From contig JAITPN010000014.1 in assembly GCA_031289415.1 (NCBI GenBank), positions 1 to 64,000 on the forward strand: a stretch of DNA of 64,000 nt. Reading direction: 5' to 3'. Each line of letters opens with the position of its first letter. The stretch's first letter is position 1. This document shows positions 1 through 64,000 of the stretch, in pieces. Position numbers and translations under genes: made by a program. Below the pieces are notes generated by a model. That model had not been told where the DNA came from and searched no databases. It saw nothing but the letters and a program-made list of their open reading frames with translations. This DNA comes from Prevotellaceae bacterium. Lineage in GTDB: Bacteria; Bacteroidota; Bacteroidia; Bacteroidales; UBA932.

Positions 1-564
1 CAAGCAAGTGGAGCAGCATGGGGTGCGCAAGAATTTATGAAAAACATTGAGACAAAAATTCTAAAATATAATATGTCTAATGAAAATCATGTTTTAAATG
101 GTATTTTGTTTGAAATTTATTTTAACTCATATGGCGATTTTAGAAGCAATAAAACGAAAAAGTATTATTTTGAAGAAGTTATAAATCTTCGTAAAAATCT
201 CACATTAGAAAAATCATTTGATTTTATCAATCTACTTTTAATTTCAACGCAATATCCCTTAATATATTTTCCAAAACAAACTGATGAAATTTTGGATATA
301 AATATTATTGCAACAGAAAAAGAAAAGACGAATGATTTTGAAGAGAATCAAAAATGTCAAATTATTAACTCAATTATGTATAATAATATTGATATCACAA
401 AACAAATTGCTGAATTACATCGGTATGGATTAAAAACAAAAAAAGACGTGATTCAAAACATTGCCAATTTTTTAACTGCTCCTGTTTCATTAATTGATAT
501 TCATTGTGAGATTGAACTTACTTCAATACGCTTCGAAAAAGATATTTATGATGACCTTTTCTGA
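1..564 (+). CDS. hypothetical protein, 5' end outside window
   Basis: The frame is open from the first base of the window, so the gene probably starts upstream. The first Met inside the window is at 37 and gives 175 residues, but the 12 codons before it (reading QASGAAWGAQEF) are also open. The product is rich in Lys, Asn, Ile and Glu and has no signal peptide or membrane segment. The DNA is much more AT-rich than the housekeeping genes to the right, which suggests accessory DNA. It ends 12 bp before the next open frame. I do not recognise the family. If the neighbour is a restriction endonuclease remnant, this could be its partner, but that is only inferred from position. Confidence 0.55.
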   Translation, partial: QASGAAWGAQEFMKNIETKILKYNMSNENHVLNGILFEIYFNSYGDFRSNKTKKYYFEEVINLRKNLTLEKSFDFINLLLISTQYPLIYFPKQTDEILDINIIATEKEKTNDFEENQKCQIINSIMYNNIDITKQIAELHRYGLKTKKDVIQNIANFLTAPVSLIDIHCEIELTSIRFEKDIYDDLF

Positions 565-576
565 TTATTAAACATT

Positions 577-735
577 ATGACCCAACAAAAACACTCCCAA
601 AATTTTGGCAAAAAAGAGAAAGTTCTCAATTATGCTTGCCAAACTTATCAACTATCGCGTTCCAACAAAGTCGGCGCGGTAATGGCATTGATTAGAGAAT
701 GTCAGCCCAAAACAATTGAAGAATGTCAGCAATCC
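577..735 (+). pseudogene. 5' fragment of a split gene, possibly a type II restriction endonuclease
   Basis: An ATG at 577 opens a soluble N-terminus that reads naturally to about residue 49 (...RECQPKTIEE). It then runs into palindromic repeat sequence, where the frame stays open only by chance. A separate in-frame fragment on the same strand at 1642-1764 (ITNKEVIEKVRQEVEKLE) looks like the C-terminus of a gene that lost its middle. From memory, the two ends resemble those of MjaI-type restriction endonucleases. This was not checked and is only a hypothesis. The likely cause of the break is the repeat array and IS200-like transposase between the fragments. The word GAATGTCAGC occurs twice near the junction (698-707 and 721-730). 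Confidence 0.4.
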
Positions 736-745
736 TATTTGTGGA

Positions 746-1113
746 GGCATTCCTACGGAATGCCGGTTACATGTCGGCAAAACATTTCTACCGAGCGATG
801 CAAACCTACGGTTTGCAAAGAGCGCGTACGAAAACACATTCCATCAAGAATGCTCTCTCGGCAGAAAATGTCCATTCAGAGGCAAAAGATTGCAAATTAG
901 TGCAGTCTTGCATTCCATCAAGAATGCTTCGCGCGATAGAAAAAGATTGTAAATTAGCGCAGTCTTGCATTCCATCAAGAATGCCTCTCTCAGTAGAAAA
1001 TGCCCACTCAGAGGCAAAAGATTGTAAATTAGTGCAGTCTTGCATTCCGTTAGGAATGCTTCGCTCGGTAGAAAATGTTCGTACCTCTCTATTCCTGCAT
1101 TCCGTAGGAATGC
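746..1113. repeat. REP-like palindromic repeat array
   Basis: Seven short palindromes lie in about 370 bp: 746-764 (GGCATTCCTACGGAATGCC), 800-816 (GCAAACCTACGGTTTGC), 837-852, 910-927, 967-984, 1042-1059 and 1097-1113 (GCATTCCGTAGGAATGC). Most share a GCATTCC/GGAATGC-type stem with a 3-6 base loop. The intervening sequence is also repeated (around 880-1060), giving tandem units of about 57 and 75 bp. An eighth palindrome follows the transposase gene at 1605-1620. A palindrome cluster on both sides of a lone IS200-like transposase is the arrangement of REP elements with their RAYT transposase. Several overlapping reading frames cross the array, but all are made of repeat sequence and are not believable genes. 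Confidence 0.8.
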
Positions 1114-1134
1114 AACCAACTAATTACAAATAAT

Positions 1135-1599
1135 ATGGCAAACACATTTACACAAATCCACATACACGCCATTTTCGCCGTTCAAAACAGGATGTCGTTA
1201 ATTGACAAATCGTGGCAAGAACGTTTGTACAAATACATTATTGCTATTGTCCAAAAACACGGGCATAAAATTTTATCTATCGGTGGAATGTCCGACCATG
1301 TGCATATCCTATTTGGATTTCGTCCTACACAAGCCTTGTCGAATTTGATACAAGAAGTCAAGCGGGATAGTTCGGAATGGATAAATCAAGAAAAATTGGT
1401 CATGGGAAAATTTTCATGGCAAGAAGGATATGGGGCTTTCTCATACAGTAAATCGCATATTTCACAAGTAGCGACTTATATTGAAACACAAGAGAAACGC
1501 CACAAGAAGAAAACATTTTTGGAAGAATACAAAAAGATATTACAAGATTTTGATTTAGAATATGACGAGAAATATATTTTCAAACGGATTGATGATTAA
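1135..1599 (+). CDS. IS200-like / REP-associated (RAYT-type) Y1 transposase
   Basis: This 154-residue protein has the layout of the Y1 transposase (Transposase_17) superfamily: a start of the type TQIHIHAIFAVQNR, the metal-binding HUH motif in SDHVHILFGF (around residue 54), and a C-terminal helix with Tyr residues (FSYSKSHISQVATYIETQ, around 115) that should carry the nucleophile. Such enzymes cut and join single-stranded DNA at hairpins. The length fits RAYT and IS200 proteins. Palindromes of one family lie on both sides (746-1113 and 1605-1620), so these are probably its substrates. No IS605-type accessory TnpB gene is present. Confidence 0.85.
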   Translation: MANTFTQIHIHAIFAVQNRMSLIDKSWQERLYKYIIAIVQKHGHKILSIGGMSDHVHILFGFRPTQALSNLIQEVKRDSSEWINQEKLVMGKFSWQEGYGAFSYSKSHISQVATYIETQEKRHKKKTFLEEYKKILQDFDLEYDEKYIFKRIDD

Positions 1600-1604
1600 G
1601 GATA

Positions 1605-1620
1605 CATTCCTAACGGAATG
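1605..1620. repeat. REP-like palindrome downstream of the transposase
   Basis: CATTCCTAACGGAATG forms a 6-bp stem (CATTCC/GGAATG) and matches the stem of the array at 746-1113. It begins 6 bp after the transposase stop and may mark the right edge of the mobile unit. Confidence 0.7.
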
Positions 1621-1641
1621 AACTTGACCATACAAGGATAA

Positions 1642-1764
1642 ATTACCAACAAAGAAGTGATTGAGAAAGTTCGACAAGAAGTTGAAAAATTAGAATTTAG
1701 ACTAAAAAAAAATGCAGCACTTCGCAACAGTCCTGCATTCTTAACTATAAAAAAATTAAATTAA
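1642..1764 (+). pseudogene. 3' fragment of the split gene that begins at 577
   Basis: About 40 codons are open after an upstream stop, with no plausible start. They encode a charged helix (ITNKEVIEKVRQEVEKLE) and end at a TAA that overlaps the convergent ahpC stop. It is best explained as the C-terminal remnant of the gene whose N-terminus is at 577-735. The assignment to an MjaI-like endonuclease rests on memory of the family and is uncertain. Confidence 0.35.
1703..1739 (-). terminator. rho-independent terminator of ahpC
   Basis: Read on the minus strand, a stem AATGCAG/CTGCATT is followed by a run of eight T. It starts 22 bp beyond the ahpC stop codon and overlaps the 3' gene fragment on the other strand. 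Confidence 0.6.
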
Positions 1765-2327
1765 ATTTTTCCGACCAAATCAATGCTCGGTTTTAGGGTA
1801 GCATCGCCTTTTTTCCATTTGGCGGGACACACTTCGTTCGGGTGGTTCGCTACAAATTGGGCGGCTTCCACTTTGCGCATCAACTCATCGGCGTTGCGTC
1901 CGATGCCGTTGTCATGAATTTCGGCAAGTTTGATTTTTCCTTCGGGATTTACCACAAAAGTGCCGCGGTAAGCCATACCGTCTTCTTCGATGTGTACGCC
2001 CAATGCGCGGGTCAGTGTGCCGGTCGGGTCTGCCAACATCGGATAGTTGATTTTACGGATAGTTTCCGAAGCATCGTGCCAAGCTTTGTGCACAAAATGT
2101 GAGTCGGTGCTTACGGAATACACTTCTACGCCCAACTCCCGAAATTTGGCATAATGGTTTGCCATGTCTTCCAGTTCGGTGGGACACACAAAAGTGAAAT
2201 CGGCAGGGTAGAAAAAGAGAATCGCCCATTTGCCTTTTAAATCATTGCTTGTTACGGTTTTAAAACTTCCGTTTTGATACGCCTGAAGTTTAAATTCAGG
2301 TAATTGTGAATTAATAATCGGTTGCAT
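1761..2327 (-). CDS. ahpC: alkyl hydroperoxide reductase peroxiredoxin AhpC
   Basis: A 188-residue typical 2-Cys peroxiredoxin that reduces H2O2 and organic peroxides in the cytoplasm. The peroxidatic Cys48 sits in FTFVCPTE and the resolving Cys167 in NEVCPAKW near the C-terminus; the spacing and length fit the AhpC/Prx1 class. In the family it is re-reduced by AhpF, but no ahpF lies next to it here. It has a Bacteroidota promoter at 2367-2398 and an inverted repeat at 2428-2443 that resembles the site in the katA-oxyR gap, so OxyR control is likely. A T-tailed hairpin follows the stop. Confidence 0.95.
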   Translation of the reverse strand: MQPIINSQLPEFKLQAYQNGSFKTVTSNDLKGKWAILFFYPADFTFVCPTELEDMANHYAKFRELGVEVYSVSTDSHFVHKAWHDASETIRKINYPMLADPTGTLTRALGVHIEEDGMAYRGTFVVNPEGKIKLAEIHDNGIGRNADELMRKVEAAQFVANHPNEVCPAKWKKGDATLKPSIDLVGKI

Positions 2328-2366
2328 AATTTTAAATTTTAACGTGTATAATTAAATTTCTTTGTG

Positions 2367-2398
2367 CAAAAGTATGAATGATTATTATATAAATCAAA
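2367..2398 (-). promoter_or_regulatory. ahpC promoter
   Basis: On the minus strand a TTTG box (2395-2398) is separated by 20 bp from TACTTTTG (2367-2374), matching the Bacteroidota consensus TTTG-N19..21-TAnnTTTG. The start codon is about 40 bp downstream. Confidence 0.7.
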
Positions 2399-2427
2399 TT
2401 GATATTTTTTATAACTACATCTACACT

Positions 2428-2443
2428 ATCTATTAAAATAGAT
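2428..2443. promoter_or_regulatory. palindromic operator upstream of ahpC, candidate OxyR site
   Basis: ATCTATTAAAATAGAT has 7-bp arms (ATCTATT/AATAGAT) and sits 30 bp upstream of the ahpC -33 box, a usual place for a LysR-type activator site. It shares the ATAGAT/ATCTAT word with the katA-oxyR site at 5593-5607, but its spacing differs from the ATAG-N7-CTAT form, so the match is weaker. Confidence 0.45.
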
Positions 2444-2575
2444 TTACAAAAGTCCGAAAATGTTTTAACGTGATTAAATAGCACGTCATCAAAGTATTAA
2501 AATTTTATTGAAATTAAGCGATTCCCTCAAATAAAAAATAGTATCTTTGTGATTCAAAATATAGGAGAAAATAAT

Positions 2576-2941
2576 ATGAAACTTTGGAAGTACAGCGGGC
2601 TATTTCTTGTAGCAACAGGAATACTCCATACCATTGCAGCCGTTCTTTTGTTTGCAAATGTGTATGGCGAAATTATTAAAGACGGGTTATTCAATGCGGT
2701 TAAAGAGGATGCCATGCGTGGATGTGGTTTTTGGTTCTTCATCTGCGGCATTTTTTTGATACTTTTCGGCTATGTTGTGCATGAGTATATCAAGAGTGTG
2801 CAAAAACCCGCGCCTCTTTTTGTAGGATATTCCATTTTGTTGATTTCGATTGTCGGCTGCATCATTGAACCTGTATCGGGTTTCTGGCTTTTCATTCCAC
2901 AAGCGCTCATCATTATTTTTGCGAACAGAAAAATAAAGTAG
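2576..2941 (+). CDS. small integral membrane protein, DUF6463-like
   Basis: I place the start at the ATG at 2576, which follows AGGAG at 7 bp, rather than at an upstream non-ATG codon; this gives 121 residues beginning MKLWKYSGLFLV. Four hydrophobic segments fill the chain (roughly residues 5-25, 48-70, 80-100 and 103-118), typical of the DUF6463 membrane proteins. Function is unknown. A TATCTTTG -7 box lies at 2542-2549. The next gene starts 1 bp after its stop, so the two are probably co-transcribed. Confidence 0.65.
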   Translation: MKLWKYSGLFLVATGILHTIAAVLLFANVYGEIIKDGLFNAVKEDAMRGCGFWFFICGIFLILFGYVVHEYIKSVQKPAPLFVGYSILLISIVGCIIEPVSGFWLFIPQALIIIFANRKIK

Positions 2942-2942
2942 C

Positions 2943-3857
2943 ATGAAAAATTTATTTCTAATTCAAATCTTATTTTTCGGATTTAACCTGAATATACATG
3001 CTCAATCCGACAGTACATTGATTGTAGAACATTTACGAATAATTACAAAAACCGATGGATATCGGAATTACCAGAATATCAACAGACTTAACCAAACGGC
3101 AAAATACATCCTTTCCGTTTTCCAGCAATATGCCGATACGGCTTATTATCAACCGTATCAAGTTAAAGACGTTACTTATAAAAATGTGGTTTGCCGAATA
3201 GGAAGCGCAAACGACAAACCACTTGTTATAGTGGGTGCGCACTACGATGTATGCGGCGACCAAGAAGGCGCAGACGATAATGCAAGCGGAATAGTAGGCT
3301 TATTGGAATTGGTGCGTCTGCTTTCGGACAAAAAAATAAATTATCCGATAGAAATCGTGGCATATTCTCTCGAAGAGCCTCCTTATTTTCGTTCGGAATA
3401 TATGGGCAGTTATATTCATGCGCAATCGCTTTTTAATGCAGGAACGCCTGTTTACGGCATGGTCGTGTTGGAGATGATTGGCTATTTCAGCGACCGCGCA
3501 AAATCGCAATCCTACCCTGTAAAAGTGATGAAAGTGGCTTACGGAACAACCGGAAATTTTATTTTACTTGCACGAAAAACCAATGCGGGCGAATTTGTAA
3601 AAAAATTCTCGGCAGGATTTAAACATTCTGCAAACATTGATACAAAAAGCCTCAAAGCTCCGTCAAAACTGCAAGGCATTGATTTCTCCGACCATCTGAA
3701 TTATTGGAATTTCGGTTATGATGCGCTGATGGTTACCAATACAGCTTTTTATCGCAATCACAATTATCACCACACTTCCGACAAAATGGAAACCTTGGAT
3801 ATTCCAAAAATGATGAAAGTGATTGACACGGCTTTTCATGCGCTCCTCAGCTTGTGA
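2943..3857 (+). CDS. secreted M28-family zinc peptidase
   Basis: 304 residues with a Sec signal peptide (MKNLFLIQILFFGFNLNIHA, cleavage after about residue 20). The M28 metal-site motifs are present: GAHYDVCGDQ (His and Asp ligands), GADDNASG (bridging Asp), SLEEPPYF (Glu pair, catalytic base and ligand) and a late His in YHHTSDKMETLD. Family members are aminopeptidases or glutaminyl-cyclase-like enzymes in the periplasm or on the surface. It is coupled to the preceding membrane-protein gene with a 1-bp gap. The exact substrate cannot be read from the sequence. Confidence 0.85.
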   Translation: MKNLFLIQILFFGFNLNIHAQSDSTLIVEHLRIITKTDGYRNYQNINRLNQTAKYILSVFQQYADTAYYQPYQVKDVTYKNVVCRIGSANDKPLVIVGAHYDVCGDQEGADDNASGIVGLLELVRLLSDKKINYPIEIVAYSLEEPPYFRSEYMGSYIHAQSLFNAGTPVYGMVVLEMIGYFSDRAKSQSYPVKVMKVAYGTTGNFILLARKTNAGEFVKKFSAGFKHSANIDTKSLKAPSKLQGIDFSDHLNYWNFGYDALMVTNTAFYRNHNYHHTSDKMETLDIPKMMKVIDTAFHALLSL

Positions 3858-3933
3858 TACATACAATATTTATCCGGCTTTTACAGAAATAAATGTGCAA
3901 ACTTCACCTTGCGTAAAGGCGATGCTTTATAAA

Positions 3934-3965
3934 AATACGGCGTAAGCAGAACCTTACGCCGTATT
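3934..3965. terminator. bidirectional terminator between M28 peptidase and katA
   Basis: A perfect 13-bp stem AATACGGCGTAAG/CTTACGCCGTATT with a 6-base loop lies between two convergent genes, with A-rich sequence before it and TTAAAATTT after it. Confidence 0.75.
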
Positions 3966-3987
3966 AAAATTTACTGTGAGAAAATAT

Positions 3988-5469
3988 TTATTCCGCTTGT
4001 TGCCGTTTTATTTCTTCTTTCACTTTTGCCAAATCAATACCTACGTGCGCGGCAATGTCTGTTCCGCAACGTTCGTCCGCCTGATAGAAGCGGGCAATCG
4101 CGCGAATGAGTATTTCCACCGGCACGCCCGCCATCGCTGCGGCTACGTTCGATGCAATCCTTTTCTTTTCACCCTCAGGCACTAAGCGGTAAAGGTCGCC
4201 CGGTTGCGTGTAGTAATCCTTGTCGTCGCGGTGGTTGTAGTTATAGGCATCGCCCTCCAAAACCAAAGGCGGTTCGTTCGTCGTTTTATCCTCCACGGGA
4301 CCGTTGAAACTGTTCGGTTCGTAGTTTACCGCGCCGCCGCCGTTATTGTCGAAACGCATGTAACCGTCGCGGTGGTAATTGTGAACCGGACAACGCGGTG
4401 CGTTCACCGGCAGGCTTTCAAAGTTCACGCCCAAGCGGTAACGCTGCGCATCGGTGTAGGCAAAAAGCCTTCCCTGCAACATCTTATCAGGCGACCAACC
4501 GATACCCGGCACAACGTTTGTCGGCGCAAAAGCGGCTTGTTCCACTTCTGCAAAATAATTTTCGGGATTGCGGTTGAGTTCCATAATGCCGACTTCAATC
4601 AACGGATAATCTTTTTGACTCCATACTTTTGTAAGGTCGAACGCATTGAAACGGTAGGTTTTAGCTTCTGCTTCGGGCATGATTTGTACGCACATTTTCC
4701 AACGCGGAAAGTTGCCTTTCTGAATATGATCGAACATATCGCGCTGCGAAGCTTCGCGGTCTTTTCCCACAACCTGTTCCGCTTCGGCATTGGTGATATT
4801 GGCAATACCCTGCTGCGATTTGAAATGAAATTTCACCCAGTAACGTTCATTCTTACTGTTGATAAAACTAAACGTATGGCTGCCGAAACCGTGCATTTGG
4901 CGGAGGTTGGCAGGAATACCGCGGTCGCTCATCAAAATCATTACCTGATGAAGCGTTTCGGGACTTCTTCCCCAAAAATCCCACATCGCCGTATTGCTGC
5001 GGAGGTTGGTTTGCGGGTCGCGTTTTTGCGTGTGGATGAAATCGGGGAATTTCATCGGGTCGCGAATGAAGAACACCGGCGTGTTGTTTCCGACTAAATC
5101 CCAATTACCTTCATCGGTATAAAATTTAATCGCAAAACCGCGCACATCGCGTTCCGTATCGGCAGCGCCGCGTTCGCCCGCCACGGTTGAGAATCGCAGG
5201 AAGAGCGGCGTTTTTTTGCCCACTTCGCTGAAAATAGAGGCTTTGGTGTAAGCCGTAATGTTGTTTGTTATGGTCAGTGTGCCGTAAGCTCCTGTACCTT
5301 TTGCATGCACAATGCGTTCGGGTATCCGTTCGCGATTGAAATGCGCCAATTTTTCCATCATCCACGCATTTTGCAATAGCGCGGGACCATGCGGACCTGC
5401 TGTCTGAATATTTTGGTTGTCAGCAACCGGCATGCCTGCTTGTGTTGTCAATGTTTGTTTTGATTCCAT
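3988..5469 (-). CDS. katA: monofunctional heme catalase KatA
   Basis: A 493-residue small-subunit (clade 3-like) catalase that converts H2O2 to water and oxygen. The distal His55 (RIVHAKG), distal Asn128 (GNNTPVFF) and heme-ligand Tyr338 ([14 protein letters not shown]) are all present. No signal peptide, so it is cytoplasmic. It diverges from oxyR across a 251-bp gap that holds a good promoter (5542-5573) and an OxyR-type palindrome (5593-5607), which argues for peroxide induction. It converges on the M28 peptidase gene at a shared hairpin. Long open frames on the other strand inside this gene are shadows. Confidence 0.97.
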
Positions 5470-5541
5470 AAAAAATTAATTTAAATTACTCCTTTTTTTT
5501 TATTCGGAAATTAAGCACACATCTGTCTTAATTTTTCAGGA

Positions 5542-5573
5542 CAAAGATACGTGTAAACAAAACATGAATCAAA
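5542..5573 (-). promoter_or_regulatory. katA promoter
   Basis: On the minus strand TTTG (5570-5573), a 20-bp spacer and TATCTTTG (5542-5549) match the Bacteroidota consensus. The start codon is about 75 bp downstream. Confidence 0.75.
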
Positions 5574-5592
5574 TCGGTAATTATGATATACC

Positions 5593-5607
5593 ATAGATGA
5601 AATCTAT
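5593..5607. promoter_or_regulatory. OxyR operator in the katA-oxyR gap
   Basis: ATAGATGAAATCTAT is ATAG-N7-CTAT with the inner AT positions, the half-site described for E. coli OxyR. It lies 20 bp upstream of the katA -33 box and about 63 bp upstream of the oxyR -33 box, so one dimer site could activate katA and modulate oxyR. Confidence 0.6.
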
Positions 5608-5669
5608 TATGCAGCCGTAAATAAACATAAATAATCGTTATCGGATTTCGTCCGGCTGAAAAAAATATT

Positions 5670-5700
5670 TTTGATTTTAAAACGTTTTTTTGTATCTTTG
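5670..5700 (+). promoter_or_regulatory. oxyR promoter
   Basis: TTTG at 5670-5673, a 19-bp spacer and TATCTTTG at 5693-5700, with the ATG at 5721. A close fit to the Bacteroidota promoter consensus. Confidence 0.75.
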
Positions 5701-5720
5701 TTATTTATCCATTATTCGTT

Positions 5721-6659
5721 ATGAATATACAACAATTAGAATACATTATTGCCGTTGATACTTTCCGGCATTTTGCCAAAGCAGCCGAATATTGCCATAT
5801 CACGCAACCCACGCTGAGCATGATGATTCAAAAATTTGAAGAAGATCTCAACGTGCAGATATTTGACCGCACGCAACACCCTGTAGTGCCTACTGCCATA
5901 GGTTCGCAAATTATTGATCAGGCACGGATTTCGCTGAAACATTTTGGGCAAATCAAAGAATTGGTCGAGCAGGAGCAGCAGCTTTCGGTCGGAAAATTCA
6001 CGCTGGGAATTATTCCTACTATTGCCTCGTATATTGTGCCGGTATTGCTCAGCAGGCAGCAGGACAAGTCGAAAAAAATTACGCTTACGTTGAAAGAAAA
6101 CACAAGCGCTTATCTTATCCGCAATGTGTTGAACGGTACGCTCGACGGCGCTTTAATGGCTGGACCGTTGCATCATGCAGGGTTAACGGAATATCCGGTA
6201 TATTACGAAAAATTTTATGCCTACGTTTCGCCAAAAGACAAGGCTTATAAACTGAAAAAAATTGATTTGCAGAAACTCGACATTAACAACGTATGGCTAT
6301 TGGAAAATGAGCATTGCCTGAGAGGACAAATCGAACATCTTTGCCAGATGAAACGGCAATCTGCTACGAGTAATACCGTGCAATACGCTTCGGGCAGCAT
6401 TGATACGCTGGTACACATTGTGGATTATAATAACGGCATCACCATTATTCCCGAAATGCACGCCATGGGCATGAGCGAAGAACAGCAAGAACACCTGCGT
6501 GAATTTAAAAACACCATTGCCGTGCGCGAAGTAAGTTTGGTCGTAAGCAAAGAATATATCCGAAAGACGATGATAAATAACCTCATCATGTTAATTAAAG
6601 GTGTTGTGCCGAAATCCATGCAAGACGATTCGTTGAAACAATACGTAGTGAACTTATAA
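5721..6659 (+). CDS. oxyR: peroxide-sensing LysR-type regulator OxyR
   Basis: 312 residues: an N-terminal winged helix-turn-helix (1-60, FAKAAEYCHITQPTLSMMIQ) and a LysR substrate-binding domain (about 90-300). The redox pair falls at Cys199 and Cys208 in ENEHCLRGQIEHLC, the same positions and 9-residue spacing as the disulfide-forming cysteines of E. coli OxyR, so it should sense H2O2 directly. It is divergent from katA and 3.4 kb from ahpC; both have palindromes upstream of their promoters. Aquaporin Z follows 112 bp downstream with its own -7-like box. Confidence 0.93.
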   Translation: MNIQQLEYIIAVDTFRHFAKAAEYCHITQPTLSMMIQKFEEDLNVQIFDRTQHPVVPTAIGSQIIDQARISLKHFGQIKELVEQEQQLSVGKFTLGIIPTIASYIVPVLLSRQQDKSKKITLTLKENTSAYLIRNVLNGTLDGALMAGPLHHAGLTEYPVYYEKFYAYVSPKDKAYKLKKIDLQKLDINNVWLLENEHCLRGQIEHLCQMKRQSATSNTVQYASGSIDTLVHIVDYNNGITIIPEMHAMGMSEEQQEHLREFKNTIAVREVSLVVSKEYIRKTMINNLIMLIKGVVPKSMQDDSLKQYVVNL

Positions 6660-6771
6660 TTTTTTTTCATGCAGAAAATCAGCGCAGGATTATATTTTGT
6701 GCCGCATAATAGAGAGATTATTTAAAAAATAATACTTACATTTGTGTATTAATTATTAAATATTATTACAC

Positions 6772-7437
6772 ATGAAAAAATATTTTGCTGAACTTATCGG
6801 AACAATGGTACTTGTTCTTATGGGCTGCGGTAGCGCCGTATTTGCAGGCGCTCCGCAAGGTTTTATTTCAATCGGTACGCTGGGCGTAGCTTTTGCGTTT
6901 GGGTTGTCGGTAGTAGCAATGGCTTATACTATCGGGAAAATTTCGGGTTGCCACATCAACCCTGCCATTACGTTTGGGGCATGGGTAGCGAAACGTATTT
7001 CGGGCAAAGATGCGATATACTATATCGTGTTTCAAGTCGTTGGGGCTATCATCGGCTCTGCCGTGCTGTACGTGTTGGCGAAAGATTCAGGCTCAACCAC
7101 TACGCTGACCGGCGCAAACGGCTTTGCCGACGGCAAACTGCTGACGGCGTTTGTTGCCGAAACGGTGTTTACGTTCATTTTTGTGTTGGTCGTGTTAGGC
7201 TCAACGTCGCAGGGCGCACATGCGAAATTTGCAGGTCTTGCCATCGGGTTAACGCTGGTGTTGGTACACATCGTGTGTATTCCTATTACGGGTACATCGG
7301 TGAACCCTGCGCGCAGTATTGCTCCTGCGCTGTTTCAAGGCGGCGCGGCGCTGTGCCAGCTATGGGTGTTTATTGTTGCACCGCTTCTGGGCGCGGCTGT
7401 GGCTGCCGTAGCGTGGAAAGCGCTGGATACGGAATAA
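6772..7437 (+). CDS. aqpZ: aquaporin Z
   Basis: 221 residues and six membrane segments in two repeats with NPA boxes at 63-65 (HINPAIT) and 178-180 (SVNPARS). Selectivity-filter residues fall as in water-selective AqpZ: Phe43, His166, Thr175 and Arg181. It should pass water, possibly H2O2, across the inner membrane. A TACATTTG box (6737-6744) precedes it. The position beside oxyR may reflect peroxide or osmotic adaptation, but no OxyR-like palindrome is visible here. Confidence 0.93.
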   Translation: MKKYFAELIGTMVLVLMGCGSAVFAGAPQGFISIGTLGVAFAFGLSVVAMAYTIGKISGCHINPAITFGAWVAKRISGKDAIYYIVFQVVGAIIGSAVLYVLAKDSGSTTTLTGANGFADGKLLTAFVAETVFTFIFVLVVLGSTSQGAHAKFAGLAIGLTLVLVHIVCIPITGTSVNPARSIAPALFQGGAALCQLWVFIVAPLLGAAVAAVAWKALDTE

Positions 7438-7446
7438 CAGCGCTCT

Positions 7447-7550
7447 ATTTGAATTGTCTCCGGCTTGAACCGGAGGAATAGAAGCCTATAGCACAATAGG
7501 CTTTAGTCCAATTCATGAATATTTTGGCTAAAGCCGTAGGCAATTCAAAT
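7447..7550. repeat. MITE-like inverted-repeat element
   Basis: A 104-bp sequence is bounded by inverted ends ATTTGAATTG/CAATTCAAAT; the match extends inward imperfectly to CTCCGGC versus GCCGTAG. Inside are two smaller hairpins (CTCCGG..CCGGAG around 7458-7475 and AGCCTAT..ATAGGCT around 7482-7503). It has no coding capacity. It sits directly after aqpZ and could also end its transcript. Whether it is a dispersed family cannot be told from one copy. Confidence 0.55.
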
Positions 7551-7604
7551 ATATTGCTACTGCGCCCTGCGGCGAAGGATTATTCCCCGATTATATTTTC
7601 TGAG

Positions 7605-8030
7605 CTAAAATATCCCCGCTATCCATTGGCGTTCTAAGCTGCCAAGGCTGCGATGGGTACATACAGTTTTGCATCGTTTGCTATATCGGAAAAAACATAA
7701 CCTCTTACGAAAGTTACTGCGTTTGGATCGCTCCAACTTACGTGTACGGCAGCAGGACTGTAACAACTGAGAAAAGCTCGCTCTCAAACACTTGTAAATC
7801 AATCGTTAATCACAACGGTTGTAATACTATTGCGCAGACCATTCCAAGGCGCATTACCACCTCCATATTGATAATCCGGTATGGGGACGCGCGTCGCTGA
7901 TGGTGAGTGCACCGCTTTCGGGCGTCCATGTAAACGGAACAGGTTCTTCCACTATCGGGTTTTCTCTGCTGCAAGACATCATTGCCATGCTTGTCACTGT
8001 TGCCATTAAAGCAAAAAGTAATTTAATCAC
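7605..8030 (-). pseudogene. decayed BspA-like leucine-rich-repeat lipoprotein
   Basis: On the minus strand a GTG at 8030 opens a lipoprotein leader (VIKLLFALMATVTSMAMMSC, lipobox Cys at residue 20). It reads about 58 residues (VEEPVPFTWTPESGALTISD...) to a stop. The homology then continues in other frames: APWNGLRNSITTVVIND, then SPAAVHVSWSDPNAVTF and IANDAKLYVPIAALAA, which resemble the caps between BspA-type LRR units, followed by a NANG-RGYF end with stops replacing expected aromatic residues. At least two frameshifts and three stops mark it as a dead, shortened gene. The internal LRR block is largely missing. Confidence 0.6.
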
Positions 8031-8045
8031 TTTGCATCAACTCCT

Positions 8046-8660
8046 CTACCGGAGGCTGGAGGGCTTCTGGTTGTTTATCGTTTCGATATACGCAAGCAGC
8101 GCGTCGCGTCCGGCGCCGGTTTCGGCAGAGGTAACGAACACGGGCGGCAGCTCGTCCCATGTTTCGGCACACACTTCTTTGTAGTGCGCTATGCGGCGTT
8201 GCAGCTTGTCGGCGCTCAATTTGTCGGCTTTCGTAAATACCAGCGCGAAGGGCACGCCGGCGTCGCCTAATTGATTGATGAACGCCAAATCAATAGCTTG
8301 CGGCTCAAGGCGGCAATCGAGCAGCACGAAGAGCAACGTCAGCTGTTCGCGGTGGTTGATGTACTCGCTAATGATGCCGGCAAATTGGCGGCGCGACGTT
8401 TTCGGCGCTTTGGCGTAGCCGTAGCCGGGCAAATCAACCAGATGCCATGCGTTGTTGATGAGAAAATGGTTAATCAACTGCGTTTTCCCCGGCGTAGATG
8501 AGGTTTTCGCCAACCGGTTCCGCCCCGTCAACCGGTTAATGAGCGACGATTTCCCTACGTTCGACCGCCCGATAAACGCATATTCGGGTAGTTGGGTGGG
8601 GGGACATTGTGCCGCTTTGACGCTGCTGCAAACAAAATCTGCCGTTTTAATTGTCATCAT
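8046..8660 (-). CDS. engB: ribosome-biogenesis GTPase EngB (YsxC/YihA)
   Basis: 204 residues with all GTPase motifs: G1 GRSNVGKSS (31-39), G2 Thr in STPGKTQ, G3 DLPGYG (76-81) and G4 TKAD (143-146), with SAETG near the end as G5. The family assists late assembly of the large ribosomal subunit. The gene stands alone between the LRR pseudogene and a divergent META lipoprotein. MMTIKT has two possible adjacent starts. Confidence 0.95.
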   Translation of the reverse strand: MMTIKTADFVCSSVKAAQCPPTQLPEYAFIGRSNVGKSSLINRLTGRNRLAKTSSTPGKTQLINHFLINNAWHLVDLPGYGYAKAPKTSRRQFAGIISEYINHREQLTLLFVLLDCRLEPQAIDLAFINQLGDAGVPFALVFTKADKLSADKLQRRIAHYKEVCAETWDELPPVFVTSAETGAGRDALLAYIETINNQKPSSLR

Positions 8661-8727
8661 AAGATAAGATTTTGGACAAAAGTACGAAAAAATATGTATC
8701 TTTGTAGCATGAATTATAAAATTTAAG

Positions 8728-9138
8728 ATGATGTGTCGATTTTTCTTTTATTCCTTTTTATTAGTAACCGCGTCGTCGTGCCGGACAGTGCATACGGCAA
8801 GCAGTACGGCATTGCTGCTGGATACGAGGTGGGTTATCGAACAGATAGACGGCAAAGCCGTTGCCGAAGATGCGCCTGAGGCGTACATTACGTTGCAATC
8901 GGGCGAGGCGCAGACGGTGTCGGGCAACACAGGTTGTAACGCGATAAGCGGCACGTTCCGTGTAGCGGACGGCGGGCTTACGTTTTCCGGCGTTGCCATG
9001 ACAAGGCGTGCATGCCTCAATGCCAACATCGAAAGTGAGTTTACAGGCGTATTGTCGCGCACGGCAGCGTATCGAATTAGCGGCGGCAAGCTGATTCTCA
9101 CCGATGGGAAGAACGATATTGCCGTGTTTAAAAAGTAA
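8728..9138 (+). CDS. META-domain (HslJ-like) lipoprotein
   Basis: 136 residues with a short lipoprotein signal (MMCRFFFYSFLLVTASSC, lipobox Cys about 18). A META domain follows from about residue 30 (DTRWVIEQIDGK..., SGNTGCNAISGTF, MTRRACLNANIESEF), which includes the conserved GCN and T-x-x-C-x segments. Family members are outer-membrane or periplasmic proteins linked to heat shock or secretion (HslJ); precise function is unknown. A TATCTTTG box lies about 25 bp upstream. xseA begins 14 bp after its stop, so they may be co-transcribed. Confidence 0.85.
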   Translation: MMCRFFFYSFLLVTASSCRTVHTASSTALLLDTRWVIEQIDGKAVAEDAPEAYITLQSGEAQTVSGNTGCNAISGTFRVADGGLTFSGVAMTRRACLNANIESEFTGVLSRTAAYRISGGKLILTDGKNDIAVFKK

Positions 9139-9152
9139 AAAGTAGTTACACT

Positions 9153-10325
9153 GTGACCCCTGCAGCCGTCAGCCTTTTTGAAGTACAGCAACGCATCAAG
9201 CAAACGCTTGAAGCCGCGCTGGCAAGTTCTTTTTGGATAACTGCCGAAATTAATGAAATCAAAAGTTACCCGACAGGGCATTGCTACCTGACGCTGGTGG
9301 AAAAAGACGACGACAGCGAGTCGCTCAAAGCCAAAGCCGCCGCCACCATTTGGGAGCGCACGTTCCGCCTGCTGAAAGCGTATTTTGAAAGCAGTACAGG
9401 GCAATCGTTGACGGCAGGGCTGAAAATTATGGTGAAAGCCTCGGTGCAGTATCATCCGCTGTATGGGTTGAATCTGAATATTACCGACATTGAACCCGCC
9501 TACACGGTGGGCAGCATGGCGCTCCAACGCCGCAATACCATTGCACGGCTGGAAGCCGACGGCGTGTTCGACATGAACCGCGAGTTGCCGTTCCCAGAAC
9601 TGCCGCAGCGGATAGCCGTCATTTCGTCGGAACAGGCGGCAGGCTATCAGGATTTCGTACAGCATCTCGACGGCAACGACTATGGTTACCGTTTCGTATG
9701 GACGCTTTTCCCTTCGCTTATGCAGGGCGAGAAAGCGGCGCAGCACATTATCGGCGCGCTCGACCGGATTAACGCACGCAGCGGGATGTTCGACGCGGTG
9801 GTCATCATCCGCGGCGGCGGCGCGGTTGCCGATTTGGCATGTTTCGACGATTATGCGTTGTCGGCACACGTGGCGCAGTTTCCCTTGCCCGTCCTCACAG
9901 GCATCGGGCATAATAAAGACGAAAGCGTGGTGGACTTGGTGGCACATCAGGCGTTGAAAACGCCTACCGCTGTGGCTGATTTTTTAATTGGCTGCTTGCT
10001 CGAAGAAGAAACTGCGCTTGACGAATACCGCAATGTATTGGAATATATACTGCATACAACTGTAGCATACGAAATCAATGCGCTGAATCTATTGCATCAG
10101 CAGCTTTCTTTGGCGGCGGAACAAAAATTCCAACAAGAAGATTTCAGCCTGCAGCTGTTGGCTAACGACATTGAAAGCTACAATCCGTACAACATTATGG
10201 CGCGAGGTTATGCCTTAGCGAGTTTTCGCGGACGACCCCTTACCAACGCCGCCGCGGTGCATGCCGGCGACAAAATAGACGTCATGCTTCACAAAGGCGC
10301 CATCCGCGCCGTGGTGTGCAGCTAA
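9153..10325 (+). CDS. xseA: exodeoxyribonuclease VII large subunit
   Basis: 390 residues starting at GTG 9153. An OB-fold lies at the N-terminus (about 8-110: ITAEINEIKSYPTGHCYLTL) and the catalytic domain at about 125-330, with IAVISSEQAAGYQDF, VVIIRGGGAVADL, GIGHNKDESVVDLVAH and KTPTAVADFL. ExoVII degrades single-stranded DNA with the small subunit XseB. xseB is not next to it: an IS1-family element begins 40 bp downstream and may have separated the pair. The C-terminal helical arm is shorter than in E. coli XseA. Confidence 0.92.
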   Translation: MTPAAVSLFEVQQRIKQTLEAALASSFWITAEINEIKSYPTGHCYLTLVEKDDDSESLKAKAAATIWERTFRLLKAYFESSTGQSLTAGLKIMVKASVQYHPLYGLNLNITDIEPAYTVGSMALQRRNTIARLEADGVFDMNRELPFPELPQRIAVISSEQAAGYQDFVQHLDGNDYGYRFVWTLFPSLMQGEKAAQHIIGALDRINARSGMFDAVVIIRGGGAVADLACFDDYALSAHVAQFPLPVLTGIGHNKDESVVDLVAHQALKTPTAVADFLIGCLLEEETALDEYRNVLEYILHTTVAYEINALNLLHQQLSLAAEQKFQQEDFSLQLLANDIESYNPYNIMARGYALASFRGRPLTNAAAVHAGDKIDVMLHKGAIRAVVCS

Positions 10326-10365
10326 AAAGCGCGATTTTTCTTTGTGGATTTTGATATTTAATTAA

Positions 10366-11110
10366 GGATTTGGTAATATAATATAGATTTATTATCTTTG
10401 CACAAAAAAACGAATATGAGATGTCAAAAATGCAAACAAAATCATAGTGTCAAAAACGGCATAATAATAAGGTGTCCAGCGTTTCAAATGCAAAGAATGC
10501 GGTTATAATTATACAGTTGGATACGAGCAAGTTTCCGAAAAAGAGAAGAAAAGATGATTTGGCTTATCAATGTATTTGGAAGGGCTTGGTTTTCATTCCA
10601 TAGCAAGATTGCTGCAAGTGAGTCACGTAACCGTCATAAATTGGGTTAAAAAATATGGCTCTGACTTGTCGGGCATTCGTAATGTTAAACCTGTTCGAGT
10701 AATGGAATTGGACGAAATGCACACTTATATTGGTAGAAAAAAAACTACAAATGGATCTGGATTGGTGCTGATAGAGAGGCAAGAGAATACATTGATTTCG
10801 TTGTCGGCGACCGAAGCACAGCCACAGAAATGAAGTTGTGGAGCAAGATACAAGATAGCGCAACAGGCGTTGTTACAGCAGATTATTGGAAGTCGTATAA
10901 TGAGTTGATTCCCGCAGAACAACTCATACAAACGAAAAAAGAAACTTATACGATAGAGAGTTATAATAGGCAAATCAGACATTTTCTTGCTCGTTTCAGA
11001 CGAAGGACTAAATGTTATTCAAAAAGTACTGAAATGATAATTTAATTTATTCATTGAAGTTACTTATGGCTAAACGAAATAATTTATTATCTATACAAAC
11101 TTACTAATCC
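10366..11110. mobile_element. IS1-family insertion sequence, degenerate
   Basis: A 745-bp unit bounded by imperfect terminal inverted repeats: it begins GGATTTGGTAATATAATATA and its right end reads, reversed, GGATTAGTAAGTTTGTATAG. Size and ends fit IS1. The transposase inside is broken. No matching target duplication is evident in the flanks. It lies between xseA and an exported-protein island. Confidence 0.8.
10416..11045 (+). pseudogene. broken IS1 transposase (InsA/InsB)
   Basis: The ATG at 10416 begins an InsA-like zinc finger (MRCQKCKQNHSVKNG). The frame slips after about 20 codons (continuing as RFKCKECGYNYTVGYEQ), meets a TGA at about 10556, and resumes as the helix-turn-helix part (LGFHSIARLLQVSHVTVINW). 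The catalytic domain starts with MELDEMHTYIGRKK, shifts frame again in a run of A near 10737-10745, and continues as YKWIWIGADREAREYIDFVV to the end (RHFLARFRRRTK). The first slip could be related to the programmed InsA/InsB shift of IS1. The stop and the later shift are inactivating, unless the A-run is a sequencing error. Confidence 0.8.
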
Positions 11111-11126
11111 CGTATTTTTGTTTATT

Positions 11127-12053
11127 CTATTCCCACCTCGCGTAGAGTGTAGTGTTTTGCGTAATATATGTTGCCGTGTATCTTATCGTTCGGGCAGCAT
11201 CGGTGTACAGAGCAAGCGTTTTTCCCGATGTAACAAGTGTGTAGTTTGTAACGTCAGAAGGGTAAAAATCGCCTTTGCCGTCCTTTATTTCCCTCGAATA
11301 AAACGTATTGCTACTGCCGTCTTCCCACACCACCGTTACGTCGTATTGGGCTATCGCCTCAAAGTCTTCTTTTTTGAAACCACTTGGCAGAGCAGGATTG
11401 ATGTTATCGTAAGAATAGGTGTACTCACTGCTCAAAACAATGCCATTGTCTATTGCTATTTTGGTTGAAGAAAAAGCAAGTTTCTTATTGCCGGTAAGAC
11501 GATAGATTGCAGTAGTTGTGGCTGATACGCCTTTAAAATCATTTTCCTCCACTTTCCACGTGTAAGACAATAATACACTATCAATCTTTGTTAAAGACAT
11601 TGTTCTTGTCTCCTCTAATATACTACTGATATACGTGTCCGGCACCTTCCTTTTTTGCTTTGTTTCCAGCTGATTATTGGCCATGTAGAAGTACTCTGTG
11701 CCACCCTCAATATAAGTTATACTTCTAATGCGTTCAGACGAAATGTCCATATAACCAACAGTCAACATCTTTTTTGCCTCGAAGTCGTATTCGTAGGAAA
11801 ATTTGATTGTATCTGTCGCTTGTGAAGTTATCCCTATTCCTCTGAATTTCTTCTCTTTATAGAAGTTTTTGAAAGCCTCCGACAGGACTTCTACAATATC
11901 TTCCTGCGAAAGATTGGCAGGCGGTGTGTAAATATCGCTGTTGCCGTTGGGGTCGGTGATTTCGGTATTGTCCTCGTCTTCGTCGCAGGAGCTAAAAGCT
12001 ACCACCATAAACAGGCTGACGATCGCCATCAAAAAATATTTACTTGTTTTCAT
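11127..12053 (-). CDS. lipoprotein with C-terminal InlB/Flg_new-like repeat
   Basis: 308 residues. A lipoprotein signal (MKTSKYFLMAIVSLFMVVAF, lipobox Cys about 24) is followed by an acidic linker (DEDEDNTEITDP). The middle has no recognised domain. The last 40 residues (LYTDAARTIRYTATYITQNT then TLYARWE) match the end of a Listeria-Bacteroides (InlB B-type) repeat, which usually occurs in surface proteins. It is the distal gene behind structured RNA copy A and follows a conserved hairpin at 12078-12096. Function unknown. Confidence 0.7.
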   Translation of the reverse strand: MKTSKYFLMAIVSLFMVVAFSSCDEDEDNTEITDPNGNSDIYTPPANLSQEDIVEVLSEAFKNFYKEKKFRGIGITSQATDTIKFSYEYDFEAKKMLTVGYMDISSERIRSITYIEGGTEYFYMANNQLETKQKRKVPDTYISSILEETRTMSLTKIDSVLLSYTWKVEENDFKGVSATTTAIYRLTGNKKLAFSSTKIAIDNGIVLSSEYTYSYDNINPALPSGFKKEDFEAIAQYDVTVVWEDGSSNTFYSREIKDGKGDFYPSDVTNYTLVTSGKTLALYTDAARTIRYTATYITQNTTLYARWE

Positions 12054-12077
12054 TTAAAATAATATTAAAAAATTAAA

Positions 12078-12096
12078 GTCCGTTCCTTTTTCGGAC
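12078..12096 (-). promoter_or_regulatory. conserved pre-start hairpin, copy 1
   Basis: On the minus strand GTCCGAAAAAGGAACGGAC forms a GTCCG/CGGAC stem with an AAAGGA-containing loop, 25 bp before the ATG of the lipoprotein gene. The same hairpin precedes two other genes (16114-16133 and 16719-16736). Confidence 0.5.
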
Positions 12097-12125
12097 AAAA
12101 AATTGATAAACTTCCCTGTTCTTCA

Positions 12126-12175
12126 GGCTTCGCAGGTCTTGCCCCGTTTTTTGAGTGGTGGCTGAACTCCACTTC
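12126..12175 (-). repeat. hairpin-ACGGGGC element, copy 1
   Basis: On the minus strand a hairpin with stem AGTGG/CCACT is followed by AAAAAACGGGGCAAGACC and GAAGCC. Three more copies lie at 12905-12952, 16161-16213 and 16769-16819, always in a gap before an exported-protein gene of this island. Confidence 0.6.
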
Positions 12176-12262
12176 TTGCTTGCTTTTTTACATTGTTTTT
12201 GCAAGATATTTTCCCAATGGTTTTGTTTGTATTTGGTGGGCTGGGCAGCCTGCATTTAATAT

Positions 12263-12901
12263 TTACTTGCTTGTGTACTCCCAATAAAGCCCTGTGGGTG
12301 GTACAATACTCTCTACCCAATCAACCCCTTTAGCTTCATTTTCATAGTAATAAACTATATTCCAACCTTTTTTTAAGCGTATATCTACCGTAACGCCTGT
12401 GCCGTTTGCACCGTTTTCACCTCCCGTAAAAGTTATGCTAACATCTTCCGAAGCAAAAATATGTGAATAATCAACATATTCGTAATCATTATCATCGCTT
12501 TGAATATATCCAATGCGATCTCCGCCTTTAACAATGTAAATATAACTGCTGACTTCAAGTATTTTAGCATTGGTGTTACTGAATTTTAGATATGATTTAT
12601 TCACTTCAGAATCGTATTCGGTAACATTTTTAAGATAATTTTCCGGCACTTCTTTTATGAACTGTAATTTTACACTGCCATTGTTATATTGACCGTTTGC
12701 AACCGTAAAATTACTATCATAAATCAATTCGGCATCGCCACTTGTTACAGGACTTTGGATGTCATTTTTTACTGTTATGGTACGCTCATAAAATCCTCCT
12801 GAACTTTCGCCGGTGTCATCGTCTTTTGCACACGAACTAAATGTAAAAGCACTTGCTATCAAAGTAAAAAGAGCAAATAAATTTATGTTTCTCCTAATCA
12901 T
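12263..12901 (-). CDS. lipoprotein of unknown function
   Basis: I start the gene at 12901 (MIRRNINLFALFTLIASAFT, lipobox Cys about 24) because this gives a proper lipoprotein signal; the longer upstream frame is leader sequence. 212 residues. The mature part is Asp/Gly/Tyr-rich, beta-rich in appearance, and contains FASEDVSITFTGGENGANGT, but no named domain is recognised. It is the first gene downstream of structured RNA copy A and is followed by the lipoprotein gene at 11127-12053. Confidence 0.7.
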   Translation of the reverse strand: MIRRNINLFALFTLIASAFTFSSCAKDDDTGESSGGFYERTITVKNDIQSPVTSGDAELIYDSNFTVANGQYNNGSVKLQFIKEVPENYLKNVTEYDSEVNKSYLKFSNTNAKILEVSSYIYIVKGGDRIGYIQSDDNDYEYVDYSHIFASEDVSITFTGGENGANGTGVTVDIRLKKGWNIVYYYENEAKGVDWVESIVPPTGLYWEYTSK

Positions 12902-12904
12902 TTG

Positions 12905-12952
12905 GCTTTTCGGACTCGCCCCGTTTTTTAAATGGTCTCCGGTCTCCATTGT
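12905..12952 (-). repeat. hairpin-ACGGGGC element, copy 2
   Basis: Here the stem is AATGG/CCATT around AGACCGGAGA, followed by AAAAAACGGGGCGAGTCC. The stem bases differ from copy 1 (AGTGG/CCACT) but remain paired. It ends immediately before the lipoprotein start at 12901. Confidence 0.6.
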
Positions 12953-13050
12953 GTTGCAACTGTGTGCACCCACTGTTGATTTGTTTAAATCTTTATACAT
13001 AACCTATTAATTTAAATTATTTAAATATTTTTTACTAAAAAATAGGCAAT

Positions 13051-13285
13051 AAAAAAAGCGTGATACTTAAAATATCCGCTTATTGAGGTATTTGACGAGA
13101 CCCGATGATACAAATAAGTTAAGTCCACGCCTTGAACGTGAACATTAAACTCATCTCTCATCATCTGTTAATCGTCAAATTTTCAATAAGAAAGATAAAA
13201 GCCTAATGCTTTTCTATTATACCTTATAAATGTGCTTGTTAGCACGTTGTTTTGTTTATTTCATACGCATAAATGTTTTATTATT
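13051..13285 (-). ncRNA. structured leader RNA, copy A, ending in a terminator
   Basis: A roughly 235-nt transcript predicted from the promoter at 13293-13323 to a T-run at 13051-13057. Read on the minus strand it holds: a hairpin GTGCT..AGCAC, a hairpin AAAGC..GGCTTT, a long helix pairing CTTATTGAAAATTTGACGA with TCGTCAAATACCTCAATAAG, an inner helix GATGAT/ATCATC, an apical hairpin around CACGTTCAAGGCGTGG, and a terminator stem AGCG..CGCT followed by seven T. Copy B at 16848-17084 keeps each helix with different bases. No open frame is shared. Lipoprotein genes follow in the same direction, so it is either a free small RNA or an attenuating leader. The rod-like layout resembles 6S RNA, but I cannot confirm a class. 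Confidence 0.7.
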
Positions 13286-13292
13286 CAAAGTG

Positions 13293-13323
13293 CAAAGGTA
13301 AAACAAATTATTTATAGCATCAA
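13293..13323 (-). promoter_or_regulatory. promoter of structured RNA copy A
   Basis: On the minus strand TTG (13321-13323), a 20-bp spacer and TACCTTTG (13293-13300). The about 90-bp block that includes it is almost identical to the promoter block of copy B. Confidence 0.75.
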
Positions 13324-13403
13324 CAATGATTTTTGATTTTTTGCAAAAAAAATAGCAAATTTTACCGGATTTCCCCAATGCTTATTCGCCGTTTGCTTTC
13401 TAT

Positions 13404-14672
13404 TTACAAGATTTCCGCCAAATTCCACACTTGAACATGCTGGATACCATTGCGGGATGGCAACACAATATCATCGAGCGAAACGATGTATTTTTCATAA
13501 TTATCACGTATGGCTTCCAGTGGAGCATATTCACGTTGGGCGGTGTGTTCGTCCGGTATGAGATAAGCGCTTTGCAGGTAAATTGTCCGGTCTCCCTTGA
13601 GAGCAATAAAATCCACTTCCTTTTCCTGCATAGCGCCAACATATACTTCATATCCTGCCCGCCTAAGGTCGAGATAAACCAGATTTTCCAACTCATAACC
13701 AACGCCATAAGCAAGTCCGGGGTAAAGGTATTTTTTAAATGACAAATCGTTGATATAGTATTTGCAATTACCTGATATAGTTTCTTTTCCACGAATATTA
13801 TAACGTTCAGTCTTGTGAATCAGAGAAGCATCTTCGATAAACCCAATATAGTTTGAAAGAGTATCATAGGTCGTCTTGCGGTTCTTACTTTTGAAAAAAT
13901 TGACAATATTGTTGATTGAAACCAGATTGGAAGCATTGTTTACCAAAAACACAAACAGATCCTCCAACAATTTGGGGTCTTTGACTGTATGTCGTTGTAT
14001 AATATCCCGCAACAATACCGTGTCTTTGATAGCGGACACATAATTGCGCCGAGTTTCGTGGTTCGGTAATGCAAACAATTCGGGCAAAGCACCGTTTTCC
14101 ATATATTGAAGGTAGCTTTGCTTTGAAATATCCTGCTGAGCGATACCTGTATATTCTTTGAAACTGAAAGAAAATACATTGAATTGCACATAACGACCCG
14201 ACAATAAAGTAGCCAATTCGCCCGATAGCATCCGTGAATTAGAGCCGCTTATGAATATTTCGTAAGACGTTACAAAGTTTTGTGAATACGAATTAACAAA
14301 ATGTTCCCATCCCTCAATATTTTGCACCTCGTCAATAAAAAGATACATTTTTCCGGCAGGTTTCCATTGTATTTGATAGTCATTTAAGAGTATTTCGAGG
14401 TCTTTATAATTGCGGATAAAATCAAAATCGGTAAATTCTTTGTTGATATAAAGGATGTTTTTAGGATTTACGCCGCCATCTATCAATCGGTGAGCAAGTT
14501 GGCGGAGAATATAACTCTTACCTATACGACGTTGTCCGACAAGTACTTTTATCAATTTATTGCCGACATAATCAAAGATTTTACCGGTATAATCCGTTCG
14601 TATAAATCCTAATTCAGGAATATTATTGTTCCAGAAATTATACTTTTTCAATAATGTTAATTTATCTTCCAT
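13404..14672 (-). CDS. AAA_14 / DUF4143 ATP-binding protein
   Basis: 422 residues. The N-terminal AAA_14 ATPase domain has Walker A VGQRRIGKSY (45-54), Walker B MYLFIDEVQNIEGW (about 108-121) and a sensor-like IFISGSNS. The C-terminal DUF4143 domain (about 200-400) ends in a PD-(D/E)XK-like core (GYELENLVYLDLRRAGYEV, then EVDFIALKG). The family is common in Bacteroidota and archaea and is often mobile; its role is not established. Its final region shares a junction (AAACGGCGAATAAGCATTGG and onward) with the dead relative at 17180-17358, so the ATPase-RNA pair was duplicated or captured twice. Confidence 0.88.
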   Translation of the reverse strand: MEDKLTLLKKYNFWNNNIPELGFIRTDYTGKIFDYVGNKLIKVLVGQRRIGKSYILRQLAHRLIDGGVNPKNILYINKEFTDFDFIRNYKDLEILLNDYQIQWKPAGKMYLFIDEVQNIEGWEHFVNSYSQNFVTSYEIFISGSNSRMLSGELATLLSGRYVQFNVFSFSFKEYTGIAQQDISKQSYLQYMENGALPELFALPNHETRRNYVSAIKDTVLLRDIIQRHTVKDPKLLEDLFVFLVNNASNLVSINNIVNFFKSKNRKTTYDTLSNYIGFIEDASLIHKTERYNIRGKETISGNCKYYINDLSFKKYLYPGLAYGVGYELENLVYLDLRRAGYEVYVGAMQEKEVDFIALKGDRTIYLQSAYLIPDEHTAQREYAPLEAIRDNYEKYIVSLDDIVLPSRNGIQHVQVWNLAEIL

Positions 14673-14890
14673 ACTCGAAAATTTTCACACAAAGATATGA
14701 ATTATATTCCATACTCGAAAAATCCACAGGCTAAATTTTTTATGTAACCATTTTTTAAGGCACAAAACAAACAGGCGCAAAACTTTTTATGTTTGTGCGC
14801 CGGTTGCTGTTTGTAACGCTCGGTCTGTACGTCCGCGCGAGCGACTTTAGTGCTTACTCTGAACAGAATTTTTAGAAATAATTCCCTATG

Positions 14891-15550
14891 TTATTTACTA
14901 TAAGGTGTATTTTTTCCAAAATTAAATCCGATTCGAAGCGCAGAATAATTGTTACGTATATTAACTTCCATCTCGCTATCGACCCCTGTTACGTTTCCAC
15001 CCTGATGGTTATAGGCATAAGCTATAAAAAATGTTCTGGTAAGGTGTATACCTATCTCAAATTCATAGCAAGAACCGCCGCCGATAAATGTTTCACTGTA
15101 TTGCGACGATTCTATTCCGAAAATAGTAGCGCCAAAGCCGAATCTGAATGCCGCATAAGCATGCATTCTGTTGTTGGCAAATTGAGGTGAAGAACCTCTA
15201 ATGCCAATCATCAATTGTGGATTAACAATGAAATGATCAACGCCATTGGTTTCTCCGGAACCAATATTCATTTGATATTTAAAGAAATCTGCACCAATAT
15301 AAGGATTAAAGTAGTGCATATAACGGAGTCCAAAATCAAATGCGGTTTCGTCTAATCCCTCATCATCAGTGATTTTGCCAAAACCAAAGTCCAAACCAAA
15401 GGCATTCTTTTTGTAGGTTCGCCCATTAGGTTCTTCTTTTGTGGTTACAGTTGTTTTTTTGATTGTAATTTCATCGTCGTATCTTTGTCCAAAAAGATTA
15501 TTGATTGCTGTAAAAGTCAGCAATAACGAAATGATTAATGTCTTTTTCAT
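14891..15550 (-). CDS. outer-membrane beta-barrel protein
   Basis: 219 residues with a Sec signal peptide (MKKTLIISLLLTFTAINNLF, then GQ). The mature chain alternates polar and hydrophobic residues with many aromatic-Gly strands (FGLDFGFGK, YMHYFNPYIGADF, MHAYAAFRFGFGATI, YSALRIGFNFG), as in small porin-like barrels of the OmpW/outer-membrane beta-barrel type. Partner and cargo are unknown. The preceding gene ends 25 bp upstream, so they form an operon. Confidence 0.7.
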   Translation of the reverse strand: MKKTLIISLLLTFTAINNLFGQRYDDEITIKKTTVTTKEEPNGRTYKKNAFGLDFGFGKITDDEGLDETAFDFGLRYMHYFNPYIGADFFKYQMNIGSGETNGVDHFIVNPQLMIGIRGSSPQFANNRMHAYAAFRFGFGATIFGIESSQYSETFIGGGSCYEFEIGIHLTRTFFIAYAYNHQGGNVTGVDSEMEVNIRNNYSALRIGFNFGKNTPYSK

Positions 15551-15575
15551 ACTTATGTGTGTTTTTAATTAAAAA

Positions 15576-16094
15576 TTATTTTTGTGTTTCTTTGTCATCT
15601 TTTACTCGAAGATTTACTACGCCTTGTTCAACAGGAATGCCTGTATTCTCATAAAATTTCAACATCCACAAGTCTTTATCTGTGGCAGGTCTGAAATTTG
15701 AGTATTTTACTGGTATTCCACTTACAGTTACTTTAATAGCGCCGTTTTTTAACGTTTCAACATCGTGCATACAAGCCACAAGAGCCGTAGCGCCGTTTTC
15801 TTTTATAATAACATTTTTCACTCTGTTAATATACACTGTAGCAACACTTTTTTGGGCTGTCGCTGCATAATCCAATATATTTATTTCGTCAAAAGTCATA
15901 GTCTTTTCGATAGGGTCGTCAGACAATGCTTTATAATCACATAAAAAAGGAGTAACCAAAAGACCCTCATAATATGCAGGGACGTTTGTTGTTCTTACCA
16001 AACTATATTTTTCTTCGGTTTCTACTACTTTCTTTTGCGCCCACCCGATGTGCCAACAACAAAAAAATGATAAAATCAATAATGTTTTTTTCAT
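15576..16094 (-). CDS. exported protein of unknown function
   Basis: 172 residues with a signal peptide (MKKTLLILSFFCCWHIGWAQ, Sec cleavage after Ala-Gln). The mature domain is mixed alpha/beta (FLCDYKALSDDPIEKTM, YAATAQKSVATVYINRVKNV, KVTVSGIPVKYSNFRP). I do not recognise the family; it looks like the Bacteroidales proteins exported with small barrels. It lies directly upstream of the beta-barrel gene and follows hairpin copy 2 at 16114-16133. Confidence 0.6.
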   Translation of the reverse strand: MKKTLLILSFFCCWHIGWAQKKVVETEEKYSLVRTTNVPAYYEGLLVTPFLCDYKALSDDPIEKTMTFDEINILDYAATAQKSVATVYINRVKNVIIKENGATALVACMHDVETLKNGAIKVTVSGIPVKYSNFRPATDKDLWMLKFYENTGIPVEQGVVNLRVKDDKETQK

Positions 16095-16113
16095 CGTAAC
16101 TTTTTAGTTTAAC

Positions 16114-16133
16114 GTCCGCTCCTTTAAGCAGAC
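16114..16133 (-). promoter_or_regulatory. conserved pre-start hairpin, copy 2
   Basis: On the minus strand GTCTGCTTAAAGGAGCGGAC pairs GTCTGC with GCGGAC (one G-U) around an AAAGGA loop, 19 bp before the start of the exported-protein gene. Confidence 0.5.
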
Positions 16134-16160
16134 AAAATTATTATTATTTTTCCTGCTCTA

Positions 16161-16213
16161 ATCGGCTTTGCAGGTCTTGCCCCGTTTTTTTGAGTGGTGG
16201 CTGAACTCCACTT
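16161..16213 (-). repeat. hairpin-ACGGGGC element, copy 3
   Basis: Stem AGTGG/CCACT, then a run of seven A, CGGGGCAAGACC and AAAGCC; nearly identical to copy 1 at 12126-12175. It lies between the lipocalin-like gene and the exported-protein gene. Confidence 0.6.
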
Positions 16214-16267
16214 TAAGATATGGAATGTCTAACAACTTTCCTTGTCGATAGAATACAAAGAAGGGGG

Positions 16268-16699
16268 CTATTGTATTTTCCTGTAAGTAGATTTGGCATA
16301 AGAACCGTCATCATAGTCATTCGCCGCCCAAGCCCAAGAATCCCAAACCAGTTCGGAGGACGTTAAAGACAGCACTTTTAATTTTGCTTCCTCTACCTCT
16401 CCTTCTTCTTCATCTTTATAAGTGAACGTTATCCAACTTCCACTATAAGAGTATTTGCCCGATAAGTCTTCATCATAAAAATAAAAGGTTCCATCTCCTT
16501 TAAAGGTCATTTTCTCTTCTTCTTCACTCACGTCGTAAGTGTCATTATAATAATGACCACTATCGTTTACTTCCGATTTAATCAGTACCCAAGTACCAAC
16601 TAAATCAGAATTGTTGTCCTCGTCTTTGCTACAGCCATTAAAAATTGCTGCCATAAACAGGCTAACGAGTGCCATCCATAGAATTTGTTTTGTTTTCAT
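16268..16699 (-). CDS. lipocalin-like lipoprotein
   Basis: 143 residues. Lipoprotein signal MKTKQILWMALVSLFMAAIF with lipobox Cys about 23, then KDEDNNSDLVGTWVLIKSEV, the GTW start of a lipocalin-like fold, FKGDGTFYFYDEDLSGKYSY and a late LTSSELVWDSWAW strand. Such Bacteroidota lipoproteins (lipocalin_4/DUF5004 type) have no known ligand. It is the first gene behind structured RNA copy B and follows hairpin copy 3. Confidence 0.75.
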   Translation of the reverse strand: MKTKQILWMALVSLFMAAIFNGCSKDEDNNSDLVGTWVLIKSEVNDSGHYYNDTYDVSEEEEKMTFKGDGTFYFYDEDLSGKYSYSGSWITFTYKDEEEGEVEEAKLKVLSLTSSELVWDSWAWAANDYDDGSYAKSTYRKIQ

Positions 16700-16718
16700 A
16701 CTTTAATTTTAGTTTAAC

Positions 16719-16736
16719 GTCCGTCCTTTAACGGAC
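16719..16736 (-). promoter_or_regulatory. conserved pre-start hairpin, copy 3
   Basis: On the minus strand GTCCGTTAAAGGACGGAC pairs GTCCGT with ACGGAC around AAAGG, 19 bp before the lipocalin-like gene. With 12078-12096 and 16114-16133 it defines GTCYG-nn-AAAGGA-n-CGGAC, usually followed by TTAA. Confidence 0.55.
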
Positions 16737-16768
16737 AAAAATCAATAAATTTATTTTTCCTACTCTTA

Positions 16769-16819
16769 CGGCTTCGTAGGTCTTGCCCCGTTTTTTAAGT
16801 GATTGCAGAACTCCACTTT
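16769..16819 (-). repeat. hairpin-ACGGGGC element, copy 4
   Basis: Stem AAGTG/CACTT around GAGTTCTGCAAT, then AAAAAACGGGGCAAGACC and CGAAGCC. It lies just downstream of the terminator of structured RNA copy B. Confidence 0.6.
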
Positions 16820-16847
16820 GTTGTCCCTTTATTTCGAATACGCACAT

Positions 16848-17084
16848 AAAAAAAGCGCGGACTTGTATTTTATCCGCACTTGAGGTCTTCGACTACCTAT
16901 AAACCAAACAAAATAGTCAAGCCCACGCAAAACGTGAGCGTCAACTACTTATTCTTGATTTATAATTGAATTTGTCGAAGATTCAAGTGCAAGAACAAAA
17001 GCTAAACGCTTTTCCCAATATGTCTTAAAATGTGCGTATTAACACATTTTGTTTATTACCATAGGCATAAATATTTTATTATTC
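16848..17084 (-). ncRNA. structured leader RNA, copy B, ending in a terminator
   Basis: A roughly 237-nt counterpart of copy A. On the minus strand: hairpin AAAATGTG..CACATTTT, hairpin AAAGCGTTTAGCTTT, long helix TGCACTTGAATCTTCGAC with GTCGAAGACCTCAAGTGC, inner helix TATAAATCAA/TTGGTTTATA, apical hairpin around CTCACGTTTTGCGTGGG, and terminator GCGGA..TCCGC followed by seven T. Compared with copy A, base pairs of the long helix change on both sides together, while the apical TCACGTT..GCGTGG..CTT and the terminator stay similar. This is good evidence for selected RNA structure. Confidence 0.7.
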
Positions 17085-17091
17085 GTAAGTG

Positions 17092-17122
17092 CAAAGGTAA
17101 AACAAATTATTTATAGCATCAA
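17092..17122 (-). promoter_or_regulatory. promoter of structured RNA copy B
   Basis: On the minus strand TTG (17120-17122), a 20-bp spacer and TACCTTTG (17092-17099), in a block nearly identical to that of copy A. Confidence 0.75.
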
Positions 17123-17179
17123 CAATGAATTTTGATTTTTTGCGAAAAAATAGCAAATTTTACCGGATTTCCCCAATGC

Positions 17180-17358
17180 TTATTCGCCGTTTGTCTTAAT
17201 CAATTTGCTAATCGCATAAAGAGGAAAAACTATGATATTGTCATATTTGGCATAATTTTCGAAAGAGGAACGTACTGCAAAAGAGGTTTACGGTCACTTT
17301 GTTTTCTCCATTCGAGCAAAACATCATCTACAGAACGAGTTAAATATACTTTTTTCAT
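17180..17358 (-). pseudogene. internal-deletion remnant of a DUF4143-type ATPase
   Basis: The ATG at 17358 opens MKKVYLTRSVDDVLLEWRKQ and SDRKPLL, the usual N-terminus of AAA_14/DUF4143 proteins up to just before the Walker A loop. After a frame change the sequence continues as FENYAKYDNIIVFPLYAISK and LIKTNGE to a stop at 17180-17182, as at the C-terminus of these proteins. The whole ATPase core (about 350 codons) is gone. The stop region and about 90 bp beyond are shared with the end of the intact ATPase gene at 13404. Confidence 0.65.
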
Positions 17359-17426
17359 TTTTCAAGGGCAATCAATTGAATTATTTTCCAAAAAACAAAG
17401 GCAAACGATTACAAAATGCCGCTTTT

Positions 17427-20400
17427 TTACACCCTCACAATAGCCGCCTGCAAGGCAAGGTCGTCAATTTCGAGGATGGACGCGGCTGAAATTTCGTCGG
17501 CAAGGGTTATTTCTACGGCAAGGGTTTGCGTGGCGATGAAGTCTTTGAATATAGTTACCGCTTCTTCAATAGTCTCATGCCGCTGCAAGGTAATGGCGAT
17601 TTTGTCGGTTACGTCAAAACCGCTGTCTTTGCGCAGGTTTTGGATACGGTTCACCAATTCGCGGGCAATGCCTTCGCGGCGCAACACGTCGGTTACCGTA
17701 ACATCTAACGCTATCGTCAGCTTACCTTCCGAAGCCACCAACCAACCGGGAAGGTCTTCCGACGTTATTTCGACGTCGTCGGGGAGCAGCGCTACCGCGC
17801 CCGACGGCAGGTCAAGGGGATATTCCGCCGCCGCTTCAATCGCGGCTATTTGTTGCTGCGTGAACGCGCTTACCGCCGCCGCAATTTCTTTCATTTGTTT
17901 TCCATAACGCTTGCCCAGCGTCTTGAAATTCGGCTTTATTTTTTTCACAATCACGCCTGTGGTGTCATGCAAGAACTCCATTTCTTTCACGTTCACTTCG
18001 TTCAGCACGAGCTGCCTTACGGCTTCCAAGTCGTGCTGCATGGATTGGTCGAGTAGCGGTATCATCATTTTTTGCAATGGCTGGCGCACTTTGATGTTCA
18101 CTTTGCGGCGCAAAGCCAACACCATAGACGAAGCATGTTGCGCCATATCCATTTGATTTTCGAGCTGTTTATCAATCCATTGTTCGTTACATTCGGGGAA
18201 CAGCACAAGGTGCACCGAGCGTTCGCGCCGCCGTTGCGTTACGGTATTCAAATCGCCGAAAAGGCGTTCCATGAAAAACGGCGCTATGGGCGCAGCCAAT
18301 ACGGCTACCGTTTCCAAACAAGCGTAGAGCGTTTGGTAAGCCGCCAGTTTGTCGGGCGTCAAACCGCCGCCCCAGAAGCGTTTGCGGTTCAGGCGCACGT
18401 ACCAGTTGCTCAAATGGTCGCACACGAAGTCCTGAATCAGCCGTCCGGCGAGCGTTACGTCGTAATCACGGTATGCGGCGTCAACGGCTGCCGTGAGCGA
18501 GTGGAGCAGCGACACTATCCAGCGGTCGATGTCCGGACGGTCGGCTACGGCGATTTCTTTTTCATTGCCGCTGTAGCCGTCCACGTTGGCATACAAGGCA
18601 AAGAACGAATAGGTATTATAGAGTGTGCCGAAAAATTTGCGTTTCACTTCTTCGACGCCGGCAAGGTCGAATTTCAGGTTGTCCCACGGCTGGGCATTGG
18701 TAAGCATGTACCAGCGCAATGCGTCAGCGCCATGCGCCGCAAGCACGGCAAACGGTTCAACGGCATTTCCCAAGCGTTTGCTCATTTTATTGCCAAACTT
18801 ATCGAGCACCAATCCGTTGGACACTACATTGCGGAACGCTACGCTGTCTTTCACCATGACGGCTATGGCGTGCAGCGTAAAAAACCATCCGCGGGTTTGG
18901 TCAACGCCTTCGGCAATGAAGTCGGCGGGAAACGACGGCGCGTCGGACACATGCTCGATGCCTTGTTGCGCAAACGGCATAGCGCCCGAATCGAACCACA
19001 CGTCAATCAAGTCGGGTTCGCGCCGCATGGGTTTTCCCGAAGGGGATACCAGTACAAAGTCGTCCACGTAAGGGCGGTGCAGGTCTATGTGCGCGGTGTC
19101 GTTCAACGGATTTGTGTCCATGAACTTTTGCGCTACGGCTTTTTCCGTTTCGCGGCGCAGCTCGTCTATCGAGCCGATGCAGATTTCTTCCGTGCCGTCT
19201 TCCGTGCGCCATATCGGCAGGGGCGTTCCCCAATAACGGCTGCGCGACAGATTCCAGTCTTGCAGGTTTTCGAGCCATTTGCCGAAACGTCCCGAGCCGG
19301 TGCTTTCGGGTTTCCAATTGATGGTTTCGTTCAGCGCAATCAGGCGGTCTTTCACAGCGGTGGTGCGGATAAACCAGCTGTCGAGCGGATAGTACAATAC
19401 CGGTTTATCCGTGCGCCAACAGTGCGGATAGGCGTGTACGTGCTTTTCGATTTTAAACACCAGTCCTTGTTGTTTCAGTAGCATACATATTGCGACGTCG
19501 AGCGATTCGTCGTTGTCGGTGAGCGCCGGGTCGTAGGCGTTTTTGACGTAGCGTCCGGCGTATTCTTTATATAAACCGACGTTGACATTCTCTTTTACAA
19601 AACCGGCATCCAAGTCGTCGATGCGGTAGAACTTCCCTGTGAGATCGACCATGGGGCGGGCGTTGCCGTTCGCGTCGGTCAGGAGCATCGGGGCGATGCT
19701 GTTGAGTTTTGCCGCGCGGTAGTCGTCAGCGCCGAACGTCGGAGCTATATGCACGATGCCTGTACCGTCGTCGGTCGTTACAAAGTCGCCGGCAATGACG
19801 CGAAAAGCCTCGCCGCGCGGATTGACCCACGGAATGAGCTGTTCGTATTCGACGCCGACCAAGCTTTCGCCTTTGCATGTAGCCAATACGGCGTAGGGAA
19901 TGTCTTTATCGCCTTGCTTGTAGGCGTCGAAGGGCAATCCGGCGTTTTTGGGCGGGAAATATACGTCCAATAACGGTTTTGCCAACACGACGGTCGCCGG
20001 TTTACCGGAATACGGATTAAACGTGTCGACCAGCGCGTACTCTATGTTTTTACCCACAGCCAATGCCGTATTGGAGGGCAACGTCCAAGGGGTCGTAGTC
20101 CAAGCCAAGAAGTAGAGGTTGCCGCGCTGCGCGTCGGTGAGCGTCCACGGCAAAGGCGCGCCGGACGGCGTTTTTATCCTAAACATCGCTACGCACGTCG
20201 TATCTTTCACGTCGCGGTAGCATCCGGGCTGGTTGAGTTCGTGGGAGCTTAGCCCTGTGCCTGCGGCGGGCGAGTAGGGCTGTATCGTATAGCCTTTGTA
20301 GAGCAATCCTTTCTTATAAATGTCTTTCAGGAGATGCCACAGGGTTTCGATATAGCGGTTGTCGTACGTTACGTACGGATGCTGCATGTCTACCCAGTAG

Positions 20401-20822
20401 CCTATTTTGGCGGTGAGCGTTTCCCATTCTTTCGTATATTTCATTACTTCGCGGCGGCAGGCGGCGTTATAGTCCGCCACGCTTATCGTTTTGCCGATGT
20501 TTTCTTTCGTAATGCCCAACATCTTTTCTACGCCGAGTTCTACGGGCAACCCATGGGTATCCCATCCTGCTTTGCGGCGTACCAGATAGTTTTTCTGCGT
20601 CATATACCGGCAAAACACGTCTTTGATGGCGCGCGCCATGACGTGGTGAATGCCCGGCATACCGTTTGCCGACGGTGGTCCTTCATAAAACACGTATTCG
20701 GGACGCCCGCTGCGCGCGTCGAGCGACTGCGCAAAGGTGTCGTCTTTTTCCCATTCGTCCAGCACACCGGCGTTGATTGCGGGCAAATCAAGCCCTTTGT
20801 ATTCCGCAAACTTTTTCATCAT
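17427..20822 (-). CDS. ileS: isoleucyl-tRNA synthetase
   Basis: 1131 residues, class I. The HIGH signature is in GPPSANGMPGIHH (48-60) and KMSKRLGN is near residue 679. An editing domain lies between (WTTTPWTLPSNTALAVG, DDGTGIVHIAPTFG), and the anticodon-binding region includes WYVRLNRKRFW. The C-terminus has the extended DUF5915-type part seen in Bacteroidota and eukaryote-like IleRS, with no zinc-finger tail. It charges tRNA-Ile in the cytoplasm. Start is the first or second Met (20822 or 20819). The opposite-strand open frames inside it are shadows. Confidence 0.97.
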   Translation of the reverse strand: MMKKFAEYKGLDLPAINAGVLDEWEKDDTFAQSLDARSGRPEYVFYEGPPSANGMPGIHHVMARAIKDVFCRYMTQKNYLVRRKAGWDTHGLPVELGVEKMLGITKENIGKTISVADYNAACRREVMKYTKEWETLTAKIGYWVDMQHPYVTYDNRYIETLWHLLKDIYKKGLLYKGYTIQPYSPAAGTGLSSHELNQPGCYRDVKDTTCVAMFRIKTPSGAPLPWTLTDAQRGNLYFLAWTTTPWTLPSNTALAVGKNIEYALVDTFNPYSGKPATVVLAKPLLDVYFPPKNAGLPFDAYKQGDKDIPYAVLATCKGESLVGVEYEQLIPWVNPRGEAFRVIAGDFVTTDDGTGIVHIAPTFGADDYRAAKLNSIAPMLLTDANGNARPMVDLTGKFYRIDDLDAGFVKENVNVGLYKEYAGRYVKNAYDPALTDNDESLDVAICMLLKQQGLVFKIEKHVHAYPHCWRTDKPVLYYPLDSWFIRTTAVKDRLIALNETINWKPESTGSGRFGKWLENLQDWNLSRSRYWGTPLPIWRTEDGTEEICIGSIDELRRETEKAVAQKFMDTNPLNDTAHIDLHRPYVDDFVLVSPSGKPMRREPDLIDVWFDSGAMPFAQQGIEHVSDAPSFPADFIAEGVDQTRGWFFTLHAIAVMVKDSVAFRNVVSNGLVLDKFGNKMSKRLGNAVEPFAVLAAHGADALRWYMLTNAQPWDNLKFDLAGVEEVKRKFFGTLYNTYSFFALYANVDGYSGNEKEIAVADRPDIDRWIVSLLHSLTAAVDAAYRDYDVTLAGRLIQDFVCDHLSNWYVRLNRKRFWGGGLTPDKLAAYQTLYACLETVAVLAAPIAPFFMERLFGDLNTVTQRRRERSVHLVLFPECNEQWIDKQLENQMDMAQHASSMVLALRRKVNIKVRQPLQKMMIPLLDQSMQHDLEAVRQLVLNEVNVKEMEFLHDTTGVIVKKIKPNFKTLGKRYGKQMKEIAAAVSAFTQQQIAAIEAAAEYPLDLPSGAVALLPDDVEITSEDLPGWLVASEGKLTIALDVTVTDVLRREGIARELVNRIQNLRKDSGFDVTDKIAITLQRHETIEEAVTIFKDFIATQTLAVEITLADEISAASILEIDDLALQAAIVRV

Positions 20823-20894
20823 ATTCTTTTTTCTGAAATGCGTGCAAAGGTAAGCATTTTTTTGTTAAAAAGCCCTAAGATTGAACGTAGCCCA

Positions 20895-20976
20895 CGTCAT
20901 GGCGGGCTTGACCCGCCATCCCCTGACAATCGCGGTGCGTCTTTTCGGGAGATTCCGTGTCAAGCACGGAATGACG
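20895..20976. repeat. 82-bp paired-hairpin repeat with inverted ends
   Basis: The element runs from CGTCAT to ATGACG. Each end carries a hairpin, GGCGGGCTTGACCCGCC on the left and TCCGTGTCAAGCACGGA on the right, and the two are joined by about 30 bp. The GTCATGGCGGGCTTGACCCG and CGTGTCAAGCACGGAATGAC words are typical of small dispersed palindromic repeats of many bacteria. It lies between divergent ileS and a PfkB kinase gene. Confidence 0.65.
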
Positions 20977-21059
20977 GCGGCGGCATAAAATGCGTTTCCG
21001 TCGGCAAAAGTCGGATTTCTCAAATATTTATACTTATCTTTGCCGCAAATTTAGTATAT

Positions 21060-22034
21060 ATGAAAAGACTTCTTGGAATAGGCAATGCACTGGTTGACGT
21101 ATTGGCAGTGCTGCACAACGATGATTTGTTGCACGATTTCAATATCCCGAAAGGCAGCATGCAGCACGTCAGCGAAGCTACCGCCGGTCTGCTGTGGACG
21201 AGGCTGCAGGCGTTGCACGCACGGCACGTGGCGGGCGGCTCGGCGGCAAACACGGTGGCAGGCGCAGCCCGCTTGGGTATGCCGAGCGCCTACATCGGAA
21301 AAACAGGCTGCGACGAACCCGGACGCTATTTTGCCGACGACCAAGCGGCTAACGGCATCACCGCCATCTTGCTTCAGGGGAGCGCCGCCACAGGGCGCTG
21401 CACCGTGTGCATCACGCCCGACACCGAGCGCACGATGGCTACCTACCTCGGCGCTGCCATCGAACTCATGCCCGACGACCTGCACGAAACGATGTTCGCC
21501 GGATACGACTATTTCCACATCGAAGGTTACTTGGTGCAAAACCACGACCTCGTGCGCCGCGCCGTAGAACTGGCTAAGCGCGAGGGGTTGACCGTTTCGC
21601 TCGATTTGGCAAGCTACAATGTGGTCGAGGCGCATCGCGATTTTTTGGAAGACATCGTGCGCCGCTACGTGGACGTCGTGTTTGCCAACGAAGCCGAAGC
21701 CGCAGCGTTTACCGGACAAGCGCCCCGCGCGGCGGCTGATGCGTTGGGCAAGCTGTGCCGCATAGCCGTTGTCAAAACCGGAAGCAGCGGCTCGCTCGTG
21801 CAAAGCGGCGGCGCGCTGCACGAGATTCAGGCATACCCGGCAAACGCCGTCGACGCCACCGGCGCAGGCGACCTCTACGCCGCCGGATTCCTATACGGAC
21901 TCGCCACCGGACTGCCGTTAGACCGCTGCGGCGCGATAGGCGCGGTGGTCGCCGCTAAAGTAGTAGAAGTCGTCGGTACAAAAATCAGCGACGACGGATG
22001 GCTCGCCATAAAAAAAGTCCTGCAAACCATATAA
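21060..22034 (+). CDS. PfkB-family sugar/nucleoside kinase
   Basis: I start at ATG 21060 (MKRLLGIGNALVDVLAVLHN); the longer upstream open frame crosses the intergenic repeat and the antisense of ileS. 324 residues. The PfkB signatures are present: HVAGGSAANTVAGAARLG near residue 60 and DATGAGDLYAAGFLYG near 265, with the catalytic Asp in the second. Adenosine-kinase-like members of Bacteroidota look like this, so adenosine or a related nucleoside is a reasonable substrate, not proven. A TATCTTTG -7 box lies just upstream. A heptamer array fills the space to cvpA. Confidence 0.85.
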   Translation: MKRLLGIGNALVDVLAVLHNDDLLHDFNIPKGSMQHVSEATAGLLWTRLQALHARHVAGGSAANTVAGAARLGMPSAYIGKTGCDEPGRYFADDQAANGITAILLQGSAATGRCTVCITPDTERTMATYLGAAIELMPDDLHETMFAGYDYFHIEGYLVQNHDLVRRAVELAKREGLTVSLDLASYNVVEAHRDFLEDIVRRYVDVVFANEAEAAAFTGQAPRAAADALGKLCRIAVVKTGSSGSLVQSGGALHEIQAYPANAVDATGAGDLYAAGFLYGLATGLPLDRCGAIGAVVAAKVVEVVGTKISDDGWLAIKKVLQTI

Positions 22035-22035
22035 C

Positions 22036-22170
22036 CCTTAACCCCATCACCCTTAACTCTTAACTCTTAACACATCACTCTTAACACTTAACACATCACT
22101 CTTAACTCTTAACACTTAACTCTTAACCCTTAACCCATCACTCTTAACACTTAACACTTCACACTTCACT
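22036..22170. repeat. 7-bp word array, locus 1
   Basis: About 19 consecutive 7-bp units fill the whole gap between the kinase stop and the cvpA start. Units are CTCTTAA, CACTTAA, CCCTTAA, CACATCA, CCCATCA and CACTTCA, fitting C-N-C-[TA]-T-[ACT]-A, with one 8-bp unit near the left end. The order of variants shows no simple longer period. Related arrays occur at five other places in the window. No protein or RNA fold explains it. Confidence 0.85.
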
Positions 22171-22175
22171 TCATC

Positions 22176-22679
22176 ATGAACATCTCACCTATATTCACAT
22201 TGGTTACCGACGCCGTCATCGGCGTTGCGCTGCTCATCGCGCTGGTCGTGGGCGTCAAGAAAGGCTTTGTGCGGCAATTATTCGGATTGGCGGCATTGTT
22301 TTTGGGCGTATATTGCGCCTTCAAGTTCTCGCACGTGGCGGGGCAATACCTGTCGGGATGGCTGCACACCAACGAGCGGGCTACCGGAGGCATCGCCTTT
22401 GCCGTAGTCTTCGTCGGCGTATTGCTGTTGGTTATTTTGGCGGGGCGCGTGGCGTCGCGCATCCTCAGCTTGGCAATGCTTGGCGGGTTCGACAAACTGC
22501 TGGGCGGCGTGTTTTCCGTCCTGAAAATCGTGTGCGTACTGTGCGTCGTGCAATTCATTACGCAGTATTTAGATGCGCAATTCCATTTTCTGCCCGACGA
22601 CGTCCGCACCTCCGTCTTCTACCGTTTTTTCGATACGGTGTGCCGGCTGGCGTTCCCTTACCTTAGCGGGAAGCTATAG
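22176..22679 (+). CDS. CvpA-family membrane protein
   Basis: 167 residues with four predicted membrane helices (about 8-27, 33-50, 66-90 and 105-125) and the CvpA pattern: VGVKKGFVRQLFGLAALFLG near the N-terminus and LGGFDKLLGGVFSVLKIVCV in the third/fourth helix. The family is associated with colicin V production in E. coli and with biofilm or envelope traits elsewhere; its molecular role is unclear. The heptamer array abuts its start codon, so there is no room for a conventional leader between array and gene. Confidence 0.85.
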   Translation: MNISPIFTLVTDAVIGVALLIALVVGVKKGFVRQLFGLAALFLGVYCAFKFSHVAGQYLSGWLHTNERATGGIAFAVVFVGVLLLVILAGRVASRILSLAMLGGFDKLLGGVFSVLKIVCVLCVVQFITQYLDAQFHFLPDDVRTSVFYRFFDTVCRLAFPYLSGKL

Positions 22680-22708
22680 TTCGGCGAGGATTCTCCTACG
22701 TCAATGGG

Positions 22709-22959
22709 GAATTTGCACGTGCGAATCGACAAAAAACAGCTGTTAACTGACAAAAAGCACCTGTTAATCGACAAAAAACAGCTGTTAATTGACAAAAAGC
22801 AGCTGTTAATTGACAAAAAACACCTGTTAATTGACAAAAGACAGCTGTTAATTGACGAAAAACAGCTGTTAATTGACAAAAAGCACCTGTTAATTGGCTA
22901 AAGACAGCTGTTAATTGACTAAAGACAGCTGTTAATTGACAAAAAGCACATGCAAATTC
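22709..22959. repeat. 21-bp tandem repeat with 63-bp super-period and flanking inverted repeats
   Basis: Ten full copies plus a partial copy of a 21-bp unit (of the form AATTGACAAAAAACAGCTG then TT) span 22724-22947. Units with CAGCTG and CACCTG (or CACATG) alternate as G C G G C G G C G G C, a 63-bp higher-order period. The array is framed by GAATTTGCACGTGC (22709-22722) and GCACATGCAAATTC (22946-22959), inverted with one mismatch. It can be read as a 7-residue repeat (LLIDKKQ), but the lack of a terminal domain and openness on both strands make a protein unlikely. There are no unique spacers, so it is not a CRISPR. Confidence 0.85.
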
Positions 22960-23010
22960 GGTGCATCTGCACTTGCACAGTATCATAAAAATGCGTAGGT
23001 TTGCAACGTG

Positions 23011-23727
23011 ATGAATGAACAGATACAAACACCGCCGCTTATTTTATATATCGAAACGGGCACGGACGTATGCTCGGTAGCCCTGTCGCGCGGCGGCGCG
23101 GCGGTTGCCGTAAAGGAACGGCGCGAAGGGCGGCTTCACGCCAAGCTCTTGGCGGTGCTGATTGACGAGCTGCTGCGCGAACAGCACGTCGCCGTAGCCG
23201 ACTTGGCTGCCGTAGCCGTAAGCGAAGGTCCCGGCTCGTACACCGGCTTGCGGGTGGGCGTATCGACGGCGAAAGGGTTGTGCTACGGTGCGCGCAAGCC
23301 GCTCATCGCCGTAGGCTCGCTGCAGTCGCTGGCTTTTCTGACCCTTGCGCAGCTTCCGCCCGCCGCGCCGCCCGATGCGTTGATTGTACCGATGATTGAC
23401 GCGCGGCGCATGGAAGTTTTCACCGCGGTGTTCGACACGGCGGGGCGCGCCGTCGAAGCCGTCGAAGCCCGCATCGTCGAGGCGCACAGCTTCGACCGCT
23501 TGCTGGACGCGCACCACCTGTTCTTTGCCGGCGACGGCGCCGACAAGTGCCGCGAGGCGCTTGCGCATCCACATGCGCATTTCTTGCCGGTACGCGCGTC
23601 GGCGGTGGGCATGATAACGCCTGCCTTCGAGCTGTTTTGCCGCCGCCGGTTTGCCGATGCGGCATACTTTGAGCCTTTTTATCTGAAAAATTTTGTAGCG
23701 CTTCCGTCCAAGAAACGCATGTTCTGA
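23011..23727 (+). CDS. tsaB: tRNA threonylcarbamoyladenosine biosynthesis protein TsaB
   Basis: 238 residues from ATG 23011 (a GTG just before is in frame). The ASKHA-fold N-terminus LILYIETGTDVCSVALSRGG and the motif SEGPGSYTGLRVGVSTAKGL (about 71-90) are diagnostic. TsaB binds TsaD and TsaE to make t6A37 in ANN-decoding tRNAs. It is functionally close to mtaB (40049-41347), which methylthiolates t6A. It converges on the TPR membrane-protein gene with a 12-bp gap. Confidence 0.93.
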   Translation: MNEQIQTPPLILYIETGTDVCSVALSRGGAAVAVKERREGRLHAKLLAVLIDELLREQHVAVADLAAVAVSEGPGSYTGLRVGVSTAKGLCYGARKPLIAVGSLQSLAFLTLAQLPPAAPPDALIVPMIDARRMEVFTAVFDTAGRAVEAVEARIVEAHSFDRLLDAHHLFFAGDGADKCREALAHPHAHFLPVRASAVGMITPAFELFCRRRFADAAYFEPFYLKNFVALPSKKRMF

Positions 23728-23739
23728 CGCCGCAAAAGC

Positions 23740-26076
23740 CTACTGCGGCTGCATGGAGGCTTTCAGGCTTTCGTAACGCTGCTGCGCGGATTGCGCTTTA
23801 GCCTTGTCGCCTACGATGGTATATACATTGCGGAGGTTGCGCCACGCCGTCGTGTCGGACGGCACGAGTTTGACGACTTCTTCAAACCATTCTATCCCCT
23901 TCACCGGCTGCCCCGAATTGGCGTACATCGCGCCTGCGCCCATCATTGCCGATATTCGGTTGTCGTGTTTATAGTTCGCCGCTTTTTCGAAATACGGTGC
24001 GGCGTCGGCATATCGTTGCGACTCGGCGTAGAGGCTTGCCAAGTAGTAGTTGGTTTCAAAGTTCGAGGCTTTGCGGTCGGCGGTATATTTCGCGACCCAC
24101 TCCCAGATGCTTATTTTCCGAGCCACATCGTTGCCGTAGTGGCTTGTGGCTACCCACAAGTGCCGGTAAGCCGCCGGATTGTAGGGATTCCAACCGACGA
24201 GCCGCAGCAGGTATTTCACCGATGAATCGGTCGGGCGGCTTAGCACGCCGTTCGACCATGCGAGCAGTATCAGTGCGTTTTCATAATTCGGATGGATATC
24301 TACCGCCCGCTGCGCATAGTTGTTTATGATGCGGATAATGGAGTCGCGCGCCGTACTGTCCGTCGTCTTTTGAAATTCGATATTATATACCCGCGCCGCG
24401 TCGTAGTTGGCTTTGGCGCTTTCGGGCGAGATTTTGACGTCGGTGGTCGAAAGCGTAAAGTCGTCGTACCATGCCTTGTTGCGCGCTACCGTGTTCGCGC
24501 CGTACAGCCCCAACACAAGCAGGAGGAATCCGACAACTATACCTTTATATAAAGGCGCACTGTGTACCCATTTCGGCAATTGGTGTACCAGAAAAAAGGC
24601 AAGCGCCATGCAGAAACCGATGGACGAGATGAAGACAAACCGTTCGTTCATAAACGTCCCCACCTGTACAAATACGTTCGACACGATAGACAGCGGCACG
24701 GCAAACCACAGCACGGCATAGGCATATTTATCTTTTCTGAAAATGCCGCGTACCGTATAAATCGCCAGAAATACATAGAGCAGTACGCACAAGATAACCC
24801 ACGGGTTCGTAAAATCCATCATCGACACCGAATCGGGATAGTAGCGTGTAGCGGCGGTAGGCACAAAGTCGCCTATGTCGCCGCGCGCCGGAATATGGTA
24901 CGGATAGTAGTCGGTCGTAAGCGGGTAGGGGAAGAACTGCAGCCAGATGTAGCGCCCCAGCACGTAAAGCACGCTTGCCCACTTTTGCCCGCCGGTCATG
25001 TACATAAACGGATTATTCATCAACTCGGTTTCGGGCAACGGCTCTAAGTTGATGGCGCTTTGCCGTATCAAAAGGAAGATAACGCCTGCGGCATACAGCG
25101 GCAGCATCGCCTTCACGTTGCGCTTCGACTGCGACGACATCAACAGGCACACGAGCAATGGCACAACCGTGATGAACGACAAGCCCGCCTGTCCCTTGAA
25201 AAACGGAAACACCAGCACCGCCGACACAAGCGCGCAGAGCAGAAACCGCACGTTAGCCTGCCGGAAAAAGTATATCGTAACCGGAATAACCACAAGGAAC
25301 GTCATGGCATTCTCTTTGGAAAACAGCCCGCAGAGAAAGGCGATGAAGCTGAAGCCCAAGTAATCGATTTTATTCGTATCGAGATATTTCAACGTGAAAT
25401 ACAGTGCGCCCAACGCGCCGAGCAGCGTCATAATCTCGTCGCGCCCCTTGATGTTGGCTACCACCTCGCTGTGCAGCGGGTGTGCGATGAACAGCAGCGC
25501 AATCAGCACCGGCACGTTGCACAACGCCCGCCAGCCGCCGACGTCTTCGAGCGGAAACAGGCGCAGCAATATCAGCAGCAGCACGAACACCGTAAGCGCA
25601 TACAGCACAATATTCATCAGGTGGTTGACTACCGGCAGCGGCGTTTTGACGAGCAGCGGCGCGTCGTCGTCGTTCGTGCCGTGCGCTATTTTATCGTTGA
25701 TGACTTGCTTCGTGCTGTCGTTGGTAAACAGGTCGTACTCCACCGTCAGCATAGCCACCGACAGCGGGCGGTAGCGCCCTCCCGGAAGGTTAATCTGCAC
25801 GTCGCCGTAGCGTCCGAGAAACGAGTCGTGCTTAAAGATTTTGGGAATACCCCGCACGCCGCTTTTCACAAATTCGTTTTGCGTGATGACCATCGTATCG
25901 TCGAGGGCATAATGGTTGAACAACGTGTTGCCGTAGAACGCAAATATTACGGCAAGCAATACGCCGTATACCCATTTGGGCAGCGGTACGCCTTTCTTGA
26001 ATACCGGCGCGGCAAGTTTCGATTTGGCTACAGCCGCAGGCTGCTTCGCCTGATGTTTCTTTTTCTGTTGACTCAT
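23740..26076 (-). CDS. polytopic membrane protein with C-terminal TPR repeats, GT-C-like
   Basis: 778 residues: a cytoplasmic Lys/Gln/Ala-rich start, a first membrane helix (about 35-52), then a loop with HYALDDTMVITQN, in which the Asp pair sits where GT-C glycosyltransferases carry catalytic acidic residues. Further helices follow to about residue 530, then TPR units (YDAARVYNIEFQKT, NYENALILLAWSNG, RYADAAPYFEKAANY, PVKGIEWFEEVVKLVP). This matches the TMTC/O-mannosyltransferase-like TPR proteins of Bacteroidota. Glycosyl transfer to exported proteins is plausible but not shown. Confidence 0.75.
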   Translation of the reverse strand: MSQQKKKHQAKQPAAVAKSKLAAPVFKKGVPLPKWVYGVLLAVIFAFYGNTLFNHYALDDTMVITQNEFVKSGVRGIPKIFKHDSFLGRYGDVQINLPGGRYRPLSVAMLTVEYDLFTNDSTKQVINDKIAHGTNDDDAPLLVKTPLPVVNHLMNIVLYALTVFVLLLILLRLFPLEDVGGWRALCNVPVLIALLFIAHPLHSEVVANIKGRDEIMTLLGALGALYFTLKYLDTNKIDYLGFSFIAFLCGLFSKENAMTFLVVIPVTIYFFRQANVRFLLCALVSAVLVFPFFKGQAGLSFITVVPLLVCLLMSSQSKRNVKAMLPLYAAGVIFLLIRQSAINLEPLPETELMNNPFMYMTGGQKWASVLYVLGRYIWLQFFPYPLTTDYYPYHIPARGDIGDFVPTAATRYYPDSVSMMDFTNPWVILCVLLYVFLAIYTVRGIFRKDKYAYAVLWFAVPLSIVSNVFVQVGTFMNERFVFISSIGFCMALAFFLVHQLPKWVHSAPLYKGIVVGFLLLVLGLYGANTVARNKAWYDDFTLSTTDVKISPESAKANYDAARVYNIEFQKTTDSTARDSIIRIINNYAQRAVDIHPNYENALILLAWSNGVLSRPTDSSVKYLLRLVGWNPYNPAAYRHLWVATSHYGNDVARKISIWEWVAKYTADRKASNFETNYYLASLYAESQRYADAAPYFEKAANYKHDNRISAMMGAGAMYANSGQPVKGIEWFEEVVKLVPSDTTAWRNLRNVYTIVGDKAKAQSAQQRYESLKASMQPQ

Positions 26077-26106
26077 AGTTATAGAGATGCTTTTACAATC
26101 AAGTTA

Positions 26107-27495
26107 CTATCCGTTTATCGCCGCTTCCACGTCGTCCGTCGTAATCGGAATCCGGCGTTCGCCGAGCAGGCGGCAGCCGTCGGCGGTAATCAGAATATCG
26201 TCTTCCAAGCGTACGCCGCCGAAGCCGATGTATTCCTCCGCCTTCGGGTAGTTGATAAACCGGCTGAGCTTACCGTCGCTTTTCCATTGCGCTATCAGGG
26301 CGGGGATGAAATAAATGCCGGGTTCTACGGTGATGCAAAAGCCTTCCTGCAGACGCCGCCCCATGCGCAGCGACCCCAGCCCGAACTGTTCGGCGCGTTG
26401 GGTTTCGTCGTCGTAGCCTACATAATTTTCGCCCATATCTTCCATGTCGTGCACGTCCAATCCCATTTGATGCCCCAGCCCGTGCGGGAAAAACAGCGCA
26501 TGTGCGCCGGCAGCCACCGACTCGTCGGCGTCGCCCGTCATCAATCCCAACGCCTGCAACCCGCAGGTGATAATTTTTGCCGCCTCCAGATGCACGCTCC
26601 GGTACGTGATGCCGGGCTTTGCCGTGCAAACGGCATGGTTGTTGGCTTCGAGCACAATGTTGTAAATCTCTTTTTGCCGCGCCGTGAAACGCCCTCCGGC
26701 GGGCAGCGTCCGCGTGTAGTCCGACGCATAGTGCAGCCGTGTTTCAGCGCCTGCGTCGATTACCAGCAGCCGTCCGTCGGTCAACGTTTGGCTGTGGTCG
26801 TGGTTGTGCAGCGTCTCGCCGTTTTGCGACAGGATTACCGGAAACGACACCGCGCCTCCGGCAATCGCTATCCCCTCAATCGCCCCTGCGATGTCGCTTT
26901 CTTTCGCGCCTGCCCGGCACTGCGCCATCGCCGCGAGGTGCATCCGGTAGCCTACGGCACAGGCTTTTTCTATTTCGGCAATTTCGCAAAGTTCCTTTTT
27001 GATGCGCAACGCCACTACGGCACGGATGAGCGCGGGCGAGGCTTGTTCTTTCTGCGCCGCGGGCGGAATACCGAGCCATTCGTGCAGCAATATTTTATTG
27101 TACGAGCGGTAGGGGGGGAGGAAGTGTACGGTGCGCCCCTTTTCGACCGCCGCGCGCAGCGTGCCGGCAAGCGTCGCGTAGGGCGACACGGCGGCAATGC
27201 CCGCGCTGTCGGCTTTTGCGCGCAACGTAGGCTGCACGCCCATCCACACCACGTCGTCTACCGTAGCGTCGGTGCCGAAAAGCGTTTCGCCGCCCGCGTC
27301 GAGGTCAATCACGGCAGCCAGTCCGGGTTCGTCAAGCCCTAAAAAATAGAGAAACGAGCTGTCTTGCCTGAAATGGTAAGTGTTTGCCACATAGTTCATC
27401 GGGGCTTCGTGGTTGCCCAGCAGCAGGATAAGCCCTGATTGCACCTGCTCCCGCAAGCGCAAACGGCGTTGTATGTAAATTTCTTTGGAAAACAT
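26107..27495 (-). CDS. pepP: Xaa-Pro aminopeptidase (M24B)
   Basis: I use the Met at 27495 (MFSKEIYIQRRLRLREQVQS), which matches the usual start; two in-frame Met codons lie just upstream. About 462 residues: an AMP_N domain (1-140) and a pita-bread M24 domain. Metal ligands are recognisable in LVIDAGAETRLHYASDYTRT (two Asp), HGLGHQMGLDVHDMED (His), CITVEPGIYF (Glu) and GGVRLEDDILI (Glu). It removes the N-terminal residue before proline in the cytoplasm. A TACCTTTG box lies at 27542-27549 on the minus strand. Confidence 0.93.
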   Translation of the reverse strand: MFSKEIYIQRRLRLREQVQSGLILLLGNHEAPMNYVANTYHFRQDSSFLYFLGLDEPGLAAVIDLDAGGETLFGTDATVDDVVWMGVQPTLRAKADSAGIAAVSPYATLAGTLRAAVEKGRTVHFLPPYRSYNKILLHEWLGIPPAAQKEQASPALIRAVVALRIKKELCEIAEIEKACAVGYRMHLAAMAQCRAGAKESDIAGAIEGIAIAGGAVSFPVILSQNGETLHNHDHSQTLTDGRLLVIDAGAETRLHYASDYTRTLPAGGRFTARQKEIYNIVLEANNHAVCTAKPGITYRSVHLEAAKIITCGLQALGLMTGDADESVAAGAHALFFPHGLGHQMGLDVHDMEDMGENYVGYDDETQRAEQFGLGSLRMGRRLQEGFCITVEPGIYFIPALIAQWKSDGKLSRFINYPKAEEYIGFGGVRLEDDILITADGCRLLGERRIPITTDDVEAAING

Positions 27496-27627
27496 AAGCA
27501 TTATATTCAAAGTTTAACAATAAGCGTACCGTGTACGTATGCAAAGGTAATGACTTTCCGGCAAACGGCAAAAAAAAGATTTACCGTCTGCCGGAGAAGC
27601 CATTTTCGTGGGCACGAGAATCGTCTT

Positions 27628-29922
27628 TTAGAACTTCAAGCTAAGGTCTATTCCGAAATATAACGGTCTGCCGAGTTGCCCGAAAGCATTGCCGAAGGTC
27701 TCGAAGTAGAACGTGGAATACTTTGCGTTTAACAGGTTTTTACCCCACACGCTCAAGGCGATATTTCCCTTTTCGACGGATACCTTTCCGTTTACCAGCG
27801 AATAAAAATCTTGCGACGCGTCGTTCGCTTCCGTCCAGTAGATTTTGCCTGCGCCCGAATATTGCCCGCCTACGGAAAGCCTGTCTATCCACGAATTTGC
27901 GAAATGCCATGTATAGTCAACGGTCAGCGATGCGGTTTGTCGGGGGACGAACGGCACGTATTTTCCTGAATAATCAATGAACGACACGGAGTCGATTTGC
28001 TCTTTGTATGACGTGAATTTACTTTCGGTAAAGCCGTAACTTACGCCTATCCTGAAACCGTTGAGCGGATAGATGGTAGCATCAAATTCCACGCCCCGGC
28101 TCTGCGATTCGCCGGCATTTTTTATCATCCGTCCCTGTCCGTTGGGCGCAAATTCGGCAATCTGCTGGTCGCGGATGTCCAAAAGGAATAAGGTGATTCC
28201 GGCATTTGCTTTTTTGTTCCATAGCGCGAAGCGTCCGCCGGCTTCGTAGTTCCAGCTGTATTCCGGTTTGAACGACGTGGATTGCTGGATGTCGAGCGCC
28301 ACAGGTCGTGTACTCCTCATTTTCGTTTCTATCAAATCCGAAAACATCTGGAGGTTGTATCCGCCCGCCTTGTATCCTTTGGAAGCAGACACGTACAGGA
28401 TGTTTCCATTTTTCTCGTAACGGATAGAAAACTTCGGCAACAGTTGGGTGAAATCCATTTTCTCGTTGCCGGCGATGGTGTCGCTTTTCACCGTTTTTTC
28501 GGCAAGAATGCCGCCAATGTGCATCGAAGCGGCATACACACTGTGGGTATAATGCTCCAACGAAGCCTGTTCGTAGTCCCACCGAAGACCTGCCGACAGC
28601 GATAATCCTTTTATCAGAAAATTGTTGAACGTAGGCTGGACGAATGCCGCCACGCCGTGGTTTTGCGTGGTATATTCCCCCACCACCGGAATCCGGTTCG
28701 TGTCTATCGACAGGTGCATGGGCGGCATGGGCGGCATGGGCGGCAAAAGTTTGTTGATGTTGCTTTCGATAGACGCCACGCCGTCTTCTTTAAACGTAAC
28801 TAAACTGCCGGTGTTCAGGTTTTGATAAAATCCCGACACGCCGCCAATCCATTGGAACTTGCCGCTTCCGGTCGAGCGGATGGTGATTTCTTCGGTGATG
28901 GCGTTCAGCTTCTGGTCTTGGCGCAGCGTGAACATCGAAGCCGGCGAAAAATCTTGGTCGAGCAGCAGCGAGTCTTTCAGAAACTGATGCCCTGTGGTGG
29001 AGGCAATGGTGAAATTCTTCGCTTGGTACTCCACGCGCAGACTGTTGTGTAAGAGATTCCGGCTGTAGAATGCGAAATCGTTGTAGTCAATCGTATCGGG
29101 CAGGTTGGTTTGGCGGTTATACTTTCCGTAGGCATAGCCGTTTTGGTCGGTATATTCGTAGCTTCCGATATAGTTCAGCGACAGTTTTGCCGAAGGTCGC
29201 CAGCCCAAATTTGTCCGCAACGAGGCTGATTGTGTCGCTCCGACGTCATGAAAAATCTTTCCTGAAGCATTGGAATAGTCCGGGTTGTAGGCGGGGTTTG
29301 TATTGTGATAGAACCCGCCCGCAGCCGCGTAATTGCCGCCCAGCGAAAAAGCGAATTTATCGCTCAGCTTGGCGTAGTGCGACAGTTGCGCGCGCAGCTG
29401 TCCGTAATTCCCCGACGACAGTTTTACCTTTGTTCCCTGAAAATCCCACGGCGAAAGGGTGTAAATGTTAATCAATCCGCCCATGGAGTTTCGTCCGTAC
29501 AACGTGCCCTGCGGTCCTCTCAAGACCTCGACCCGGCTTATGTCAAAAAAGTCGAAATCAAACGAAGTCTTGTCAAGGTACGGGACATTGTCCACATACA
29601 TGCCGATTGCCGAGTTGCCCAAACGCGAGCCTACGCCGCGGATGTATATTGCCGAGGTGTACTTTGAGCCATAATCGGGGATAAACAAATTCGGCACGGA
29701 GGCGCTCAACCCCCGCACGCTTCCGATTCGTTCGTTTTCTATTTTCGCTTCCGAAAATATGGATACCGACGTGGGTATCTTCCTCAGCTCCTGTCCTTCT
29801 TTGGACGCCACCACCACTTCGTCGAGCGCAATAGCTTCATCGTGCGCCTGAGCCTGCAGCGCCGACGGAAATAACGATATTAATAGTATCGTGTATACAT
29901 GTATTTTTATCTTTTTATTCAT
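27628..29922 (-). CDS. TonB-dependent outer-membrane receptor
   Basis: About 764 residues from the Met at 29922, with a signal peptide (MNKKIKIHVYTILLISLFPS). A plug domain follows with ALDEVVVASKEG (TonB-box-like), TSAIYIRGVGSRLGNSAIGM, VLRGPQGTLYGRNSMGGLIN, then a 22-strand barrel ending in LYFGIDLSLKF. The plug resembles siderophore/cobalamin-type receptors more than SusC, and no SusD partner is near. An extracellular loop carries the repeat PPMPPMPPM encoded by a 9-bp repeat near 28717-28745. Substrate unknown. Confidence 0.9.
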   Translation of the reverse strand: MNKKIKIHVYTILLISLFPSALQAQAHDEAIALDEVVVASKEGQELRKIPTSVSIFSEAKIENERIGSVRGLSASVPNLFIPDYGSKYTSAIYIRGVGSRLGNSAIGMYVDNVPYLDKTSFDFDFFDISRVEVLRGPQGTLYGRNSMGGLINIYTLSPWDFQGTKVKLSSGNYGQLRAQLSHYAKLSDKFAFSLGGNYAAAGGFYHNTNPAYNPDYSNASGKIFHDVGATQSASLRTNLGWRPSAKLSLNYIGSYEYTDQNGYAYGKYNRQTNLPDTIDYNDFAFYSRNLLHNSLRVEYQAKNFTIASTTGHQFLKDSLLLDQDFSPASMFTLRQDQKLNAITEEITIRSTGSGKFQWIGGVSGFYQNLNTGSLVTFKEDGVASIESNINKLLPPMPPMPPMHLSIDTNRIPVVGEYTTQNHGVAAFVQPTFNNFLIKGLSLSAGLRWDYEQASLEHYTHSVYAASMHIGGILAEKTVKSDTIAGNEKMDFTQLLPKFSIRYEKNGNILYVSASKGYKAGGYNLQMFSDLIETKMRSTRPVALDIQQSTSFKPEYSWNYEAGGRFALWNKKANAGITLFLLDIRDQQIAEFAPNGQGRMIKNAGESQSRGVEFDATIYPLNGFRIGVSYGFTESKFTSYKEQIDSVSFIDYSGKYVPFVPRQTASLTVDYTWHFANSWIDRLSVGGQYSGAGKIYWTEANDASQDFYSLVNGKVSVEKGNIALSVWGKNLLNAKYSTFYFETFGNAFGQLGRPLYFGIDLSLKF

Positions 29923-29966
29923 AATGTGCATAATTTAAAATATGTTTTTGTATAAATTTATAATGA

Positions 29967-30045
29967 GTCCTTATCTGTAAAGGACAATAATTTGTGGCAA
30001 TCCTGCGAAGCAGGATTTGTTTTATTTCACGGAGATGTTTCCGTG
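29967..30045. promoter_or_regulatory. three consecutive hairpins upstream of the TonB receptor
   Basis: Stems GTCCTT/AAGGAC (29967-29985), AATCCTGC/GCAGGATT with a GAA loop (29999-30017) and CACGGA/TCCGTG (30028-30045) lie in the gap between the small gene at 30056 and the receptor start. They could be a terminator cluster for the upstream gene or a receptor leader. None has a long T-run, so their role is open. Confidence 0.45.
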
Positions 30046-30055
30046 CTTGTTTCGT

Positions 30056-30382
30056 CTAACACTTGGGAGGGGGGCGAAGAAAATAATCGGATAGAAAGTT
30101 TTTTTTAACCGGAATACTTTCATCCGCAAAAGTAATACCGGCAATATATTCAGGGTATCGCAGCGGTTGGTTTATAGGGGTAGTATCGGCGACATAATCA
30201 ATCGTGAAAACAGGTATTTCCTTTGTGTTGCCTGACGCAATTTTTACATCGGACGATTCTTGGTGTATTTCGTTTTTTACGTCCTTTCGGATATGCGCCA
30301 ACACACCGGTCGCCGCATAGCTCAAATAGAAAAAGCCAAGCAGCAAAGCGACGAAAAAAGAAGACGAGTATCCGATAAACAC
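30056..30382 (-). CDS. small membrane-anchored hypothetical protein
   Basis: 108 residues. One hydrophobic helix near the N-terminus (about 6-30, SSFFVALLLGFFYLSYAATG) could be a signal anchor. It is followed by a soluble tail with a run IPVFTIDYVADTTPINQPLR and a basic end RPPPKC. I do not recognise it. It lies upstream of the TonB receptor in the same direction, so it may belong to that transcript. Confidence 0.5.
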   Translation of the reverse strand: MFIGYSSSFFVALLLGFFYLSYAATGVLAHIRKDVKNEIHQESSDVKIASGNTKEIPVFTIDYVADTTPINQPLRYPEYIAGITFADESIPVKKNFLSDYFLRPPPKC

Positions 30383-30458
30383 GATTTTATTTTATAATTA
30401 ATTTCTGACGCAAAGATAGTATTTTTTCTTTTGATATGGAAATGTATGGGGAGGGTTT

Positions 30459-30914
30459 TTATTCTTTTGCTTGTATCAGTGCTTGAAGTTCCAATTCGGC
30501 TGAAATACGGAAATTTGTTTCTTTTATTTTTGCCAAAATTGGTTTTATGCTATCAATTATCCCTTTTTGTTTTGCCATAATAATAATCCTGATGGTGCCG
30601 ATATATTCAATGCCAAGTGTGTAAGCCAATTTTCGTGCCTTGTAATCGTCTAATATTAACAGTGATTTTTCTATTTCCAATGCCAAAGCCATCGCGCTCG
30701 CTTCACCATTATCTACCTGTGTTTCAAAAATTTTATACTTGTGTGTATCTTTTGCAGCAACAATTTCAACCCAATCAGGCAGTTTTTCGCCAAACTCATC
30801 TGCAATTTCTGGAGTAGTTACAATATTTCCAAAAAGTTGATACAACAAGTCAAGTTGCCCTATTTTCGACAATACGATAAAACAACTTGTATCTGAAATA
30901 ATTGTTTTAGACAT
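30459..30914 (-). CDS. DUF3368 PIN-like toxin
   Basis: I start at 30914 (MSKTIISDTSCFIVLSKIGQ), which gives 151 residues; the longer frame is upstream coding sequence of the partner. PIN-fold acidic residues are in SDTSC (Asp8 region), TPEIADEFGE, DNGEASAMALA and LILDDYKARKLA. The family is the toxin half of UPF0175/DUF3368 modules and is presumed to be a ribonuclease. Its start codon overlaps the antitoxin stop by 8 bp. Confidence 0.8.
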   Translation of the reverse strand: MSKTIISDTSCFIVLSKIGQLDLLYQLFGNIVTTPEIADEFGEKLPDWVEIVAAKDTHKYKIFETQVDNGEASAMALALEIEKSLLILDDYKARKLAYTLGIEYIGTIRIIIMAKQKGIIDSIKPILAKIKETNFRISAELELQALIQAKE

Positions 30915-31134
30915 AAATTGTTTCGTGTTCCAAGTCTGAGGCAGGATAATTAAAAACAGACACATTGTAACTGCCCAACAATTCGGCAAATGTGCGTTTT
31001 GACAGATTGGCGACTGCTGCTGCCTGCCCTAATGACAATTTACCCTGCTCGTACAAACTGCTTGCAAGTATCATATACAACTGTATTGTATCGAGTTCGG
31101 ACATTTCGGGAACTTTTAAAGTTATTGTTCTCAT
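30907..31134 (-). CDS. UPF0175 antitoxin
   Basis: 75 residues from the Met at 31134 (MRTITLKVPEMSELDTIQLY). The helical core LYEQGKLSLGQAAAVANLSK followed by RTFAELLG is the UPF0175 DNA-binding part, and the C-terminal tail (NVSVFNYPASDLEHETIYV) should bind the toxin. It precedes and overlaps the DUF3368 toxin gene, the usual order for autoregulated modules. Confidence 0.8.
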   Translation of the reverse strand: MRTITLKVPEMSELDTIQLYMILASSLYEQGKLSLGQAAAVANLSKRTFAELLGSYNVSVFNYPASDLEHETIYV

Positions 31135-31347
31135 GTTCTTCTCTTTGAATTTTAACAACTACAAAATTACAAAATATTTCAATACAAACGAAATCTATTT
31201 TTAAGGAGTAAAACAAATGAAATTTAATCGGTAAATTTACATCATGTAAAAAAACACCTCCATATCAGATAATTTGTTTACCTTTGCGTCATTATATTAA
31301 AAAAAATAAAGAACTATAGTTCTTCCAACTTAAATAACACGCATAAC

Positions 31348-32115
31348 CTACACCGTTAACCCATCAAATGCCACTTGTACATTGTCGGGGAGCATTGCCT
31401 GCAATTCGCTATGCGCTTCGAGCAGGTGCGAGAGGTGAGTCAGGTAAGCGCGGCGGGGCTGCACTTTGGCAATGAACGCAAGCGCTTCTTCCAAACTGAA
31501 ATGAGAAATATGATGACCATGCCGTACAGTACTTATAGTCAATATATCAAGGTCTTTCAATTTTTCAAATTCAGGCTCTTCTACGCGGTTTACATCGGTA
31601 ATGTAAGCCAGATTCTCTATGCGGAAGCCCAACACCGGCAATTTGTAGTGCCATCCGCGAATGGGCGTAATATCCACACCTTCCACCGTAAACGGATGTT
31701 CGTCAATCGTATGTAAGTTCATTTCGGGTGCGCCCGGATACTTGTTTTCTGTAAATACATATTGAAATTCACGTTGCAGCGCGTTCATCACCCGCTGTTC
31801 GGCGTAAATGTCCACAGGCTGTCCGGTGGACGCGTTGAAAGCCCTTACGTCGTCAAGCCCTGCAATGTGGTCTTTATGTTCATGCGTCAGTAAAATGCCG
31901 TCGAGGCGCTGCACGTTTGCCCGCAACAACTGCTGCCGGAAATCGGGACCTGCGTCGATGAGCAACACGCGGTGAGCCGCTTCTATCAACACGGACGAAC
32001 GCAGCCGTTTGTCGCGCACGTCGGCAGACCGGCACACTGCACAGTTGCAGGCTATCACAGGAATGCCCTGCGATGTACCCGTACCCAAAAAAGTCATCTT
32101 TATCACGGCTGGCAA
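31348..32115 (-). CDS. metallo-beta-lactamase-fold hydrolase, PhnP-like
   Basis: 255 residues. The MBL motif THEHKDHIAGLDD (about 76-88) is complete, with further ligands in ITDVNR and LTHLSH. The N-terminus FLGTGTSQGIPVIACNCAVC has the Cys-x-Cys-x2-Cys zinc site typical of PhnP-type phosphodiesterases (5-phosphoribosyl 1,2-cyclic phosphate in C-P lyase pathways). No phosphonate genes are near, so a general cyclic-phosphate or nucleotide hydrolase is likelier. A start at MTFLGTG (32097) is also possible. Confidence 0.85.
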   Translation of the reverse strand: MPAVIKMTFLGTGTSQGIPVIACNCAVCRSADVRDKRLRSSVLIEAAHRVLLIDAGPDFRQQLLRANVQRLDGILLTHEHKDHIAGLDDVRAFNASTGQPVDIYAEQRVMNALQREFQYVFTENKYPGAPEMNLHTIDEHPFTVEGVDITPIRGWHYKLPVLGFRIENLAYITDVNRVEEPEFEKLKDLDILTISTVRHGHHISHFSLEEALAFIAKVQPRRAYLTHLSHLLEAHSELQAMLPDNVQVAFDGLTV

Positions 32116-32120
32116 AGTTA

Positions 32121-32573
32121 TTATGTAGCTTTTAATTTTTTAAATACCCATAAACGCTGCATCGTATAATTAAACCCTAACGAAACAGTGATTTCTGCGA
32201 GCAGCCAACCGATGTAGATGTGCGACACCGGTATGCCGGGCAGAACTTGATAGGACGTCTGCGTAAAAATATATTCGGTAAGCCCCCACGAGCCTAAGTC
32301 TTTCAGCAAAATGCTACCGACGACGGTGATTACAAAGTATCCGAATTGCTGCGGCAGCGAGAATTTATAACGACTGTCTTTTGAATAGAAACTCCACGTT
32401 TTGTTCAGCGTGAAATTAATTACCGCCCCTATGATTTGCGCTATGGTATAAAACACAAGATAGTGTTCTTTACCAAACAGTTTGGTAAGTACAAACGCAA
32501 TCCCAAGGTGGCTCATGCCTCCGATAAACGCCGACATTTGCGCTTTCAGAAAAATAAAAAATCGTCTAAACAT
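32121..32573 (-). CDS. GtrA-family membrane protein
   Basis: 150 residues and four membrane helices. GtrA signatures include FIGGMSHLGIAFVLTKL, GAVINFTLNKTWSF (conserved N-F-x-x-N-K-x-W-x-F) and the end NYTMQRLWVFKK. The family moves lipid-linked sugars or helps cell-surface polysaccharide synthesis. Its start overlaps the end of the CDP-alcohol phosphotransferase gene by 8 bp, which suggests coupled roles in lipid or glycolipid synthesis. Confidence 0.88.
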   Translation of the reverse strand: MFRRFFIFLKAQMSAFIGGMSHLGIAFVLTKLFGKEHYLVFYTIAQIIGAVINFTLNKTWSFYSKDSRYKFSLPQQFGYFVITVVGSILLKDLGSWGLTEYIFTQTSYQVLPGIPVSHIYIGWLLAEITVSLGFNYTMQRLWVFKKLKAT

Positions 32574-33270
32574 TGGTGTTTTCAGCAGTCTCTTTTTGAA
32601 TCCGTTCTTCTTTGTCTTTTTGGTCGGCAGTTTTCAGTAATTTTATAAAATCAAGCAAACTGAAAACGAACAATATCACACATGCGCCTATGGCGGTATA
32701 TATAATTGATGTTCGGATAATTACTTCGGCTGCTAAAATCAACGACAGTATCACCCGCACTTCGGTAGGTCCAAACATTCCGTTGTCAATGACATACACA
32801 TTGATAAGTTTGTAGCGCAACAGGGCAATCATCATTGACCATCCGTAGAGTACCACAAAAATAAAGCCCCACAGTTCCCACATATTGCCTACATATACGG
32901 TAAAGCCAGCTCCTATAAAGACAATGGCAACCCAATCGGTGCAATAATCGAGCGTAAAGCCGTACCATTTCCGCGGTTTGTTGCGGTAGTATGCCAAACG
33001 TCCGTCCAGCGAATCGCCAAACCAATTGATGATAAACCCCAAGATGCCGAACAACAGTATATAGCGGTTTACATACGTTGCCAATACAAAACTCAAAGCG
33101 GTGATTACACTGCCCATCAACCCGATGAGCGTCAGCATATCCGAAGTAATCCATGCCGGAATACGTTGCACGAGATAAGCAAGAAGGTTTTGCTCATGTT
33201 TCTTTAAAATATTTGTTCGATGCCGGTCTTTTGTTATTTTCAACAGCGCATCTGCAAAGTCAATAGCCAT
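32566..33270 (-). CDS. CDP-alcohol phosphotransferase family protein
   Basis: I start at 33270 (MAIDFADALLKITKDRHRTN), because the upstream part of the open frame crosses the PnuT gene. 234 residues with about six helices. The CDP-AP motif is present as DSLDGRLAY then GFTLDYCTD: all four Asp and both Gly are kept, but the usual Ala-Arg after DG-x-x is Ala-Tyr. The family condenses a CDP-activated lipid with an alcohol at the inner membrane; the substrate is not clear. It overlaps gtrA by 8 bp. Confidence 0.85.
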   Translation of the reverse strand: MAIDFADALLKITKDRHRTNILKKHEQNLLAYLVQRIPAWITSDMLTLIGLMGSVITALSFVLATYVNRYILLFGILGFIINWFGDSLDGRLAYYRNKPRKWYGFTLDYCTDWVAIVFIGAGFTVYVGNMWELWGFIFVVLYGWSMMIALLRYKLINVYVIDNGMFGPTEVRVILSLILAAEVIIRTSIIYTAIGACVILFVFSLLDFIKLLKTADQKDKEERIQKETAENTNV

Positions 33271-33325
33271 AATTTTTATACTGTTTATTGTTTTAAACGG
33301 TGCAAATTTAAGCAAAAATCTCTTA

Positions 33326-33922
33326 CTACAACGTTTTTTTAACGATTTCTTTTCGCCAACTATAATAACCGAGCAATGAAGCAACGGCATAGCAGAAAAA
33401 TAACAGCGCCGTAGGATAAAGTCCGCGCCAGACATACAATCCTACCGATACGGCATTAACCACCAGCCATATCCACCATTGTTCAATGAATTTGTGCGCC
33501 AACATCCATGTAGCAACCACACTTAATGCGGTGGTGAGTGCATCGCCGTATGGTACAGGAGAGTCGGTGTATTTTTGCAACGCTCCGGCAAACAGCCCAA
33601 AAAGCAAGAGGGCTATGACTGCCAACACAACAGTTGTTTTCAACGGCGTATGCGATACCGCTAATTTTGCTTTGCCCGACGGCGTATCGTGTGTGCGGAA
33701 TTTCCCCCGCTGCCACAGCACCAACCCATAGATACCGGCAATGATGTAATACCCCTGCAACGCCACGTCGGCATAGAACTTGGCTTGAAAAAAGATGTAA
33801 ATATAAAACAGCGAGGATATAATCCCGACTACCCACATGGCGCTCCGCTGCCGTATCTCCAACCAAAGGTAGAGCAAGGCAAGCAGCGCGCCGATAATTT
33901 CTATAATAAGCTCTATACTCAA
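33326..33922 (-). CDS. pnuT: PnuT thiamine transporter (PnuC family)
   Basis: 198 residues with seven predicted helices and PnuC-family features: WLEIRQRSAMWVVGIISSLF, ADVALQGYYIIAGIYGLVLW, and FIEQWWIWLVVNAVSVGLYV near the end. The PnuC family takes up nicotinamide riboside, but members behind TPP riboswitches (PnuT) carry thiamine. Here it follows a TonB receptor gene with a TPP riboswitch leader by 35 bp, which makes thiamine the likely substrate. Confidence 0.88.
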   Translation of the reverse strand: MSIELIIEIIGALLALLYLWLEIRQRSAMWVVGIISSLFYIYIFFQAKFYADVALQGYYIIAGIYGLVLWQRGKFRTHDTPSGKAKLAVSHTPLKTTVVLAVIALLLFGLFAGALQKYTDSPVPYGDALTTALSVVATWMLAHKFIEQWWIWLVVNAVSVGLYVWRGLYPTALLFFCYAVASLLGYYSWRKEIVKKTL

Positions 33923-33957
33923 TTTATGAATTATGAATTACTTTTCTCTCTTCACTT

Positions 33958-36180
33958 TCAGAATTTAATTCCTGCTTTCATCATCCAGTTAATTTCCGCC
34001 TGCGGGAAATAGCGCAGTTCCTGATAGTCGGGGCTGCCGTCGGCAAAAGCGGCGAAATCGTTGACAAACGCCCACGTGCAGTATTTGGCATTGAACAAAT
34101 TATTTATGGCAAACTGAACAAAACAATTTGTTTTCTTGGCTATGGTAAAATCGTACATTGCCTGCAAATTGCTTACAAAATAGGCATCGAGGCTACGGCT
34201 ATCCGTTTGCGTATTGTCAAAAAATTGCTTGCCTACATATTTGCCGGTCAATGCCAGCGACAAGTTTTTCGACGGTTGCCAACGCACCGCCGCCGCGGCA
34301 ATAATGTCGGGCGAATAGGCAATCGTAACTTCCTTGTAAAAATCTTTGCGGTCAGCTATATAATTCCAGTCGGTCGAATTGCCGCACTGCGTGGAATAAT
34401 GGGTATAGTTTTTCAACTTGTTGCGACTCCATGTGAGCGTCCCTTCAATTTGCCACTGCCGCAGGGGACGCACGGCAGCCGTGAGTTCAATACCTGCGCG
34501 GTAGCTCTCCGGCACATTTTCCATAATCTCGCGGTAGGCGTCGTTAAGACGACCGGTCGAAACAATCTGGTCGCGGTAGTTCATATAATAAAGGTTTATG
34601 CCAAACTGCCCGAATGTCGGACGGAACGTGTAGCCCGCCTCCCAATCGTACAGCGTTTCGGCTTTGGCAGGAGTACGGACGCCGCCGCGGTCGGCGTCTT
34701 TCAAGTCGCTGCGGTTGGGTTCGCGGTTGCCTACGGCAAACGAAACAAATGCCGTGTGATACTTGTCCGGCGCATACGTTACGCCGATTTTCGGATTGGC
34801 AAAAAGCCAATTATAGGTCGTATCCATTATGCCGCGAGGTTTTTCGTAATAATCGTCGTCCATGCCGTGCATGTTGAAACGGACGTTGCGCACCTGCATG
34901 TCGGCAAATACCGACAACGATTCAAGCAGGCTGTACGACGCTTTGGCAAATGCGTTCCACTCGTCTTTCACGCCGGTATTGTCGTACCAGTTGTGATTGT
35001 TGGAAATATTGCCGGTGTTGTATTGCGCCCAGATGACGCGCCCGTAATGGTCGCCGTCGTAGCGGTTGGCAGACGCGCCCAATGTCAGGTTTAGCCGTTC
35101 GGCGGCATATAACGCCGAAACATTGACGCCATAAAAATCGTTGTCCAATCCTTTGCGGCGGATTAAGTCGCTCTTTTTATAAGCCGTGCCGTCAATTGTT
35201 TGTGTGGGTATGCCGTATTTTGAAAACGACGTATTGGTTTTGTATTGCTCATAGTAGCCTTTGCCTTTTGTGTAATAGGCGGCGGTATTGAGTTTCCATG
35301 CGTGGGGTAATTGCACAATGTAGTGCAGATGAGCATGTAGTTGTTGGTAATTGTCGGTTTCGTTGGGATAATATCCGTCGTGGTATTCCGTGTACAAATG
35401 CCTCCGGTCGGTAGTCAGCGATTCCTCCGCCACGCCTTCGTAGGTAAGCATGGAATGTTGTTCGCCGTAAAGCAACGAAGCTTTCAACAGTTGATTTTTG
35501 TTGCGCCACGAGCCGTTGGCATACAGCGTTTGCTGCCACAATCCGCTATGTTCCAGATAGCCGTCGCTCGACACATATTCATAGCGGGCGTCGAACGCAA
35601 AAACGTCTTTGATTAACCCTGTGGCTACATTGGCGGCAGCGTTCCATGTGTTAAACGCTCCGTAGGACGTTTCGAACTGTGTGCCGGCTTGCGTTGCTGC
35701 GGGGCGCGTTTCAATGTTGAGCAATCCGCCGAAAGCGCTGCTTCCGAAAGGCGACGTACCCACGCCGCGCTGTACCTGCAACGACTTGCTAATAGCGCCA
35801 AGGTCGGGAATATTGACCCAGAACACATTTTGGCTTTCGGCGTCGTTCAGCGGTACGCCGTCGATACTGATGTTGATACGGCTGGCGTCCGTCCCGCGAA
35901 TACGAAAACTCGTGCTGCCAACCATCGTGCCGTTGTCGGAATAATTAACCACAGACGGTAGCAGTTCCAACAGAAACGGCATCTCGCGCCCTATTCGGGC
36001 AGCTTCTATCTGTTGTTGATTGACGGTAGTCTGCGCTACCGGCGTCCGGTTGTCGGCACGGGTAGCGGTAACCGTTACCTGTTCCAGATTTACGACACGC
36101 GCCGTGTCCCCCGGTGTTTGTGCCTGCGTCAGACACGGTGCAAGCGTTGCGCCTGCGATGATAAGAAATCCCTTTTTCAT
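33958..36180 (-). CDS. TonB-dependent receptor for thiamine
   Basis: 740 residues from the Met at 36180 (MKKGFLIIAGATLAPCLTQA, signal peptide). TonB-box-like VVNLEQVTVTATRA, plug motifs STSFRIRGTDASRINISIDG and VQRGVGTSPFGSSAFGGLLN, and a C-terminal barrel ending NWMMKAGIKF. A TPP riboswitch lies directly upstream and pnuT directly downstream, so it should import thiamine or its phosphates across the outer membrane and be shut off when TPP is high. An earlier Met (36204) lies between riboswitch and gene and is less likely. Confidence 0.92.
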   Translation of the reverse strand: MKKGFLIIAGATLAPCLTQAQTPGDTARVVNLEQVTVTATRADNRTPVAQTTVNQQQIEAARIGREMPFLLELLPSVVNYSDNGTMVGSTSFRIRGTDASRINISIDGVPLNDAESQNVFWVNIPDLGAISKSLQVQRGVGTSPFGSSAFGGLLNIETRPAATQAGTQFETSYGAFNTWNAAANVATGLIKDVFAFDARYEYVSSDGYLEHSGLWQQTLYANGSWRNKNQLLKASLLYGEQHSMLTYEGVAEESLTTDRRHLYTEYHDGYYPNETDNYQQLHAHLHYIVQLPHAWKLNTAAYYTKGKGYYEQYKTNTSFSKYGIPTQTIDGTAYKKSDLIRRKGLDNDFYGVNVSALYAAERLNLTLGASANRYDGDHYGRVIWAQYNTGNISNNHNWYDNTGVKDEWNAFAKASYSLLESLSVFADMQVRNVRFNMHGMDDDYYEKPRGIMDTTYNWLFANPKIGVTYAPDKYHTAFVSFAVGNREPNRSDLKDADRGGVRTPAKAETLYDWEAGYTFRPTFGQFGINLYYMNYRDQIVSTGRLNDAYREIMENVPESYRAGIELTAAVRPLRQWQIEGTLTWSRNKLKNYTHYSTQCGNSTDWNYIADRKDFYKEVTIAYSPDIIAAAAVRWQPSKNLSLALTGKYVGKQFFDNTQTDSRSLDAYFVSNLQAMYDFTIAKKTNCFVQFAINNLFNAKYCTWAFVNDFAAFADGSPDYQELRYFPQAEINWMMKAGIKF

Positions 36181-36235
36181 TGTAAAACATTTTAAAATTA
36201 ACAAAAAAGGGGGATTTTAAAGAAATACTTTACAT

Positions 36236-36328
36236 ACTTTCCCTACGGCAGCATGACCTGCATCAGGTTGTAAGGGTATAATCTCAGTCCGACACTGCGG
36301 ACACCCCCAAGAATCGGGCGCAAAGGTA
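36236..36328 (-). promoter_or_regulatory. TPP riboswitch (THI element) and its promoter
   Basis: On the minus strand the aptamer reads GGGGGTGTCC (P1/P2 start), GGACTGAGA (the CUGAGA pyrimidine-sensor box), ACCCTT, ACCTGATGCAGGTCATGC (the pyrophosphate-sensor helix) and GCCGTAGGGAAAG, the conserved THI order, at 36236-36307. A TACCTTTG -7 box is at 36321-36328. No clear terminator stem follows, so control may be at translation of the receptor gene 56 nt downstream. Confidence 0.95.
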
Positions 36329-36460
36329 AGCAATAATTTTCAATTAGTAATAAACATTTATTATTTTACTGATTATAAAAGTATTAAGCCTTATAAGTAA
36401 CTGCATGGTTATTTAACGCAACTTATTAGTTATATTTATTGATAAGTAATTAATAATAAT

Positions 36461-36548
36461 GGTGAAGCGTAAAGTGTGAAGGGTGAAGGGTGAAGCGTAA
36501 AGCGTGAAGCGACAAAAACCCTTCACGCTTTACCCTTCACCCTTAACT
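36461..36548. repeat. 7-bp word array, locus 2, two facing arms
   Basis: Seven units in the purine-rich orientation (TGAAGGG, TAAAGCG types) face four in the pyrimidine-rich orientation (CCCTTCA, CGCTTTA, CCCTTAA) across a 9-base loop. The inner parts (36488-36510 and 36520-36542) form a 23-bp stem with two mismatches. It lies downstream of the BACON lipoprotein gene and upstream of the TPP-controlled operon. The rest of 36330-36645 has nothing I can recognise apart from the terminator at 36553. Confidence 0.8.
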
Positions 36549-36552
36549 TCCC

Positions 36553-36582
36553 AAAAAAAGAAAAGAGGCGCTTGCGCGCCTC
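36553..36582 (-). terminator. terminator of the BACON lipoprotein gene
   Basis: On the minus strand GAGGCGC-GCAA-GCGCCTC is followed by TTTTCTTTTTTT. It lies 64 bp beyond the stop codon. Confidence 0.8.
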
Positions 36583-36645
36583 CCTTCAATTACATAAATA
36601 ATATATCAATAAAAACAAATTCCTTTTTTGATACGTTTGCCTGCA

Positions 36646-39429
36646 CTACTGTTGCCGTGCACCGGCAAAACCACCGCCAACAATTGCGTTGCCGGCAAAG
36701 TCAACCGTCGGATAGCCTGCGGGCAAGCCTGCGGGCAGAATCTTGATGTCGTTGGTTGTCGGGACGAAGCTGCCGTTGAATGGGTCGGCTGAGATTAACA
36801 CGTTCGTTCCGTCGTCGTCCACACCGCTGCCCACCAGTCCAATGTTGTATGCCGAATAAGACATTCTGCCGCCGCCGCCGCCGCTTACTGCGAAGCTATT
36901 TCCTGTATTATTGTAAAACACATTACCTGCTCCAATAATCGTGCCGTCGTGATAGAAGATAGCAGAGCCGTGACCTTCGCCCTGACTGTTGCCAATGAAC
37001 GTACAGCCGTTAACGGTCATTAATCCGTTGCCGCTGCTCCATACTTTACAGATAGCGCCGCCGCCGCCGCCGCCTGCACTGTTGTTGGTAAAGATACAGG
37101 AATTGAACGTAAGGTCGCCATTGTTCCTTATGTTGACGCCGCCGCCCCATTCATTGGTGAATCCATCGATATGGAGGCGGTTGATGGTCATGCTAAAGTT
37201 GCCTCCCGATGGTAATGAGATGGCAGAATAACCCGGTGTCGAAGTAGGCGACAGTTTATGCCCTTCGCCGTTGATAGTTACTGTGTAGGTAAGCACTAAA
37301 GCAGCGTCAAGGGTTATATCAGACTTCAAGTTGATGGTTGCTGCGCCTGCTGACAGCGCCGCGTTAAAATCCGCCTCGGTAGAGACATCAGCCGAAGCCG
37401 GTGGGTCTGTATGGATGAAGTAGCGGGCATAGGCAAATCCGTTTTTGTCCAATTGTCCCCAACCATCGGTACAGCCGATAGGTCCGAATGCGTCGCCACA
37501 GCCAAACGAAGCGGTGCTCATAATATCGCCACCGCAAACAGTTGACGTCCATGGCGCATACGGTTCATTACCGCCCCATGGCTCTTCATTGAAACTTCCG
37601 TCGGCGTTGAAGCGTCCGCCGCCGTTATCGTCGAGGATCGCCCAAAGGAAGGATCTATAAAGCTCGTCCGGGTTGTCGTTGTGAGCCAAGTTAACGCCGC
37701 AGTTTCTGGCGGCTTGCCATTCTTCGAAAGTAGCAAGACTCCAGCCTGTCGGAGCTACAGCTACAGCCACGTCGTAGCGATAGTATGCGTAGTCGGCTAC
37801 TGCTTCGCCATTTTCGGGTCTGAGTTTGTAATCCACGTCAAGCGTCAAGCCTTGAGTGTACTTGAAGTCTGTATACAGCCAAACGCCTGCATTGTTCGGC
37901 AGTTTTAGAGCTTTATATCTCTTTCCGTCGCGCGTATCTTCGAGCGTCCAAGTAGTACCTGCCGCGGCTGCGTCGGCTGTGGCTTTCGAGAAGTCTTGCA
38001 GCGTGCCGTCGGCTGGCGGTACGCATTCGTAGGCTTCGGCGCTACCTGCGCTGGAAATGGCAACTTCTACGTCGTAGGTAATACCTGAACCGTCGTCGGG
38101 AATATCTCCATACCAATGGTTCAGGATACCCATCACATAATAAGTACCGGCAGTAAGCTCTTCGGACGACGTAACCGTGCCGTCGCCGGAAGCAATCGCT
38201 TTGCCGTAACTGCCGAAGTCATTGGGGTTGCTGTATACCAAGAACCAGATGTTATAATCGGGCGACACTTTGTCGATAACGTTCAGGAAGCCCGCCGTCG
38301 TAAGCGTAACCTTATAGCCCAGTACGGGATAAGTGCCTGCATCCGACCCGCAAGCCGGTTTGGCGCCATCCGTATAGTTGCCCGACTCTGTAAGCAGCAC
38401 GTTGGTTATGGGAGGCACTGCAATGCCGTTAGGCGTAGCCGTAGCGCCGTCTTTCACCGAGTATTCAAGTTTCACGGTAAACTCGCTGCTGGTCGTAGCA
38501 AAGTTCGGACCGTCAGACTGTAGCGTCAGTATCAGATGATACGTCTTGCCCGATTCGCAGGCAACCGTTCCCACCGTATTCCGGGCAGGATTATAAGCGC
38601 CGGCGCCGGTCGTATTTTCTCCGAAGAATATCACCAACCGGTCGACGCCCGGATCTACCGTCAGCGTACCTGCCGCCGTTGTCGTTATTTCATACGCCAA
38701 TACAGGTGCGTTTGCTCCCCAATACATGAGGTTGGAAGCGCGGTAAGCCGCCGATTCTTTAAAGACGCCGTCTTCTTCGAGAATCGTATAGTTTTGCGGA
38801 GGAGCTACATATTCCGCCTGCGTCAGCGTAGCGGTTTTCGTCAGCGTACCTGCCGCCACGGTAATCGTAGCCGAGCGTTCTGCGCCGGTGTTGGCGATGG
38901 CGGTTACGGTTATCGTGCCGTTGTCCGTACCCGAAGCGGGGCTTATGGTAGTCCACGTTGCGCTGCTCGTAGCCGTCCAGCTGCCTGCATCGGTGGTAAC
39001 GAGGAACGCGGCGGCTGCGCCTTCCGCCGCAACGTTAGCCGTGCCGGGCGTTACGGACAATACCTTTGTGCCCGCTTCTTTGCCCACTTGCGATACCGTA
39101 ATCTTTTTCGTCAGCGTTTCGGCTATTACGGTTACGGTGTCCGTCCGCGCTTCGGTAGAGGTGTTAGCCGATACGTCCAATACGAACGATTTTTCGGTTT
39201 CGCCCGAAATCGTAATCCACGCCGCGCCTGCCGTCGCTTTCCAACTCTTGTTGGAGGTTACGGTAATCGTCGTGCTTCCGCCGTCGGCAGAAGTTACGTC
39301 ATACGTGGTGGGAGCTACCTCAAGGGTAGGATCTTCCACCTCAATCACAGTGTCGTCCTTACAGGCGACCGTCAGCGCCAAGCCTGCCATGAGGCTCAAA
39401 GCGCACAGAATAAAATTTTTTACTTTCAT
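36646..39429 (-). CDS. large BACON-domain surface lipoprotein
   Basis: 927 residues from the Met at 39429 (MKVKNFILCALSLMAGLALT, lipobox Cys about 22). Two BACON domains follow at about 38-120 and 125-207 (PTTYDVTSADGGSTTITVTS, WITISGETEKSFVLDVSANT; second copy with ATWTTISPASG). The middle is rich in Thr/Gly/Asp; about 680-860 contains short right-handed beta-helix-like repeats (FNSCIFTNNSAGGGGG, VNGCTFIGNSQGEG). Many BACON proteins bind mucin or polysaccharides on the cell surface, so adhesion or glycan binding is likely. It lies behind a long leader with a C14 tract and may be phase-variable. Confidence 0.85.
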   Translation of the reverse strand: MKVKNFILCALSLMAGLALTVACKDDTVIEVEDPTLEVAPTTYDVTSADGGSTTITVTSNKSWKATAGAAWITISGETEKSFVLDVSANTSTEARTDTVTVIAETLTKKITVSQVGKEAGTKVLSVTPGTANVAAEGAAAAFLVTTDAGSWTATSSATWTTISPASGTDNGTITVTAIANTGAERSATITVAAGTLTKTATLTQAEYVAPPQNYTILEEDGVFKESAAYRASNLMYWGANAPVLAYEITTTAAGTLTVDPGVDRLVIFFGENTTGAGAYNPARNTVGTVACESGKTYHLILTLQSDGPNFATTSSEFTVKLEYSVKDGATATPNGIAVPPITNVLLTESGNYTDGAKPACGSDAGTYPVLGYKVTLTTAGFLNVIDKVSPDYNIWFLVYSNPNDFGSYGKAIASGDGTVTSSEELTAGTYYVMGILNHWYGDIPDDGSGITYDVEVAISSAGSAEAYECVPPADGTLQDFSKATADAAAAGTTWTLEDTRDGKRYKALKLPNNAGVWLYTDFKYTQGLTLDVDYKLRPENGEAVADYAYYRYDVAVAVAPTGWSLATFEEWQAARNCGVNLAHNDNPDELYRSFLWAILDDNGGGRFNADGSFNEEPWGGNEPYAPWTSTVCGGDIMSTASFGCGDAFGPIGCTDGWGQLDKNGFAYARYFIHTDPPASADVSTEADFNAALSAGAATINLKSDITLDAALVLTYTVTINGEGHKLSPTSTPGYSAISLPSGGNFSMTINRLHIDGFTNEWGGGVNIRNNGDLTFNSCIFTNNSAGGGGGGAICKVWSSGNGLMTVNGCTFIGNSQGEGHGSAIFYHDGTIIGAGNVFYNNTGNSFAVSGGGGGRMSYSAYNIGLVGSGVDDDGTNVLISADPFNGSFVPTTNDIKILPAGLPAGYPTVDFAGNAIVGGGFAGARQQ

Positions 39430-39436
39430 ACACATT

Positions 39437-39839
39437 TTAATTAAATTTATTTATAGTTTGTTTTATTAATGTTGAATTGTTTCGTTTGAATGGTTTAATT
39501 CTATATTCAATGGCGCAAGGGAACGATTCCGTAGCGCAAGGGAACGGTTTATTAAATCTTATGAATATTCTAAAAGCCGTCATGCTCCCTCCGTTTGAAC
39601 TCCGGCGGAGCGCATGTCCGCAGGAGGGGGTGATACCTTTATACATATATGTGCCGTGCGGGCAACGCCGTGAAACAGCAGCGCACCAAGAGGGCAAAAC
39701 GCTGTAACTTGCTGATTTACATGGGGGGGGGGGGGGTAGAAACCATACTATCCGTCGGCAGGACAGAAACGGCGCGGCGGGCGCGGGCTGCTAAGGGCTT
39801 GCTCACGGGCTGCAAAGGATATGTGGCTTCAATGTTCAC
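39437..39839 (-). other. leader reading frame interrupted by a C14 tract, candidate phase switch
   Basis: On the minus strand a GTG at 39839 opens VNIEATYPLQPVSKPLAARA and continues through RRAVSVLPTDSMVSTPPPPM to a stop right after 14 consecutive C (39723-39736). With 13 C the frame would run on through PSWCAAVSRRCPHG and YKGITPSCGHALRRSSNGGS (an open stretch that now starts only at a TTG, 39697) to a stop at 39437-39439. The product would be about 133 residues, ending 7 bp before the BACON lipoprotein start. The -7/-33 boxes are at 39874-39903. It could act as a translational switch, or the tract could alter RNA structure. The plus-strand frame across it (39649-39846) is also open and is the main competing view. 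Confidence 0.5.
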
Positions 39840-39873
39840 GAATTAAATAAATGTTAAAAAACGGTTAATGGTG

Positions 39874-39903
39874 CAAAGGTAGTGATTTTTTTCTTTCGTG
39901 CAA
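39874..39903 (-). promoter_or_regulatory. promoter of the BACON lipoprotein leader
   Basis: On the minus strand TTG (39901-39903), a 19-bp spacer and TACCTTTG (39874-39881). It predicts a leader of about 430 nt before the lipoprotein start. Confidence 0.65.
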
Positions 39904-39924
39904 CTTTTTTTTTGAAAAAAAGTG

Positions 39925-40125
39925 AAAAATGTGAAGTGTGAAGAGAAATGAGTGAAGCGTTTTGTCGTCATATTTTTTTGTAAGTGAAAGGCGAAGTGAT
40001 GTGTTAAGGGTTAAGCGTGAAGTGTTTTGCCGCCTAACCCTTAACTCTTCACACATCACTCTTAACTCTTAACTCTTCACACATCACACTTAACACATCA
40101 CCCTTAACCCTTAACATATCGCTTA
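39925..40125. repeat. 7-bp word array, locus 3, facing arms overlapping the mtaB 3' end
   Basis: A purine-rich arm (about 39928-40027; clean units GTGAAAG, GCGAAGT, GATGTGT, TAAGGGT, TAAGCGT, GAAGTGT near its right end) faces about 12 pyrimidine-rich units (40035-40120: CCCTTAA, CTCTTCA, CACATCA, CTCTTAA, CACTTAA). TTAAGGGTTA pairs with TAACCCTTAA and, one unit further out, GTGATGTG with CACATCAC. The pyrimidine-rich arm runs into the mtaB reading frame and supplies its last codons. Confidence 0.8.
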
Positions 40126-41347
40126 GCCGTACTGCCGCGATTTGCCCTGTCAGCGCCGCGTCGTAGGACGTTTCTACTTTGATGTAGTTGCGGGTGTAGC
40201 CGTACATGCAGCCGTTTTTTTCGGTGTGTTCAAACAAGACGTACTCGTCGCGCCCGATGTTTTTTTTATAAAAATCGTGCAGCAGCGAGTGGCTTAGCTG
40301 CGTGAGGGCTTCGCTGCGGCGCATGCGTTCCTGCTCGGCAACCTGATTGCCGTAGGCGGCGGCAGGCGTGTGCGGGCGGGGAGAGTAGGGGAATACGTGC
40401 ACGAACGAGGGTGCGAGCTGCCGGAGAAAGCGGAACGTGTCGTCAAAATCGGCAGCCGTTTCGTCCGGAAATCCGGTAATCACGTCTGCGCCGATGAAGG
40501 CATACGGCATCGCATGCCGTATTTCGCCGACGCGCTGCGCAAAAAGTTCGCGCGTGTAGCGCCGCTGCATGGCTGCCAGTATTTTGTTGCTGCCCGATTG
40601 CAGGGGAATGTGGAAATGCGGCAATATTTTCCGTGCGTCGGCAATCCACCGTATCATGTCGTGCGTCAGCAGATTGGGTTCTATCGAAGAAATGCGGTAG
40701 CGTTCGATGCCCTCCACGCCGTGCAGCGCTTTGAGCAAGTCGAAGAACGTGTCGCCGGTGCTTTTCCCGAAGTCGCCGATGTTTACGCCCGTAATGACAA
40801 TCTCTTTCACGCCTTTCCGGGCAATGGCTTCCGCCGTGTCGACCAATTTTCCTATCGGGATGTTGCGGCTCTTTCCGCGAGCCAACGGTATGGTGCAGTA
40901 GGTACACCGGTAGTCGCATCCGTCCTGTACTTTGAGGAACGAGCGTGTGCGGTCGCCCGACGAGTATGCCGCGAAAAAGTTTTCGGACGGCGCGGCGGTG
41001 CGTGGCGCGTGGGGCGCGTATATCTCGTTTTTGTCGGCAACGACGGTTATTTTCGAGGCGTCTTGGTGCAGTGCGGCAATTTCGTGCGGGCGGAGTTGTG
41101 CGTAGCAGCCTGTAACCACAATCGCCGCATCGGGGTTCAGCTTTGCCGCCCGCCGGATGGCTTGCCTGCATTTCCGCTCGGCAGCCGACGTGACGGAGCA
41201 GGTGTTTACGACGTACACGTCAGCCTGTTCCGTAGGCGGCACGCGCTCGTAGTCCGGTTCGGGAAACTGTCGGGCAATGGTGGATGTTTCGGAAAAATTC
41301 AGTTTGCATCCGAGTGTTACGAATGCTATTTTCTGCTTTACTGCCAT
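40049..41347 (-). CDS. mtaB: tRNA (t6A37)-C2 methylthiotransferase MtaB
   Basis: 432 residues. An N-terminal UPF0004 domain has three cluster cysteines (TLGCKLNFSE, VNTCSVT, VTGCYAQ). The radical-SAM core is CDYRCTYCTIP (about 145-155), and a C-terminal TRAM domain follows. It makes ms2t6A at position 37 of tRNA. The last ~22 residues (MLRVKGDVLSVMCEELRVKS and two more) are encoded by the heptamer array, not by a normal TRAM end; the ancestral stop was probably near SDML. It is the last gene of an operon that starts with the PPi-phosphofructokinase gene. Confidence 0.93.
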   Translation of the reverse strand: MAVKQKIAFVTLGCKLNFSETSTIARQFPEPDYERVPPTEQADVYVVNTCSVTSAAERKCRQAIRRAAKLNPDAAIVVTGCYAQLRPHEIAALHQDASKITVVADKNEIYAPHAPRTAAPSENFFAAYSSGDRTRSFLKVQDGCDYRCTYCTIPLARGKSRNIPIGKLVDTAEAIARKGVKEIVITGVNIGDFGKSTGDTFFDLLKALHGVEGIERYRISSIEPNLLTHDMIRWIADARKILPHFHIPLQSGSNKILAAMQRRYTRELFAQRVGEIRHAMPYAFIGADVITGFPDETAADFDDTFRFLRQLAPSFVHVFPYSPRPHTPAAAYGNQVAEQERMRRSEALTQLSHSLLHDFYKKNIGRDEYVLFEHTEKNGCMYGYTRNYIKVETSYDAALTGQIAAVRLSDMLRVKGDVLSVMCEELRVKSDV

Positions 41348-41353
41348 GCAGCG

Positions 41354-42094
41354 TCAGGCAAATATTTTGAACTTTGCCAACCGCCAACGTTGCAGCCGGT
41401 AGGCACACGCTACGCCCAATACGCCAAAGCCGTATTTGATGCTGCGCTTGATGTTGATAGACGAGGCTTCGCTGAAATATTTGGTAGGGCATGTGATTTC
41501 GGCAATTTCAAATCCTTTGAGGAAAAGCTGCGCCAGTATTTGGTTGTCGAATATAAAGTCTTCGGAATTGTTGTGGTAGTTTACGGCTTGCAGCGCTTCT
41601 TTTGAAAAGGCGCGGTAGCCGGTGTGGTATTCGCTCAGTTTTTGGCGCATGAGGATGTTTTGCGTGAGCGTAAGCAAACGGTTCGATACGTATTTGTAGC
41701 CCGGCATCCCGCCGCGCAGCGCACCGCGTCCCAGAATACGCGAGCCAAGTACGATATGATATACGTCGTTGGCTATGAGGTAACACATCGAAGCTATCAG
41801 TTTCGGCGTATATTGGTAGTCGGGGTGCAGCATGACGACTATATCGGACGAGAGTTCGAGCGCTTTATCGTAGCAGCTCTTTTGATTTCCGCCGTATCCG
41901 CGGTTTTTTTCATGTTTTATTACATGTTTTATCCCCAATTCTTTTGCCACGGCTACGGTGTTGTCTTTGCTGTAGTCGTCCACTAAAATGACATGGTCTA
42001 CAATGTCGAACGGAATTTCGCGGTACGTGCGTTCCAAGGTGAGTTCAGCGTTGTAGGCGGGAAGAACTACGGTTACAGTTTTATTATTTATCAT
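41354..42094 (-). CDS. family 2 glycosyltransferase
   Basis: 246 residues with a GT-A fold start VTVVLPAYNAELTLERTYRE, the nucleotide-binding VDDYSKDNT, and VVMLHPDYQYTP where the DxD-type acidic residue is DP-D. HTGYRAFSKEAL near 160 matches the DPM/undecaprenyl-phosphate glucose type. The final helical part is soluble, with no membrane tail. It likely makes a lipid-linked or surface sugar. It overlaps the TPR gene by 4 bp and ends 6 bp before mtaB. Confidence 0.88.
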   Translation of the reverse strand: MINNKTVTVVLPAYNAELTLERTYREIPFDIVDHVILVDDYSKDNTVAVAKELGIKHVIKHEKNRGYGGNQKSCYDKALELSSDIVVMLHPDYQYTPKLIASMCYLIANDVYHIVLGSRILGRGALRGGMPGYKYVSNRLLTLTQNILMRQKLSEYHTGYRAFSKEALQAVNYHNNSEDFIFDNQILAQLFLKGFEIAEITCPTKYFSEASSINIKRSIKYGFGVLGVACAYRLQRWRLAKFKIFA

Positions 42095-43533
42095 GATTCG
42101 GAAGTTGTTGAAATGTCATTGTTTTTATATCGTGCATAAAGCGCTTTGATGCGTTTGTCCTTTACGGCTTCGGGGCATATTGTCAAAAAATCGTCGGAAT
42201 CGGTTTCGCCGCTTAATTTCAATGCCTGTTCAAGCGATGCAAGGCATGATTTTTTATCTTTTAAAATATAATACAAGGCAGCCTTGCGGAAGAAAACCAC
42301 TACTTTGTGCGGATTGTGCACGTGGGCTTCGTCCAATACACCCAACGCTCCGCGTAAGTCGGTGCTTCCGACCAGCTCCGACACAATAAGCCACGATTCA
42401 ATGTCGTACGGATCGAGTTCGGCAGACCGCCGGAACGCCATCAGCGCCACGTCGTCGGCATTGATGCGCAGCATAAGTACGCCCATGCCGTAAAAGTATT
42501 CCGCTTTGGGTTTGATACATATAGCGCGGTGCAGACATTCAAGCGCCGCATCATAGTGCGTGCGGTCTATCATAATCAATCCTTTGCCGTAGTACGCATC
42601 GGCACATTCAGGGTCAATTTTAATAGCCGACATATAATATTTCAACGCTTTGGCTGGCGCGTTGATGTTTTCATAACATTCGGCTATGGCGCACAACGCT
42701 TGCGCATTGTTGATGTCGAACTGCATGTATTCTTTGAACGATTCAATCGCATCGCTGAAACGTTCAAGTTCAATCAGGGTAGCCGCACGGTTGTATAGCG
42801 CCGATGAATTTTGCGGATTGACGGCAATAGCAAAATCAAATGCCTGCAACGCTTCTTCGTACCTTTCATGGCTGTTGTGCACGTTGCCGAGGTTGTACCA
42901 CGCCGCATCGCTGAACGGATTGACGGCGATGCAATCGTTGTAGTATTGTATGGCGGTTTGCGAATCGCCCAAACGGTCGTAGCAGTAGGCTATATCGTTC
43001 AATGCCTGCTCATGCTCGGGATTGTTGTCTATAATTTTTTTGAAACAATGTATGGCAAGCTTGTATTCTTTTACGTCAATCCAATCGCCTGCCGAGATGA
43101 AACATTTCCATTCCCTTTCCTCGTCGTCGTCTTCCGCCTGCCATCCTTTTTCGAAACATTCGTTTGCCGCATTAAAATTACCAAGTTTGACATACGCCCG
43201 CCCTTTCAGAAACAGTACGTCGCCGCTGCATCCATCCATTTGTTCAGCCGTTTGCAGTATTTGCAAAGCCCGCGAAGCGTCGCCTTTCACAATAAGGATG
43301 TCGGCATGGCGCAACTTTAAGTCGGTGGAGTAGGGGTATTGCTTGCTTGCCCTATCAACTGCCGTTATCGCTTCTACCGATTTGTTGATGTTGAGATAAT
43401 GGTCAATAATAGCTTCAAATTCTTCTTCATCAAAGTAATCTTTCGACCGCTTTTGCACCGCATTCTCATACCGCCGGATTAAATCAACGGTTTCCGCATC
43501 GGGCTCGTATTCTATGAAATTATGGTTATTCAA
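42091..43533 (-). CDS. TPR-repeat protein
   Basis: 480 residues made almost wholly of TPR units from about residue 40 (AITAVDRASKQYPYSTDLKL, YKLAIHCFKKIIDNNPEHEQ, SDAAWYNLGNVHNSHERYEE, PAKALKYYMSAIKIDPECAD). No signal peptide, so it should be a cytoplasmic scaffold. It is conserved next to phosphofructokinase and DUF6913 genes in related bacteria, to my recollection. The start codon of the glycosyltransferase overlaps its stop (ATGA). Confidence 0.85.
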   Translation of the reverse strand: MNNHNFIEYEPDAETVDLIRRYENAVQKRSKDYFDEEEFEAIIDHYLNINKSVEAITAVDRASKQYPYSTDLKLRHADILIVKGDASRALQILQTAEQMDGCSGDVLFLKGRAYVKLGNFNAANECFEKGWQAEDDDEEREWKCFISAGDWIDVKEYKLAIHCFKKIIDNNPEHEQALNDIAYCYDRLGDSQTAIQYYNDCIAVNPFSDAAWYNLGNVHNSHERYEEALQAFDFAIAVNPQNSSALYNRAATLIELERFSDAIESFKEYMQFDINNAQALCAIAECYENINAPAKALKYYMSAIKIDPECADAYYGKGLIMIDRTHYDAALECLHRAICIKPKAEYFYGMGVLMLRINADDVALMAFRRSAELDPYDIESWLIVSELVGSTDLRGALGVLDEAHVHNPHKVVVFFRKAALYYILKDKKSCLASLEQALKLSGETDSDDFLTICPEAVKDKRIKALYARYKNNDISTTSES

Positions 43534-43539
43534 TACTTG

Positions 43540-44082
43540 TCAATCGTTTTTCATATCTATGGTAACCATATAATGGTTTAGCTGTTCGACAAACGAATAT
43601 GCGTCTGTGTTGCCGCCGGGCAGCGATAGTACGAAGTCGTACGGATTGCCGGCATACGCCCACCGCCCCACTTTCATTTTCGCCTCCGAAAGGGCGGCGA
43701 TGTATTGCATCACATGTATGTCGTTTAACATAAAATCAATACATATATCAAACGGCGTGTGCATAAACGCCAAAGCAGCTTCGGATAGCGGACGTCCGAC
43801 CCAACTGACTTCCCAATTACAAAAAATCGGCAGCAGCGAGGCGGGGAAATTCAAAGGCATGGCTTTGCTATCGCAGTAACACAGCGTTTTCACTTCAATA
43901 CCGCGTGATGCAAAAAAACCGGTAAGCTGCCCTACGGCTTCACCAACTACGGTGTCATAAGGGAATAATATACCTATTGTCTTTGCCGTATTGAAATTGG
44001 AAAACACTTTTTTACAAGGCGATACCCTTTCGCGTTTTTTCAAATCGCGCTTTAACACAAATCGTTTCAGTGCATTGAACAT
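43540..44082 (-). CDS. DUF6913 family protein
   Basis: 180 residues. The basic start MFNALKRFVLKRDLKKRERV, then FNTAKTIGILFPYDTVVGEA and KTLCYCDSKAMPLNFPASLL and FDICIDFMLNDIHVMQYIAA, form an alpha/beta fold typical of this uncharacterised Bacteroidota family. It is cytoplasmic and has no known activity. It sits between PPi-phosphofructokinase and a TPR gene with short gaps (9 and 6 bp), so it is in one operon. Confidence 0.7.
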   Translation of the reverse strand: MFNALKRFVLKRDLKKRERVSPCKKVFSNFNTAKTIGILFPYDTVVGEAVGQLTGFFASRGIEVKTLCYCDSKAMPLNFPASLLPIFCNWEVSWVGRPLSEAALAFMHTPFDICIDFMLNDIHVMQYIAALSEAKMKVGRWAYAGNPYDFVLSLPGGNTDAYSFVEQLNHYMVTIDMKND

Positions 44083-44091
44083 AGCGGACTT

Positions 44092-45324
44092 TTACCATTT
44101 TAATATTTTATACAAATCGTATGCTTCAGGGTCGCTTACATATTTTTTAGCCGCTTCATAATCGTCCGGCGTGATAAAGTGCATCATGTTAAGCAACGTA
44201 GCTTGTATGCTTTCGCTTTGAATATCCACCAAGCGCGGCGGTATTTTACCTGTTTGCGGGTCTTGCAGGTCTTTCAGAAAAAGCGGATTGATGTTCCCTT
44301 TGGCGTCTATATACACCATACAGCCTGTGTGGTTCGACGCGAAGAGCTTATATACGCCCAAACCCAGCGAGGTACAATATTGCAGGTCGTAAGCAATGGG
44401 CGTGTCGCAACGCACCTCGTAGCCTATTTCCACAGGGCGACCTTTTATATTCAGTCCTATTTTTTTAAGTTTGACGTCAATCAGTTCATTGAACATCGTC
44501 GATTTGCTTACTTTTCCCAATTCGGGATGTCCGTGCGAGTCGTAAGTGAATTGTATGCCCGATTTCTCGATTTCCTCGTCGCTCAACTTGTGGAATACGC
44601 CTTCAGAAATCATGATTGCGCCGTAGTCGATACCCAAGAGTTTCCGTTTAATCATGGACGATACCGCAAGATTTACGATTTTTTCAATCGTAATCGTAGA
44701 TTTATTGAACATTTCGGGGATAATAATCATCGGATAATGGCAGGCTGCGCCGATGCCGAATGCCAGATGCCCCGCCGAGCGTCCCATAGCCGCCACCACA
44801 AACCAGTTGCGGCTTGTACGCGCGTCTTCATACACCACGCGCCCGATGGCTGCCCCGCCCTGCTTTGCCGATTCGTAGCCGAACGTGGGCGTATTGTCGG
44901 GCAACGGCAGGTCGTTGTCAATCGTTTTAGGCACGTGAATGTTGGCTATCGGATACTTTTGGTCTTGGAGGAATTTAGCCACGCGGTTAGCCGTTGACGC
45001 CGTATCGTCGCCGCCTACGGTTACCAGCAGTTTTACGTTGTTTTCCGTAAACAGTTTGAGATTGAAACGTTTTTGGAAATCTTCATCGGTAGGCTTGTAA
45101 CGGCTCATGATCAGTGTCGAGCCGCCGCGGTTAAACATCGCATCGGCAAGACCGAAGTCTATGTCCGTCGTTTCGGGCGTGGGCGTAAAAAGGCTGCTGT
45201 AGCCCTGATGCAGCCCGATAACCCGGTATCCTTTACTTAAAAATACTTTGGCTACGCTGCCTACGACGGTATTCATGCCGGGAGCCGGACCGCCGCCTGT
45301 CAATATTGCAATTGCTTCTTTCAT
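44092..45324 (-). CDS. pyrophosphate-dependent 6-phosphofructokinase
   Basis: 410 residues with PFK-A folds: GGGPAPGMNTVVG (10-22), VGGDDTA (103-109) and VPKTIDNDLP (131-140). Asp107 in GGDD and Lys133 in PKTIDND are the residues that mark the PPi-dependent enzymes rather than ATP-PFK (GGDG and GTIDND). It converts fructose 6-phosphate and PPi to fructose 1,6-bisphosphate and Pi, reversibly. It is divergent from class II aldolase, the next glycolytic step. A TAAATTTG -7 box lies about 50 bp upstream. Confidence 0.93.
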   Translation of the reverse strand: MKEAIAILTGGGPAPGMNTVVGSVAKVFLSKGYRVIGLHQGYSSLFTPTPETTDIDFGLADAMFNRGGSTLIMSRYKPTDEDFQKRFNLKLFTENNVKLLVTVGGDDTASTANRVAKFLQDQKYPIANIHVPKTIDNDLPLPDNTPTFGYESAKQGGAAIGRVVYEDARTSRNWFVVAAMGRSAGHLAFGIGAACHYPMIIIPEMFNKSTITIEKIVNLAVSSMIKRKLLGIDYGAIMISEGVFHKLSDEEIEKSGIQFTYDSHGHPELGKVSKSTMFNELIDVKLKKIGLNIKGRPVEIGYEVRCDTPIAYDLQYCTSLGLGVYKLFASNHTGCMVYIDAKGNINPLFLKDLQDPQTGKIPPRLVDIQSESIQATLLNMMHFITPDDYEAAKKYVSDPEAYDLYKILKW

Positions 45325-45430
45325 AAAAAATTAATAGTTAAAAATAGATACATTTCTTTAATGACGGCGCAAATTTACAAAAAACTATTCAGGCAAACTC
45401 GTTTCTTTTACAATTTTTATGAACAACAAT

Positions 45431-45470
45431 ATGAAAGGTGAAGCATAAAGCATGAAATGTAAAGTGAATA
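45431..45470. repeat. 7-bp word array, locus 4, single purine-rich arm
   Basis: Five or six units in the purine-rich orientation (GAAAGGT, GAAGCAT, AAAGCAT, GAAATGT, AAAGTGA) lie between the phosphofructokinase and aldolase genes. No facing arm is visible. The rest of this 307-bp gap holds the two divergent promoters. Confidence 0.55.
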
Positions 45471-45559
45471 GACGCGTGTATGTGAATCGTAATCTCTCAA
45501 GCCGACAGGCTGCTGTCTGAAGAAAATGCGGCTAAAACGCCTTGAGGAAATCCGGCGCA

Positions 45560-45591
45560 TTTGTCTATTTTTGAAATTATGCGTATCTTCG
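45560..45591 (+). promoter_or_regulatory. promoter of the aldolase gene
   Basis: TTTG (45560-45563), a 20-bp spacer and TATCTTCG (45584-45591), one base off the consensus -7 box; the ATG follows at 45632. Confidence 0.65.
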
Positions 45592-45631
45592 CGGCTTCTT
45601 ATTTTGTATTATTTTAATTTTTTTAACAGAT

Positions 45632-46594
45632 ATGACAAATTACAAAGAACTTGGATTGGTGAACTCGCGCGAGTTATTTGCCAAAGCAATTAAAGGCGGT
45701 TATGCCATTCCGGCATTCAATTTTAACAATATGGAACAATTGCAGGCGATTGTTTCGGCTTGTGTGGAAACCAAATCGCCGGTTATCCTGCAAGTATCGA
45801 GCGGTGCACGCAAGTATGCCAATCAAACGCTGTTGCGCTACATGGCGCAGGGCGCGGTAGAATATGCCAAGGAACTCGGTTTGAACATTCCCATCGTGTT
45901 GCACCTTGACCATGGCGATACTTTTGAGTTGTGCAAATCGTGTATCGAATACGGCTTTTCGTCGGTGATGATTGACGGCTCGCACCATGATTATAACAAA
46001 AACGTGGAACTGACGGCGCAGGTGGTAGAATATGCCCACAAATTCGACGTAACCGTCGAAGGCGAACTCGGCGTTCTTGCCGGCATTGAAGACGACGTGA
46101 AAGCTGAACAGCACACCTATACGCAACCCGAAGAAGTAGAAGATTTTGTAAAGAAAACAGGCGTTGATTCGCTCGCCATTTCTATCGGCACGTCGCACGG
46201 CGCGTTCAAATTCAAACCGGGGCAAAAACCTGAAATCAGGTTAGACATTTTGTCTGAAATCGAACAACGCATCCCCGGATTCCCGATTGTACTGCACGGC
46301 GCATCAAGCGTACCGCAGGACATTGTAGCGGAAATCAACCAATATGGCGGTAAACTGAAAGATTCTATCGGTATTCCCGAAGACCAGCTGCGCGCTGCCG
46401 CAAAATCGGCTGTGTGCAAAATAAATATTGACAGCGACGGACGTTTGGCAATGACGGCAGGCGTACGCAAGGTGTTCATCGAACATCCCGAAGAGTTTGA
46501 CCCCCGCAAGTATCTCGGTCCTGCCCGTGATAAACTGAAACAACTCTATATGCACAAGGTTACAAATGTGCTGGGGAGCGACAATAAAGCGTAA
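45632..46594 (+). CDS. fba: class II fructose-1,6-bisphosphate aldolase
   Basis: 320 residues. Zinc and active-site motifs: VLHLDHGDTFELCKSCI (His-Asp), SVMIDGSHHDYNKN (His pair), VEGELGVLAGIED (Glu) and VLHGASSVPQD near 230. It splits fructose 1,6-bisphosphate into the two triose phosphates. Transcribed away from the PPi-phosphofructokinase gene, so the two glycolytic genes form a divergent pair. A T-tailed hairpin follows at 46633. Confidence 0.95.
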   Translation: MTNYKELGLVNSRELFAKAIKGGYAIPAFNFNNMEQLQAIVSACVETKSPVILQVSSGARKYANQTLLRYMAQGAVEYAKELGLNIPIVLHLDHGDTFELCKSCIEYGFSSVMIDGSHHDYNKNVELTAQVVEYAHKFDVTVEGELGVLAGIEDDVKAEQHTYTQPEEVEDFVKKTGVDSLAISIGTSHGAFKFKPGQKPEIRLDILSEIEQRIPGFPIVLHGASSVPQDIVAEINQYGGKLKDSIGIPEDQLRAAAKSAVCKINIDSDGRLAMTAGVRKVFIEHPEEFDPRKYLGPARDKLKQLYMHKVTNVLGSDNKA

Positions 46595-46632
46595 ATTTGA
46601 TTGTACTTTAAATATTTTTTTTATTTGTTGGG

Positions 46633-46667
46633 AAAGACTGTTCTGTAAAAGGGACGGTCTTTTTTTG
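46633..46667 (+). terminator. terminator of the aldolase gene
   Basis: Stem AAAGACTGTTC with GGGACGGTCTTT (one G-U and one weak pair) around a short loop, followed by a T-run. It ends just before the convergent ftsY stop. Confidence 0.75.
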
Positions 46668-46689
46668 TTTCGCGTCTGCCTTTATCGGG

Positions 46690-47625
46690 TTATTCCCCGA
46701 ACAAAGTTTCCACAAAAGCAGCAGGCTCAAATACCTGCAAATCATCAATACCTTCGCCGACGCCAATAAACTTCACAGGTATTTGAAATTTATCGGCAAT
46801 GCCAAGCACCACGCCGCCTTTTGCCGTGCCGTCAAGTTTGGTAACCGCAAGTGCCGTAACGTCGGTAGCTTTGGTGAACGCCTCGGCTTGCTGAAAAGCG
46901 TTCTGTCCGGTTGAGCCGTCAAGCACCAGCAATACTTCGTGAGGTGCGTCGGGGATTACTTTGCGCATCACGTTGCGGATTTTCGTCAATTCGTTCATCA
47001 GGTTCACTTTGTTGTGCAAACGACCTGCCGTATCAATCAATACCACGTCCACGTTGTTGGCTACAGCCGACGACACGGTGTCGAATGCTACCGAAGCAGA
47101 GTCCGCGCCCATTTTTTGCTTCACAATACCTGCGCCGGAACGTTCGCTCCACACCGTAAGTTGGTCAACCGCAGCGGCACGGAACGTATCGGCAGCGCCC
47201 AGCAGCACTTTTTTTCCCTCGTGGGTTAATTGCGCCGCAAGTTTGCCTATGGTGGTGGTTTTTCCTACGCCATTTACGCCTACAACCATTACCACATAAG
47301 GCTTTTTTCCGAAATTAAAAGTTTCGACAACCGTGCGGTTTGCCGTGAGTAGCGTTGCCGTTTCGTCGCGTAATATGGCGTGGAGTTCGGCGGCGTTCAT
47401 ATACTTGTCGCGCGCCACCCTTTTTTCGAGCCGTTCAATGATTTTCAATGTGGTATCAACCCCTACATCGGCTGTAATCAACGCTTCTTCGAGGTTGTCA
47501 AGTACGTCGTCGTCCACTTTTGACTTTCCGGCAATGCTGCGCGAAATCTTTTCGAAAAGACTGCGTTTGGTCTTTTCCAGCCCTTTGTCGAGTGTGTCTT
47601 TGTTCTTTTTTGTAAAAAATCCCAT
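46690..47625 (-). CDS. ftsY: signal recognition particle receptor FtsY
   Basis: 311 residues, a short FtsY: a four-helix N domain (about 1-90) and a G domain with GVNGVGKTTTIGKLA (about 114-128), DTFRAAA, DTAGRLHN, TKLDGTAKGG and the end GVGEGIDDLQVFEP. It lacks the long acidic A domain of E. coli FtsY; the basic start MGFFTKKNKDTLDKGLEKTK may serve at the membrane. It docks SRP-ribosome complexes at SecYEG. A bidirectional hairpin separates it from the DUF4295 gene. Confidence 0.95.
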   Translation of the reverse strand: MGFFTKKNKDTLDKGLEKTKRSLFEKISRSIAGKSKVDDDVLDNLEEALITADVGVDTTLKIIERLEKRVARDKYMNAAELHAILRDETATLLTANRTVVETFNFGKKPYVVMVVGVNGVGKTTTIGKLAAQLTHEGKKVLLGAADTFRAAAVDQLTVWSERSGAGIVKQKMGADSASVAFDTVSSAVANNVDVVLIDTAGRLHNKVNLMNELTKIRNVMRKVIPDAPHEVLLVLDGSTGQNAFQQAEAFTKATDVTALAVTKLDGTAKGGVVLGIADKFQIPVKFIGVGEGIDDLQVFEPAAFVETLFGE

Positions 47626-47649
47626 GCCGAAAAAATTTTATATAAAACT

Positions 47650-47679
47650 AAAAAAGCTCCTTTTTGCGGGAGCTTTTTT
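47650..47679. terminator. hairpin terminator between DUF4295 gene and ftsY
   Basis: AAAAAAGCTCC / GGAGCTTTTTT with a 7-base loop, flanked by A and T runs on both strands. It ends the rpmB-rpmG-DUF4295 transcript before ftsY. Confidence 0.8.
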
Positions 47680-47700
47680 GTATGTCATCCGATTCAAGAA

Positions 47701-47859
47701 TTACTTTTTCGCAAAAAAGTTTTTCACTTCTTCGGTCGGAATCATTTCTTCTTGAAACGCGTATGAACCTGAACGTTCAGAGCGAACCATACGAATACAC
47801 TTCACGGTGTTTTTATTATCACCGGCTTTACGCAATGTTGCAACTACTTTCTTTGCCAT
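47701..47859 (-). CDS. DUF4295 small protein
   Basis: A 52-residue protein (MAKKVVATLRKAGDNKNTVK then CIRMVRSERSGSYAFQEEMI) ending NFFAKK. It is the small basic protein found directly after rpmG in Bacteroidota and is presumed ribosome-related. It follows rpmG by 14 bp and has its own stop just before the hairpin at 47650. Confidence 0.85.
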   Translation of the reverse strand: MAKKVVATLRKAGDNKNTVKCIRMVRSERSGSYAFQEEMIPTEEVKNFFAKK

Positions 47860-47873
47860 AGTTTAAACGATTT

Positions 47874-48056
47874 TTATTTAATTTCCCTATGCAGGGTTAC
47901 TTTTTTCATAAATGGATTATACTTCTTACGTTCAAGACGTGCAGTAGTATTTTTTTTGTTCTTCGTGGTAATGTAACGCGACATACCCGCAACGCCTGCT
48001 TCGCGTTGTTCCGTACATTCTAAAATGACTTGTACCCTGTTTCCTTTCTTTGCCAT
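47874..48056 (-). CDS. rpmG: 50S ribosomal protein L33
   Basis: 60 residues ([20 protein letters not shown]), L33 motif [21 protein letters not shown]. The zinc-binding cysteine pairs are absent, so it is a C-minus form. It sits between rpmB (11 bp upstream) and the DUF4295 gene. Confidence 0.93.
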
Positions 48057-48067
48057 AAATTCAGCGC

Positions 48068-48310
48068 TTAATAAATATTAACAAATCCCGCAGCTTTTGC
48101 ATCTTTCAGGGCGGTGTGTAAACCTTTTTTGCGAATGGTGCGGATACCAGCCGCAGATACTTTTAACGTAACAAAACGATGCTCTTCTTCCGACCAAAAA
48201 CGTTTAGTTTTAAGATTCGGAGCAAATTCTCGCTTCGTACGACGTTTTGAGTGCGATACGTTATTACCTACCATCCTCTTTTTTCCGGTAATCTGACAAA
48301 TTCTTGACAT
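48068..48310 (-). CDS. rpmB: 50S ribosomal protein L28
   Basis: 80 residues ([20 protein letters not shown]), with [20 protein letters not shown] and the end [18 protein letters not shown]. First gene of the rpmB-rpmG-DUF4295 operon. Confidence 0.95.
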
Positions 48311-48449
48311 AACCTTTCTTTAAATTTATTTACTTATCCCTTGTTTAATTTGGGGCTGCAAATGTCGGTAAAAATTTTGTAATCTGCAAAATAATTTGGC
48401 ACTTTTTTTTTATTTCGTTCAAAATAAATACTTTAAAAAGCCGGATAAA

Positions 48450-49409
48450 TTACTTTGCCGTTTTGGTAATATTTTCACGCATATCCGTGTCGGCTTGTAT
48501 ATTACGCATCTTGTAATAGTCCATGATGCCGAGATTGCCGTTGCGGAAAGCTTCGGCTATAGCCATCGGGATTTGAGCTTCGGCTTCAATCACTTTGGCG
48601 CGTGCTTCCTGCGCTTTAGCTTTCATTTCCTGTTCGGTAGCCACCGCCATAGCGCGTTTTTCTTCGGCGCGGGCTTGTGCGATGTTTTTATCGGCATTTG
48701 CCTGATCCATTTGCAATACAGCGCCGATGTTACGTCCGATGTCGATGTCGGCAATGTCAATGGAGAGGATTTCGAATGCCGTACCGGCGTCAAGCCCTTT
48801 GTCGAGCACTACGCGCGAGATAGAATCGGGGTTTTCGAGCACACGTTCGTGCGAATCGGCAGAGCCGATGCTCGATACGATGCCTTCGCCCACACGCGCA
48901 AGAATGGTTTCTTCGCCTGCACCTCCTACAAGTTGCTTGATGTTGGCACGTACCGTAACCCGCGCTTTTGCAATCAGCTGAATACCGTTTTTTGCCACAG
49001 CGGTAACAGGCGGCGTGTTAATCACCTTCGGGTTTACCGACATTTGCACGGCTTCAAACACGTCGCGCCCTGCAAGGTCAATGGCGGCAGCCATTTTGAA
49101 GTCGAGCGAAATGTTGGCTTTGTCGGCTGAAATGAGCGCATTCACTACTTTCGGCACGTTGCCTTTTGCAAGAAAATGGGCTTCCAACGCATTGGCGTCT
49201 AATTTCAAACCGGCTTTTGTACCGGTAATCATTGCCATTACGATAGTGCTGGGCGGCACTTTCCGCCAACGCATCAACACCAACTGGAGCAGCGACATGC
49301 GCACGCCCGAAATCAACGCCTGAAACCACAGGGTGATAGGAAAAAAATACAGCAGGATAAAAAAACCGACTATCGATATTCCCGCCCAAATAAGAACTAT
49401 TGTGTCCAT
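48450..49409 (-). CDS. floA: flotillin-like protein FloA
   Basis: 319 residues. An N-terminal membrane hairpin (about 4-28), then an SPFH domain ([40 protein letters not shown]) and a C-terminal Ala/Glu-rich coiled coil ([20 protein letters not shown]). FloA-type proteins organise membrane microdomains. The usual NfeD/YqeZ partner is not adjacent here. dnaE lies 38 bp downstream in the opposite order of reading (both minus, dnaE upstream). Confidence 0.93.
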
Positions 49410-49446
49410 AATTTTAAAAGTATTAAGTTAATATATAAGTACATAT

Positions 49447-52400
49447 TTAATTCAGTTGAATTTTTATATTTTCACGTTCAAAAAACGACAACAAAGGCTC
49501 TACAAGCGTAACGCGGTGGCTGCGCGAAAACACTTCCGTAGAAATCTTGTTGCGTGCATCAAGCAGCTGCATCCGCACTTCTGTGTTGCCTTTATATTCC
49601 GCAAGCTGCAAAGTAAGGTCGCTCACAAACGACGACGTGAGTTCCGTTACCGGAATAGCCAGCGTAACGGCTTTAATATCGTTTTTTGCGTTCGACAGCA
49701 AGTTGATTGACTGGAGGCGCGCTTCCCATTCGGCAGGTCGCATATCGCCCGGTCGCCGCCAGCTTTCTTGTATTTTGCAACGTACGAGTACCGGAATGTT
49801 TTCCTTAAAATAATTCAGGTGGTTTTCATAATCTTTTCCAAACAACGAAAACTCATAACTTCCCGAATAATCTTCAACCGTCAGCCTGCCCCAGTCCTTG
49901 CCCTGCTTAGACGTGCCTTGCTTAACCGCTATAATAATGCCGGCTATCGACACCGTGCGGTTCTCCATTTTGCTCCACAGCTGTTCGCGTTTTTTCAGGT
50001 CTTTTGCTTCTTCTATGTCTTCCTCGGTCAGTTCGTCGTCGATAGTAATTTGCGGTTCAAAGTCCTGTTCGTCGTCCGCGTATGCTTGTGATTTTGGATG
50101 TTTCCATTCAATAAAGTCGTTAATATCCTGTATGATATTCGTGGCGAAATGTTCCACTTCAAAACGGTAGGTATCCAACGGATGCGCCGAGAGGTACATG
50201 CCTATCAACTCCTGTTCTTTTTTCAGCAACTCCCAAAGGTTTACATCCGGCGCTTTAGGGATTTTCGGCTTTTTCACTTCTACCGCATCTCCGCCGCCGA
50301 AAAGCGAGTTGGTATTTTGCGTTTTATCTGCCTGCACTTTCGTGCCGTAGCGCAGCAAACTGTCGATAAACGACTCGTTTTCGCCGTCAACAGCAAGGAA
50401 TTGCGAGCGGGTTACGTCCTTAAACCGGTCGAAAGCGCCGGCAAAGACCATCGCTTCTAAGCTGCGTTTATTCACAGCCGTAAGGTTTATCCGTTCCACA
50501 AAATCGAAAATAGACGTAAACAAGCCGTTGTCGTTGCGTTCTTTGGCTATGACGTCCACAGCGTTAGTCCCCACGTTTTTGATAGCGGCAAGTCCGAAGC
50601 GGATATTCCCCTCGCTGTTCACCGTAAACTTACGGTAGCTTTCGTTAATATCGGGGACAAGCACTTCAATCCCCATGTGTTTACACTCGTCCATGAGCAC
50701 CGTAATGCCGTCGATGTTGCCAAGATTCATGCTAAGCACAGCCGCCATGTATTCCGCCGGATAATTGGCTTTGAGGTACGCGGTTTGATAACCCACCCAC
50801 GCATAGCACACCGAGTGCGATTTGTTGAACGCATACTGGGCAAAGGCTTCCCAATCGCTCCATACCTTTTCGCATACTTTTTCATCGTGTCCGTTCGCGG
50901 TAGCGCCTTTTATAAAGTCGCCCTTCATTTTGTCGAGCGTCGTGCGTTGCTTTTTCCCCATGGCTTTGCGGAGCGTGTCGGCTTCGCCGCGCGTGAAGTT
51001 CGCAAGCTTCCGCGACAGCAGCATCACCTGTTCCTGATAGACGGTTACGCCGTACGTGTCGCGCAATATTTCTTCCATTTCGGGAAGGTCGTATTCAATC
51101 TTTCTGCGTCCGTGCTTGCGTTCTACGAAGTCGGGGATATAGTCCATCGGACCCGGGCGGTAGAGCGCATTCATGGCGATAAGGTCTTCAAACGTGCTGG
51201 GGCGCAAGGCGCGCAGCCATTTGCGCATGCCCGCCGATTCAAACTGGAACGTCGCCACCGAATCGCCGCGGCTAAACAGTTCGTACGTTTTTTCATCGTC
51301 TATCGGAATGGCGTTAATGTCCACCTCAATGCCGCGCCGCAGCTTGATGTTGTGCACCGCTTCTTTCAGGATAGACAACGTGCGCAGCCCGAGAAAGTCC
51401 ATTTTGAGCAAGCCCACGTCTTCGATGCACGAGCCTTCATACTGGCTTACCCATATATCTTCGCCCGTATCTTTATCTTTTGAAATACTGATAGGGATAT
51501 AGTCCGTAAGGTTGCTGCGCCCGATGATGATGGCGCAGGCATGTACGCCGATGTTGCGGACAGACCCTTCGAGCTTGTCGGCATACTTCAGTATATTTTG
51601 CACAGCAGGGTCGGCGCTTCTTTTCGCTTCCTGAAATTCGGCGATATGCTCCATACAATTTTTTACGGTAATCGGCAGGTCTTTATTCTCTTTATCTTTC
51701 TTATCCCACCGCGCCGGCACGGCTTTCGACAAGCGGGTGGCTTCGGCGAGCGGCATCTTTTCAATCCTTGCCACGTCGCGGATAGCGGTTTTGGCAGCCA
51801 TCGTACCGAACGTTACTACGTGCGAAATATGGTCTTTGCCGTATTTTTCTTCCACATACGTAAACACTTTCGAGCGTTCTTCGTCATCAAAATCAATATC
51901 AATATCGGGCATCGAAATGCGGTCGGGATTGAGGAACCGCTCAAACAGCAGCCCGTACTTCAGCGGGTCGATGCTCGTGATGCCCAAACAGTAAGCTACC
52001 ACCGAACCGGCAGCCGACCCGCGCCCCGGACCTACCCACACGCCCATGCCGCGCGCCGCCTGTATGAAATCCTGCACTATCAGGAAATAGCCGGGAAAAC
52101 CCATATTCTTTATCGTATCCAACTCAAAGTCGATGCGCTCTTTTATCTCTGCCGGAAAGTTGGGATAACGCGCTTCCGCTCCCTTAAATGCAAGGTCGTG
52201 CAAATACGCATTATCGTCGGCATAGCCTTCGGGCAGCGGGAAAACCGGCATAATCGGACTGCTGTTGATGCTATACGTTTCCACCTTTCCGGCTACTTCC
52301 AGCGTATTCGCAATCGCTTCGGGCACATCGTGAAAAATAGCCTGCATCTCAGCCTGCGTTTTCATAAACTCCTGCTTCGTATAGCGCATCCGCCGTTCGT

Positions 52401-53124
52401 CGTTCAAATCGGCGCCCGTATTGAGGCATATCAGGCGGTCGTGCGCTTCGGAATCTTCGGCATTGATGAAATGCACGTCGTTCGTAGCAATCAGCTTAAC
52501 GCCGTGCTTGCGCGCCAGCTCCAGCAAGTGCGCATTGACTTCCTGCTGCTGCAGATACACCATGCGGTCGGCAGACGCGTCGTTTGTCGCATGCCGCTGC
52601 ATTTCGAGATAATAATCGTCGCCAAACAACGTTTTATACCACACAATCAACTCTTCGGCTTTGTCGAGATTCCGGGACGCAATCGCCCGCGGCACTTCGC
52701 CCGCCAAGCAGGCAGAGCAGGCAATCAACCCCTCGTGGTAGCGTTCCAGCAACTCGTGGTCTATTTTCGGCTTATAATAATATCCGTCGATATACCCATA
52801 CGACACCAGCTTTACAAGATTATGGTAGCCCGCTAAGTTCTTAGCCAACAAAATCAGGTGATTGGCGCTCTGGTCTTCCTTTCCGCGCTTCACGTGCCGT
52901 CCTTCGGGATTGACGTACACCTCGCATCCCACGATGGGCTTCACGTCCTTATACTTTTCGGCTTGCTTCAAAAAATCTTTTACGCCGAACATATTCCCAT
53001 GATCCGTAATCGCCAACGCCGTTTGTCCGTCCGCTTTCGCCTTTTCAAACAAAGCACGGACGGGCGCTGCCCCGTCGAGGATAGAATACTGAGTGTGTAC
53101 ATGTAAGTGAACAAAGTGCGACAT
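49447..53124 (-). CDS. dnaE: DNA polymerase III alpha subunit
   Basis: 1225 residues from the Met at 53124 (MSHFVHLHVHTQYSILDGAA); the earlier Met at 53157 lies before this standard start. PHP domain with HVHTQYSILDG and TDHGNMFG, palm with GPGRGSAAGSVVAYCLGIT and PDIDIDFDDEERSKVF (catalytic Asp residues), and LYRPGPMDYIPDFVERKHG. The C-terminal OB domain is VSIAGIIIAVKQGTSKQGKD. It is the replicative polymerase of DnaE1 type. Confidence 0.96.
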   Translation of the reverse strand: MSHFVHLHVHTQYSILDGAAPVRALFEKAKADGQTALAITDHGNMFGVKDFLKQAEKYKDVKPIVGCEVYVNPEGRHVKRGKEDQSANHLILLAKNLAGYHNLVKLVSYGYIDGYYYKPKIDHELLERYHEGLIACSACLAGEVPRAIASRNLDKAEELIVWYKTLFGDDYYLEMQRHATNDASADRMVYLQQQEVNAHLLELARKHGVKLIATNDVHFINAEDSEAHDRLICLNTGADLNDERRMRYTKQEFMKTQAEMQAIFHDVPEAIANTLEVAGKVETYSINSSPIMPVFPLPEGYADDNAYLHDLAFKGAEARYPNFPAEIKERIDFELDTIKNMGFPGYFLIVQDFIQAARGMGVWVGPGRGSAAGSVVAYCLGITSIDPLKYGLLFERFLNPDRISMPDIDIDFDDEERSKVFTYVEEKYGKDHISHVVTFGTMAAKTAIRDVARIEKMPLAEATRLSKAVPARWDKKDKENKDLPITVKNCMEHIAEFQEAKRSADPAVQNILKYADKLEGSVRNIGVHACAIIIGRSNLTDYIPISISKDKDTGEDIWVSQYEGSCIEDVGLLKMDFLGLRTLSILKEAVHNIKLRRGIEVDINAIPIDDEKTYELFSRGDSVATFQFESAGMRKWLRALRPSTFEDLIAMNALYRPGPMDYIPDFVERKHGRRKIEYDLPEMEEILRDTYGVTVYQEQVMLLSRKLANFTRGEADTLRKAMGKKQRTTLDKMKGDFIKGATANGHDEKVCEKVWSDWEAFAQYAFNKSHSVCYAWVGYQTAYLKANYPAEYMAAVLSMNLGNIDGITVLMDECKHMGIEVLVPDINESYRKFTVNSEGNIRFGLAAIKNVGTNAVDVIAKERNDNGLFTSIFDFVERINLTAVNKRSLEAMVFAGAFDRFKDVTRSQFLAVDGENESFIDSLLRYGTKVQADKTQNTNSLFGGGDAVEVKKPKIPKAPDVNLWELLKKEQELIGMYLSAHPLDTYRFEVEHFATNIIQDINDFIEWKHPKSQAYADDEQDFEPQITIDDELTEEDIEEAKDLKKREQLWSKMENRTVSIAGIIIAVKQGTSKQGKDWGRLTVEDYSGSYEFSLFGKDYENHLNYFKENIPVLVRCKIQESWRRPGDMRPAEWEARLQSINLLSNAKNDIKAVTLAIPVTELTSSFVSDLTLQLAEYKGNTEVRMQLLDARNKISTEVFSRSHRVTLVEPLLSFFERENIKIQLN

Positions 53125-53189
53125 AAAAACGTTACTGATAAGACTACAAATGTACACAAAAATATTGAAACCCGAAAATTTTAAAATGA

Positions 53190-53236
53190 AAGTGAATAGT
53201 GAAGTGTGAAGCGTGATGTGTGAAAGGTGAAGGGGA
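53190..53236. repeat. 7-bp word array, locus 5, left arm
   Basis: Six units in the purine-rich orientation (GTGAATA, GTGAAGT, GTGAAGC, GTGATGT, GTGAAAG, GTGAAGG) just upstream of dnaE. They face the pyrimidine-rich arm at 53362-53408. Between them lie a 13-bp palindrome and about 95 bp of unremarkable sequence. Confidence 0.75.
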
Positions 53237-53263
53237 GTTCCCTGAGCGTTTCAGGGAACTCCC
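53233..53263. repeat. 13-bp perfect palindrome between heptamer arms
   Basis: GGGAGTTCCCTGA and TCAGGGAACTCCC pair perfectly around GCGTT. It has no T-run on either side, so it looks like a protein-binding or REP-type palindrome rather than a terminator. Confidence 0.6.
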
Positions 53264-53361
53264 TGAAAAGATTCGAGCGTCTCCCCAAATGTTTTTATAG
53301 CTAACGGAGGGTTATATATAATAAGGTATAAGAACAGGCAGGCGCACCCCACGCCTCACAC

Positions 53362-53408
53362 ATAACTCTTAACTCTTCACCCTTAACACTTCACCCATCA
53401 CCCTTCAC
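53362..53408. repeat. 7-bp word array, locus 5, right arm
   Basis: Six units in the pyrimidine-rich orientation (CTCTTAA, CTCTTCA, CCCTTAA, CACTTCA, CCCATCA, CCCTTCA) facing the left arm at 53190-53236. The small gene at 53413 ends immediately after it. Confidence 0.75.
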
Positions 53409-53412
53409 GCCG

Positions 53413-53631
53413 CTAAAACAGCGTAGGGTGGTCTTCTTCCATTTTGCGCAGGATGGCGCTGATGATGGCTTCGCGGAAAAACTTCGTGCGGTTGGTAATT
53501 TTGTACTTGGCGCAGAAATGCTTGATTACTTCGTTTTCGGCGTCGTTAAACGCCAAGGCTTTATGATGCCGCCGCGTACTGCGTCGGGCGGGCTTCCGGT
53601 CGGTATTTTCTGGGGTCTTTTTCACAAACAA
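53413..53631 (-). CDS. small basic protein with ribbon-helix-helix-like core
   Basis: 72 residues: a basic, disordered start (MFVKKTPENTDRKPARRSTR, then RHH) followed by KALAFNDAENEVIKHFCAKY and KITNRTKFFREAIISAILRK, which fits a short strand plus two helices as in ribbon-helix-helix DNA binders. It lies between dnaE and uvrA, divergent from uvrA. Its function is not known. Similar proteins occur in Bacteroidota to my recollection, but I cannot name the family. Confidence 0.65.
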   Translation of the reverse strand: MFVKKTPENTDRKPARRSTRRHHKALAFNDAENEVIKHFCAKYKITNRTKFFREAIISAILRKMEEDHPTLF

Positions 53632-53643
53632 ATCAGTTTAATG

Positions 53644-53675
53644 TTGCAAAGTAAGGAAAAAAAGTTGTATTTTTG
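53644..53675 (+). promoter_or_regulatory. uvrA promoter
   Basis: TTG (53644-53646), a 21-bp spacer and TATTTTTG (53668-53675), followed by the GTG start at 53731. Confidence 0.6.
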
Positions 53676-53730
53676 TAAAAAATAGGATACATATCTTTAA
53701 AAATTATCATTTTTTTTACATCTGAAGACA

Positions 53731-56565
53731 GTGAATAAGACAAAAATATCCCCCGATCCGTTGCCCGACGACGGCTATATCCACGTGAAAGGCGCACGGC
53801 TGCATAATCTTAAAAATATTGAGGTGATGATACCGCGCAACCGGCTGGTGGCGGTTACCGGACTGTCGGGTTCGGGCAAATCGACGCTGGCGTTCGATAC
53901 GGTGTTTGCCGAAGGGCAGCGCCGCTACGTGGAAAGCCTCTCGGCTTATGCGCGGCAGTTCCTCGGCAGGGCGAGCAAGCCCGACGTCGATTTCATCACC
54001 GGAATCCCGCCTGCCATAGCCATCGAGCAGCGGGCGAACACCCGCAATCCGCGCTCGACGGTGGGTACGTCGACCGAGATTTATGATTACCTGAAATTGC
54101 TGTATGCCCGCATCGGACGGACGTTTTCGCCGGTGTCGGGCGGCGAGGTGAAGCGGCACAGCGTAGCCGACGTGGTCGATTTCATTGCCGCGCAGCCCGC
54201 CGGCGAGCGGCTCTACCTCCTGTCGCCGTTGGTATTAAAAGACGGCATGGGGTTGATTGAGAAGCTGACGCTGCTGCAAAACGAGGGGTTTACGCGCCTT
54301 TATGCCGACGGCGGGGAGCGGCGCATCGAAGAAATTTTGCCGGACATTGATAGTTATAAGGATAAAACCATCCGGGTGCTGATTGACCGCGCGGCGGCAA
54401 CCCGCGATGCGGACGCGTTGAGCCGCATAGCCGACAGCGTGCAGAGCGCTTTTGCGGAGGGCGGCGGCGTATGTTTCGTCGTCAGGGCGGCTGACGGCGG
54501 GTGTACGGCGTTCGATATTCAGTTTGCCGCCGACGGCATGACGTTTGAAGAGCCTACGGAGCATTTGTTCAGTTTCAACAATCCGGTGGGGGCGTGTCCG
54601 CGCTGCGAGGGCTACGGGCGCGTGATTGGCATCGACGAAGACCTCGTGGTGCCCGACCGCGGGCTGTCGATATACAACGACGCGGTTGCCTGCTGGCGCG
54701 GGGCGGTCATGAAAGAGTATAAAGACCGCCTGCTGCACGTGGCTGATAAGGTGAAAATTCCGGTACACCGACCATATTATGAGTTGACGGAGGGGCAGAA
54801 AAAGACATTGTGGGAGGGCAATGCGTCGTTCACCGGACTGCACGATTTTTTTGCCATGTTGGAAGCGAATAAATATAAGATACAGTGCCGCGTGATGCTG
54901 AGCCGGTATATGGGGAAGACTACGTGTCCCGACTGCCACGGCACGCGGCTGCGCAAGGAGGCAGGGTATGTGAAGGTGGCGGGCAAAACCATCAGCGAGC
55001 TGGTGGTGATGCCTGTGGACGTGCTGCACGCCTTTATGCACGACCTCGCGCTAACGGATTACGACCTGAAAGTAGCGGGGCGCGCGCTGGTGGAAATACG
55101 CAACCGCCTGCAGTTCCTGCTCGACGTGGGCTTGGGCTATCTGACGCTCAACCGCCTGTCGAACACGCTGAGCGGCGGCGAAAGTCAGCGCATCAATCTG
55201 GCTACGTCGTTGGGGAGCAGCCTCGTGGGGGCGCTTTATATCCTCGACGAGCCGAGCATCGGCTTGCATCCGCACGATACGCAACGGTTGGTGAAGGTGC
55301 TGCGGCAGCTGCGCGACTTGGGCAATACGGTGCTGGTGGTGGAGCATGAAGAGGAGATTATCCGCGCGGCGGACGAGGTGATCGACATCGGTCCGTTAGC
55401 CGGACGGCACGGCGGCGAAGTGGTGTTCCAAGGGAAAGCGCCCGACAAGGTTGCCGCAAAATCCAAGAAAACGCCCGCAGCCCGCACGGCTTCGTTGACG
55501 CTGGCGTACTTGAACGGCAGCGAAGCCATAGACGTGCCGGCGCATAGGCGGAAGATGAATAATTATATCGAAGTAAAAGGCGCGTGCGAAAATAATCTTC
55601 GACATATTGATGTGCGCTTTCCGCTCGAAGGGCTGGTAGCGGTAACGGGCGTCAGCGGGTCGGGCAAATCGTCGCTGGTGAAAGGCATTTTATATCCGGC
55701 GTTGAACAAGTTGATTAACCAAAGCGGCGACAAGCCGGGTAAGTTCGACAGCCTGCAAGGCGACGTGAAGCGCATCAAGCGCGTGGAAATGATTGACCAG
55801 AACGCCATCGGACGCTCGTCGCGCTCCAACCCGGTGACGTACATCAAGGCGTATGACGAGATACGGAAGCTGTTTTCGGAGCAGCCCTACGCCAAGCTCA
55901 ACGGCTACGGACATTCGCACTTTTCGTTCAATATCGACGGCGGACGCTGCGAAGCGTGTCTGGGTGACGGCGCTATCAAAGTCGAAATGCAGTTTATGGC
56001 TGACGTTACGCTGGTGTGCGAAGCCTGCGGCGGCAAACGGTTTAAACCCGATATTCTGGAAGTGCGCTACAAAAACTACAGTATTGCCGACGTGCTTGAC
56101 TTTACGGTAAACCAAGCTATCGAATTTTTTGCGGAACAAAAGGAATCTACGGCGAAGAAAATAGCCGACAAGCTACAACCGCTGCAAAACGTAGGGTTGG
56201 GGTATATCAAGCTTGGGCAGGAGAACAGTACGTTGAGCGGCGGCGAGATTCAGCGCGTAAAGTTAGCGTCGTTTCTCGGCAAGGACGACGACACGTCGCC
56301 GGTGATGTTTATCTTCGACGAGCCTACCACAGGCTTGCATTTTCACGACATCAAGCGTCTGCTGGGCGTGTTTGACGCGCTGGCGTCGCGCGGGCATACC
56401 CTCGTGGTGGTCGAACACAATGTAGAAGTAATAAAATGCGCCGACTGGGTGATAGACCTCGGTCCCGGCGGCGGCGAACACGGCGGACAGCTCGTCTTTG
56501 CCGGTACGCCCGAAGCGCTTGCCGCATGCGAAAAATCGGTTACAGGGGGATTTGTGAAGTGTTAG
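53731..56565 (+). CDS. uvrA: UvrABC excinuclease subunit A
   Basis: 944 residues from a GTG at 53731. Two ABC ATPase cassettes: Walker [10 protein letters not shown] (44-52) and GVSGSGKSS, with signatures [19 protein letters not shown] and [16 protein letters not shown]. Zinc modules are CPRCEGYG and CPDCHGTR in the first half and CEACLGDG with CEACGGKR in the second. It finds bulky DNA lesions with UvrB. The last codons (GTG AAG TGT TAG) are the first units of a heptamer array, as at mtaB. Confidence 0.96.
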
Positions 56566-56676
56566 ACGTTAAGAGTGATGTGTGAGGAGATACCTTATAT
56601 GTAGTTAAGACGTTCTTCACCCTTAACTCTTAACACTTAACGCTTAACGCATCACTCTTAACACATCACTCTTCAC
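56554..56676. repeat. 7-bp word array, locus 6, facing arms after uvrA
   Basis: A left arm of about five purine-rich units (GTGAAGT, GTTAGAC, GTTAAGA, GTGATGT, GTGAGGA) begins inside the uvrA stop region. After about 30 bp a right arm of nine units follows (CCCTTAA, CTCTTAA, CACTTAA, CGCTTAA, CGCATCA, CACATCA, CTCTTCA). It lies between uvrA and a lipoprotein gene of the same direction. Confidence 0.8.
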
Positions 56677-56719
56677 TATTTTAAAAAAAACGCTTACCTT
56701 TGCGAAAAATATACATACA

Positions 56720-57085
56720 ATGAAAAAGATATGCTACACCCTACTGATTGCCGCCGCCGCGTATGCCGGCGCGTGCAGCAAAGATGACGAATATGTTATC
56801 TACGACTATGAAAAAGGTATTACCGCCACTGCCGAACAAATCAGAGCCGGATTGGTTGGCGAGTGGGTTACGGCGGATGCGGCGGCGGCGTTTGGAAAAG
56901 AAATATCTTTCACCGACAATATATTTTCTTTTACAGATGACAATAAGAAAATAGAAGGGGTTTATGAAATTAACATCTCATATACAGAGTGTTTATTCTG
57001 CCACGGTAATACCTGTATTTTTATCAATTGTGTAAGTAGAAGTATATTGACGATAGGTACTACTACTTATAAAAGGAAAAAATAA
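56720..57085 (+). CDS. small lipoprotein, unknown function
   Basis: 121 residues. Signal MKKICYTLLIAAAAYAGACS with lipobox Cys about 19, an acidic linker (KDDEYVIYDYEKG), then a short domain with LVGEWVTADAAAAFGKEISF, similar to the start of lipocalin-like lipoproteins, ending in KRKK. It contains a CLFCHGNTCIF segment of uncertain meaning. The C-terminus is short for that fold, so it may be truncated. The tRNA-Ser terminator follows on the other strand. Confidence 0.6.
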   Translation: MKKICYTLLIAAAAYAGACSKDDEYVIYDYEKGITATAEQIRAGLVGEWVTADAAAAFGKEISFTDNIFSFTDDNKKIEGVYEINISYTECLFCHGNTCIFINCVSRSILTIGTTTYKRKK

Positions 57086-57110
57086 AAAAAGCGCCGTTAT
57101 TAGCAGCGCC
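57084..57110 (-). terminator. terminator of tRNA-Ser
   Basis: On the minus strand GGCGCTG / CGGCGCT (with G-U pairs) around CTAATAA or similar, followed by seven T. It lies 26 bp beyond the tRNA gene. Confidence 0.6.
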
Positions 57111-57135
57111 TTCTCTTTTTTGTTCTAACTTAAGC

Positions 57136-57223
57136 GGAAAGGGGGGGATTCGAACCCCCGGTACCAGTTTCCCAGTACGACAGTTTAGCAAACTGTTGGT
57201 TTCAGCCACTCACCCACCTTTCC
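57136..57223 (-). tRNA. tRNA-Ser(GCT)
   Basis: On the minus strand the gene reads GGAAAGG..CCTTTCC at the acceptor, with a long variable arm (GTACTGGGAAACTGGTAC) typical of serine tRNA. The anticodon stem CAGTTTGCTAAACTG gives anticodon GCT, decoding AGC/AGU. GGTTCGAATCC is the T arm. CCA is not encoded. A TACCTTTG box is at 57238-57245. Confidence 0.95.
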
Positions 57224-57274
57224 AAAGAAACGAGGTGCAAAGGTAGTCATTTTTTTTTATTTGTCAATATACAA

Positions 57275-57305
57275 TTTGTAATTTCAAAAAAAATCACTAC
57301 TTTTG
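57275..57305 (+). promoter_or_regulatory. promoter of tRNA-Pro
   Basis: TTTG (57275-57278), a 19-bp spacer and TACTTTTG (57298-57305), 33 bp before the tRNA gene. Confidence 0.65.
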
Positions 57306-57338
57306 TGCCCCCAACTACACGTATGTGGGAGGGTTTTT

Positions 57339-57412
57339 CGGGGTGTGGCGCAGTTGGCTAGCGCACCTGCTTTGGGAGCAGGGGGTCCTCCGTTCGAGTC
57401 GGAGTACCCCGA
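57339..57412 (+). tRNA. tRNA-Pro(TGG)
   Basis: Acceptor CGGGGTG/TACCCCG, D arm GCGCAGTTGGCTAGCGC, anticodon stem-loop CCTGCTTTGGGAGCAGG with anticodon TGG, T arm TCCGTTCGAGTCGGA, discriminator A. CCA is not encoded. A Bacteroidota promoter precedes it. Confidence 0.95.
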
Positions 57413-57489
57413 CTAATAAGGCGTCGAATCTTACTTTTTTTCTATTTTCGAATCGAAAAAAATATTATCTTTGCTGAAAATTTATCACA

Positions 57490-58674
57490 ATGCAAATAAA
57501 AATCATTGACAATATCTATTGGCTGGGGGTTAACGACCGTCGCAAAGCGTTGTTTGAAAACATCTGGCAGCTACCGCAAGGCGTAGCCTACAACTCATAC
57601 CTGATTACCGATGCGAAAACCGCGCTGATTGATACGGTGGACATCGCCGCCGCCGACGACTACGTGCAACGCCTCCACGAACACTTGCAAGGGCGGACGC
57701 TTGACTACCTTATCATCAACCACATCGAACCCGACCACTCAGGGATGATTGATACGCTCGTGCGCCTCTATCCCGATGTGAAAATCATAGGAAACAAGCT
57801 TACGTTCAAGCTGCTCGAAAACTTATTCGGCATTGCCGACAACCTGCACGAAGTAGCCGACGGCGACACGCTCAATCTGGGTATGCACACCTTGCGGTTT
57901 ATCCTCACGCCTTGGGTGCATTGGCCCGAAACCATGATGACCTACGACGCCGACAACGGACTGCTCTTTTCGGGCGACGTATTCGGCAGCTTCGGCACAC
58001 TCGACGGAGCGCTCTTCGACGACGAAACCGACAGCGGATTTTTTGAAAGCGAAATGAGGCGCTACTATTCAAACATTGTCGGGAAATATTCCAACATGGT
58101 GCAGAAAACGCTGACGAAACTCCACGATACGCCCATACATATCATTTGTCCCACGCATGGACTGATTTGGCGCGGCGAACCGTCGAAACCCATTACGCTC
58201 TACGACCGCTGGAGCAAGTACGAAGCCAATCGCGGGGTAGTGGTAGCCTTTGCTTCCATGTACGGACATACCGAAAAAATTGCCGACTACCTTGCACGGC
58301 GCATGGCTGAACAAGGCGTTCGCAATATCCGTGTATTCGACGTATCGAAAACGCATCTTTCGTTTCTTATCAGCGAAATATGGAACTATACGGGGCTGTT
58401 GCTCGGAAGTTGCGCCTACAACGGCAACGCTCATCCTAAGATGGAGCAGCTATGTACCGAATTGTCGCACATCGGGGTTAAAAATAAACATCTCGGCATT
58501 TTTGGTTCGTACAGCTGGAGCGGCGGCGCAGTGAAAAGCCTGAGCGCGTTTGCCGAAGCGGCTTCCCTGCCACCGGTAGCCCAGCCTGTAGAAATAAAAG
58601 GCTCGCTCACCAACAGCCGTTTCGCGGACTGCGATACGTTGGCTACCGCGCTTGCTGCTGCCATTTTGGCATAA
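57490..58674 (+). CDS. flavodiiron protein (A-type flavoprotein)
   Basis: 394 residues. The N-terminal MBL-like domain carries the diiron ligands: His78, Glu80, Asp82 and His83 (HIEPDHSG), His143 (WVHWPE), Asp162 (SGDVFG) and His222 (CPTHGLIW). The C-terminal flavodoxin domain begins at about residue 250 (VVVAFASMYGHTEKIADYLA). These cytoplasmic enzymes reduce O2 to water or NO to N2O and protect anaerobes. With ahpC, katA and oxyR in the same window it points to an anaerobe that meets oxygen. A TATCTTTG box is at 57466-57473. Confidence 0.93.
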   Translation: MQIKIIDNIYWLGVNDRRKALFENIWQLPQGVAYNSYLITDAKTALIDTVDIAAADDYVQRLHEHLQGRTLDYLIINHIEPDHSGMIDTLVRLYPDVKIIGNKLTFKLLENLFGIADNLHEVADGDTLNLGMHTLRFILTPWVHWPETMMTYDADNGLLFSGDVFGSFGTLDGALFDDETDSGFFESEMRRYYSNIVGKYSNMVQKTLTKLHDTPIHIICPTHGLIWRGEPSKPITLYDRWSKYEANRGVVVAFASMYGHTEKIADYLARRMAEQGVRNIRVFDVSKTHLSFLISEIWNYTGLLLGSCAYNGNAHPKMEQLCTELSHIGVKNKHLGIFGSYSWSGGAVKSLSAFAEAASLPPVAQPVEIKGSLTNSRFADCDTLATALAAAILA

Positions 58675-58743
58675 AAATACTTAAAAAATACATTGGCAGG
58701 CTTTTTGTAGTGCTAATGGAATGTACATGAAAATAAAAGAAGT

Positions 58744-59322
58744 ATGAATTTGCACCACGCATTTGAAAAAGATAACGAAAAACAGGTTGTTGACAACGAA
58801 AAAAAAAACATCGACAACGGCAATGAAAGCATAACTGAAGATGCCGCCGCTGACAAAAACGCCGAAAATGAAACTTCGGAGCAGTCGGCAGATGAAAAAA
58901 TGGCAGATTTGGAAAATAAATACCTCCGCCTTGCCGCTGAATTTGACAATTACCGCAAACGCACAGCACGCGAACGGCTTGAATTTATGATGACGGCAGG
59001 CGAAGACCTGATTTGCGGATTGCTCCCTGTGATTGACGATTTTGAACGCGCCATTAAAGCCATAGACGAAACCGACGACGCAAAGGCTATCCGCGAGGGC
59101 GTAGAATTGATTTACAATAAACTGTTCAAATACCTCGAATCGTGCGGATTGAAAAAAATAGACGCCGTAGGGAAAGCGCTGAATACCGACGAACACGAAG
59201 CGGTAACGAAATTTCCTGCCCCCGCAGCCGACCAAAAAGGAAAAGTGATTGACGTAATACAGCACGGCTATACGTTGAACGGAAAAATTATCCGCTACGC
59301 CAAAGTAGTGGTAGGAGAATAA
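58744..59322 (+). CDS. grpE: nucleotide-exchange factor GrpE
   Basis: 192 residues. An acidic, Asn/Glu-rich start (about 1-60) is followed by a coiled coil ([29 protein letters not shown]) and a C-terminal beta domain ending [19 protein letters not shown], which matches GrpE. It drives ADP release from DnaK. dnaJ follows after 5 bp; dnaK is not in the window. No CIRCE element is visible upstream. Confidence 0.93.
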
Positions 59323-59327
59323 AACGT

Positions 59328-60488
59328 ATGGCAAAAAGAGATTATTATGAAGTGCTTGAAGTAGGGCGTAGCGCTACAGCCGAAGAAATCAAAAAAGCGT
59401 ACCGGAAGAAAGCAATCCAATACCATCCCGACAAGAATCCGGGCAACAAGGAAGCCGAAGAGCATTTCAAAGAAGCGGCTGAAGCTTACGACGTACTGAG
59501 TAATCCCGACAAACGTACACGCTACGACCAATACGGACATGCCGGCATGGGCGGCGCGACAGGCGGCGGATATAGCGGCGGCGGTTTCTCGATGGATGAT
59601 ATATTTTCACAATTCGGTGATATTTTTGAAAATATGGGGTATGGCAGTTTTGCCGGTACATTTGGCGGCAGCGGACGGACGCGCCGCGCCGTATCGCGCG
59701 GCTCTGATATTCGTATTCGGGTAAAACTCAATCTGAAAGAAATAGCCCACGGCGTAGAAAAGAAAATCAAAATCAACAAACAGACGGCATGTACCGCCTG
59801 CAAAGGCACAGGCGCAAAAGACGGCACGGCGTTCACTACCTGCACGGCATGCAAAGGCAGCGGTGTGGTAACCCGTGTGGTAAACACGGTGATGGGGCGG
59901 ATGCAAACCTCAAGCCCCTGCTCGGCTTGCGGCGGTGCGGGACGCGCTATACAAGTACATTGCCCGACATGCCACGGCGCAGGAGTACAGGAAAAACAAG
60001 AAGAAATCACATTCAAAATACCTATGGGCGTAGCTTCAGGTATGCAACTGTCCATATCGGGCAAAGGCAATGCGGCTCGCCATGGAGGCATCAACGGCGA
60101 TTTGCTGGTTGTGATTGAAGAAGAAGAACATACCGAATTGCAGCGTGACGGCAACGACTTGGTCTATTCGCTGTTTATTACCGTCGGCGAGGCTGCGCTC
60201 GGTACAACATCCGAAATTCCTACGGTTGACGGAATAGCCAAAATCAAAATAGAACCCGGCACGCAACCCGGACGCGTGCTGCGCTTGCGGCACAAAGGAC
60301 TGCCCGACATCAACGGCTATGGCGAGGGCGATTTGCTGGTACACGTAAATGTGTGGATACCTCAGAAACTCAGCAAAGAAGAACAGAAAACGCTGGAGAA
60401 ACTTGCGCTATCCGATAATTTCAAACCCAATCCCAGCCGCGACGACAAAAATTTCTTTGAACGAATGCGCCGGATGTTCGGACGTTGA
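59328..60488 (+). CDS. dnaJ: chaperone DnaJ
   Basis: 386 residues. J domain with HPD at 33-35, a Gly/Phe-rich linker (about 70-115), zinc domain with four CxxCxGxG motifs ([32 protein letters not shown]; about 155-217), and the C-terminal substrate domains. It delivers unfolded proteins to DnaK and stimulates its ATPase. Forms an operon with grpE. It converges on hpf with a 3-bp gap. Confidence 0.96.
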
Positions 60489-60491
60489 TTT

Positions 60492-60785
60492 TTATAATCC
60501 GCGTATCTTTTCTTTCGTCTTTTTGAGTTGTTGTTTCAACACATCCACGCAGGCTACCACTGCCGACTCAAATTTCTTTGCTTGTCGTTCAGCCCTCAGG
60601 TCGTAGCCCGGTATTTCAAGGCGTATCGCTGCTTTTTTGTTATTAAGGTCAGGCATAAGGCTTAGCACTACTTCAGCAGCAATAATGCCGTCAAAAAAGC
60701 GGTCTAATTTTTCCACTTTTTTCTGGACGTAATTAGTCAGCTTGACGTCTGCGTCGAACTTGACCGATTGAATACGTACTTCCAT
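60492..60785 (-). CDS. hpf: ribosome hibernation-promoting factor, short HPF
   Basis: 97 residues of the HPF/RaiA S30AE fold (MEVRIQSVKFDADVKLTNYV, KVEKLDRFFDGIIAAEVVLS, AAIRLEIPGYDLRAERQAKK). It lacks the C-terminal dimerisation domain of long HPF. It binds the decoding centre of resting ribosomes. It follows the recombinase and rpsU in the same direction. Confidence 0.9.
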   Translation of the reverse strand: MEVRIQSVKFDADVKLTNYVQKKVEKLDRFFDGIIAAEVVLSLMPDLNNKKAAIRLEIPGYDLRAERQAKKFESAVVACVDVLKQQLKKTKEKIRGL

Positions 60786-60825
60786 AACTTAATTTTTTAG
60801 TGTATAATATATATTTATTTAGTCT

Positions 60826-61701
60826 TTATTTTCTCGGATGCGCTTTTAGATATATTTTTTTTATGCTTGCGAATGATGTATGTGTATATATCTGCGTAGC
60901 AGCTAAATTCGAATGACCAAGCACTTCTTTTATGCTGTTAAGGTCAGCGCCGTTGTTCAGCAGATGCGTAGCAAACGAATGACGCAGCATGTGCGGGCTT
61001 TTCTTCCCCGCAAAACCGGCTTGCGACAGCATGGTCGATACAATTTTATTCACCATCGCCGGATATAATTGCTTCCCCTTGAGGTTTACGAACAAATATT
61101 CAATGATTGGAAATGTTTGCTTTAACAAATCAATATAGCGTATTAATTTTGAGGTTATTGCAGGAGTGATTGGGATTTCACGCTCCTTATCGCCTTTACC
61201 TTTTACCCGAATGATACCCTCTTTTAGGTATAAATCATTGACTTTCAATGATATTAATTCTTGACGGCGCATTCCTGAAACGTATAATAGCTCTATAACT
61301 ATATTGTTACGTTGTGTAATATAATCGTTACTATATTCTATCCCATCAAGCATATTATTCAGATTTTCATGCCCAAAGAAACACGGAAGCCGTTTGCTCA
61401 TCTTGGGGCGTATTACTTTTTGCACGGGATTGATAGAAACAATGCCTTCACGACACAGATACTTAAAGAAACCGTTCAGTGCGCTCAATTTTAGGTTCGC
61501 AGTATGGGTGCTTTGCTTTGAGTCCAGCAGATGGGCAAGCCACCCGCGAATCTCGGACGACGACACGTTGGCGATATTCATGTCGCTTTCTGCCATTTCT
61601 ATATGTGTATAAAACTGTTTTATACAGCGTTTATACACACTCACCGTATTGAATGAATAACGCTTTTCTGTTTCCAAATATGAGATGAATGCTTTAAACA
61701 T
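60826..61701 (-). CDS. tyrosine recombinase, XerC/D-like
   Basis: 291 residues. An N-terminal SAM-like DNA-binding domain (1-95) and a catalytic domain with Arg145 (SGMRRQEL), Lys169 (VKGKGDKERE), His237-x-x-Arg240 (PHMLRHSF), His263 (LGHSN) and Tyr272 (TQIYTH), all present. Located between rpsU and hpf, the usual place of a Xer-family recombinase in Bacteroidota, so it probably resolves chromosome dimers rather than being an integrase. The exact XerC or XerD label is not certain. Confidence 0.88.
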   Translation of the reverse strand: MFKAFISYLETEKRYSFNTVSVYKRCIKQFYTHIEMAESDMNIANVSSSEIRGWLAHLLDSKQSTHTANLKLSALNGFFKYLCREGIVSINPVQKVIRPKMSKRLPCFFGHENLNNMLDGIEYSNDYITQRNNIVIELLYVSGMRRQELISLKVNDLYLKEGIIRVKGKGDKEREIPITPAITSKLIRYIDLLKQTFPIIEYLFVNLKGKQLYPAMVNKIVSTMLSQAGFAGKKSPHMLRHSFATHLLNNGADLNSIKEVLGHSNLAATQIYTHTSFASIKKIYLKAHPRK

Positions 61702-61783
61702 AATTTAAAATACCAATAAAAAACAAATATAGTCTTTTATTGGCATTCCTCCAAATATTAGATGTAATTTTTTTTACATCCGC

Positions 61784-61981
61784 TTAATTATTTTCTTCCA
61801 AAAGTTGCATTTGTTGACGGTAAATAGCTTTTTTAACTTTATCGCGACGTTGTACAGATCTCTTTACAAACGCCTTGCGACTACGCAACTCACGCACTGT
61901 GCCGGTTTTTTCAAACTTACGTTTAAACTTCTTTAATGCGCGTTCTATGTTTTCGCCTTCTTTAACTGGTACTATAATCAT
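61784..61981 (-). CDS. rpsU: 30S ribosomal protein S21
   Basis: 65 residues (MIIVPVKEGENIERALKKFK, then RKFEKTGTVRELRSRKAF). S21 is the last protein added to the 30S subunit; in Bacteroidota it helps to bury the anti-Shine-Dalgarno end of 16S RNA. The start is unusually well marked by a strong Shine-Dalgarno sequence (61990-61999), rare in this phylum. Confidence 0.95.
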   Translation of the reverse strand: MIIVPVKEGENIERALKKFKRKFEKTGTVRELRSRKAFVKRSVQRRDKVKKAIYRQQMQLLEENN

Positions 61982-61989
61982 AATGCAAC

Positions 61990-61999
61990 CACCTCCTTT
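61990..61999 (-). promoter_or_regulatory. strong Shine-Dalgarno of rpsU
   Basis: AAAGGAGGTG on the minus strand matches 10 bases of the 16S 3' end complement, 10 nt from GGAGG to the ATG. Most genes here lack such a site. Published work in Flavobacterium reports that S21 blocks anti-SD pairing and that rpsU keeps a strong SD for autoregulation; this sequence fits that model. The -7 box TACCTTTG is at 62012-62019. Confidence 0.8.
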
Positions 62000-62178
62000 T
62001 ATTTAGGGCGGCAAAGGTAATTATTTATTTCCGAATCACAAAATTTATTTTGCGACAAGGTTCGAGAATGTAAAAAAATTACACATTTTGTTTATCGTTT
62101 TAAATAAAATGTTTATCTTTGTAACATAATCTGATATATAAAAATATAGCGTGTGTGTTTGTCAATAAATAAAAAATC

Positions 62179-63738
62179 ATGAAAAAAATAGTATTTATAA
62201 CAATTTTATTATTCTCCGGGGTTGATGGCTTTTGTCAGTTATCACACATGGATAGTATAAAACAGGAGCGTCGTAATGAGGTTGATTTTATTATAAAATC
62301 ATTGGTCGACAATAATATAGATGCATTACGCGGATTAACAAAAGAGGAATGGGATGAAGGGATAAGAGAAATTTACAAGAAAGTAGATGAAGCAAATACA
62401 AGACGAGAATATTATTTTGCGTTGCGGTATTTCGGAGCATTGATAAATGATGCGCATAGCGCATTTCCTGACAACGGAGTTTATAGTAGAAAAGGTATTT
62501 TCCGAGAAACAGATACAATATTTCCTATTTGGGTGAAATCTTGGTATGACAACAGTGTTTTTACAGTCAAAGATTTTTCGGATAATATCCCCCAATACTC
62601 CGAAATAATCTCTATAAATGACATTCCTGCAAAAGAAATTGCACTGAAACAACGAAAAATCATACCCAACGAAAGTCGTCTTGCCATAGCTGCAACATCA
62701 ATATCTTCCTCTGTTTCAGATGAAGGAGATCCGCGTACAGGGACGTCCTTTGTCAATTATTTATTCTGTGAAAATATCAAACAGCCTTTTATTGTAGAAT
62801 ATAAATCGTGCAATGACACGATATTACATAAAACAATATTGAAAGGATTGCCACGTGGAGAAGTTTTTCAAGCGCTTAAAAAAGACGGAAATGCCCAAAA
62901 AGAAGGCTTTGCCATGATATTCAGTTTGGGTAAAAACACCATAAATTACAATAAAATAAACGATACTATCGGCGTTTTAAAAATTAAAATGTTTTTAGCC
63001 TCAGGAGTCTTTCGTTTCCTTTTTGCAGGGACAGATGCCGGTTTTTATAAAAAATTAGCAAAATGTATGAAACAGATAAAAAAAGATGGCATTACACATT
63101 TGATACTTGATATACGTGACAACGTAGGTGGGTATGTATATGATGTTTATGAGTTATTGGCTTGTTTCACTGATGAAAAATTTCCTATAACCGACATATA
63201 TAAAATAAACGATAACAACAGACAAGCTGCACAAAAAACATTAAAAGGAACATATAAGTATATTTATGGGAAAAAGAATCCTGATGCACGACGTTCGATA
63301 GAAATTTTTAATTCTTTGCCTGTGGGTTCTTATTTTAGAAGCGACACGATACTTCCTATGCATTACACACCGAGATATTCAGGTGAAAAATATATTGGTA
63401 AAACATATTTGTTGACGAATGGAATGTGTTACTCTGCATCTATTCTATTCGCTGATTTATTCCAATCACAAAAATTGGGATTATTGGTAGGAGAGTCCCC
63501 CGGAGGTTATACAGCGGTTTCGAATGGAGATTATATCAATATAACTTTGCCATTATCGAAAAGGATACCCCTTAAAGTATCTGAAGGTGTAACAGGAAAT
63601 TCTATAAATCTTAAATATGAATATTTAAAACCGGATATTCCAATAGAGCCTACTTTAGAAGAATGGCTATACGACAGATACGATCCTTTGGCATTATTAA
63701 TGGCAATGATTAAAGAAAGTAGAGTTGTAAAAAAATGA
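62179..63738 (+). CDS. secreted S41-family peptidase
   Basis: 519 residues with a signal peptide (MKKIVFITILLFSGVDGFCQ). A helical N-terminal region (20-110), a PDZ-like region around FSDNIPQYSEIISINDIPAK, and an S41 catalytic core: GVLKIKMFLASG, THLILDIRDNVGGYVYDVYE, and the nucleophile Ser in GMCYSASILFADLFQSQKLG with GESPGGYTAV. It is likely a tail-specific or scavenging protease in the periplasm or on the surface. The AT-rich DNA suggests it was acquired. Confidence 0.85.
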   Translation: MKKIVFITILLFSGVDGFCQLSHMDSIKQERRNEVDFIIKSLVDNNIDALRGLTKEEWDEGIREIYKKVDEANTRREYYFALRYFGALINDAHSAFPDNGVYSRKGIFRETDTIFPIWVKSWYDNSVFTVKDFSDNIPQYSEIISINDIPAKEIALKQRKIIPNESRLAIAATSISSSVSDEGDPRTGTSFVNYLFCENIKQPFIVEYKSCNDTILHKTILKGLPRGEVFQALKKDGNAQKEGFAMIFSLGKNTINYNKINDTIGVLKIKMFLASGVFRFLFAGTDAGFYKKLAKCMKQIKKDGITHLILDIRDNVGGYVYDVYELLACFTDEKFPITDIYKINDNNRQAAQKTLKGTYKYIYGKKNPDARRSIEIFNSLPVGSYFRSDTILPMHYTPRYSGEKYIGKTYLLTNGMCYSASILFADLFQSQKLGLLVGESPGGYTAVSNGDYINITLPLSKRIPLKVSEGVTGNSINLKYEYLKPDIPIEPTLEEWLYDRYDPLALLMAMIKESRVVKK

Positions 63739-63776
63739 AACAGTTTCTAAGAATCCTCAAAAACACATGACAAAAT

Positions 63777-64000
63777 TTACTTCAACGGTAACATTTCAAC
63801 CGTTTTATAAAATACTTCGGCACATTCGAGTTGAAGTAAAATTTTACCTTTCGTTTGACTTAGGTTGTAGGCATTGTTCACCAAATGTCCGTTTACGTAG
63901 TGTTCCGATTTGTCGTCAATGCAAATGATTTCAATGGTATTCCAATCCGACGTTTCAAAGTTTTCGGTACGGATAATCCGTTTTAATCCGTTGTTTTCAA
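63777..64000 (-). CDS. DUF1080-type protein, C-terminal part only
   Basis: The minus-strand frame is open to the window edge and ends at a stop at 63777-63779. The visible 74 codons (DWNTIEIICIDDKSEHYVNG, HLVNNAYNLSQTKGKILLQL, ending VEMLPLK) match the last strands of a DUF1080 (3-keto-disaccharide hydrolase-like) lectin-type beta-sandwich, with the W-N-x-I-E-I and V-N-G motifs. The start lies beyond 64000. It converges on the S41 peptidase gene. Confidence 0.7.
   Translation of the reverse strand, partial: ENNGLKRIIRTENFETSDWNTIEIICIDDKSEHYVNGHLVNNAYNLSQTKGKILLQLECAEVFYKTVEMLPLK

Follow-up and report, generated by a model that had tools for sequence, protein, structure and literature searches.

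In the 64,000-nucleotide stretch of DNA from an uncultured Prevotellaceae bacterium analysed here (the window), the gap between the PfkB kinase gene and cvpA is nearly all made up of 7-bp units of the form C-N-C-[TA]-T-[ACT]-A (CNCWTHA), as an earlier note on this DNA had described; 18 consecutive units match exactly. Five further loci in the window had been said to carry the same word family, and all of them do, the one at 45432-45466 weakly, with most of its units off-pattern (Table 1). Elsewhere in the window we found four matches to the DUF805 cis-regulatory RNA (12109-12177, 12887-12954, 16146-16216, 16753-16821 (-)) and a TPP riboswitch (36223-36318 (-)) just upstream of a TonB-dependent receptor gene.

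Runs of these units are neither due to chance nor confined to the window. With up to two mismatches, 63 three-unit matches were counted in the window versus 0.42 ± 0.70 expected from 100 dinucleotide shuffles, and 329 exact three-unit runs (205 + 124) were present genome-wide; the reversed control pattern gave none. More than 100 patches of the loosely spelled repeat exist in the genome, usually as two mirror-image arms. They form about 70 clusters adjoining unrelated genes, and array length ranges from 2 to 21 units. A proposed check for intergenic bias came out positive: 7.6% of the array bases lie inside called genes versus 79% of the genome, where gene calls came from a simple script based on ORFs and hexamers instead of a standard caller, so that all gene-related counts are approximate.

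Unit and arm analyses covered 1.51 of the 2.06 Mb of the genome, which is 93% complete. Using a position model, we collected 723 units from this portion. Position 1 is C (.98), position 3 C (.95), position 5 T (.99) and position 7 A (.94), while position 2 is near uniform, position 4 is T (.81), A (.13) or C (.05), and position 6 is C (.58), A (.28) or T (.15) and never G. The degeneracy thus lies mainly at positions 2, 4 and 6, and the vocabulary amounts to about 20 words of one grammar, mixed inside arrays. Positions 1, 3, 5 and 7 are evidently under constraint, which may come from selection or from the way in which the units are copied. Of the previous proposal of either selected degeneracy or a mosaic-making process, the position-specific degeneracy stands.

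Table 1. Array loci in the window and their parts
Feature	Position	Strand	Remarks
PfkB-cvpA array, single C-sense arm	22036-22170	+	18 exact units at 22043-22168; fills the PfkB-cvpA gap
Left arm, 7 units	36463-36511	-
Short core between arms (ACAAAAA)	36512-36518	.
Right arm, 4 units	36519-36546	+	Predicted to fold with the left arm at -44 to -48 kcal/mol (z -7 to -8)
Outer left arm, 4 units	39932-39959	-	Preceded (minus strand) by core-like GACGACAAAA
Inner left arm, 4 units	39997-40024	-
Right arm, 12 units	40031-40114	+	G-strand codes for the last ~20 residues and stop of an MtaB-like gene, 40049-41347 (-)
Weak, decayed arm, 5 units	45432-45466	-
Left arm, 6 units	53193-53234	-
Centre with two 21-bp palindromic units (GGGAGTTCCC... 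/ GGGAACTCCC...)	53235-53351	.	Read directly
Right arm, 8 units	53352-53407	+
Left arm, 5 units	56555-56589	-	uvrA, 53731-56565 (+), takes its final codons (VKC) and its TAG stop from this arm
Spacer between arms	56590-56612	.
Right arm, 9 units	56613-56675	+

Inverted arms around a core

Most arrays belong, as arms, to an element with the layout 5'-(TDAWGNG)n - core - (CNCWTHA)n-3'. The earlier note saw the word arrays and missed this inverted, polar element with its core and its tie to gene 3' ends. Minus-strand units are numerous at five of the six window loci, and inverted arms are formed at four of those five. The PfkB-cvpA array has no minus arm and is predicted not to fold; such single arms are common. 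Among opposed arm pairs at most 600 bp apart, 27 have the order '-+' and none the order '+-'. This order is kept far from genes, being that of all eight opposed pairs that lie over 40 bp from the nearest called gene; arm polarity thus seems to be a property of the element itself and not merely to reflect a filter imposed by genes.

The core between the arms is often 17-20 bp long, with AAGCCTTCGGACGACAAAA as its best form, and a related core occurs in about 20 elements. Alternatively, the centre consists of 21-bp palindromic tandem units (L056:13149-13281; window 53235-53351), and one element (L117) in G018, a genome of another genus, carries a GGCTGGCGCCAGC palindrome there. No terminal inverted repeat of fixed sequence was found on the elements, which are bounded by variable heptamer arms. 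A T-tract is not a regular feature: CTTTTTT closes some right arms, and others run directly into the stop of the next gene. At L016:10292-10378 and L019:6183-6304 we observed 45-47 bp head-to-tail copies composed of a core half, four heptamers and a T-tract (CGAGCGACAAAACACTTCACGC...CTTTTTT); these copies may illustrate the duplication of arms.

RNA folding was predicted to be strong for nine of ten stretches (-31 to -68 kcal/mol, z -4 to -10), because the heptamer arms are inverted. Gapped alignment of the units of arm pairs gave a z of only 2.0-2.2 above shuffled or swapped partners. Compensation between arms is therefore weak and does not demonstrate selection on the exact hairpin.

Among tandem repeats in this genome, periods that are multiples of 7 prevail. 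The genome contains 41 tandem arrays with a period of 21, 42 or 63 bp, mostly intergenic and with locus-specific units (for example window 22724-22949, L015:7572-7906 and L066:15404-15665). Palindrome arms of at least 5 bp are present in 56% of these arrays versus 8% of random 21-mers.

Insertion at the PfkB-cvpA gap and distribution among relatives

Comparison with orthologous gaps, another proposed check, revealed that the PfkB-cvpA array is not conserved. The gap measures 1 bp in three genus mates (TATATAA T ATG) and is occupied by 141 bp of array here, placed exactly between the PfkB stop and the cvpA start. No target duplication was detected against the empty site of these three genomes, a comparison that rests on this one site. 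The array is a clean insertion.

Exact three-unit matches number 329 in the genome of the window (G000) and 204 in G018, versus 17, 16, 0 and 0 in the genus mates G002, G004, G001 and G003, with compared genomes being 59-100% complete. Most of the family has none. Among 395 Bacteroidia genomes, 52 contain at least one run and a few are rich (G358, for one, has 188), each using a dialect of its own. We rejected the idea that CNCWTHA is a grammar special to the class: the reversed control also forms runs in many Bacteroidia, so the class-wide signal means that heptamer arrays are common and only single genomes stand out. The PfkB-cvpA array gave no match to phages, a plasmid search returned only short 80% Xanthomonas matches to one element, and Rfam yielded no match at arrays.

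Two candidate mobilisers were rejected. The copy number of Y1/RAYT transposases does not track the arrays: G018, with its 204 matches, has no Y1 match and the array-free G003 has two. A Y1 (IS200-like) transposase gene lies in the window at 1135-1599 (+), beside an imperfect 132-bp tandem duplication (837-1075). A family of about 221 amino acids seemed to follow array counts among close relatives, but as a general agent it fails, since G358, G200, G203 and others are array-rich without the family and G025 has seven copies and no arrays. This family has no Pfam match; its members include L011:8526-9191 (-), L015:6839-7504 (-) and L038:1957-2658 (-) plus about 15 more matches, with 41 matches in G018 and none in most relatives. 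Ten of 12 gene copies examined have a 21n-bp array 5' of them (most arrays 52-84 bp away, one overlapping the gene end), and four carry a heptamer arm at their 3' end. No reverse transcriptase (PF00078) was found in the 93% complete genome of the window, so reverse transcriptase-templated addition is without a candidate there.

Gene ends and translation

Forty genes end inside an arm or no more than 15 bp from one. Of these, 39 are G-sense (30 inside the arm, 9 near it), and the sole C-sense case is the PfkB-cvpA locus. In all 30 genes that end inside an arm, the sense strand is the G-rich one, and their stop codon thus comes from the array. These stops fall mostly in unit 1, 2 or 3, that is in all three frames, as expected for random frame entry with an array-supplied stop. 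The uvrA product, for instance, ends in GGFVKC* here, with its last codons in the array, versus GRFLKALL* in its G003 homologue, which is 45% identical and thus possibly a paralogue. A second gene likewise has a replaced tail, ending in LFQ* versus VFRN* in a 67% identical homologue. Convergent gaps are over-represented at elements (17 of 55, p 0.001).

Seven genes start no more than 60 bp from an arm, all of them on its C-strand side. The G-strand of the arms has 572 ATG, GTG and TTG triplets and the C-strand has 3, an asymmetry that stems from the grammar and is no separate proof of selection. Translation safety accounts for the lack of G at position 6, but not for the fixed C at positions 1 and 3. 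In G018, gene 3' ends are again G-sense (11 versus 0 C-sense) and the four arm pairs '-+'; gene-end polarity is weaker in G002 and G004 combined (3 versus 2).

Origin of the arrays and competing explanations

The order of the units agrees with the earlier claim that the arrays are not a product of uniform slippage. Identity between adjacent units is about 0.093 versus about 0.105 in within-array shuffles, and position 6 is less alike in adjacent units than in shuffled ones (0.433 versus 0.494 ± 0.015). Neighbours thus resemble each other no more than shuffled units do, so the arrays do not stem from one-unit slippage. The claim that the order has no simple longer period was not quite right: unit identity exceeds the shuffles at lags 3 and 6 only (21 and 42 bp; z 2.1 and 2.9), and TRF reported a 21-bp consensus with 85% matches for the PfkB-cvpA array. 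Different arrays have 73 three-unit strings in common versus 40 after shuffling, and 10 four-unit strings versus 2.6; no five-unit string is shared between arrays. These data argue for block copying or recombination, a step that we infer, with positions 2, 4 and 6 drifting afterwards.

The explanation we prefer, and to which we give about an even chance, is a mosaic repeat resembling BIMEs, dispersed between genes and able to form hairpins, of which the arrays are the arms; it would spread and be tolerated where it is safe for translation. Such an element would spread, by whatever route, through copying or recombination between dispersed copies, and block duplications of about 21 bp would accompany the spread. 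Insertions would survive mainly between genes, right at stop codons, with a translation-safe grammar in which stops are frequent in the G-strand and starts nearly absent in the C-strand facing downstream genes. A recognition or copying constraint would keep positions 1, 3, 5 and 7, leaving positions 2, 4 and 6 to drift. The PfkB-cvpA array would be a one-armed copy, and any host effect, for instance the insulation of adjacent transcripts by a hairpin acting in both directions as in REP/BIME, would be secondary. Against this explanation stand the lack of a mobiliser and of a fixed terminal inverted repeat in our searches, the absence of a target duplication at the one site compared with its empty state, the rarity of shared long tracts, and the one-armed, non-folding state of the PfkB-cvpA array itself.

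It is possible, but rather unlikely, that the elements are instead bidirectional terminators or mRNA 3'-end stabilisers, selected to form an RNA hairpin after the stop of one gene or of two convergent genes. The 39 gene 3' ends within 15 bp of arms, the convergent-gap enrichment and the predicted folding of nine of ten stretches would all fit such a role, as would the purine 5' arm and pyrimidine 3' arm, which are as in terminators. However, the arms hardly covary (z 2.0-2.2), single arms are many, the T-tract is not regular, and array-free genus mates manage the same genes.

We consider it improbable that a heptamer-reading protein (nucleoid, CspA-like or translational regulator) binds the arrays as tandem sites. 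Contacts at positions 1, 3, 5 and 7 would match their near-invariance next to a near-random position 2 and unit order, the 21-bp excess corresponds to two helical turns, and a model in which Csp binds TAACTGA heptamers has been put forward (PMC4679880). But no candidate protein emerged and most close relatives have no arrays; moreover, the about 70 clusters lie at unrelated genes and vary in length from 2 to 21 units. There is also little likelihood that the arrays are replication-slippage minisatellites blurred by point mutation. The genome is full of arrays with 7n periods, and Mrazek 2007, as cited in PMC4679880, has period 7 as the commonest long simple repeat in many prokaryotes; those heptanucleotide repeats are near-perfect and attributed to slippage. 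Here, unalike neighbours, variation at positions 2, 4 and 6, strict inverted polarity and a common core already largely contradict it. An end-healing or repeat-adding activity that extended DNA 3' ends with telomere-like G-rich heptamers (T-D-A-W-G-N-G), the healed ends then being joined, would explain head-to-head arms, their near independence, neighbour dissimilarity and trimmed gene ends, but is most improbable, with no candidate enzyme and no PF00078 reverse transcriptase in the 93% complete genome.

The dispersed mosaic repeat, our preferred explanation, can be set beside known systems. Cyanobacterial STRRs are 7-bp intergenic tandem repeats, and BIMEs are palindromic mosaic intergenic repeats. 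The earlier statement that no described element has this pattern was therefore too strong, given these STRRs, the 7-bp intergenic tandem repeat TAACTGA (PMC4679880) and REP/BIME. TAACTGA direct repeats occur in Beggiatoaceae, cyanobacteria and five Bacteroidetes (MacGregor 2015, PMC4679880). Like STRRs, they resemble the arrays in their 7-bp tandem intergenic units, polarity relative to genes, patchy phylogeny and stops in one orientation. However, they repeat one fixed word, mostly upstream of starts, with related words rarely repeated (PMC4679880), whereas the arrays draw on about 20 words of one grammar and form inverted arms on both sides of a core, at gene 3' ends. The TAACTGA word does not fit CNCWTHA in any rotation or as its complement.

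REP/BIME are similar as dispersed intergenic palindromes with oriented mosaic dimers, predicted RNA hairpins and a patchy occurrence between relatives. In contrast to the fixed 20-40 bp palindrome of GTAG/CGTC-tagged REP, which has a terminal tag and often a RAYT (PMC3733652), the elements here have degenerate heptamer arms of variable length, and no RAYT link was found; their core has CGTC in its reverse complement, but not as the terminal tag of a fixed palindrome. The BrickBuilt MITE of Porphyromonas gingivalis (PMC4596501) is likewise from Bacteroidales, intergenic, multi-copy, lineage-restricted and built of tandem short units; its 23-nt units, non-repetitive leader and tail, and IS5-like inverted ends are absent here. 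The elements thus share period and polarity with TAACTGA repeats, palindromic mosaic organisation with REP/BIME and lineage with BrickBuilt, and lack a defining feature of each. The element is real and little described: the part of the literature searched held no prior description, although one may exist elsewhere.

The arrays would be of relevance for assembly, as several contigs end in or near them. They further provide a testable case of short degenerate intergenic repeats whose spread is explained by neither slippage nor RAYT. They also show that repeats of one family are able to move into the 3' ends of genes and take over their stop codon and C-terminal tail. Dozens of genes are affected, core genes such as uvrA and the MtaB-like gene among them, and the strict polarity makes the array harmless to translation.
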